This document shows positions 1 through 35,842 of a stretch of 35,842 bases of DNA, piece after piece. The notes under the pieces were generated by a model, which was given only the letters and a program-made list of their open reading frames with translations, searched no databases and had not been told where the DNA came from. The stretch spans positions 1 through 35,842 of the forward strand of contig JAAYSF010000021.1 in assembly GCA_012523975.1 (NCBI GenBank), written 5' to 3'. This DNA is from Veillonellaceae bacterium. Lineage in GTDB: Bacteria; Bacillota; Negativicutes; JAAYSF01. Numbering within the stretch: the first letter of the stretch is position 1; every line of letters begins with the position of its first letter. A program made the translations under genes and the position numbers.

Positions 1-46
1 AAAGTACTTGGGTGGAAACGCCCTGGGAGGATAGGAAGTTGCCGGT
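1..46 (+). rRNA. rrf: 5S rRNA, 3' end (partial)
   Basis: The first bases match the conserved 3' part of bacterial 5S rRNA: a TACTTGGG segment, a GGGTGGAAACGCCC hairpin, TGGGAGGATAGGA, and a closing GCCGG that would pair with the missing 5' end. The gene starts outside the window, so this is the tail of an rRNA operon. The exact 3' end is estimated to within a few bases. A tRNA gene follows about 5 bases later, as is common in Firmicute rRNA operons. Confidence 0.85.
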
Positions 47-51
47 TATAT

Positions 52-127
52 TCCTCGATAGCTCAGTTGGTAGAGCAATCGGCTGTTAACCGATCGGTCG
101 TAGGTTCGAGTCCTACTCGAGGAGCCA
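52..127 (+). tRNA. tRNA-Asn (GTT anticodon)
   Basis: A full cloverleaf is visible. The 7-bp acceptor stem pairs TCCTCGA with TCGAGGA, the D arm carries AGTTGGTAGA, and the anticodon stem ATCGG/CCGAT encloses CTGTTAA, giving anticodon GTT. The T arm is GTAGG-TTCGAGT-CCTAC. The discriminator base is G and CCA is encoded at 125-127. It sits directly behind the 5S gene and before a terminator, so it is the last gene of the rRNA operon. Confidence 0.97.
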
Positions 128-132
128 TTTTT

Positions 133-167
133 AAGCTATTCATGTTAATGAATAGCTTTTTCTTTTT
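133..167 (+). terminator. Intrinsic terminator of the rRNA/tRNA operon
   Basis: A perfect 11-bp stem (AAGCTATTCAT pairing with ATGAATAGCTT) with a GTTA loop is followed by a T-rich run. It lies six bases after the tRNA CCA end and closes the rRNA operon. Confidence 0.9.
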
Positions 168-171
168 ATTT

Positions 172-199
172 TTGGATTATTTTTGGTATTGTATATAAA
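172..199 (+). promoter_or_regulatory. Possible promoter of the hydrogenase operon
   Basis: TTGGAT (172-177) and TATAAA (194-199) are separated by 16 bases, a modest match to a sigma-A promoter between the rRNA terminator and the first hydrogenase-operon gene. The region is very AT-rich, so chance matches are likely. The Rex-like palindrome at 237-250 would then lie in the early leader, where a bound repressor could block transcription. Confidence 0.3.
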
Positions 200-236
200 A
201 TGTATTCGTGATAGTATCATGTTGTATACAAAAAAC

Positions 237-250
237 GTGAAAACATTCAC
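237..250. promoter_or_regulatory. Putative Rex-type operator (GTGAA-N4-TTCAC)
   Basis: GTGAA AACA TTCAC is a perfect 5-bp inverted repeat with a 4-base spacer, ending 17 bases before the first ATG of the hydrogenase operon. Rex operators in Gram-positive bacteria have the form TGTGAA-N4-TTCACA, so spacing and core half-sites fit; the outermost T/A positions do not. Rex senses NADH/NAD+ and is known to control fermentation and hydrogenase genes in clostridia. The assignment is inferred from the palindrome and its position alone. Confidence 0.45.
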
Positions 251-267
251 TTGGCATGAGGTAAATT

Positions 268-522
268 ATGATTAAGATTTCAATATGTTTCGGTAGTGCA
301 TGTCACCTTCGTGGTGCTTATGGCGTATTAACTGCATTTAAATTCTTACTGGATAAACATGATGTTGAAGGAGTAATTGATTTAGCTGGTGAATTTTGTC
401 AGGGGCGCTGCAATGAGGGCGTTGTAATTAAGATTAATGATGAGATTGTTACTCATGTCTCTGAGAGCAATGTAAGCGAAATTTTTAGAGAAAAAATTTT
501 GGAGCGATTTGTATGCAAATAA
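268..522 (+). CDS. NuoE-like [2Fe-2S] small protein of hydrogenase operon
   Basis: This 84-residue protein has the thioredoxin-like [2Fe-2S] ferredoxin pattern of NuoE/HydC subunits: C7-x4-C12, then C44-x3-C48, all four ligands present. It lacks the N-terminal helical domain of full-length NuoE, so it is the short form usual beside multi-gene [FeFe] hydrogenases. Its likely role is electron transfer to or from the hydrogenase encoded next, whose start overlaps its end by 10 bases, which suggests translational coupling. A second protein of the same design lies at 3379-3615. The ATG at 268 follows a weak TGAGGT site. The fold assignment is secure; the redox partner is inferred from context. Confidence 0.8.
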   Translation: MIKISICFGSACHLRGAYGVLTAFKFLLDKHDVEGVIDLAGEFCQGRCNEGVVIKINDEIVTHVSESNVSEIFREKILERFVCK

Positions 523-2207
523 TTAATACGCGTAATGTTAATTGTAAAGACTGCCATCGTTGTTTACGTTCATGTCCTGTAAAAGCTATCGGCATTAGGC
601 AGGGTCGAGCAAGGGTCTTAGAGGATAAATGTATTCTGTGCGGTAAATGCGTTGCGGAATGCCCGCAGCATGCAAAGCGGCTGACTACTCATTTGCCAGC
701 TATTAAAGAGGCGATTTCCAGTGGGCGCAAGGTCGTTATGAGTCTGGCAACTTCTTTTGTAGGTATTTTTGCTGATTATACACCCACCCAGCTAATGGCA
801 TCAATAAAGGCGCTTGGCTTTGCTGCAGTTGAGGAATCAGCTGTAGGAGCCCAAATACTTTCTCTTTTATACCGTTCCCTTTTAAAAGACTGTCAAGGGA
901 CGGTAATCTCATCAAACTGTCCAGTAATCGTTAATATGGTAAAGAAATATTACCCGCAGTTAGTTGATAATTTAGCGCCGATTGTTTCGCCTATGATGGC
1001 TAACGGTCTTTTACTTAAGCAGAAATATGGAGAAGATGCTTTTGTTGTATTTGCAGGATCATGTATGGCTAAATTTGCTGAACAAAATGAAAAAAGTGAT
1101 AAGCATGCTGTTGATGCCGTCATAACTTTTAGCCAATTGCGCCAGTGGCTTAAACACGCCAAAATAACCCCGAAATTTGTCCCATATGTACCAAAACCGC
1201 TCGGTAACGCTAGGTATTTTCCGGTTGCAGGCGGAGTTTTAAAATCATTTATGGACCATGACACTTTAGATACCGAAATTATTGCTGTTGATGGTATAGA
1301 AAAATGTATGGAAGTTTTCGATAGTTTGACCAAGAAAGAAATTGCGCCTCATTTCATAGAGGCTTTTTCCTGTGTAGGTGGATGTATAGGTGGTCCTGCC
1401 AGTGGAAGTAATCAGTCCATACCGGTGAGAAGGTTGAAAATAATTGAATTTGCAAATCAATATAAAGGACAAGTTACCCTGGAAATTCCTCATTCTTTAG
1501 ATTTCACGTGCAAACATGAACCAACACCTATTGTAAATCCGGAGCCAAGTGAAATAGAGATTAAGAAAATTCTTCAGCGAATTGGTAAGTTTACGAAAGC
1601 TGACGAGAAAAATTGCGGAGCTTGCGGTTATAATACTTGCCGAGCTAAAGCTACGGCAGTATTTCGTGGAGTAGCTGAAATAGATATGTGTATTCCTTAT
1701 ATGCGCTCTAAAGCCGAGTCCTTTGCTAATATAATCGTTGAAAACTCGATAACCGGTATTATTGTTGTTGATGATAAAATGATCATTCAAGAAATTAATC
1801 CAGCAATAAAACGGATGTTCAGCAGCGCTAAACAAATGGAAAAAGGCGATAGTCTAATGGAGTATATCGATTGTTCTGAGTTTGTCAACGTTTCTAATAA
1901 CGGACAAAAAGTTGTTGGTAAACGTGTCGAGTACCCAGAATATAACTTAGTAACTGAGCAGATGATTATCCCGGTACCAGAACACCAATTAGTCATAGTA
2001 GCAATTTCAGATGTTACAGAGCATGAGAAACGCGCAAAAGACTGGGAACAGATGAAAGAGGAAACGGTTGAGAAGGCGACTGACATAATTAATAAACAGA
2101 TGCATGTTGCTCAAGAAATTGCTGGTCTGCTTGGAGAGACGACTGCCGAAACCAAGTCTGCATTGTTGGAACTTATGTGGCTGCTCAAAGGCAAGGAGGA
2201 AAAGTAA
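513..2207 (+). CDS. Sensory-type (group C, HydS-like) [FeFe] hydrogenase with PAS domain
   Basis: The 564-residue protein starts with two [4Fe-4S] ferredoxin motifs (C11/14/17/21 and C40/43/46/50), followed by the H-cluster domain (about 70-310). The three signatures are L1 SSNCP (135-136), L2 SCMAK (C184) and L3 CVGGCIGG (C287, C291). A four-cysteine Fe-S motif follows (C368, C371, C376, C393), then a PAS domain (about 400-500) and a helical tail. In catalytic enzymes L1 reads TSCCP; here the proton-transfer cysteine is Asn135, while the cluster ligand Cys136 is kept. This layout matches the group C putative sensors such as Thermotoga HydS. There is no kinase domain, so the output probably passes to the phosphatase encoded next. 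Assignment to the sensory group is strong; H2 sensing is inferred. Confidence 0.88.
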   Translation: MQIINTRNVNCKDCHRCLRSCPVKAIGIRQGRARVLEDKCILCGKCVAECPQHAKRLTTHLPAIKEAISSGRKVVMSLATSFVGIFADYTPTQLMASIKALGFAAVEESAVGAQILSLLYRSLLKDCQGTVISSNCPVIVNMVKKYYPQLVDNLAPIVSPMMANGLLLKQKYGEDAFVVFAGSCMAKFAEQNEKSDKHAVDAVITFSQLRQWLKHAKITPKFVPYVPKPLGNARYFPVAGGVLKSFMDHDTLDTEIIAVDGIEKCMEVFDSLTKKEIAPHFIEAFSCVGGCIGGPASGSNQSIPVRRLKIIEFANQYKGQVTLEIPHSLDFTCKHEPTPIVNPEPSEIEIKKILQRIGKFTKADEKNCGACGYNTCRAKATAVFRGVAEIDMCIPYMRSKAESFANIIVENSITGIIVVDDKMIIQEINPAIKRMFSSAKQMEKGDSLMEYIDCSEFVNVSNNGQKVVGKRVEYPEYNLVTEQMIIPVPEHQLVIVAISDVTEHEKRAKDWEQMKEETVEKATDIINKQMHVAQEIAGLLGETTAETKSALLELMWLLKGKEEK

Positions 2208-3358
2208 TGAGCCAGCTTCACGCTGATGTAAGTATAGCGCAGTTATCGAAGGTGGGCGAGGAGCTGTGCGGTGATAAAATAGTTGTTACGCATACCAAGG
2301 AAGGTACTATTATAGTTTTGTCTGATGGACTCGGAAGCGGTGTTAAGGCAAATATTCTCGCAACTTTAACAACCAAGATCGCGTCTTCAATGCTGAAACG
2401 CGGAATTCCCTTAGCCGATGTAGTCAGTACAATTGCTGATACCTTGCCGGTTTGCCGTCAGCGTAAAATTGCTTATTCTACCCTTCATATTTTAAAAGTG
2501 GCATCGTCTGGTCTGGTTACAGTAGTTGAATTTGATTGTCCAACTTCTTTTCTTATCCGCGATGGGAAGGTTCAGCCTTTCCAACTAACCGAAAAGGTAA
2601 TTAGCGGAAAACTTATTAAAGAGGGGCAATTATTACTAAGAGAAAACGATTTGATAGTTGCCGTCAGCGATGGTATTATTCACGCAGGGATAGGCGGTTT
2701 ACTAAAGTTGGGCTGGGGCTGGAAGGGAATTGCTGATCAATTACAGTCTATAGCAAGACAAGATTGCAGCGCGAGTTATATTAGTGATAATATAATTCGC
2801 TGCACCGAGGGTTATTATCTTGGTCAGCCAGGAGATGACTCTACTATCGTTACGGTAAAAATGCGTAAGACTCGTCGCTTAACAATTCTTACCGGACCAC
2901 CAGTCGATCGTAGATTTGATGAAAAGCTAGTTAAACGGTTCTTAAGCCAACCCGGCAAGAAGGTTGTAGCTGGCGGTACTACTGCGCATATTGTTAGTAA
3001 GGTATGTAATCGTCCTTTAAAAATGGATATTTCAAGCTATAGTGAATATATTCCGCCTATGGGTCATATTGAAGGGGTAGATCTAGTTACTGAAGGTATT
3101 TTGACTTTAAATGCTGTTCTTGAATGCATCACAAATCATCGTAACGAGAGAGGATGCTTAGAACGAAATGGCGCCAATCTGCTAGCTGAAATGTTACTAG
3201 AGGCTGATAAAATAGATATTTACGCTGGGAAATCAACCAACCCAGCCCATCATAATCCAAGTTTTCCTTTTAAAATTAATGTTAAGCCTCAAGTATTGGC
3301 AAAGCTTCAGGCAGTATTGGAGTCAAAAGGCAAGGAAGTAAGTATTGAGTGGTTTTAA
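2207..3358 (+). CDS. SpoIIE-type PP2C serine/threonine phosphatase of hydrogenase operon
   Basis: A 383-residue protein. The first 220 residues show PPM/SpoIIE phosphatase motifs with metal-binding aspartates: VLSDGLGSG (about 38-46), AVSDGI (152-157) and GDDST (about 209-213). The remaining 160 residues form an extension that starts near a TGPPVD motif and contains VVAGGTTAH; I do not recognise it as a named domain. The start is the ATG at 2207, which overlaps the hydrogenase stop (TAATG) and has AAGGAGG 8 bases upstream. An in-frame start at 2177 has no ribosome site. Phosphatases of this type are repeatedly found beside HydS-like hydrogenases, as in the hfs cluster of Thermoanaerobacterium. 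A role in relaying the sensor signal is inferred. Confidence 0.82.
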   Translation: MSQLHADVSIAQLSKVGEELCGDKIVVTHTKEGTIIVLSDGLGSGVKANILATLTTKIASSMLKRGIPLADVVSTIADTLPVCRQRKIAYSTLHILKVASSGLVTVVEFDCPTSFLIRDGKVQPFQLTEKVISGKLIKEGQLLLRENDLIVAVSDGIIHAGIGGLLKLGWGWKGIADQLQSIARQDCSASYISDNIIRCTEGYYLGQPGDDSTIVTVKMRKTRRLTILTGPPVDRRFDEKLVKRFLSQPGKKVVAGGTTAHIVSKVCNRPLKMDISSYSEYIPPMGHIEGVDLVTEGILTLNAVLECITNHRNERGCLERNGANLLAEMLLEADKIDIYAGKSTNPAHHNPSFPFKINVKPQVLAKLQAVLESKGKEVSIEWF

Positions 3359-3378
3359 TTTGTAGGGGGGCTATCATT

Positions 3379-3615
3379 ATGAATACTTTAACTATAGAAA
3401 TTTGTGTGGGTTCGGCGTGCTATTTATTAGGTGCGCAAGACTTATTAGAAATGATTGAGGGGTTACCGCCAGCAATTAGATCACAAATTGATCTAAGGGG
3501 TGCTAGTTGTTTAAATGCATGCGGGAAAGGACCTAACATTAGAATCAACGGTGAATTAATGTCTGATGTGACGCCAGAAAAGCTTTTGGATATCATTAAT
3601 AATCGCTGTGTTTGA
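3379..3615 (+). CDS. Second NuoE-like [2Fe-2S] small protein
   Basis: A 78-residue protein with the same design as the first gene of the operon: C9-x4-C14 and C44-x3-C48, a thioredoxin-like [2Fe-2S] fold without the extra NuoE helices. The start is the ATG at 3379, preceded by a GGGGGG ribosome site at 3365-3370. An in-frame GTG at 3349 lies inside the upstream phosphatase gene and lacks one. It is followed closely by the catalytic-type hydrogenase, so it probably supplies or takes electrons there. The two paralogues share the cysteine spacing but differ widely elsewhere, so they may serve the two hydrogenases separately. Confidence 0.8.
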   Translation: MNTLTIEICVGSACYLLGAQDLLEMIEGLPPAIRSQIDLRGASCLNACGKGPNIRINGELMSDVTPEKLLDIINNRCV

Positions 3616-3629
3616 ATGGAGGGGATTTT

Positions 3630-5126
3630 GTGTCGCAAGTGACTGAAGTAGTTAAGCTCAGGCGTAGGGTGTTAGTTGAAATTTCTAAGCTTGCATTTGC
3701 GGGTGAAATAGAAAATAAAATAAATGAGATTTTATATAATGTTGTAAGCGAAGATGGGCCTCGCTATCGTTGTTGTGTGCATAAAGAACGAGCGGTACTA
3801 AAAGAACGTATAAAACTAGCTCTTAGTCAGGGCGGTGGCTTAGAGTTATCTGAGGCAGCTAAAAGGGCTTTAGCTGGTAATATCGATGAAATGCCGATTG
3901 TTCACGTTTTGCGGGAGGCATGCGATCAATGTCCAATTGATAAGTTTATTGTAACAAACGCGTGCCGAAATTGTGTTGCCCATAATTGTATAAACAGCTG
4001 TCCAAAGAAAGCTATAATGGTAGTGCAAAACCGTGCATATATCGATAAGAATAAATGCGTAGAATGTGGCTTATGCAAAAAGTCGTGTCAGTATAGTGCT
4101 ATTATTGAAGTAAACCGTCCTTGTGAAGGCGCTTGTGACTTAGGAGCAATCCAAGCCGACAATGATCGCCGGGCTGAAATAGACTATACTAAATGCGTGC
4201 AGTGTGGTAGTTGTAAAACGGCATGTCCATTTGGAGCGATAACTGATCGTTCATCAATAGTGCAGTTGGTAAGTAGTCTAAAATCCAATAAAAAGGTATA
4301 TGCTATGCTTGCTCCATCATTCATTGGTCAATTTGGAGCAAAGGCAAAACCAGGCCAGGTAATTCAGGCTTTAAAGCAAATTGGCTTCGCTGGTGTGTAT
4401 GAGGCATCCTGTGGTGCGGACATTGTAACATTGGAGGAGACTAAAGAGTTTGCATCTTCGGTACCTAGTACATTAAGCTTTATGACGACATCTTGTTGCC
4501 CTGCTTTTGCAGACATGGTCGAGAAACATTTACCTGATATCCAGAAGAACGTTTCAACAACAGTTTCACCCATGATAGCTACCGGCAAAGTAATTAAAAA
4601 TCAAGAGCCTGATGCAGTTGTGGTTTTTATTGGACCGTGTATAGCGAAAAAGGCTGAGGCTGAAAAATACGCTGAAGTTATAGATTACGTTCTCACTTTT
4701 GAGGAACTAATGTGCATGTTGGTCGGCGCTGGTATTAATATTGCTGAGATTGGCGAACATGATTTTGACAGCTCTGCTTCACGTGATGGTAATGCATTTG
4801 CTAGAGCTGGAGGCGTGGCGCAGGCAGTTTTAAATACTGCGGCAGTCCTTGCTCCTGATGTAAAAATAAAAGCTCACCATAGTCAGGGTTTAGGAAATTG
4901 CAAAACTGCGTTAATGCAAATAAATACAGGTAAAATTGATGCTAATTTTTTTGAAGGAATGGCTTGTCAAGGTGGTTGTGTCGGTGGTCCTGGAACGTTG
5001 ACTAACTATAAGGTAACTGGTAAATTAGTTGAAAACTTTGCTGTTGCTTCTAAGGCCGGTATCGCTAATGACAACAGAGATGCGACTGCTGAAATAGAAA
5101 AGCAACATTATTGGCATAGAAAATAG
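3630..5126 (+). CDS. Catalytic-type [FeFe] hydrogenase (group B-like)
   Basis: A 498-residue [FeFe] hydrogenase with all three H-cluster signatures: L1 TTSCCPAF (C289, C290), L2 GPCIAKKAE (C337) and L3 MACQGGCVGGP (C446, C450). The proton-transfer cysteine is intact, so it should turn over H2 and protons. The N-terminal half is cysteine-rich, with ferredoxin-like clusters around 98-124, 143-169 and 189-199, and lacks the plant-type [2Fe-2S] domain of group A enzymes. This fits group B, commonly thought to be ferredoxin-linked. The start is the GTG at 3630, set by ATGGAGGGG at 3617-3624; a TTG at 3612 is in frame but would precede that site. It ends the operon and is the likely effector controlled by the sensor and phosphatase upstream. 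Confidence 0.9.
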   Translation: MSQVTEVVKLRRRVLVEISKLAFAGEIENKINEILYNVVSEDGPRYRCCVHKERAVLKERIKLALSQGGGLELSEAAKRALAGNIDEMPIVHVLREACDQCPIDKFIVTNACRNCVAHNCINSCPKKAIMVVQNRAYIDKNKCVECGLCKKSCQYSAIIEVNRPCEGACDLGAIQADNDRRAEIDYTKCVQCGSCKTACPFGAITDRSSIVQLVSSLKSNKKVYAMLAPSFIGQFGAKAKPGQVIQALKQIGFAGVYEASCGADIVTLEETKEFASSVPSTLSFMTTSCCPAFADMVEKHLPDIQKNVSTTVSPMIATGKVIKNQEPDAVVVFIGPCIAKKAEAEKYAEVIDYVLTFEELMCMLVGAGINIAEIGEHDFDSSASRDGNAFARAGGVAQAVLNTAAVLAPDVKIKAHHSQGLGNCKTALMQINTGKIDANFFEGMACQGGCVGGPGTLTNYKVTGKLVENFAVASKAGIANDNRDATAEIEKQHYWHRK

Positions 5127-5135
5127 CGAGTAGCT

Positions 5136-5164
5136 TTGCTAAAATGAAATAAGTATGCTAAAAT
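5136..5164 (+). promoter_or_regulatory. Probable sigma-A promoter of yebC
   Basis: TTGCTA (5136-5141), a 17-base spacer ending in TGC, and TAAAAT (5159-5164) form a good vegetative promoter with an extended -10. It would give a leader of about 135 bases before yebC. It lies just after the hydrogenase operon. Confidence 0.5.
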
Positions 5165-5188
5165 ATTGGCTGTCTATATTTTCTATGT

Positions 5189-5212
5189 GCCCTCCGTTTT
5201 AAGACGGTGGGC
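5189..5212 (+). other. Leader hairpin, possible weak terminator
   Basis: GCCCTCCGT pairs with ACGGTGGGC, eight of nine positions, with a T-T mismatch and a TTTAAG loop. Only TAAGTTTT follows, a poor U-run. It could end read-through from the hydrogenase operon, or act in the yebC leader, since it lies after the likely yebC promoter. A smaller AGCTG-TGGA-CAGCT hairpin follows near 5253. Confidence 0.35.
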
Positions 5213-5306
5213 TAAGTTTTCAGTATTGATGGCTGTTAGCGAATTAGAATAAAGCTGTGGACAGCTGCAGTTAATTGATACTTTCTTGAAGGGGAGAAAT
5301 TACGAT

Positions 5307-6044
5307 ATGGCAGGACATTCAAAATGGGCGAATATTAAACATAAGAAAGGTAAAATGGATGCTATTCGCGGTAAAATAACCACTAAGATAAGCCGTGAAA
5401 TTACAGTAGCAGTTCGTACTGGTGGAAGTGACCCGACCGGTAATATGCGACTAAAATTGGCTTTACAAAAGGCAAAAGAAAATAATATTCCTAAAGACAA
5501 TATTCAACGCGCTATTCAAAAAGGGGCTGGCACGCTGGAGGGTGCAAATTATGAAGAGTTAACCTATGAAGGCTATGGACCTGGAGGCGTAGCTCTGATG
5601 GTTGAAGCAATGACAGATAACCGTAACCGTACTGCCGCTGAGATTCGTCACCTTTTTTCAAAGTATGGCGGCAATTTAGGCGAGACCGGCTGTGTATCTT
5701 GGATGTTTAAGAAAAAGGGTATTTTTGTAATTGATAAAGAAACTGGCGTTGATGAGGAAGAATTGATGATGCTTGTCTTAGACGCTGGAGCTGAAGATTT
5801 AAAGAGCGAAGACGGCCAGTTTGAAATTACGACGGCTCCTGAAGAATTTGTCAAGGTCCAAGAGGCTCTCGAAAATAATAATATTAATACCGTAGTAGCT
5901 CAGATTGCTATGGTTCCAGATACAACAATGGCTGTAGGCGGAGACGATGCAACTAAATTAATGAAACTGGTAGAACTGCTTGAAGAACACGACGATGTAC
6001 AAGAAGTATACGGGAACTTCGATTTACCTGAAGATATCGAATAG
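5307..6044 (+). CDS. yebC: YebC/PmpR family protein
   Basis: The 245-residue product has the family hallmark N-terminus [14 protein letters not shown] and the usual three-domain length, with the conserved RAIQKGAG and YEGYGPGG stretches. YebC-family proteins were annotated as transcriptional regulators; newer work links members to relief of ribosome stalling, such as at proline runs. The start is the ATG at 5307 with AAGGGGAG about 10 bases before; an upstream in-frame TTG (5286) would place the ribosome site inside the coding region. It is followed by bofC and the ruv genes. In many bacteria yebC neighbours ruvC, which supports the assignment. Confidence 0.95.
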
Positions 6045-6106
6045 TGAATAACTTTTGTATTATTTGGTAATACTGGTGGCAGCATGAAAATGAGGAGATG
6101 TTTTCA

Positions 6107-6679
6107 ATGTTGCCACTTTTTAAATACAATAGAAGGCAAATATTGGCTATCGCCGGCGTTGTATTGGCTATTGGCTGCGCAGCTTACTATTTGGTAAGCT
6201 ATAACAATGTCGAAAACAAGCCGCTTGTACCTCAAGAAACTGAGGTCGCCAAGCAGGATAGTAAGATTAAGATAAATTCTAATACCGATTTTGTCCAAAA
6301 AATTGTTTATCTTAAGTGTAAAGATGAGGAAGTGCTGCGAAGCAAGCCTGCAGATAACCTTATTGGCCTTAACTACTTTCAGGTTCAAAAAGTTTATCAA
6401 GGCTGGACTATCGATAAGTTTGACAATCTTGAAGTAGTAATGACACTCAAGGTTGATAGCTTTTGCCGTGAACACGCAAATAATATGTTTATTGGCGTCA
6501 AAGATGGCTATGTTGCAGTGTTTTATGGAAGGCCAGGTCCCAAAGCCATAGTAAAGGAAGTTACTAAAATCTCAATTAACAAGCTGCACCCGCAGGATGC
6601 TGAGGAATTAAAGCGGGGCATGGTTGTACAATCAAGGGAAGAGTTGCTGCAGACATTAGAAGGAATGGAATCTAGGTAG
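6107..6679 (+). CDS. BofC-like protein (forespore-type regulator), membrane-anchored
   Basis: A 190-residue protein with one N-terminal membrane segment (about 9-30) and the rest outside the membrane. The C-terminal part resembles the BofC C-terminal domain: FIGVKDGYVAVFYG, then a KEVTKI strand, and a final REELLQTLEGMES helix. In Bacillus, BofC is a forespore-exported protein that restrains SpoIVB-dependent activation of sigma-K, and bofC also lies next to ruvA there. The start at 6107 is chosen because GAGGAG (6092-6097) is spaced 9 bases from it and abuts the other ATG at 6098. The LAIGC stretch is a poor lipobox. Domain likeness is moderate and the sporulation role is inferred from family and synteny. 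Confidence 0.7.
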   Translation: MLPLFKYNRRQILAIAGVVLAIGCAAYYLVSYNNVENKPLVPQETEVAKQDSKIKINSNTDFVQKIVYLKCKDEEVLRSKPADNLIGLNYFQVQKVYQGWTIDKFDNLEVVMTLKVDSFCREHANNMFIGVKDGYVAVFYGRPGPKAIVKEVTKISINKLHPQDAEELKRGMVVQSREELLQTLEGMESR

Positions 6680-6704
6680 AGAGAAAAACTCTCTGCCTTT
6701 TTTA
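6675..6704 (+). terminator. Intrinsic terminator after bofC-like gene
   Basis: GGTAGAGAG pairs with CTCTCTGCC (one G-T pair) around an AAAAA loop, followed by six T. The stem overlaps the stop codon of the bofC-like gene and separates it from the ruvC operon. Confidence 0.88.
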
Positions 6705-6785
6705 TTTAAATTGTTTGCTAATTAAGCAATAAAGGAGTAAAATATAACGCTGTCGAATAAATTCCCTCAAGGGAGGCTTTTTTAT

Positions 6786-7280
6786 ATGCTTGCATTAGGA
6801 ATAGATCCGGGCACCGCCATTTGCGGTTATGGTTTAGTTGAACTTAATGGCAGCCGTTTACGTGCGGTTACCTATGGTGCCATACAAACTAGCCCATCTA
6901 ATAAATTAGAAGAAAGACTAGCAATAATTTATAGTGGTATTAGTAGCTTGATTGAGCAATACAAACCAGACGTAGCAGGGGTCGAACAGTTATTTTTCAA
7001 TAAGAATGTTAGAACGGCCATGGCTGTAGGTCAGGCCCGCGGTGTAGTTTTATTGGCAATAGCTCAACATAATGTTAGGTTATGTGAGTATACTCCGTTA
7101 CAAGTTAAGCAGTCAGTTGTCGGTTATGGAAAAGCCACAAAAGATCAGGTTATATATATGACTGAACGCTTATTAAATTTACCGGACAAGCCTCATCCTG
7201 ACGATGTGGCGGATGCCTTGGCTATTGCAATCTGCACCACCCATTCTTATAATATTGGTAACAGGTGGGGGGCAAAATAA
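6786..7280 (+). CDS. ruvC: Holliday junction resolvase RuvC
   Basis: The 164-residue product is full length and keeps the catalytic acidic residues: D7 in GIDPG, E67 in GVEQLFF, and D140 and D143 in HPDDVADALA. RuvC cuts Holliday junctions symmetrically as the nuclease of the RuvABC resolvasome. The ATG at 6786 follows GGGAGG at 6771-6776. It is the first gene of a long operon, and its TAA overlaps the ruvA ATG (TAATG), so ruvC and ruvA are translationally coupled. Confidence 0.97.
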   Translation: MLALGIDPGTAICGYGLVELNGSRLRAVTYGAIQTSPSNKLEERLAIIYSGISSLIEQYKPDVAGVEQLFFNKNVRTAMAVGQARGVVLLAIAQHNVRLCEYTPLQVKQSVVGYGKATKDQVIYMTERLLNLPDKPHPDDVADALAIAICTTHSYNIGNRWGAK

Positions 7281-7885
7281 TGATTGGTTTTGTCCGTGGC
7301 AGGGTAGCTCAAATTTCTAATGATCATTGTATTATCGATGTTAAGGGAATTGGTTATCGGATTTTTATCACAGCGTCAGCTCGTCAGAAACTTGCTATAG
7401 CTGAGGACGTTCATTTATATACATACCTTAATGTTAGGGAAGACGCTTTGTCACTGTTCGGATTTTTAACGCATGATGAATACCAACTTTTTTTGAGCCT
7501 TATTTCGGTAACGGGAATTGGTCCAAAAGTAGCACTAGGGATACTGTCTTCGGTTACGCCTGCCCAATTTTGTCTTGCTATAGCCAGTAAGAATCTAACG
7601 CTATTGACTAAGATGCCGGGAGTAGGCAAGAAAACAGCCGAGCGTTTAATACTCGAGCTTAAGGATAAGCTTGGCAATATCGAGTGCGAATCAGATAATG
7701 AACCGACTACCGTAGTCGAGGAACCAAATCCTTGCGACCAGGTAATCGATGAGGCTCGAGAGGTATTGCTTGCTTTGGGCTATAGTCCGTCAGAAATTAA
7801 TCCTGTTTTAAGTAAGGTTTATCGGGCGAGTCAGGCAACCGAAGAAACTGTGCGACTTGCACTTAAGGAGGTCGGCAGAAGATAA
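7280..7885 (+). CDS. ruvA: Holliday junction DNA helicase subunit RuvA
   Basis: The 201-residue protein has the RuvA layout: an N-terminal OB domain ([11 protein letters not shown] start), two helix-hairpin-helix motifs around [14 protein letters not shown] and [19 protein letters not shown], an acidic linker, and a C-terminal RuvB-binding domain (about 150-201). RuvA binds the four-way junction and loads RuvB. The start is the ATG at 7280, overlapping the ruvC stop; a GTG at 7265 is in frame, but GGTGGGGGG at 7264-7272 serves as the ribosome site for 7280. The C-terminus overlaps ruvB by one base. Confidence 0.97.
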
Positions 7886-8886
7886 TGGACTCGAGAGTCA
7901 TTTCCGGTGCAGAACAAGATGTGGATAACTGGCAGTATAGTTTAAGACCACGCCGGTTTAATGAATATATTGGGCAGGATAAAGTAAAATCTAACTTAAC
8001 CATTTTTGTTCAGGCCGCCCTTTCCCGCGGCGAGGCGTTAGATCATGTCTTGTTATATGGACCCCCAGGGCTAGGTAAAACAACCTTAGCCAGTATTATT
8101 GCTAATGAGCTTGGCGTGAATCTTCGTATAACGTCGGGACCAGCTATTGAGAGAGCTGGAGATTTGGCAGCAATCTTAACCAATTTAAGTGAAAATGATG
8201 TTTTATTCATTGATGAGATTCATCGTTTATCACGAAATGTCGAAGAAGTATTGTACTCAGCAATGGAAGATTATGCTCTAGATATTGTTATTGGCAAAGG
8301 TCCTAGCGCGAGATCAATTAGACTAGACTTAGCGCCTTTTACTTTGGTTGGGGCTACAACAAGAGCCGGGGCTTTAGCTGCGCCTTTACGCGATCGATTT
8401 GGCGTTATAGCCAGGTTAGAATACTATGAACCAGAGCACCTAGTGTGCATTGTAGAGCGAGCAGCCGAAATACTTAATATTAAGATTGATACTGATGGGG
8501 CCTATGAGATTGCCAAACGATCAAGAGGTACACCGCGTATCGCTAACCGATTGCTAAAGCGGGTTCGTGACTTTGCTCAAATTGCCGGTGACGGTGTTAT
8601 TACACGCGATATCGCATGTAAGGCATTGCTTCTGCTCGAGGTTGATGAATGTGGGCTAGATAACGTAGATCGTAATATGCTAAGGGCGATAATTGAAAAA
8701 TTTGACGGGGGTCCGGTAGGTATTGATACTCTTGCAGCATCTATTAGTGAAGAGACAGAAACAATTGAAGATGTGTACGAGCCGTTTCTGTTGCAAAGGG
8801 GCTTTTTAAATAGGACGCCGCGCGGCAGAGTTGTTACACGTGCAGCGTACCAGCATTTAGGATTGAAACAGCCTTCGGCAGATTAA
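7885..8886 (+). CDS. ruvB: Holliday junction branch-migration ATPase RuvB
   Basis: A 333-residue AAA+ motor with Walker [10 protein letters not shown] (59-67), Walker B LFIDEIHR (about 107-114), sensor 1 GATTRAG, and the arginine-finger region PLRDRFG (167-173), followed by the RuvB winged-helix domain. It drives branch migration with RuvA. The ATG shares its first base with the ruvA stop (TAATG), and AAGGAGG lies 14 bases upstream inside ruvA. Length and motif order are standard. Confidence 0.98.
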
Positions 8887-8907
8887 CTACACGGAGGAGG
8901 TATTCGC

Positions 8908-9135
8908 TTGCCTTTTGGTTTCGATTCGTTTGGAAAGATGCTAATGACTTTTGGTGCAATATTATTTATTATTGGGATTATTGTTCACTTCGGCGGAAAA
9001 GTAATAAACTTAGGGCGGTTACCAGGCGATATTCGCATTGAAGGCGAGAACTTTGGCTTTTATTTTCCGATAGTCTCATCAATAGTAATAAGCATCATAC
9101 TTACTATAATCTTGAGTATCTTTGGTCGAAGATAG
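8908..9135 (+). CDS. DUF2905 family small membrane protein
   Basis: A 75-residue protein with two membrane segments (about 9-28 and 51-71) around the family signature NLGRLPGDIRIEGENF. DUF2905 proteins are short membrane proteins of unknown function, often next to ruvB and spoIID or queA in Firmicutes, as here. The start is a TTG at 8908, chosen because GGAGGAGG (8893-8900) is spaced 7 bases away; the next ATG at 8938 would cut into the first membrane segment. Confidence 0.85.
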   Translation: MPFGFDSFGKMLMTFGAILFIIGIIVHFGGKVINLGRLPGDIRIEGENFGFYFPIVSSIVISIILTIILSIFGRR

Positions 9136-9153
9136 CGAGAGGGGATATATTTC

Positions 9154-10494
9154 TTGAAAACTAAGCTAATGCTTATACTATTGTTCTTAGGCAGTTTTAT
9201 ATTTCCTGTCTATGTGTTTGGTCAAAGCATGATTAAGGAACCTAATATAAGAGTTGGGATTCTATCTAATCAGCCTAACGTTATGATTTCCGCTAATAAT
9301 GATTTTGTTGTCGCTGATACCGATACAAAAAAGATTATTGCAAAATTTAAACCTAGGGAAAAGGTAAGTATTACGTTATCAAGCAAAAGTATAGCTATAA
9401 ACGGAAAACCTATTGCCAGCAAGGGGATTAATATTACTTCCAAAGCTAATAGTGAAAGCGCTATAATGATTAATCGGCATAGCTATCGAGGAGAAATAAG
9501 TATCCATCGGACATATGGCAAGAATGGTCTTACAGTTATCAACACGCTTCCGATTGAACAATACTTGTACGGCGTTGTTGCCCGAGAGATGTCACCTGGT
9601 TGGCCTAGTGAGGCTGTAAAGGCGCAAGCGGTAGCAGCAAGGACATATGCTTTATACAGCCTTAGCCTAAAGAAACATAAAGCTGACGGTTATGATGTCT
9701 GCGCATCTACCGATTGTCAAGTATATGGTGGTCGAGACAGCGAAGCTGCCGGCGCTGTAAAGGCTGTGTCGGCAACTTATGGTGAAACGATTTATTATAA
9801 GGGGAAATTGATACCTGCTTATTTTCATAGCAGTTCAGGTGGTTATACTGAGAACAGTGAAAATGTTTGGGGCGGTGCTTACCCTTATTTGCAAGGTGTG
9901 GCCGATTATGATCAAAAGTCACCCTATTTTAAGTGGGAAAAAAAGTTCACAGTCAATGAGCTTGAAATGGCTTTAAAAAATGCTGGCTATGATGTTGGTA
10001 GCATACAGTCTATAGAATTATCACGTCTTACCCAACCCCCTGTAAGGTCATTTGATCGGGGCATTTCCGGGAGGGTTAAAGAGATTCGGGTTACGGGAAC
10101 CAATGGTACAGTCTATATAACTGGTAATAAGCTGCGCAGCGCGCTAGCATTAAAAAGCACCTTATTCGATATAGAAGTAATTTTGCCTGGGAAAAAGGTT
10201 TTGGAGTTTGATGTTACGGACAGTTATGGTGACCGCTGGACAAAGGAAGTGCCTGTAAATTTACCCTCGCAAAAAAACGATACATTTTTGAATCAAAAGA
10301 ACGCTATACATCGCATCACTGCCCGCACTAATGAGACAATAGTATTTACCGGTTTTGGCTGGGGGCATGGGATTGGTTTATCACAGTGGGGAGCTAAAGC
10401 TATGGCAGAGAATGCCCCGAAAGGGGATACCACATATTTTAAACAGATATTGAAACACTACTACCAAGGGGTAGATATTAAAAAGGCATATTAG
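9154..10494 (+). CDS. spoIID: SpoIID/LytB-type peptidoglycan lytic transglycosylase
   Basis: The 446-residue protein has a signal peptide (about 1-23, ending VFG-Q) and a SpoIID domain. The key stretch VVAREMSPGWPSEAVKAQAV (141-160) holds the presumed catalytic E145, and AARTYA follows. C183 and C188 in DVCASTDCQVYGG match the zinc-binding cysteines of SpoIID, and GWGHGIGLSQWGA near the C-terminus is a further hallmark. SpoIID cuts septal peptidoglycan during forespore engulfment with SpoIIM and SpoIIP. The start is TTG at 9154, with AGAGGGGAT before it; the next ATG (9169) is inside the signal peptide. A paralogous LytB-type amidase enhancer is possible, but SpoIID at this position after ruvB is common in spore formers. 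Confidence 0.82.
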   Translation: MKTKLMLILLFLGSFIFPVYVFGQSMIKEPNIRVGILSNQPNVMISANNDFVVADTDTKKIIAKFKPREKVSITLSSKSIAINGKPIASKGINITSKANSESAIMINRHSYRGEISIHRTYGKNGLTVINTLPIEQYLYGVVAREMSPGWPSEAVKAQAVAARTYALYSLSLKKHKADGYDVCASTDCQVYGGRDSEAAGAVKAVSATYGETIYYKGKLIPAYFHSSSGGYTENSENVWGGAYPYLQGVADYDQKSPYFKWEKKFTVNELEMALKNAGYDVGSIQSIELSRLTQPPVRSFDRGISGRVKEIRVTGTNGTVYITGNKLRSALALKSTLFDIEVILPGKKVLEFDVTDSYGDRWTKEVPVNLPSQKNDTFLNQKNAIHRITARTNETIVFTGFGWGHGIGLSQWGAKAMAENAPKGDTTYFKQILKHYYQGVDIKKAY

Positions 10495-10509
10495 TAAAGG
10501 AGTCTCTTG

Positions 10510-11529
10510 ATGTTATTATCAGACTTTGATTATGACTTACCGGAAGATTTTATTGCCCAAAAGCCGATAGAGCCCAGGGATCACTCAAAACTAATGATTC
10601 TCAAGGCCGCAACAGGGGCACTAACACATAATCATTTTTATAATTTGCCGGATTACCTACAACCAGGGGATACCCTGGTTTTTAACGATACAAGGGTAAT
10701 TCCTGCAAGGCTAATCGGTTCGAAGGCAGGAACGGGTGGAAAAGTAGAGGTTTTCCTTCTCAATCGCATAAGCGGTGATGAATGGGAGGCACTAGTTAAG
10801 CCTGGTAAGAAGGCCCGCCCGGGAACTATCGTCGAGTTTGGTGAAAAACTGAAGTGTGAAGTTATATCAACAACCGATTTCGGGGGACGTATTATAAAAT
10901 TTCATTATAATGGCATTTTTGAAGCAATATTGGATCAGTTGGGAGAAACGCCTTTGCCACCATACATTAAAGAGCAGCTACGTGATAAAGAACGTTATCA
11001 GACGATTTATGCCAGGGAACGTGGTTCGGCAGCAGCTCCGACTGCTGGATTGCATTTCACCTCCACTTTGATGGATACTTTAAAGACAAAAGGCATTAAT
11101 TTTGCCTTTATAACTCTGCATGTAGGATTAGGGACTTTTCGGCCGGTGTCGACAGATGATATAACGCAGCACGTAATGCATCGTGAATATTACTCAATTT
11201 CTCAACAAGCCGCCGATATTATCAATGCTACAAAAAAGCGAGGAAACAAAGTAGTTGCTGTTGGTACAACAAGCATTCGAACACTCGAAAGCGCGAGCAA
11301 GGAGGGTTTAGTAGAACCACAAAGCGGGTGGACTGATATTTTCATATATCCGGGCTACCGATTTAAAGTCATTGATGCTATTATTACTAATTTTCATTTA
11401 CCAAAGTCGACTCTATTAATGTTAATAAGTGCGTTCGCCGGGAAAGAACATGTTTTAAAAGCATATAAAGAAGCAATAGAACATCGCTATCGTTTTTTTA
11501 GTTTTGGTGATGCTATGTTTATTTACTAA
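10510..11529 (+). CDS. queA: S-adenosylmethionine:tRNA ribosyltransferase-isomerase QueA
   Basis: The 339-residue protein transfers the ribosyl part of AdoMet to preQ1 in tRNA, making epoxyqueuosine in the wobble position of GUN anticodons. Family motifs are clear: [14 protein letters not shown] at the N-terminus, [21 protein letters not shown] near the centre, and [13 protein letters not shown] in the C-terminal part. ATG at 10510 is preferred over the adjoining TTG at 10507, because AAAGGAG at 10497-10503 is then spaced 6 bases away. It precedes tgt, its pathway partner. The tRNA-Asn at the window start, with anticodon GTT, is a substrate type of this pathway. Confidence 0.97.
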
Positions 11530-11538
11530 AGCCTGTGA

Positions 11539-12672
<1,134 letters not shown>

Positions 12673-12730
12673 AGGATTTAGCCGCAATCGCGTTGAATCA
12701 TCTGAATAAAATAATATGGAGGTGAGTTAC

Positions 12731-13036
12731 TTGTCAGCAATGTCTCCCGAACTAATAACGGCTCTTGCACAATATGGACCAATAGTTTTAATGGGTGTAA
12801 TTTTCTACTTCTTATTATATCGCCCGCAGAAAAAGGAACAGCAGCGCCGCAATGAAATGCTTAACAGTCTTAAGAAGGGTGACCGCATTGTAACAATTGG
12901 TGGTGTTCATGGTACTATTACTGCAATTACCGAGAAAGTTGTTACTCTTAAGATATCTGAGAAGGTTGAAGTAGACATATCTCGTACAGCCGTTGCTAGT
13001 TTCCAGAATGAACCTAAGAACGGCAGTAAAAAATAG
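12731..13036 (+). CDS. yajC: Preprotein translocase subunit YajC
   Basis: A 101-residue protein with one N-terminal membrane segment (about 14-32), the following basic YRPQKKEQQRR stretch, and the KKGDRIVTIGGVHGTI domain typical of YajC. It associates with SecDF in the membrane. Start choice: TTG at 12731 lies 5 bases after GGAGGTGA (12718-12725); the ATG at 12716 sits before that site, and the ATG at 12740 is 14 bases away. Unlike the usual yajC-secD-secF order, two unrelated genes separate it from secD here. Confidence 0.93.
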   Translation: MSAMSPELITALAQYGPIVLMGVIFYFLLYRPQKKEQQRRNEMLNSLKKGDRIVTIGGVHGTITAITEKVVTLKISEKVEVDISRTAVASFQNEPKNGSKK

Positions 13037-13051
13037 GACCAGTCAAATAAA

Positions 13052-13645
13052 TTGACAACTATTAAAGAAGAAAAGAAAGATTTACGCAAACGCCTTCTCG
13101 ACAAACGCAGAAAATTAGCTGAGAATGAAGTTCGTAATTTTAGTACGAGGATAATACAGACCCTTATTAACTCGAGTATTTATCTTGATGCCGGCAATAT
13201 AATGTTATATACGCCATTCCCGGACGAACCTCAAATAATGCCTGTTTTTGAGGATGCGTGGTCCCGTAATAAGCAGGTCGGCATTCCGCATTTAACCGAA
13301 ACGTGGGGTATAATGGAGGCGGCATTAATTGAAAGCTTTAACGACTTAGTTCCCGGTAAATTTAACCTGCTTGTGCCAGACCCGTTAAAGCTAAGGATTA
13401 TCGAAGCAGATTCTATTGATTTAATTGTTGTACCGGGAATTGCTTTTGATCATGAAGGATATCGTTTGGGTATGGGGGCCGGCTATTACGATCGATTTCT
13501 CCCAACAGCCGAAAAAGCTATAACCGTTGGTGTCTGTTGGGCTGAAAACATTTTTAGCGAAATTCCTAAAGAGCGGCATGACCTTCCAATGGACTATTTA
13601 CTAACTGAAATGGGAATATTAAATTGCAAGAAAGGCAAAATGTAA
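13052..13645 (+). CDS. 5-formyltetrahydrofolate cyclo-ligase
   Basis: The 197-residue protein converts 5-formyl-THF to 5,10-methenyl-THF with ATP. It has the basic N-terminal helix (KKDLRKRLLDKRRKL), the LYTPFPDEP stretch, and the signature RLGMGAGYYDRFL (138-150). The family is YgfA/YqgN/MTHFS. The TTG at 13052 is the only plausible start near the N-terminus; its ribosome site (AGGA at 13035-13038) is weak and distant, so translation may depend on coupling with yajC 15 bases upstream. A long hairpin overlaps its stop codon. Confidence 0.92.
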   Translation: MTTIKEEKKDLRKRLLDKRRKLAENEVRNFSTRIIQTLINSSIYLDAGNIMLYTPFPDEPQIMPVFEDAWSRNKQVGIPHLTETWGIMEAALIESFNDLVPGKFNLLVPDPLKLRIIEADSIDLIVVPGIAFDHEGYRLGMGAGYYDRFLPTAEKAITVGVCWAENIFSEIPKERHDLPMDYLLTEMGILNCKKGKM

Positions 13646-13665
13646 CTGTTGTTACATTTTGCCTT
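13632..13665. repeat. Perfect 15-bp inverted repeat over the stop of the cyclo-ligase gene
   Basis: AAGGCAAAATGTAAC and GTTACATTTTGCCTT pair perfectly around a TGTT loop. The stop codon lies in the left arm. Neither strand has a U-run after the stem, so it is not a standard intrinsic terminator, though it may stop or stabilise the transcript. I record it as a hairpin of unknown role that separates the ruv-tgt operon from the HD gene. Confidence 0.7.
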
Positions 13666-13713
13666 AATGTATTTTACACTCTTGAGTTTGGTCAATAAAG
13701 GGGAGGCATTTTT

Positions 13714-14379
13714 GTGGTAATGGTTACACTTGAGCAATTAAAGAAAGATCATGAAATCAATGTTTATTTATCTCGTAGTACTGAATACTTAAGTAAGCTT
13801 GGCTTTACTGAGCACGGTCGACGCCACGCTACAATAGTTTCAGAACGCGCGTATTATGTTCTCAAGTGTTTAGATTATAGTGAACGTGATTGTGAGCTTG
13901 CCGCAATTGCCGGTTACATGCATGATATAGCAAATATGGTAAACCGTTATAATCATGGTGGTACCGGCGCTGTAATTGCTTATAATATTTTGGTGCGTAT
14001 GGGGATGCCGCCAGAAGAAATCGCTTTAGTTATTTCCGCAATCGGCAATCATGAAGAAGAGCGCGGCAACGCTATTAATCATGTTGCTGCAGCTCTAATA
14101 CTGGCTGATAAATCCGATGTTTTTCGGGCAAGGGTTACAACTAAAGACTTTGCAAAATTTGAAATACATGATCGTGTCAATTATGCTGCTGATAACAGTA
14201 ATTTGTCAATTGACAAAAAGCTAAAGGAAATCACTCTTCACGTGGAAATTGATACGACTATTTGTCCCATAATGGAATACTTCGAAATATTTCTGATACG
14301 TATGGTAATGTGCCGCAGAGCGGCTGAGTTCTTAGATTGTCGTTTTGGCTTAATAATTAATGGCAATAGGTTATTGTAA
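13714..14379 (+). CDS. HD-domain phosphohydrolase
   Basis: A 221-residue protein with the HD metal-binding set: H38 in HGRRHATIV, H70-D71 in YMHDIANMV, further histidines at 81 and 113, and D132 in ILADKSDVFRAR. It is predicted to hydrolyse a phosphoester or nucleotide. The substrate is not evident. The C-terminal 80 residues do not match a domain I recognise. The GTG at 13714 has GGGGAGG 7 bases before it; ATG at 13720 is an alternative. It stands alone between a hairpin and the secD promoter. Confidence 0.85.
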   Translation: MVMVTLEQLKKDHEINVYLSRSTEYLSKLGFTEHGRRHATIVSERAYYVLKCLDYSERDCELAAIAGYMHDIANMVNRYNHGGTGAVIAYNILVRMGMPPEEIALVISAIGNHEEERGNAINHVAAALILADKSDVFRARVTTKDFAKFEIHDRVNYAADNSNLSIDKKLKEITLHVEIDTTICPIMEYFEIFLIRMVMCRRAAEFLDCRFGLIINGNRLL

Positions 14380-14392
14380 CAAATGCCCTTGA

Positions 14393-14422
14393 TTGACATT
14401 GTCATAATAATCCAGATATAAT
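14393..14422 (+). promoter_or_regulatory. Strong sigma-A promoter of secDF
   Basis: Perfect TTGACA (14393-14398) and perfect TATAAT (14417-14422) with an 18-base spacer. Transcription would start near 14429, so a GTG at 14428 cannot be the secD start unless leaderless; this supports the TTG at 14470. Confidence 0.82.
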
Positions 14423-14469
14423 ATTTTGTGAACGTAGTCGACGATAAGACAAGATTGGGGGAGAAACTT

Positions 14470-15675
14470 TTGAGATGGGGGAATATGACTAAATTCTTAA
14501 TAGCTGTTGCAGCAATTATCGGTTTGTTCAGCTATTATATTTTGCCCCTAGCAACATCTATTAAACAAGGTCTTGATTTACAAGGTGGAACCCATGTTGT
14601 ATTAGAAGCGGTAGATACGCCAGAGGCCAAAGTAGATGAAGATGCGGTGCAACGTGTTGTTAAAATTATTGAACGGCGTGTTAACGAGCTTGGTTTAACA
14701 GAACCAATAATTCAGAGGCAGGGCGATAGACGGATTATTGTCGAGTTGCCCGGGATTAGCGATCCTGAAAAGGCAATTGACATGTTAGGTAAAACTGCAC
14801 TCTTAGAGTTTCAAGATGAGAGCGGCACTACAGTTTTAACAGGCAAAGATCTTAAGGACGCCCAAGCCCAGATAGATCAGTCTAACAGAAACTTGGTATC
14901 ACTTGAGTTTTCTGATGATGGCGCAAAAAAATTCGCTGATCTGACGGCGAGAAATGTTGGTAAGCACATTTCGATTTTGTTGGACAAGCAGGTATTGACC
15001 AGCCCTGTTGTTGAAGAGGCCATTCCAAGCGGGAAGGCAGTGATAACCGGTAACAGGTCAATCCAAGAGGCTCAGCAGTTAGCTATACTGCTGCGTTCCG
15101 GGTCGTTGCCGGTAAAAGTTGATGTGTTGGAAACGAGAACAGTTGGTCCTACCCTGGGTGAAGACTCTAAACAAAAAAGCCAATTTGCATTTACTGTCGG
15201 AACCGCGGCAATTGTATTATTTATGTTGCTCTTCTATCGCTTATCAGGTTTTGTTGCTAATATAGCTCTTCTCCTATACGTCTTAATGTTATTGCTTGCT
15301 CTTAATATGCTTAATGCGACACTGACCCTTCCAGGTATCGCTGGTATTATTCTCTCAATAGGGATGGCTGTTGACGCCAACGTATTGATATTTGAACGAT
15401 TTAAAGAAGAATATCGAGCGGGCAAAACGTTGCGGGCTGCAATGGAAGCTGGTTTTAAACGTGCATTTTCAACTATCTTAGATTCCAACACAACTACTTT
15501 AATTGCTGCAGCTGTGTTATTCTTCCTCGGAACAGGGCCAATTAAAGGCTTTGCTATTACGCTTGGTATAGGTATTATTCTCAGTATGTTTACAGCAATC
15601 ACAGTTACCAGATATCTGCTAAAAATGCTGATGAATTCCAACGTATTCAAAAATGGCAAAGTATTTGGGGCGTAG
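14470..15675 (+). CDS. secD: Protein translocase subunit SecD
   Basis: The 401-residue protein begins with one membrane segment, followed by the motif IKQGLDLQGGTHVVLEA, the outer P1 domain (about 45-230) and five C-terminal membrane segments with the conserved GMAVDANVLIFERFKEE. It helps pull exported proteins out of SecYEG using the proton or sodium gradient. The start is TTG at 14470, six bases after GGGGGAG (14457-14463); a longer reading frame back to 14428 is excluded by the promoter. It is shorter than E. coli SecD, as usual in Firmicutes. secF follows 13 bases later. Confidence 0.95.
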   Translation: MRWGNMTKFLIAVAAIIGLFSYYILPLATSIKQGLDLQGGTHVVLEAVDTPEAKVDEDAVQRVVKIIERRVNELGLTEPIIQRQGDRRIIVELPGISDPEKAIDMLGKTALLEFQDESGTTVLTGKDLKDAQAQIDQSNRNLVSLEFSDDGAKKFADLTARNVGKHISILLDKQVLTSPVVEEAIPSGKAVITGNRSIQEAQQLAILLRSGSLPVKVDVLETRTVGPTLGEDSKQKSQFAFTVGTAAIVLFMLLFYRLSGFVANIALLLYVLMLLLALNMLNATLTLPGIAGIILSIGMAVDANVLIFERFKEEYRAGKTLRAAMEAGFKRAFSTILDSNTTTLIAAAVLFFLGTGPIKGFAITLGIGIILSMFTAITVTRYLLKMLMNSNVFKNGKVFGA

Positions 15676-15688
15676 GGGGGGAATTAAC

Positions 15689-16597
15689 ATGAAATTTGAT
15701 ATTATCGGTAGACGTTATTTATGGCTCCTACTGTCTGGGCTAATTCTAATATCGTGCACTATATCAATGGCTGTACAGGGTTTTAACCTAGGTATTGATT
15801 TTACAGGCGGTACTTTGCTTGACTTAAAATTTGCCCGACCGGTGACTGTTGCCGAAGTTCGGGATGTTTTAAAAGATCATCAATTAGAGAACAGCACTAT
15901 TCAGTTGGCGGCAGCAGGGCAGGTAACCTCATCGCCGAATGTTTTTATCAGGACGCATATCCTTGATGATAACCAGCGACGGGTGTTAGTAAATGACATA
16001 GGCCAAAAACTAGGTGATTTTGAGTTCTTAAGAATCGAAAAGGTTGGCGCAACTATTGGATCAGAGTTGACTCGTAATGCAGTTCTCGCCCTGTTGGTAT
16101 CCTGGGCACTTATGATTGTCTATATAAGCTATAGATTTGAGTTTAAGTTTGCCGTTGCCGGCATTCTTACGCTTATCCACGATGTTATAATCGTTTTAGG
16201 CGCATTCTCATTAATGCAGTTGGAAATCGATGCAGCCTTTGTAGCAGCGCTGTTAACAGTCGTAGGTTACTCAATCAATGATACTATTGTAATATTTGAC
16301 CGTGTTCGGGAAAACTTAAAGGCTCATCGCAAAGGCGAAGATATCAAAGCTTTAGTTAACCGGAGTATTTGGCAAACGATGACAAGGTCGATATATACAG
16401 TGCTGACCGTTTTGTTTGCGGCTGTGTCCCTATATGTTTTTGGCGGCGAAACCACAAAAAATTTCGCTCTTGCGCTAATAATCGGCATCTCGGCAGGGGC
16501 ATATTCTTCAATATTCAATGCATGTCCTATCTGGGTAATTTGGAAGGAGTATGCCGATCGTAAACGAATTAGTGCTAAAACGAAAGGTGCTAAGTAA
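15689..16597 (+). CDS. secF: Protein translocase subunit SecF
   Basis: The 302-residue partner of SecD, with the N-terminal membrane segment, FNLGIDFTGGTLLDLKF in the outer loop, and five further membrane segments holding VGYSINDTIVIFDRVREN. Start: ATG 15689, with GGGGGGGA at 15675-15682; an in-frame ATG at 15653 lies in secD without a site. A strong terminator follows, so secDF forms a closed two-gene unit. Confidence 0.97.
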   Translation: MKFDIIGRRYLWLLLSGLILISCTISMAVQGFNLGIDFTGGTLLDLKFARPVTVAEVRDVLKDHQLENSTIQLAAAGQVTSSPNVFIRTHILDDNQRRVLVNDIGQKLGDFEFLRIEKVGATIGSELTRNAVLALLVSWALMIVYISYRFEFKFAVAGILTLIHDVIIVLGAFSLMQLEIDAAFVAALLTVVGYSINDTIVIFDRVRENLKAHRKGEDIKALVNRSIWQTMTRSIYTVLTVLFAAVSLYVFGGETTKNFALALIIGISAGAYSSIFNACPIWVIWKEYADRKRISAKTKGAK

Positions 16598-16617
16598 AAT
16601 CTAATTAAAGCAATTTT

Positions 16618-16652
16618 GCGGCTGTTGCTAAAAAGCAACAGCCGCGTTTTTA
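16618..16652 (+). terminator. Intrinsic terminator after secF
   Basis: A perfect 12-bp stem (GCGGCTGTTGCT with AGCAACAGCCGC), an AAAA loop, then GTTTTTATT. It ends the secDF unit. Confidence 0.93.
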
Positions 16653-16705
16653 TTCACCAACCTGCCGCTAGCTTAATATCATGTAGCAACAAAGGTGGTG
16701 ATTTA

Positions 16706-17719
16706 ATGTGGATATTACTGCCTGCGCTTTGCGTTGCTGTTGCTCATATTGCAGGTGATAATGCAGCTTTAGTACCGGATATGGCGGCTATTGTTGGCCC
16801 AGATATTTATATAACGACGATATTTGCCTATATGGTGTTTGGTTCAATAATAGCCGGTTTAGCAGCATGGATAGGCGTAAAATCAGGTTATGAATTGTTA
16901 GTAGTTATTAAAAGATTATTCGGCTGTAGGGGAAAAAAGATACTAGCAATAGCTATATTAGCGGTTTGCGTTCCAGCAAGTGCTTTGACAGGGGGATATT
17001 ATTGCGGTTGGGCAATATATAAAATTACTGGTTTGACACCAACGATTGTAGTGCCGATTTGTTTGCTGGTGTTTTCGGTCTTGGCAGCGGGATATGCCTC
17101 TGAACTATTAAAGATATCAAATTATATCAGCCTATCTCTGGTACCAATTGTGATAATAATGATGTTTACAAGAGATCTAAGCAGTATAGGAAATATCAAT
17201 TTTTCGGCAAATGTTGATTGGCTGTTAGTTTGTGCGCTGATTGGCTATAATGTCGGGGGAATGCGCCCGGTTTTGATTGTTGAGACCGCGGCATACTTGA
17301 CCCAGAAGGGGTATAAAGCGATATTCTTAGTTATAATCGCCAAACTTATTGAAGGTATTATTACACTTGTTATGGCTCATCTAGTTATCGTCGCACAAGT
17401 TCATGGTCCCTTAGCATTGTCAGGTGTTTATGCCAGTACTTTTGGGAGTAACGCGGTTTATCTGTTTGATATAATATTATTTTGTACATTTCTGAATACC
17501 ATGGCACCGGCTATGATGGTAAACGCTAAGCAAGTAAGCATATTAACAGGAGTTTCGTTTTGGCCTGCTCTTTTAATCGCGTCAGTGTTAGTATTCTTCG
17601 GTGCTTTTGCTGATTTCAAGACGATAATTGAGGTTATGAGCTTTACCGGCCTTTTTATGGCAGTTTTTATTGTTTATACAGCATATTTTTTACATAAGAA
17701 TGGGATTAAACAGTCATAA
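16706..17719 (+). CDS. Multi-pass membrane protein, YkvI/APC-like transporter
   Basis: A 338-residue protein with about ten hydrophobic segments and few soluble stretches. It starts at ATG 16706 with AAAGGTGGTGA at 16690-16700; an upstream in-frame start overlaps the secF terminator. Its length, the glycine-rich first helices and the paired repeats recall YkvI-like proteins of the APC/LeuT-fold superfamily, but I see no motif fixing a substrate. It may form a pair with the next gene. Transporter fold: plausible; substrate: unknown. Confidence 0.6.
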   Translation: MWILLPALCVAVAHIAGDNAALVPDMAAIVGPDIYITTIFAYMVFGSIIAGLAAWIGVKSGYELLVVIKRLFGCRGKKILAIAILAVCVPASALTGGYYCGWAIYKITGLTPTIVVPICLLVFSVLAAGYASELLKISNYISLSLVPIVIIMMFTRDLSSIGNINFSANVDWLLVCALIGYNVGGMRPVLIVETAAYLTQKGYKAIFLVIIAKLIEGIITLVMAHLVIVAQVHGPLALSGVYASTFGSNAVYLFDIILFCTFLNTMAPAMMVNAKQVSILTGVSFWPALLIASVLVFFGAFADFKTIIEVMSFTGLFMAVFIVYTAYFLHKNGIKQS

Positions 17720-17763
17720 TTTAAATGTAGTGATTATCTATAATAGGCAGAGGGCGAAATATA

Positions 17764-18231
17764 TTGGTTCTCAACTTTTTTGCTTTTTTAATAATGTTCA
17801 TTGGTCTGTTTTTTACTTTGTCGCCGCGTTTACCGGGAACACTGCTTATTATTGGTGTTGCCTTTTTTTATAGCGCGCTTGATGGGTTTTCAGCTTTAAG
17901 TCCCTGGCTAGTGATTTCGTTACTATCTCTAACATTGCTGGCTGAGATAGGTGGACGGGTTGCGCGGATCTATTTAACTAAAGAATTCAAAGTGCCAATT
18001 ATATTCAGTACAGATACTACAGCCGGCAATCTGGCTGGGATTGTCGCTTCTGATGCTTTATTTGGTCCTTTGCTAGGGACTATTATTTGGGAACTTATTG
18101 TCGGCAAAACGTTATTACCTCGTCTTGATACTGTTTTTAGGGTGCTTTCAAGGTTAGCTTTTGTAGCTCTAATCAGATTTGGGTGCGGTCTCATTATGGT
18201 GGTGCTTATAACAATATATATACTGCAGTGA
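17764..18231 (+). CDS. DUF456 family membrane protein
   Basis: A 155-residue membrane protein with the DUF456 pattern: two N-terminal hydrophobic hairpins around LSPRLPGTLLIIGVAFFYSA, a soluble basic loop (GGRVARIYLTKEFK), then glycine-rich membrane segments including FGPLLGTIIWEL. The function of the family is unknown. The start is TTG at 17764 with AGAGGG at 17749-17754. It lies 44 bases after the transporter-like gene and is probably cotranscribed with it. Confidence 0.72.
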   Translation: MVLNFFAFLIMFIGLFFTLSPRLPGTLLIIGVAFFYSALDGFSALSPWLVISLLSLTLLAEIGGRVARIYLTKEFKVPIIFSTDTTAGNLAGIVASDALFGPLLGTIIWELIVGKTLLPRLDTVFRVLSRLAFVALIRFGCGLIMVVLITIYILQ

Positions 18232-18262
18232 CGGACGAGATGTTTTCCGTTTCTTTTTTTGT
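18231..18262 (+). terminator. Weak intrinsic terminator after DUF456 gene
   Basis: ACGGA pairs with TCCGT over a ten-base loop, followed by TTCTTTTTTTG. The stem is only 5 bp, but the U-run is good and the hairpin starts at the stop codon of the DUF456 gene. Confidence 0.45.
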
Positions 18263-18341
18263 CTTTACTGTTAACTTATACCATCAGCATTAGAAGTACT
18301 CAGAATGGACAAAATAAGAAAAAAATGCGGGAGGGGTTTCG

Positions 18342-19790
18342 TTGAAATCATATTATAAACTCATCCGGCACGATGGAAACCGGGAACTATTTAGGGCAGT
18401 GGACATGTCAGTTACTGCCCTTACTAACGGATACCCCTTTCATATCCATGCCCAAGGTCTACGCGGCACTGGTAAAACAAGTATTATGAGAGCAGTGAAA
18501 GAAATTCTGCCCTCGATAGTTAGAATAAAAAATTGCATCTATAATTGCCACCCAGCAGCTCCCCATTGTCCGGAACACAGGAATTTATCACCAGAAGCAA
18601 TTGCTGCAATCGGAACTGAAACTGTGCCCTGTCCATTTCTGGAAATATCTCATTCGGCAAAAATCGGTACTGTTGTAGGAAGCATAGATCTTGCACGGCT
18701 TACCGATAAGTCGAACTCGATTGCTGCCTTGCTTCCGGGTACCATTCCTAAGGCGCATCGTGGGATTATCTTTGTTGATGAAATTAATCGCCTAGCTGAT
18801 ACTTCGCCGGAAATAGCGGACGTTTTGCTCGATTTAATGGGGACTAAGCCAGGGCGTATTCAGATTGAAGAGACCGGTTTACCGACTGTTGAGCTACCTG
18901 TTTCGGTAGCTGTATGGGCGGCATCAAATCCAGATGAGGATCCGGGCCCGTTAGTTCAAATAAGAAAACAGTTATCAGATCGTTTCGATCTTGGTGTAAA
19001 CATGGGACGACCTAGTGACTATCAGGCTGTTATGGCAATTCTTGAGCATAAAAATCAAAATACATCCGTCGAAGAACATAAACCGATCAAAGTGGTAGGC
19101 AATTTAAGTGACATAACATGCGACTCTACTATCAGGAATGTATTTGCTAGTATTTATGTCGACTTTGGTTTGGAAAGTTTGCGAGCGGTAGAAAGCATGG
19201 AAACAGCTGCCAGTCTGTCGGCCCTAATTGCAGGTCGAAAAGCAATAACTATTGATGATATAATCGGGACAGTTCCGTTAGTGCTTAATAACAGAGCTGA
19301 TAATGGAACAATAACGAGTATTCTAAAATACTTAGATGGGTTGAACATTAGTAACAACGTTAAGAATGCCGTGCAGCCAATTCCAGTTCAAGATTCATTT
19401 AAAGAGGAACTAAGCAAAACAGACCGGCAAGATAATAATTGGTGGGCGAAGCTTTGGGGAAGTATAAAAGGTAAATTTAAATTAAGTCGTTTTGCAGCAA
19501 AACCGTTAATAAATCCACCTTTACCCAATAAGATAAATGAAGTAAGACCGTCAGCACCGCCTAAGCCAAAAAAGTCATCAGAAATGTCACAACAAGGGGA
19601 TAATTCAAGCTCCAGCACTACAAGTAATAATTCTAACATGTCGACTAGGCAGACAAAAAGTCATTCGTCGCCAGGCGAGCAGGAAAAAATTGCTAATCCA
19701 ACTCAGGTTGTTATTCAGGCTCCTCCCAATCAGGCAACTCCTTTATCTAAATTATCGATCGAGCATTTTGTAACAAGTGAGGATAAATAA
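18342..19790 (+). CDS. ChlI/MoxR-like AAA+ ATPase, partner of VWA protein
   Basis: The 482-residue protein has an AAA+ domain (about 1-320) with Walker A GLRGTGKTS (39-47), Walker B IIFVDEINR (142-150), sensor 1 AASNPDE (about 194-200) and an arginine-rich RKQLSDRF stretch (208-215). An insert with C65, C69, C76, H79 and C97 resembles the cysteine-containing insert of Mg-chelatase subunit I. Residues 380-465 are rich in Ser, Pro and Asn and look disordered. The TTG at 18342 has GGGAGGGG (18329-18336) before it. The VWA gene follows 4 bases later. Such AAA+/VWA pairs act as metal chelatases or remodelling chaperones. No ChlH or CobN subunit lies nearby, so a chelatase role is unsupported and the target is unknown. 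Confidence 0.75.
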   Translation: MKSYYKLIRHDGNRELFRAVDMSVTALTNGYPFHIHAQGLRGTGKTSIMRAVKEILPSIVRIKNCIYNCHPAAPHCPEHRNLSPEAIAAIGTETVPCPFLEISHSAKIGTVVGSIDLARLTDKSNSIAALLPGTIPKAHRGIIFVDEINRLADTSPEIADVLLDLMGTKPGRIQIEETGLPTVELPVSVAVWAASNPDEDPGPLVQIRKQLSDRFDLGVNMGRPSDYQAVMAILEHKNQNTSVEEHKPIKVVGNLSDITCDSTIRNVFASIYVDFGLESLRAVESMETAASLSALIAGRKAITIDDIIGTVPLVLNNRADNGTITSILKYLDGLNISNNVKNAVQPIPVQDSFKEELSKTDRQDNNWWAKLWGSIKGKFKLSRFAAKPLINPPLPNKINEVRPSAPPKPKKSSEMSQQGDNSSSSTTSNNSNMSTRQTKSHSSPGEQEKIANPTQVVIQAPPNQATPLSKLSIEHFVTSEDK

Positions 19791-19794
19791 TCGC

Positions 19795-21561
19795 ATGGTT
19801 GAGAATTGTTGGGATTACAGAAACTCGTGTCTACTGCCCAGTCTTGCGATGCCGGCAGGAAGGGTTAAGGCTTTATTAGCCAAAAATAAAGGGGCTCGAA
19901 TCGGCCAAAGTGCTGTGGTGAGTAAAAACATGCATACCTTTCATCCCAGTACGCCGGAAAAGGTCAACATATTACAAGGTGTTGATGCTGGACAGGCATT
20001 TTATCAGCGCAAGGAAATTGGAAGTGTTTGTCATATTGATGTTTTTCACCAGTTTGGCAAGGTCGATCATCATCTAGTAGCAGCTAATATTAAAAAGGCA
20101 GTAGAGGCTTATAACTTACATTTCTCCGTTAATAAAATGCTTTTTAATCATTTTGGTCGTGATGCCGTTGATGCCGATTATATTGATATTCAGACGGGGA
20201 CTGGCGGGGGACGTATTACAGGCAGCCTGACTTACGGTCAAAAATTGTCACTAAGAAGGGCACATGAGAATCATGTCCATATTGCTTTGACAGTATCAAA
20301 TGATCACATAGCATGCCTTTTTTATATAATCTTGGCGGTTGAAGAGGCTATTATGCTATCAGGCCTTGAGCTTCGACGCAATGAAGAGATAGTTCATGTA
20401 AAAGGAAAGCAAAGTAAAGCCAGCGATAATTCTCCGTATGCCGATCAATCTGATTCTTATATGCAGGACAAAGAATCAAGTAGTATGTCATCTCCTTGTG
20501 CTAAAAAGCACCAATTTACCCAAAATGCTGCTATGTTGTCCGATAGCTTTGACACGGTTAAAGATGTTAAGGAGATGCTTGCTGAGATTGAAAATGATGA
20601 CGATCGCAAAAAAATTGAAAAGAAGTTTGATAATAACGGCAATGCGGAGCAGATGATAAATTCACTATCTGGTCTGGGAATTGTTGAGGTAAAAGATAAC
20701 AAAATCAGATTGACGAACTACGGGAGAGAATTCAAACAATATCTAGATAAAAACTTGACAGACGTTCAGTCACATCTTCGGCAAATGTTAAAATCATTAA
20801 AACCGGTATCCAAGCTGCCAAGCAGCCTAAAAACCATTCAGTCTGATAATGCTATTGGGAACGGACCAAAGATATTACTGCCGTTTAAAGATACCACGAG
20901 GTATTCCGAATTTGCAGTTGCCGAAACTGTAATGGCGGCAGCTAGGAGGAGTATCCAAATTAATTGTGATAGGCTAGGTTTTGATCATTCTGACTTACGC
21001 GTTTATATTAGGCAGCAACGCCCAAAATCAGAAGTGCTATTACTAATTGATGCAAGTGCGAGCATGAAAGGGCAGCGGATTTTGGCTGCAAAATTCCTTG
21101 TTCGACATTTATTGCTGTCCACCCTCGATAAAATTAGTGTTATTACTTTTCAAAACTATAAAGCTTGTGTGCAAGTTCAGTTTACTAGAGACTTTCAGCA
21201 AGTTGAGGATAGTTTGAGGAATATAAAGGTTTACGGTGCTACACCTTTAGCGTTAGGGTTAAAAACAAGTTTAAATTATTTGCAAACGGTCAAGACGAAA
21301 AATCCTATGATAATCTTATTAACCGACGGAGTCCCTACCTTGGCCGATATGAGTAGAGACCCGATTGCAGATTCTTTGGTCTACGCCAATAAAATAAAAG
21401 AATCGGGCTATGGGTTTATGTGTATAGGTTTGAAGCCTCATCGAAATTATTTGGCAAAACTGGCTGAGGTTGCTGGTGGCAAGATTTACTTATTAGACGA
21501 GTTAGAAAAACAGGTGCTGATTAATGCAGCGTGGCTAGAACGAAGTGAACGCTGCTTATAA
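19795..21561 (+). CDS. VWA-domain protein with MIDAS site, partner of AAA+ ATPase
   Basis: A 588-residue protein. Residues 1-200 form a His- and Gly-rich region I do not recognise (TGTGGGRITGS, HENHVHIALTV). A low-complexity linker (about 200-235) follows, then a winged-helix-like stretch (about 255-320), then a C-terminal VWA domain from about 410. Its MIDAS is complete: D419-x-S421-x-S423 in IDASAS, T483 and D511 in LTDGVP. ChlD-type partners have an N-terminal AAA domain before VWA; this one has no Walker motif. ATG 19795 is preferred over GTG 19777, because GTGAGGA (19777-19783) then serves as ribosome site. Its last codons form half of a terminator stem. The domain is clear; the function is unknown. 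Confidence 0.78.
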   Translation: MVENCWDYRNSCLLPSLAMPAGRVKALLAKNKGARIGQSAVVSKNMHTFHPSTPEKVNILQGVDAGQAFYQRKEIGSVCHIDVFHQFGKVDHHLVAANIKKAVEAYNLHFSVNKMLFNHFGRDAVDADYIDIQTGTGGGRITGSLTYGQKLSLRRAHENHVHIALTVSNDHIACLFYIILAVEEAIMLSGLELRRNEEIVHVKGKQSKASDNSPYADQSDSYMQDKESSSMSSPCAKKHQFTQNAAMLSDSFDTVKDVKEMLAEIENDDDRKKIEKKFDNNGNAEQMINSLSGLGIVEVKDNKIRLTNYGREFKQYLDKNLTDVQSHLRQMLKSLKPVSKLPSSLKTIQSDNAIGNGPKILLPFKDTTRYSEFAVAETVMAAARRSIQINCDRLGFDHSDLRVYIRQQRPKSEVLLLIDASASMKGQRILAAKFLVRHLLLSTLDKISVITFQNYKACVQVQFTRDFQQVEDSLRNIKVYGATPLALGLKTSLNYLQTVKTKNPMIILLTDGVPTLADMSRDPIADSLVYANKIKESGYGFMCIGLKPHRNYLAKLAEVAGGKIYLLDELEKQVLINAAWLERSERCL

Positions 21562-21580
21562 TCAGCACCTTTTCTCTTTA
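21513..21580 (+). terminator. Large intrinsic terminator overlapping the VWA gene end
   Basis: GGTGCTGATTA (21513-21523) pairs with TAATCAGCACC (21559-21569), and GCAGCG pairs with CGCTGC inside it, with a small internal loop. TTTTCTCTTT follows. Forty-nine bases of the hairpin are coding sequence of the VWA gene. Confidence 0.85.
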
Positions 21581-21634
21581 TTCGGCAGGATTTGACTGAA
21601 TTTACGAGAATTACTCTAGAGTATACCGTACTAC

Positions 21635-21662
21635 TTGGTATTTTTTTGTATTTATATATAAT
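21635..21662 (+). promoter_or_regulatory. Probable promoter of the recJ-aspS gene run
   Basis: TTGGTA (21635-21640), a 16-base spacer and TATAAT (21657-21662) lie about 20 bases before the recJ ATG. The perfect -10 and the terminator just upstream support a transcription start here. Confidence 0.55.
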
Positions 21663-21680
21663 ACGCTTATAGGGGGAACC

Positions 21681-23735
21681 ATGGCAAAACCGCGCAAATT
21701 GTGGCGCTTGTCGGCAACCGAACCTGAACTAACAAAACGCTTGGCTAAGCAATTAAAGATTTCAGGAGTAATAGCGCAGATATTAATAAATCGCGGACTA
21801 CGTGATGAGCGCATGGCCTCTGAATTTTTATTCGGGGATATTAGCAGTCTGCATGACCCGTATTTGTTAAAGGACATGGAGAAAGCAGTTCAGCGGATAC
21901 GACGCGCTATTGAAGCTAAAGAAAAAATAACAGTATATGGAGACTACGATGTAGATGGAATTACTGCAACCGCTTTGCTAGTAAGGGTATTAAAAAAGCT
22001 TGGTGCAAGTGTTGATTATTATATACCTGATAGACAAAATGAGGGTTATGGTCTAAATTTAGGTGCTCTTGATACCCTGTATAAAGAGGGAACTGTTTTA
22101 CTTATAACGGTTGACAGTGGTATTAGTGCGATTAATGAAGTTATGGCCTTTAAAAATAAAATTGACATAGTAATAACGGATCACCATCAACCTTCCGCTG
22201 TTTTACCTGAGGCATGTGCAGTTATTAACCCTAAACGCCCTGAATGTACCTACCCTGACAAAAATTTGGCGGGTGTTGGTGTGGCTTTTAAGCTATGCCA
22301 GGCACTATGGTCTATGTTAAGGACTGACGAAAGTCATATTTTTGAGTATCTTGATTTTGTAGCGATTGGTTCAATTGCTGATATAGTTCCTCTCTTAGGA
22401 GAGAATCGGATTTTAGTTAAACACGGTCTCGAGCAGTTAGCATCAACTACAAATCAGGGGTTAAACGCGCTTTTAAAAAGCTGTAAATTAGAGGCTATTG
22501 ACGCTGGAAAAGTCGGTTTTATTATTGCTCCGCGTCTCAATGCTGCAGGGCGTATTGGTCTAGGTACTGTCGGGGTTGAACTTTTACTCACTGAAGACAA
22601 TGATTATGCGGGAGAGTTAGCGGTCTACTTGGAGCAGCAGAATACGCAGCGACAAGCTTTGGAAAAAGAAATATTAGCGGCGGCAGAAAGCTTACTAACT
22701 GAGTACGATTTTCAAAACAACAAGGTAATTGTCTTGTCTGGTACTGGATGGCACTCCGGTGTAATAGGTATTGTCGCCTCTAGGCTTGTGGATAAATATT
22801 ATAGGCCTGTAATAATAATCAGTGAAAATAATGGTATTGGAAAAGGGTCGTGCAGAAGTATTCCGGGTTTTGACCTATACGATGCTTTAAGCCAATGCTC
22901 TGATATATTGTTAAAGTTTGGCGGTCACCGTCTGGCCGCAGGGCTGAGCGTTAATATTGATAATATTTCTGAACTACGTAGACGTTTGAATGATATTGCC
23001 CAAAATACTCTGAAAGATGATGATTATATACCTGTACTTAACGTTGATGCTCAGATTTCTTTGCAAGAAATAAGCAGTGCATTGTTAGAAGAGCTAGCAT
23101 GTTTAGCTCCTCATGGAATGGGGAATCCTAGGCCAATTTTTACGAGCGTAAACTTAGTGCCTGAAAGTATAAAAACGCTTGGGCGGGAGGAGCAACATCT
23201 GCGACTAACAGTGCGGCAGCAGCTCAACCGCCAAAACGTAATATCTTGGGGAATGGGCCACATGTTTGAACAGTTTTCGAAACGCCCTAATATTGATATA
23301 GCTTTTGCACCCGAGTTTAATGATTGGCAGGGGCACCGCAGCATTCAGCTATGTGCTCAAGATATAAAGCTGACTAGTGTAAGCCAAAATGGTAATAATA
23401 GGAATATACAAAATGAGAGAGCAGTAGTTGCCCAAGTTTACTTAGCCTTAAAAGCACTTAATACTAAACCAGAAATCAATTGTACTTCTGGTCAGCTTGT
23501 CTCGTGGATTCTTTCTACTTATGGAACTGAGTTAACAAATACGGGAATTGATTTAGCGATTGAGGTTCTTAATGAACTTGGCTTAATTACTAAGGAAGAA
23601 TGTCAAGCTAGCTATAAGATTTCGTTACGGCCAACACCGGCAATGAAATTGAATATCGAAAACTCAAATACATTTAATCACGGTGGATTAGCTAAGCATA
23701 TTAAAGTGATCGGTTATAAAAACTGGAGGGCTTAA
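21681..23735 (+). CDS. recJ: Single-stranded-DNA exonuclease RecJ
   Basis: The 684-residue protein has the DHH phosphoesterase motifs: GDYDVDG (87-93), TVDSG (D145) and ITDHHQP (D167, H168, H169), then the DHHA1 region with [10 protein letters not shown] and the OB-type domain. It degrades 5'-ended single strands in recombination and mismatch repair. The ATG 21681 has AGGGGGA before it. The C-terminal 100 residues form an extra domain, as is usual in Firmicute RecJ. apt begins one base after its stop. Confidence 0.96.
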
Positions 23736-23736
23736 A

Positions 23737-24249
23737 ATGGACTTTAAAGAAAAGATTAGAGTTATCCCAAATTTTCCAAGTGAAGGTATAAGATTTAAAG
23801 ACATAACCACCCTGCTTAAAGATGGTGCTGCTTTTAGGTGCGCGATCAACGAAATAGGAAAAAAATTTGCGGATAAAAATATTGATTTAGTAGTTGGCCC
23901 CGAAGCACGCGGTTTTGCAATTGGAGCCCCGGTAGCATATGTTCTTGGAGCTGGATTTGTACCTGTTCGTAAACCTGGAAAGCTTCCGGCTGAGACAATT
24001 GATTTTAGTTACGATTTAGAGTATGGCAAGGACACTTTAGAAATCCATAAGGACGCAATCCCAAAAGGCAGCAGGGTACTTATAGTCGACGACTTGCTAG
24101 CAACTGGAGGTACTACCAAGGCTACTATCAATCTTGTTGAGGGGCTTGGCGGAAAGGTTGTAGGCTTAGCTTTTGTAATTGAATTGTCATATTTAAACGG
24201 TAGTCAGCTTTTAAAAGATTATGACATCACTACACTTGTAACATATTAA
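23737..24249 (+). CDS. apt: Adenine phosphoribosyltransferase
   Basis: A 170-residue enzyme that salvages adenine with PRPP to AMP. It has the family start [27 protein letters not shown], and the PRPP loop [13 protein letters not shown] (114-126). The ATG at 23737 has GGAGGG about 10 bases before it. The recJ-apt-relA order is frequent in Firmicutes. Confidence 0.98.
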
Positions 24250-24312
24250 TCCAGCTTCAAAGTAGGAAATAAATAAACTTAGCAGGAGTTTACTGTAATT
24301 GAGAGGTGTATA

Positions 24313-26517
24313 ATGGGCAGCGTTGCAAATCTAGATATTGAAGATTTAAAAAATCTAATTTTGTCATATCAGAGCGATGCCCCAATATCTTTAGTACAAG
24401 AGGCCTATGAATTTGCCTGCGATGCCCATAGGGGTCAACTGCGTATTTCAGGAGAAGATTATATAAGCCATCCAATTGGAGTTGCCAAGATTTTGGCTGA
24501 CTTGCAAATAGATGCTTTAACAATTAGCGCCGCGTTTCTTCATGACGTTGTCGAAGATACGGCTATTTCTTTAGACGAAGTTGAAAAGCTCTTCGGCAAA
24601 GAGATTGCCATGATGGTTGACGGGGTTACTAAACTAAGCCGGATTGAATACAAATCTAAAGAAGAACAGCAACTTGAGAATTATCGTAAAATGTTCCTTG
24701 CCATGGCCAAGGATGTACGCGTTGTTTTGATTAAGTTAGCCGATCGTTTGCATAACATGAGAACACTTAAATATATGCCGGAATATAAGCAACGGCGTAT
24801 TGCTCAGGAAACCTTGGAGATTTTTGCTCCTTTAGCTCATCGTTTGGGTATTTCTAGCATTAAATGGGAATTAGAGGACAGGTCATTCCGGTTTTTAGAG
24901 CCGGATAAGTATTATGAATTAGGGGAAAAAGTTAAACAAAAACGCCGTGAGCGTGAGCAGCTTGTTAATGAATCGATTAAGATATTAACTGAACGGCTTA
25001 GCTCTGTAGGTGTTAATGCTGAAATTCAAGGCCGCCCTAAGCATTTTTATAGTATCTACAAAAAAATGCTCAAGGACAACAAAGACCTTGGGGAAATTTA
25101 TGATTTATCAGCGATAAGAATTATTGTTGAAACAATTAAAGACTGCTATGGCGCATTAGGGATAGTCCACACTCTATGGAAGCCGTTACCAGGCAGATTT
25201 AAAGACTATATTGCCATGCCAAAGTCAAACATGTATCAGTCATTGCATACTACAGTCATTGGTATTGATGGTAAGCCGTTGGAAATTCAGATTAGAACGT
25301 TAGAGATGCACCGAATCTCTGAGTATGGTATAGCCGCGCATTGGCGCTATAAAGAGGGCGGAAAAACCGATAAAGAATTCGAGAAAAAGCTCTCTTGGCT
25401 TCGTCAGCTAATTGAATGGCAGCAAGATCTTAAAGATCCTCGGGAATTTATTGAGCGGCTTAAGCTGGATGTTTTTGCGGATGAGGTTTTTGTTTTTACC
25501 CCGAAAGGTGATGTCATAGATCTGCCGGCTGGCTCAGTACCTATAGATTTTGCTTACCGTATCCATACTGATGTTGGACATCGTTGTGTGGGAGCAAAGG
25601 TAAACGGTAAGATTGTTCCACTGGAATATAAGCTAGTAAATGGCGATATCGTAGAGATAATTACCAGTAAGCAAAATAATGGTCCGAGTAGAGATTGGCT
25701 TAATATTGTTGGTTCATCAGATACGCGCAGCAAGATTAGACTCTGGTTCAAAAAAGAAAAGCGAGAAGAAAGTATAGCTAAAGGGCGCGAACTGGTTGAA
25801 CGTGAATGTAAAAAGCTCGGGTATGACTGGAAGGAGATTGCTAAGAGCGAGCGGCTTACCGAAGTAGCCAAAAAATTTAACCTGTCAAGTGAAGAAGATA
25901 TGTTTGCCACACTTGGGTTCGGCGGTGTAACACCACATGGAGTAATGACCAAACTTATTGAGGTGTATAAAAGGGAACTTAAAAGCACTGTTCCGCCGGA
26001 TCTATCCCAACTATTAACTCAACTTAAACCAAAAAACTATAAAAGTAAAGCAAGTCATGGAATTTTAGTCGAGGGCGAGTCCGGGGTTCTAGTACGGTTG
26101 GCAAAGTGCTGTAATCCAATACCCGGCGATGCTATCGTAGGATATATAACTAAAGGTCGCGGGGTTTCGGTTCACCGCGCTGATTGCTCAAATATTCTTA
26201 ATTACCCTGAAGAGTATGAAAGAATGATTCAAGTAACTTGGGACATTACTACTGATACAGTATATAAGGTAACTATCGAAGTGCTTTGTACGGATCGCCC
26301 AGGAATGTTAACAGACGTAATGCTAGTGCCATCGGAAACGAAAACTAATATTAGCTCTGTTAATGCCAGGGTTCATAAAAATAAAACCGCAACAATTACA
26401 CTTGTTTTGGAAATAAAAAGTTTAAGCCAATTAGAAAATGTTATGACTAAAATGCGCCGAATCAAAGAAGTGTATAGTGTTTATCGTGCGGCGCAGAGTA
26501 TAGGTGGGAAGATATGA
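24313..26517 (+). CDS. relA: Bifunctional (p)ppGpp synthetase/hydrolase RelA/SpoT
   Basis: The 734-residue protein has an intact HD hydrolase domain (H53, H77-D78 in FLHDVVEDT, and [11 protein letters not shown]), a synthetase domain (about 225-345, including [18 protein letters not shown]), a TGS domain ([19 protein letters not shown], about 400-418) and a C-terminal ACT domain (about 655-734). The conserved hydrolase residues mean it both makes and breaks the alarmone, as single Rel proteins of Firmicutes do. ATG 24313 follows GAGAGGTG. Its stop overlaps the dtd start (ATGA). Confidence 0.97.
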
Positions 26518-26963
26518 GAGCTGTGGTTCAACGTACTGACATGTCAAGTGTCACTGTTAACGATGTCAAGGTCGCATCCATTGGTACGGGTTTAACAGTG
26601 CTCCTTGGGGTTGGTATCGATGATGACAATTTTGATGTAAAATACCTGGCTGATAAGATTATAAATCTCAGGATTTTTCCAGACGAAGCGGGTAAAATGA
26701 ATTTATCATTACTTGATATTAAGGGAGAATTACTGGTTGTTTCTCAATTTACGCTATATGCAGATTGTCGAAAAGGCCGCCGCCCGAGTTTTGACAGCGC
26801 AGCGCCTCCTGACAAAGCGATGAAGCTGTACCTTGAGTTCATTGATATCTGCAAAGGCTCAGGGATCAATGTGTCCTGCGGTAAATTTCAGGCTGAAATG
26901 ATTGTACGGCTGGATAACCATGGACCGGTTACTATGCTGCTCGATAGTAAACGAGCATTTTAA
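26514..26963 (+). CDS. dtd: D-aminoacyl-tRNA deacylase
   Basis: The 149-residue homochirality editor hydrolyses D-amino acids from tRNA. The two active-site motifs are present: [17 protein letters not shown] and the C-terminal [11 protein letters not shown]. It overlaps relA by 4 bases and is translated by coupling. relA-dtd is a common gene pair in Firmicutes. Confidence 0.97.
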
Positions 26964-26974
26964 GGAGGATAAGA

Positions 26975-27595
26975 GTGAAAACAGTTCAGTTTCAACTTGG
27001 CAACTTAGGTACTAACTGCTATCTGGTATATTGCGAGCAAACTCTTGAAGCGGCTGTCATTGATCCAGGCGGTAATCCTGAAGAGGTACTATCATTGATC
27101 TCCCAAGAAGGTTTAACCTTGAGATATATAATTAACACCCATGGACATGCAGATCATATTGCGGGCAATGATAAACTAAGGCAGGCTACCAGAGCTCAAA
27201 TCGTAATTCATGCTAATGATGCTGCAATGTTAACGAATGCTCAGCATAATTTATCTATGTATATTGGCGGTAAAATCGAGTTTGAACCTGCGGACTGGAT
27301 AGTAAAAGATGGCGATATTATTAGGTTCGGCAACTTGGAACTTGAAGTTCGCCATACCCCTGGTCATACGCCGGGGGGGATTAGTTTGCTAATAGGTGAT
27401 TTATTGTTTAGTGGTGATACACTTTTTTACGAGTCAATTGGGCGAACAGATTTTCCCGGCGGATCCTATAGCATACTAATCCATAGTATTCAAGAAAAAC
27501 TAATGACGCTTCCTGATAATACTAGAGTTTTACCCGGTCACGGACCAGCGACCTCGATAGGATGGGAACGAAAAATGAATCCATTCATCCAGTAG
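26975..27595 (+). CDS. MBL-fold metallo-hydrolase (glyoxalase II-like)
   Basis: A 206-residue metallo-beta-lactamase-fold protein with THGHADHIAGN (H56, H58, D60, H61), a later histidine in HTPGHTPGG, an aspartate in SGDTLF and the last histidine in LPGHGP. This is the full two-metal set of glyoxalase II-like hydrolases. The substrate is not evident; members next to dtd and relA are common in Firmicutes but not characterised. The GTG at 26975 has AAGGAGGA 5 bases before it. Confidence 0.93.
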   Translation: MKTVQFQLGNLGTNCYLVYCEQTLEAAVIDPGGNPEEVLSLISQEGLTLRYIINTHGHADHIAGNDKLRQATRAQIVIHANDAAMLTNAQHNLSMYIGGKIEFEPADWIVKDGDIIRFGNLELEVRHTPGHTPGGISLLIGDLLFSGDTLFYESIGRTDFPGGSYSILIHSIQEKLMTLPDNTRVLPGHGPATSIGWERKMNPFIQ

Positions 27596-27614
27596 TACTG
27601 AGGTAGGTGATTTT

Positions 27615-28649
27615 ATGGTCAAGTCTCCGGTAAACTGGATCAAGATAGCAATAGTTATTGCGTTTCTCTACGTATTAAGCTTAGCGACATCTATCTACCT
27701 TCCGGTTATAATATCTATAGTTTTGGCATTTATTCTAAATCCTTTAGTTAACTTATTGTGCCGAATAAGAGTCAAAGCTTGGGCTATGCCGCGCGGATTG
27801 GCAGTTTTATTGGCGTTCGCAATAGCTGGACTGTTTTTAACAATAGTTGCAAAATTCGTTTTTATGCCATTTATTCACGAATTTGACAAGTTTGCTGCTA
27901 ACTTGCCGAACCTTATCAATAAAATTCAGAAGATTACTATTGCCATTGAAGCAAGGGCTAATGAAGTTACTTTGCCCGCCAATATATCTAGTCTTTTACA
28001 ACAAGCAGCATCAAGTGCTGCCTCATTCTCGATAGGTTTAGTTCGGAAGATAGTTAATTCGATTTTTGATCTAGCGTCTAGAATTATTGAGCTTGTAGTT
28101 GTTCCGGTGTTAGCATACTACTTTATGAAGGACTGGCAAGTTCTTAAAGAAAGTTTTATAGCTATATTTTCTCCTAACAGCAAGTCGCGAGTACGTAGCA
28201 TAATTGAAGAGTCTGCTGCAATTATAAGCGGTTATATTCGCGGTCAATTCTGGATTAGCGTTATCGTTGGTTTCACTGTCTTCTGCGGAATGTATTTTTT
28301 TAAAGTAGACTATCCTTTAGTTTTAGGACTTTTGGCCACCTTGACCGAAACTATTCCAATAGTTGGACCTATTATAGGAGCAATACCAGCGATCTTATTG
28401 GCTTTTTTAACATCGCCAGCGCTGGCGGTCAAAGTACTGATTTTTTTCATTATCATTCATCAGATTGAAAATCATATAGTAGTCCCGAAGGTAATGGGGC
28501 AGACAATCGATCTCCATCCTGCTACCGTTATATTAGTTTTGTTAATTGGCGGTCAGCTATATGGAATAATAGGTATGATATTCGCAGTTCCAGTAGCGGC
28601 TTTATTGAAAGTTATAATTAGTCATTTATGGTATGATGATCAAAAATGA
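27615..28649 (+). CDS. AI-2E family membrane protein
   Basis: A 344-residue protein with hydrophobic segments at each end and a central amphipathic region (about 90-150), the pattern of the AI-2E (PF01594) family. Family hallmarks near the C-terminus include TLTETIPIVGPIIGAIPA and HQIENHIVVPKVMG. Members are linked to transport of varied substrates, including autoinducer-2 export and sodium/proton exchange, so the name does not establish function. Start: ATG 27615 with GAGGTAGGTGA before it. Confidence 0.9.
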   Translation: MVKSPVNWIKIAIVIAFLYVLSLATSIYLPVIISIVLAFILNPLVNLLCRIRVKAWAMPRGLAVLLAFAIAGLFLTIVAKFVFMPFIHEFDKFAANLPNLINKIQKITIAIEARANEVTLPANISSLLQQAASSAASFSIGLVRKIVNSIFDLASRIIELVVVPVLAYYFMKDWQVLKESFIAIFSPNSKSRVRSIIEESAAIISGYIRGQFWISVIVGFTVFCGMYFFKVDYPLVLGLLATLTETIPIVGPIIGAIPAILLAFLTSPALAVKVLIFFIIIHQIENHIVVPKVMGQTIDLHPATVILVLLIGGQLYGIIGMIFAVPVAALLKVIISHLWYDDQK

Positions 28650-28695
28650 CTTAGCGCTTAATACCGCACACTATTTAGAAAGTCAGGTGAGTCAA

Positions 28696-29133
28696 ATGAT
28701 AAATATTGATGATTTAAGACAAAAATTCCACGATCGTCAGTATAAGCTAACTCCGCAACGACAAATAATCTTACAGGCTTTTCTTGATAATCAAGATAAG
28801 CATTTGTGCGCAGAAGACGTTCATAATATTGTACGCGAAAAATCGTCTGATATAGGACTTGCAACGGTATACCGTACTCTTGAAATACTGAGTGATTTGG
28901 ATGTTTTACATAAAATGGATTTTGGGGATGGGCGAAGCAGGTATGAAATAAATGAATCTTCAGCACCGCACCAGCATCATCATCTTATCTGCTTATCTTG
29001 TGGTAAAGTTCGGGAATTTGAAGACGACCTCTTAGAAACACTTGAAAACGTGATTTCACGAAAAAGTAATTTTAAAATAATTGACCACCAAGTAAAATTT
29101 TACGGTTATTGTCAGGAGTGCCAAGATAAGTGA
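28696..29133 (+). CDS. Fur-family metal-dependent repressor
   Basis: A 145-residue protein with a winged helix (KLTPQRQIILQAF, LATVYRTLEIL) and dimerisation domain. HHHLICLSCGK and C139-x2-C142 give the structural zinc site with C99 and C102. The position equal to the oxidation-sensitive PerR Asp104 is Glu107, and the following EDDLLETLENVI stretch resembles Fur. So it is more likely iron-responsive Fur than peroxide-sensing PerR; zinc response is less likely. The start is ATG 28696, 4 bases after AGGTGAG; an earlier ATG at 28633 would overlap the AI-2E gene and lacks a site. It overlaps hemZ by 4 bases. Confidence 0.9.
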   Translation: MINIDDLRQKFHDRQYKLTPQRQIILQAFLDNQDKHLCAEDVHNIVREKSSDIGLATVYRTLEILSDLDVLHKMDFGDGRSRYEINESSAPHQHHHLICLSCGKVREFEDDLLETLENVISRKSNFKIIDHQVKFYGYCQECQDK

Positions 29134-30662
29134 ACATTAAGCGGTATGTGCTAGGTAACTCGGTTACTACAGCAACAAAGGCAATCAGTGATATAATGAC
29201 CTTATTTGATATTACAGAAGATAAAAGCCTTAATGCGGAAAACATAGAAGATTTTGAACTGCCTGCTGACGTTGTTGTGGTTAATAACCAGATTATCGAA
29301 GAACAGCAAAGGGTGATAGTAAATACCGAGCTTACTGTTCATAACCTTCCTGGTCAGGCTCGCCGCTTTAAAAAAGTAAGCAGTACCGCGATAGACGATG
29401 ATGTATCAATTTCAGCCGATAAGCGATTAACAATGCTTAATCTTCTTTCGGCTATGCGCGAAATTACCGGATATGACCCTGGGCCATGGGGGATATTACG
29501 TGGCGTAAGGCCAACGAAAATTATTCATCGGCTGTTAGATAAGGGATTGAATAAAGTAGCTATAAACAAGGTTTTAACCAGCAAATATGATGTTAGAGTC
29601 TCTAAGGCTGAATTAGTTACCGATATTGCTTTGCGGCAACGGCCTTTTTTATTGCAAACGAAAGATAGCCGAAGAATGGTAAGCGTATATGTGGGTATAC
29701 CATTTTGTCCTTCAAGATGTCTGTACTGCTCATTCCCGGCCTATGTTTTGCCTGAAAGCGAAAAAATAAGTATCTTTCTCCAAACATTGGAGAAAGACAT
29801 CAGAGCAGCTAAAGCAATAATCATGAGCCATAATCTAATTGTTCAAAATGTTTATATAGGTGGCGGGACACCTACAAGCTTAGATAATAAGAATTTTAAA
29901 TGGCTTTTGAATATAGTCAGCAATAATTTCGTTACCAATTTAACGAGAGAATTTACTGTCGAAGCTGGTCGTCCAGATAGTCTAAGCGATGACAAAATTG
30001 ACGCTATGAATCACTACCGCGTATCTAGGGTAAGCGTGAATCCTCAGTCTATGCAGCAAAAAACTTTAAATCTTATTGGACGAAATCATACTGTTAAGGA
30101 TATAATAGATACATTCGGTAAAATAAGGCAGTCAGGTATTCCTATTCTTAATATGGATGTAATTATTGGGTTACCCGGTGAAACAGAGCAAGAGTTTAGC
30201 GAGACTATGATGCAAATTGCATCATTAAACCCGGATAATCTGACTGTGCATACTCTTGCCGTGAAAAAGGGATCCATTCTTAAAAACGCTGTTAGAAGTG
30301 GTACTAAGCTTAATGGGGTAGGGGATAAAATCCAGCATATGATAGATATTGCTGATCAATATGCTCGCCAGATGGACATGTACCCATACTATCTTTATCG
30401 CCAGAAACATATGATGGGCAATCTTGAAAATATCGGCTATGCAAGGCTTGGCACTGAATGCAATTACAATATTCAGATTATGGAAGAGAGACAGGGCATT
30501 ATCGGCATAGGTCCCGCTGCGGGAACTAAAGTTGTAGACAATTCCAATTGGACATTGAAACGCTGTTATAATGCTAAAGATTTGTCTTCATACATTAATA
30601 ATATTGATAGATATACAAGCATTCGAGCGGACCTTTTTGCAGATTTGTATACCAGAAAGTGA
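29130..30662 (+). CDS. hemZ: Coproporphyrinogen dehydrogenase HemZ (radical SAM)
   Basis: The 510-residue protein has an N-terminal domain of about 180 residues, then the radical-SAM cluster motif PFCPSRCLYCSF (C193, C197, C200), and GGGTPTSL, the HemN-like pattern. Its length and N-terminal extension match HemZ of Bacillus rather than HemN. It is thought to convert coproporphyrinogen III to protoporphyrinogen IX without oxygen. GTG 29130 overlaps the regulator stop, with CAGGAG about 11 bases before it. Close neighbours such as HemW-like proteins bind heme without this activity, so the role is likely rather than certain. Confidence 0.88.
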   Translation: MNIKRYVLGNSVTTATKAISDIMTLFDITEDKSLNAENIEDFELPADVVVVNNQIIEEQQRVIVNTELTVHNLPGQARRFKKVSSTAIDDDVSISADKRLTMLNLLSAMREITGYDPGPWGILRGVRPTKIIHRLLDKGLNKVAINKVLTSKYDVRVSKAELVTDIALRQRPFLLQTKDSRRMVSVYVGIPFCPSRCLYCSFPAYVLPESEKISIFLQTLEKDIRAAKAIIMSHNLIVQNVYIGGGTPTSLDNKNFKWLLNIVSNNFVTNLTREFTVEAGRPDSLSDDKIDAMNHYRVSRVSVNPQSMQQKTLNLIGRNHTVKDIIDTFGKIRQSGIPILNMDVIIGLPGETEQEFSETMMQIASLNPDNLTVHTLAVKKGSILKNAVRSGTKLNGVGDKIQHMIDIADQYARQMDMYPYYLYRQKHMMGNLENIGYARLGTECNYNIQIMEERQGIIGIGPAAGTKVVDNSNWTLKRCYNAKDLSSYINNIDRYTSIRADLFADLYTRK

Positions 30663-30676
30663 GGGGGAATATTAGT

Positions 30677-31939
30677 ATGCTAACAACAGGTCCGCGCGGG
30701 ACCAAAGATATATTGCCGCAAACTATTAATAATTGGCGCTATATCGAAGATACCGCGCGTGAGATATGCAATTTGTTTGGCTATCAAGAAATTAGAACAC
30801 CGATTTTTGAACATACCGAGCTGTTTTTGCGCGGGATTGGTGAGACTACTGACATAGTCGAGAAGGAAATGTACACCTTTAACGACAGAGGGGGTCGTAG
30901 TATTACACTTCGGCCTGAAAATACGGCTGCTGTCGTAAGGTCGTTTTTAGAGCATAAGCTTTATGTGGATTCTCAGCCAACAAAATTATTTTATATAGGG
31001 CCAATGTTTCGTTATGACCGGCCACAAGCCGGACGGTTTCGTCAGTTTCACCAATTCGGTATCGAAGCGTTGAGTGCCAAAGGTCCGGAAATTGACGCTG
31101 AGATAATAATTTTAGCTGTCCAGTTCTTAGAAAAGCTTGGTCTGAAGGATTTAAAACTTCATATTAATTCAGTGGGCTGTCCTAAATGCCGTCCGGTTTA
31201 TCGGGCAAAACTGCAAGACCATCTTCGGAAAAACCTTTCTGATTTTTGTCCTGACTGCCAGTCACGGTTTGAACGTAACCCATTGAGAGTTCTTGACTGC
31301 AAAAATCCGCGGTGCAGAGAGCTTTCCCAAGGCGAACCCAAAATGACAGATTGCTTATGTGAAGATTGCCAACAGCATTTTGAAGGCCTAAAACAACTAT
31401 TAGCAGTTGCTGGTGTTGAATATAAATTGAATCCTAGACTTGTTAGAGGTCTTGATTACTATACAAAAACAGCGTTTGAAATACAGTATGAGCCGCTAGG
31501 AGCGCAAAGTGCCGTATGCGGCGGCGGCAGGTATGACGGATTGGTTGCTGAGTGTGGCGGGGATGACACACCGGGGATCGGTTTTGCAATAGGAATTGAG
31601 CGGGTCTTACTTGCACTTGAGAAGCAATCACTTCTGCCAAGTAGTGATAATAAGCTAGCAGCCTTCGTTGTAACGTTAGGTGCAAGTACGCCGGTTGCGT
31701 TTAAATTGCTAAGCGAGTTAAGGAAACAGGGCATCACATCGGACATGGACTTTATGAACCGCAGCTTAAAGTCGCAGATGAAATTAGCCAATAAATATCA
31801 CGCCAGCTACGCCGCAATAATTGGGGAAGACGAAGCTATTCAAGGGAAAGTGATGCTAAAAAATATGACAAGCGGTGAGCAAGAGTTACTTGATTTTGAG
31901 TGCGTTCTTAACAAGCTTAAAGCTGAGATGGGGGAATAA
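30677..31939 (+). CDS. hisS: Histidyl-tRNA synthetase
   Basis: The 420-residue class II enzyme shows motif 2 ([20 protein letters not shown]), the histidine signature [12 protein letters not shown], and motif 3 ([15 protein letters not shown]). A Cys-rich insert (CPKC, CPDC, CKNPRC and DCLCEDC within about 175-240) is present and could bind zinc, as in many Firmicute HisRS. The ATG at 30677 lies 8 bases after GGGGGA; the in-frame GTG at 30659 overlaps hemZ and precedes the ribosome site. aspS follows after 7 bases, a common Firmicute pair. There is no room for a T-box leader. Confidence 0.98.
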
Positions 31940-31946
31940 TAATTAT

Positions 31947-33737
31947 ATGGATACAATGCAAGGATTACAAAGAACAAATTTATGTGGTGAATTAGGAAAG
32001 CAACACGCTGACCAGCAAGTTGTGCTTTGTGGCTGGGTCTCTCGTCGCCGAGACCACGGTGGCTTGATATTTATTGATTTGCGTGACCGTTCGGGAATTG
32101 TGCAGGTTGTATTCTCCCCCGAGGTTGATAAAGATGCATTTGCCAAGGCCGAAAGTGTTCGTTCTGAGTATGTCCTTACTGTAAGAGGAACTGTGAAACT
32201 AAGGTCGCATGAAACAATTAATGAAAATATGACAACCGGCGCAATTGAAGTATTTGGTGCTGAACTCCGTATTTTAAATACTGCTAAAACTCCGCCGTTT
32301 TATATTCAGGATAATATAGAAGTAGACGAGCTGTTACGCCTTAAATATCGCTATTTAGACTTACGTCGCCCCGAAATGCAATATAATATGATACTGCGAC
32401 ATCGTGTCGCGAAGTCTATGCGTGATTACTTAGATAGCCGCGGTTTTTTAGAAATCGAAACTCCAATGCTTACTAAAAGCACACCAGAGGGCGCTAGGGA
32501 CTATCTTGTACCGAGTCGTGTAAATCCAGGTAAATTCTATGCTCTACCGCAATCACCGCAGATATTCAAACAAATACTTATGGTCGCTGGAATGGAAAAG
32601 TATTTCCAAATTGTTCGCTGCTTCCGTGACGAAGATCTGCGAGCCGACCGTCAACCAGAGTTTACACAATTAGATGTTGAGATGTCATTTATTGACCGTG
32701 AAGAAATCTTGAGCACAATGGAGCAGATGATTGCTAAGCTGTTCAAAGAATCAATTGGCGCTGATATTCAAACTCCATTTCTTCGTCTAAGCTATCAGGA
32801 GGCTATGGATAAGTATGGTTCAGATAAACCAGATCTTCGTTTCGGTATGGAGTTGACAGATTTATCAGATGCTGTAAAAGGCTCAGACTTCAAGGTGTTT
32901 GAAACCGTGCTAGCGGCGGGCGGTCAAGTTAAAGCTATTAACGTAAAAGGATATTCTCACATCCCCCGTCGTGAATTGGACGGTTTAGTAAATTATGTTG
33001 CAACTTATGGAGCAAAAGGCTTGGCTTGGATTTGCTTTACTGATGAAGGCATTAAGTCGCCGATTGCCAAATTCTTCTCCGAAGAAATAATGAAAAACAT
33101 AACCGAAACTGCTAAAGTCGAAACAGGCGATTTGCTATTGATAATTGCTGACAAGGCACAAGTAGTTGCAAATGCGCTTGGTCAACTTCGTCTTGAGATG
33201 GCGCGGCGATTGAATTTAATTGATCAGGATAAATTAAACTTCCTGTGGGTTATTGATTTCCCTATGTTCGAATACGACGAAGAAGAAAATCGCTGGACCG
33301 CAATGCATCATCCATTCACATCACCTCGTGAAGAAGATATTGAATATCTTGAGAGTGATCCGGGTCGCGTAAAAGCCAAAGCCTATGATATGGTGCTTAA
33401 TGGCACTGAAATTGGCGGTGGCAGTCTGAGAATTTATAATCGCGAATTGCAGGAGCGGGTGTTTAAAGCAATTGGCTTAACACCAGAGGAAGCTGTCGCT
33501 AAATTTGGCTTTTTACTTGAGGCTTTTGAGTACGGCACTCCACCACATGGCGGAATCGCATTCGGTTTAGATCGTCTCGTTATGCTGATGGCCAAAAGAT
33601 CATCGATTCGTGACGTTATAGCATTTCCGAAAACGCAGAGTGCTACCGACATTATGACTCAAGCTCCATCGGAGGTTGCAGCAAAGCAATTAAAAGAACT
33701 TAGTATTAAGACGGCTGTTTTAGTAAAAAAACAGTAG
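31947..33737 (+). CDS. aspS: Aspartyl-tRNA synthetase, possibly non-discriminating
   Basis: The 596-residue bacterial-type AspRS has an anticodon-binding OB domain (about 1-110), motif 2 ([18 protein letters not shown]), the inserted GAD domain and motif 3 ([12 protein letters not shown]). The anticodon-binding stretch reads [10 protein letters not shown], with His37 where tRNA-Asp-specific enzymes such as E. coli and B. subtilis have Leu. That His marks many non-discriminating AspRS, which also charge tRNA-Asn for GatCAB amidation. ATG 31947 is 11 bases after GGGGGA, which overlaps the hisS end; ATG 31956 is an alternative. Charging specificity is inferred. Confidence 0.97.
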
Positions 33738-33795
33738 ATGTTATGTTATCTGGAAAAACATTCCCTTCGCATAAACTTGCGTTTAGATTGCTTAT

Positions 33796-33822
33796 TTGAT
33801 AAGATAAAAACGAAAAGATAAT
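33796..33822 (+). promoter_or_regulatory. Probable promoter of 6S RNA
   Basis: TTGATA (33796-33801) and GATAAT (33817-33822) each match the consensus at five of six positions, with a short 15-base spacer. Transcription would start near 33829, where the 6S closing stem begins. The spacing is the weak point. Confidence 0.5.
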
Positions 33823-33828
33823 AGCTTT

Positions 33829-34008
33829 AACCCTACTGTGCGCGTGAAGGCCAATGTTTTGAGCCAACACAATTACTGCGGGAGCCTGACTCTGATTATG
33901 GCGTGTAAGCCCTTGTTAAGGGACACATAAAATAAGCAGGAAGGCACCCACCTGCCTAGGGCAGGTTCAAAACAGCGGTGATACGGCACGGTGGGGTTTA
34001 ATTTTTTT
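33829..34008 (+). ncRNA. ssrS: 6S RNA
   Basis: The region after aspS has no gene but shows 6S features. AACCCTACTGTGC (33829-33841) pairs with GCACGGTGGGGTT (33986-33998) over 13 bp with two G-U pairs, as the closing stem. The 3' part carries AAGGCACCCACCTG and GGTTCAAAACAGCGGT, which match conserved 6S segments of Firmicutes. The size is about 180 bases and TAATTTTTTT follows. In B. subtilis 6S-1 (bsrA) also lies just after aspS. 6S RNA mimics an open promoter and binds sigma-A RNA polymerase. The ends are estimated; a second terminator at 34028-34060 could mark a longer precursor. Confidence 0.88.
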
Positions 34009-34027
34009 GGATCCATAGCTCAATTAT

Positions 34028-34060
34028 GCTTGTCGTTAAGAATGACAAGCCAGTTTTTTT
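34028..34060 (+). terminator. Intrinsic terminator after 6S RNA
   Basis: GCTTGTCGTT pairs with AATGACAAGC (one G-U pair) around an AAG loop, followed after CAG by seven T. It closes the 6S region before the threonine aldolase gene. The rest of the gap (33738-33795 and 34061-34167) is AT-rich, with no feature I can support. Confidence 0.88.
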
Positions 34061-34167
34061 ATCGGAAGTTAATTTAGTAATGGTAATCGGCTAGTTTAAT
34101 AGGAATTTTTAGTTAGCTAGCGAAATAATATTAAAACTTGACTATTTTGATTGGAGAGACCTACACG

Positions 34168-35199
34168 ATGTTAATTGATTTGCGTAGCGATACAGTAACT
34201 TTGCCGACAACGGAAATGCGAAAAGCAATGTACGAGGCAAAGGTTGGCGATGATGTTTATGGAGAAGATCCTACTGTGCGAGAATTAGAAGAACTCGGCG
34301 CCGAGATGACCGGCAAAGAAGCTGCTCTTTTTGTGGCTAGCGGAACTATGGGTAATCAAATTGCCGCGATGGTGCATACACAGCGCGGTGATGAAGTAAT
34401 ATGCGAATCGGAATGCCATATGTATTACTATGAGGTCGCCGGACTGGCTTATTTGGCCGGAGTTCAAACCCGTACGATTACGGGTGAACGGGGAATCTTA
34501 TCTGCTGAGGCAGTAGATCGGGCTATTCGTGGCGACGATATTCATCAGCCGCGTACTTCATTAATTTGTTTGGAAAACACCCATAATCGAGCCGGGGGCA
34601 CTTACTACACACCCGATGATATAAAAGCTATAAAGGCTATAGCTAAGCATCACGATATACCTGTGCATATTGACGGCGCTCGAATTTTTAATGCTGCTGT
34701 TGCGCAAAACTTAGCAGTGGAAAAAATTGCTAAGCATGCAGATTCTGTTAGCTTCTGTCTATCCAAAGGATTATGCGCACCTGTAGGGTCCTTACTAGTT
34801 GGCACAAGCCAATTTATCCAAAGAGCCAGAAGGATTCGAAAGATGCTGGGCGGTGGTATGCGGCAGGCAGGGGTCTTAGCAGCTGCCGGTATTGTAGCTC
34901 TAAAAACTATGGTTACACGTCTGGAGGAAGATCATATTCATGCTAAGATGTTAGCTAATCAAATTGCCAACCTTGGGATTAATATTGATATGGATACAGT
35001 AAAGACTAACATAGTACTTTTTGATGTCCAGAGTATTGGCATGAGTGCTGAGAAGTTTGCGTTTTTACTTGACGAACAAGGAATAAAATGCAGCCAGTTC
35101 GGCGATTACAAGATTCGGCTTGTAACTCACCACGGTATTAGCAAGCAAAACATTGAATCTGTTATTAAAGTTATATCTAATATAGTTAAAGGGTGCTAA
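34168..35199 (+). CDS. ltaA: Low-specificity L-threonine aldolase
   Basis: The 343-residue PLP enzyme cleaves L-threonine and allo-threonine to glycine and acetaldehyde. The start LIDLRSDTVTLPT, DDVYGEDPT, ENTHNRAGG, HIDGAR (D179, R182) and the PLP lysine K200 in SFCLSKGLCAPVGS are all present. ATG 34168 has GGAGAG at 34153-34158; an in-frame TTG at 34138 has no site. rarA follows after 2 bases. Confidence 0.95.
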   Translation: MLIDLRSDTVTLPTTEMRKAMYEAKVGDDVYGEDPTVRELEELGAEMTGKEAALFVASGTMGNQIAAMVHTQRGDEVICESECHMYYYEVAGLAYLAGVQTRTITGERGILSAEAVDRAIRGDDIHQPRTSLICLENTHNRAGGTYYTPDDIKAIKAIAKHHDIPVHIDGARIFNAAVAQNLAVEKIAKHADSVSFCLSKGLCAPVGSLLVGTSQFIQRARRIRKMLGGGMRQAGVLAAAGIVALKTMVTRLEEDHIHAKMLANQIANLGINIDMDTVKTNIVLFDVQSIGMSAEKFAFLLDEQGIKCSQFGDYKIRLVTHHGISKQNIESVIKVISNIVKGC

Positions 35200-35201
35200 G
35201 A

Positions 35202-35842
35202 ATGGATTTGTTTTCATTTGCCAATCAGACTTTGATTGAGGAAAATGCACCGCTTGCTGTCAGAATGAGGCCTCGTTCTTTAAACGAAATTCATGGTCAG
35301 GATGAAATAGTTGGACAACAAGGCTTTTTGCGGCGCATGATTGAATCCGATAATATTCCATCAATGATATTATTTGGACCGCCGGGAACAGGTAAGACTA
35401 CATTAGCCCAGGTTATTGCATCGTCTACGGGTTGCCATTTTGAAAAACTTAATGCAGTAGAGTCTGGTATCTCAGATATAAGAAAGACAGTTGAAGCTGC
35501 TAGGGAACGAATCAAACTATATGGCAAAAGGACAATTTTGTTTATTGATGAAATTCATCGTTTTAATAAGACACAGCAGGATACACTATTGCCTTATGTC
35601 GAGGATGGCCGGTTAATACTTATCGGAGCAACGACTGAAAACCCATATTTCGAAGTTAACCTGCCACTATTGTCTAGGGTTAGGGTAATTAGACTAAAAC
35701 CAATTGGCAAAAGTTCTATGCTAGCAATAATAAAACAAGCATTGATTGATGAGGAACGAGGAGTCGGGAAGCTAGCTATAAACTATGATGACAGTGTTTT
35801 GGAGAAAATTGTGGATTTGTCACATGGTGATGCCAGAATTTC
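35202..35842 (+). CDS. rarA: Replication-associated recombination protein RarA (5' part)
   Basis: The frame from ATG 35202 stays open to the window end, giving the first 213 residues of a AAA+ protein of about 420-440. It shows APLAVRMRPRSLNEIHGQ, Walker A GPPGTGKTT, Walker [12 protein letters not shown], and GATTENPYFEVN, the set typical of RarA/MgsA/WRNIP1. It acts at stalled replication forks. AAAGGGTG at 35188-35194 is the ribosome site. The 3' end lies outside the window. Confidence 0.95.
   Translation, partial: MDLFSFANQTLIEENAPLAVRMRPRSLNEIHGQDEIVGQQGFLRRMIESDNIPSMILFGPPGTGKTTLAQVIASSTGCHFEKLNAVESGISDIRKTVEAARERIKLYGKRTILFIDEIHRFNKTQQDTLLPYVEDGRLILIGATTENPYFEVNLPLLSRVRVIRLKPIGKSSMLAIIKQALIDEERGVGKLAINYDDSVLEKIVDLSHGDARI

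Follow-up and report, generated by a model that had tools for sequence, protein, structure and literature searches.

The locus examined here raises the question of what an AAA+ ATPase resembling a chelatase subunit does when its gene directly precedes that of a MIDAS-bearing VWA protein in a bacterium of the class Negativicutes. A first-pass annotation of the window (the whole stretch of DNA analysed, 35,842 nucleotides, from a host genome of 2.47 Mb) had called the pair an orphan, undescribed AAA+/VWA module that might be related to spores.

The gene pair and its setting

The ATPase ORF (18342-19790) and the VWA ORF (19795-21561) both lie on the forward strand, as do all features described below for the pair, and form a two-gene unit with an intergenic gap of 4 bases (19791-19794), as had been claimed. 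The ATPase start codon is a TTG downstream of GGGAGGGG. The VWA gene starts with the ATG at 19795, a choice backed by the alignment of 23 orthologues; an alternative, longer GTG ORF from 19777 would run over the ATPase stop. The weak terminator before the pair and the strong one after it, both proposed earlier, did not hold up. A terminator scan found none at either border, and three candidate border hairpins were rejected because they folded no better than shuffled sequence (z -0.56, +0.24, and -0.75).

Elsewhere in the window, positions 268-5126 hold an [FeFe]-hydrogenase cluster with two 2Fe-2S thioredoxin-like subunits, a PAS-domain hydrogenase (513-2207), and a SpoIIE-type phosphatase (2177-3358), a composition that suggests a hydrogen-sensing signalling system; no link was found between the pair and the hydrogenase genes of the window. 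A 6S RNA (Rfam RF00013, 113 bits) is located at 33827-34001.

The ATPase

The product of the first gene (482 amino acids; 18342-19790) was assigned to the ChlI branch of the AAA+ ATPases based on matches in Pfam, NCBIfam, and the PDB, on its position in a tree, and on its motifs. It exceeds the Pfam cut-offs for Mg_chelatase (PF01078; 24.6 bits, cut-off 20.3) and AAA_lid_2 (26.1 bits, cut-off 22.7), and ChlI/BchI are its sole solved relatives in a PDB search, so that the earlier placement in the chelatase branch stands. The primary structure contains the Walker A motif GLRGTGKT, the Walker B motif FVDEINRL, and the arginine finger DRFD, along with the motif C-x3-C-x6-C-x2-H (CIYNCHPAAPHCPEH), which is invariant among the pair ATPases. 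The intact Walker A, Walker B, and arginine finger, together with an adjoining and co-conserved MIDAS VWA gene, are the sequence characteristics of the AAA+/VWA remodelling class.

At its C-terminus (19700-19787) the protein carries a conserved short motif (VVIQAPPNQATPLSKLSIEHFVTSEDK), of the type APPxxARPLxxLxxxxLIxxE, after a low-complexity linker rich in Ser and Asn. A regular expression for this motif matched 66 of 74 ATPase tails, compared to 7% of shuffled tails, and six further tails show it on inspection. The motif is probably a docking peptide. One genome (G020) has the ATPase gene (L093, 9407-10522) without the VWA gene, and in its product the tail motif is gone and both the Walker B motif and the arginine finger are altered. 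This joint loss of partner gene, tail motif, and active-site residues is counted in favor of a machine built from ATPase and VWA protein.

The VWA protein

The product of the second gene (588 amino acids; 19795-21561) consists of three parts, as delimited by the alignment of 23 orthologues and an AlphaFold2 model (pLDDT 81). The C-terminal VWA domain (21034-21558) matches PF13519 above the cut-off (3e-14), and its nearest solved fold, according to Foldseek with the whole-protein model, is the VWA domain of NorD (9qh8). The MIDAS is complete, with D419-S421-S423, T483, and D511 conserved at 98-100% in 77 members. Profile searches revealed no AAA domain in the protein; the earlier description of a MIDAS-bearing partner that lacks the AAA domain of ChlD was therefore correct on both counts. 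The middle segment (residues 262-323; 20578-20763) resembles a winged helix; its profile match is weak (E value 0.004), the model has helices and a hairpin at this position, and the alignments show the segment to be missing from some members.

The N-terminal domain (residues 15-227; 19837-20475) had no convincing match to Pfam in any of 74 members. Because VWA matches swamped the whole-protein Foldseek run, this domain was modelled separately (pLDDT 93, pTM 0.91), and a fold search of the PDB and of the viral BFVD gave no match with an E value of 0.001 or below (best 0.37 and 0.24). It is apparently new, a domain without known family or solved fold. Residues H47, D64, H80, D82, H85, T134, G137, G139, H160, H162, and E183 are invariant or nearly so. 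The conserved His, Asp, and Glu residues among them (H47, D64, H80, D82, H85, H160, H162, and E183) alternate along strands and a helix of the model, which suggests a putative metal or catalytic site.

In one genome (G128), a locus (L151, 6170-13340) carries one ATPase gene and, downstream of it, three VWA paralogues in tandem; the N-terminal domain of the VWA protein is matched five times in the genome as a whole.

Relation to chelatases

The closest sequence relatives of the ATPase and of the VWA domain are BchI/ChlI, BchD/ChlD, and the putative cobaltochelatase TIGR02442. The pair might be taken for the motor of a metal chelatase or cobaltochelatase which drives a CobN/ChlH-type subunit encoded elsewhere and inserts metal into a tetrapyrrole. 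Chelatase models are indeed the best-scoring ones for the ATPase and the VWA domain (TIGR02442, 114.8 and 99.2 bits), but these scores are far below the cut-off of 779; with the curated models the scores are 89 (TIGR02030), 77 (TIGR02031), and 115 bits (TIGR02442) against cut-offs of 467, 500, and 779, respectively. A search of the whole genome for CobN/ChlH (PF02514) gave no match, either next to the pair, where the first-pass annotation had already noted the lack of a large chelatase subunit, or at any other position. Among 100 relatives, CobN/ChlH was uncorrelated with the pair (9/25 carriers versus 26/75 non-carriers), and most of the carriers with CobN also encode separate BchI or fused chelatase ATPases. 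In the tree, the pair ATPases form a clade of their own (100/100 support), separate from BchI and from the fused cobaltochelatase-type ATPases. Their Walker A motif reads GTGKT, in contrast to the GTAKS of most chelatases sampled, and in place of their CCCH motif the fused-type chelatases have C-x3-C-x8-C-x2-C and BchI has none. Of the characteristics of a ChlI-ChlD-ChlH-type chelatase, the pair has the ChlI-branch ATPase; it has neither the catalytic subunit nor a D subunit combining AAA and VWA domains, and does not reach the curated score. With its scores below cut-off, no CobN/ChlH, a separate clade, a VWA protein without AAA domain, and no correlation, the chelatase reading is nearly excluded.

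A defence or mobile-element role is also unsupported. Searches with PADLOC defence profiles gave no match for the ATPase and, for the VWA protein, a weak winged-helix match alone, and plasmid and phage searches gave neither a full-length match to a plasmid nor any match to a phage.

Comparison with known AAA+/VWA systems

AAA+/VWA pairs are already known. In Rea1/Midasin, a single giant eukaryotic chain, an AAA+ ring works with a MIDAS VWA that grips the client, a likeness to the pair that is drawn from the literature. RavA-ViaA of E. coli belongs to another ATPase branch and has another N-terminal domain, a distinction made from prior knowledge and not by profile. This two-gene AAA+/VWA unit is thought to act on membrane enzymes (PMC9489729, PMC10585395). 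A close parallel in architecture is NorQ-NorD, a MoxR-type AAA+ protein with a VWA partner which inserts iron into nitric oxide reductase (PMC9976466, PMC13036017); its proposed mechanism is a twisting of the VWA partner that the ring drives (PMC13036017). Like the pair, it is a two-gene unit in which the partner protein has its VWA domain at the C-terminal end and, besides, a linker and an additional N-terminal domain, and the NorD VWA is the top Foldseek match of the VWA protein. In contrast, the pair has a ChlI-branch rather than a MoxR ATPase, an N-terminal domain without a fold match in the PDB, and a forespore-type promoter (see below). The pair is set outside both the chelatases and NorQ-NorD, and no orthology to a characterized chelatase or chaperone system was found. 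The pair is marked by its separate ATPase clade, its domain without known family or solved fold, and a link to sporulation that did not turn up in the literature searched.

Distribution and gene order

In a survey of 100 relatives within the class, the ATPase was found in 24 genomes, the VWA protein in 24, and both in 23; public contigs with the pair include those of Sporomusa, Pelosinus, Lucifera, and Anaerospora. Both genes are complete and adjacent in nearly all loci examined. Signs of decay were also seen: in G058, Sporomusa ovata, and Sporomusa sp. KB1, all that is left of the VWA protein is a short N-terminal stretch (L094, L115, and L116).

The common gene order is secD-secF-membrane protein-DUF456-[ATPase-VWA]-recJ-apt-relA, and flanking secDF and/or recJ-relA are likewise seen in Symbiobacterium and in unclassified Bacillota. 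In the window, the Pfam-less membrane protein and the DUF456 protein 5' of the pair occupy 16616-18231; their position is conserved in most Negativicutes, and they were not seen at that position outside the class. In other clades the pair lies upstream of a GerMN-domain gene (6 loci, most of them with murI and rph next in line), upstream of gerAB-gerAA-gerAC in 2 genomes, or adjoining mnmG. The germination domains in these neighborhoods were checked, and the position of a GerMN gene or a gerA-type operon directly 3' of the pair is counted in favor of a role in spores. Since the adjacency of ATPase and VWA gene survives such changes of gene order, the two genes are one unit; an association of unrelated genes by chance is refuted by its persistence across many families and several gene orders. 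The pair is an ancient unit in the endospore-forming Bacillota, its two genes being inherited together. The label "orphan" is misleading for a pair that sits within a gene order conserved across the phylum. Most of its neighbors (secDF, recJ, apt, and relA) are housekeeping genes, a point against the forespore role proposed below.

The most conserved downstream neighbor is recJ, which is found 3' of the pair in 17 of another 39 loci from the phylum. Together with the winged-helix-like segment, which could bind DNA, this would fit a remodeller that works with RecJ on the DNA of the forespore chromosome or in its repair. We consider such a role very unlikely, as recJ is not beside the pair in other clades, starts 120 bases beyond it in the window, and the winged-helix-like segment is not present in all members.

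Link to sporulation

The phylogenetic profile of the pair against sporulation, a check proposed by the first-pass annotation, revealed an association with SpoIVA in both class and phylum. Within the class, SpoIVA is encoded by 24 of 25 carriers of at least one pair gene versus 16 of 75 other genomes (Fisher 1.6e-11), and across 398 genomes of the phylum by 112 of 116 with the VWA-protein N-terminal domain, by which carriers were defined, versus 224 of 282 without it (3.4e-6); both p-values are too small, because related genomes are not independent and shared ancestry inflates the counts. The one class carrier in which SpoIVA was not seen is a MAG (G001) that has the pair and is 92% complete. 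Among carrier genomes reached via public contigs, 17 of 18 have SpoIVA, and the one without it is apparently that incomplete MAG again. The pair is missing from nearly all non-sporeforming relatives. Sixteen of the 40 sporeformers of the class are without it, and since many sporeformers lack the pair it is dispensable for sporulation as such.

A forespore-type promoter

Upstream of the ATPase gene, at 18287-18316, lies a sigma-F-type promoter consisting of GCATT (-35), 15 bases, and GGACAAAATA (-10), the latter ending 25 bases 5' of the start. The consensus used is that of B. subtilis, with a GYATA-like -35 and the -10 GGNNANAHTR, and both elements are present. The -10 consensus was fixed beforehand and sought in a window from 150 to 18 bases before the start, with other genes of the same loci as controls (about 7% positive). 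It precedes the pair in 22/29 loci of the Negativicutes versus 22/307 control genes (p 1e-16) and in 17/41 loci of other Bacillota versus 23/348 (p 1e-8); a scan of 150 bases on the opposite strand gave 0/29 and 3/41. The element lies mostly 31-60 bases 5' of the start, in lineages differing in gene order. A weight matrix trained on Negativicutes scored held-out loci above controls (p 2e-6). In the GerMN-adjacent clade the element was found in one locus only. A conserved G upstream of the -10 of sigma F promoters is recorded in PMC3789822.

The -35 is less clear-cut. An initial sigma F pattern with the -35 restricted to GYATA or GYATG gave few matches upstream of the pair; the wider -35 pattern was chosen post hoc, after the motif had been spotted by eye in upstream sequences. 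Patterns for sigma E, sigma K, and strict sigma G showed no clear enrichment there. In the window, GNAT-N16-GGNNANAHTR has three matches: before the ATPase gene, before bofC, and within a coding region. Over the genome, the full pattern has 15 matches compared to 13 for the reversed control and is non-specific when taken alone; in only four of these 15 cases does a gene with a ribosome-binding site follow, and the pair is one of the four. As a positive control we used bofC, a forespore gene in B. subtilis. In the window, bofC (BofC_C domain; 6046-6679) has a sigma-F-like promoter, GAATA-N15-GGTAATACTG, 22 bases 5' of its start. A similar site lies 5' of sigG in the host genome. Only two sigma factors exceed the SigBFG cut-off in this genome, and there is thus no apparent SigB.

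These data bear on a vegetative explanation, in which a MoxR/VWA-type maturation factor, comparable to RavA-ViaA or NorQ-NorD, would serve a respiratory or metabolic metalloenzyme, and the spore link would reflect the shared ancestry of sporeforming anaerobes. The NorD VWA as nearest solved fold, the invariant residues suggestive of a metal site, and the clades without a visible sigma-F element are compatible with it. We nonetheless regard it as unlikely, given that the forespore-type -10 element is conserved across differing gene orders, that nearly all non-sporeforming relatives are without the pair, and that no enzyme gene is found among the conserved neighbors.

Proposed role

The reading we favor, with a probability of roughly 0.6, is that the pair would be produced in the forespore under sigma F and would serve endospore-forming Bacillota as a dedicated machine for AAA+/VWA remodelling. 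The suggestion of an undescribed, perhaps spore-related module is in this respect supported by the profile, the forespore-type promoter, and the germination-gene neighbors in other lineages, if not in its "orphan" part. Comparison of the sequences gives a conserved unit that is separate from the chelatases, restricted to sporeformers, and preceded by a conserved promoter element; from these we infer that the two proteins form a complex, that sigma F controls the pair in vivo, that there is a metal site, and what kind of client is served. Sigma F would switch the pair on in the forespore. The ATPase would assemble as a hexameric ring and hold the VWA protein with the help of the C-terminal tail motif, and ATP hydrolysis would move the VWA protein, by analogy with NorQ-NorD. 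The N-terminal domain, probably the part that handles client or metal, and the MIDAS would then act on a forespore client, most likely a metalloprotein or a complex of the forespore membrane. Metal insertion is a possible role, with which the invariant His/Asp/Glu set of the N-terminal domain would be compatible. A fuller version, in which the ChlI-branch ring drives a VWA protein bearing a metal-site domain of new fold toward a spore-specific client, for instance for metal loading or for assembly of a membrane complex or the germination apparatus, we put forward tentatively.

Catalogues of sporulation genes have been drawn mostly from Bacillus and Clostridium, and the pair is spread, with its forespore-type promoter, through many other sporeforming lineages. 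A literature search found no paper on the pair, and Galperin's survey (PMC3533761) makes no mention of chelatase-like, MoxR, or von Willebrand genes. If the proposed reading is true, the forespore would gain an energy-driven remodelling machine, and with it a domain that has no solved relative.
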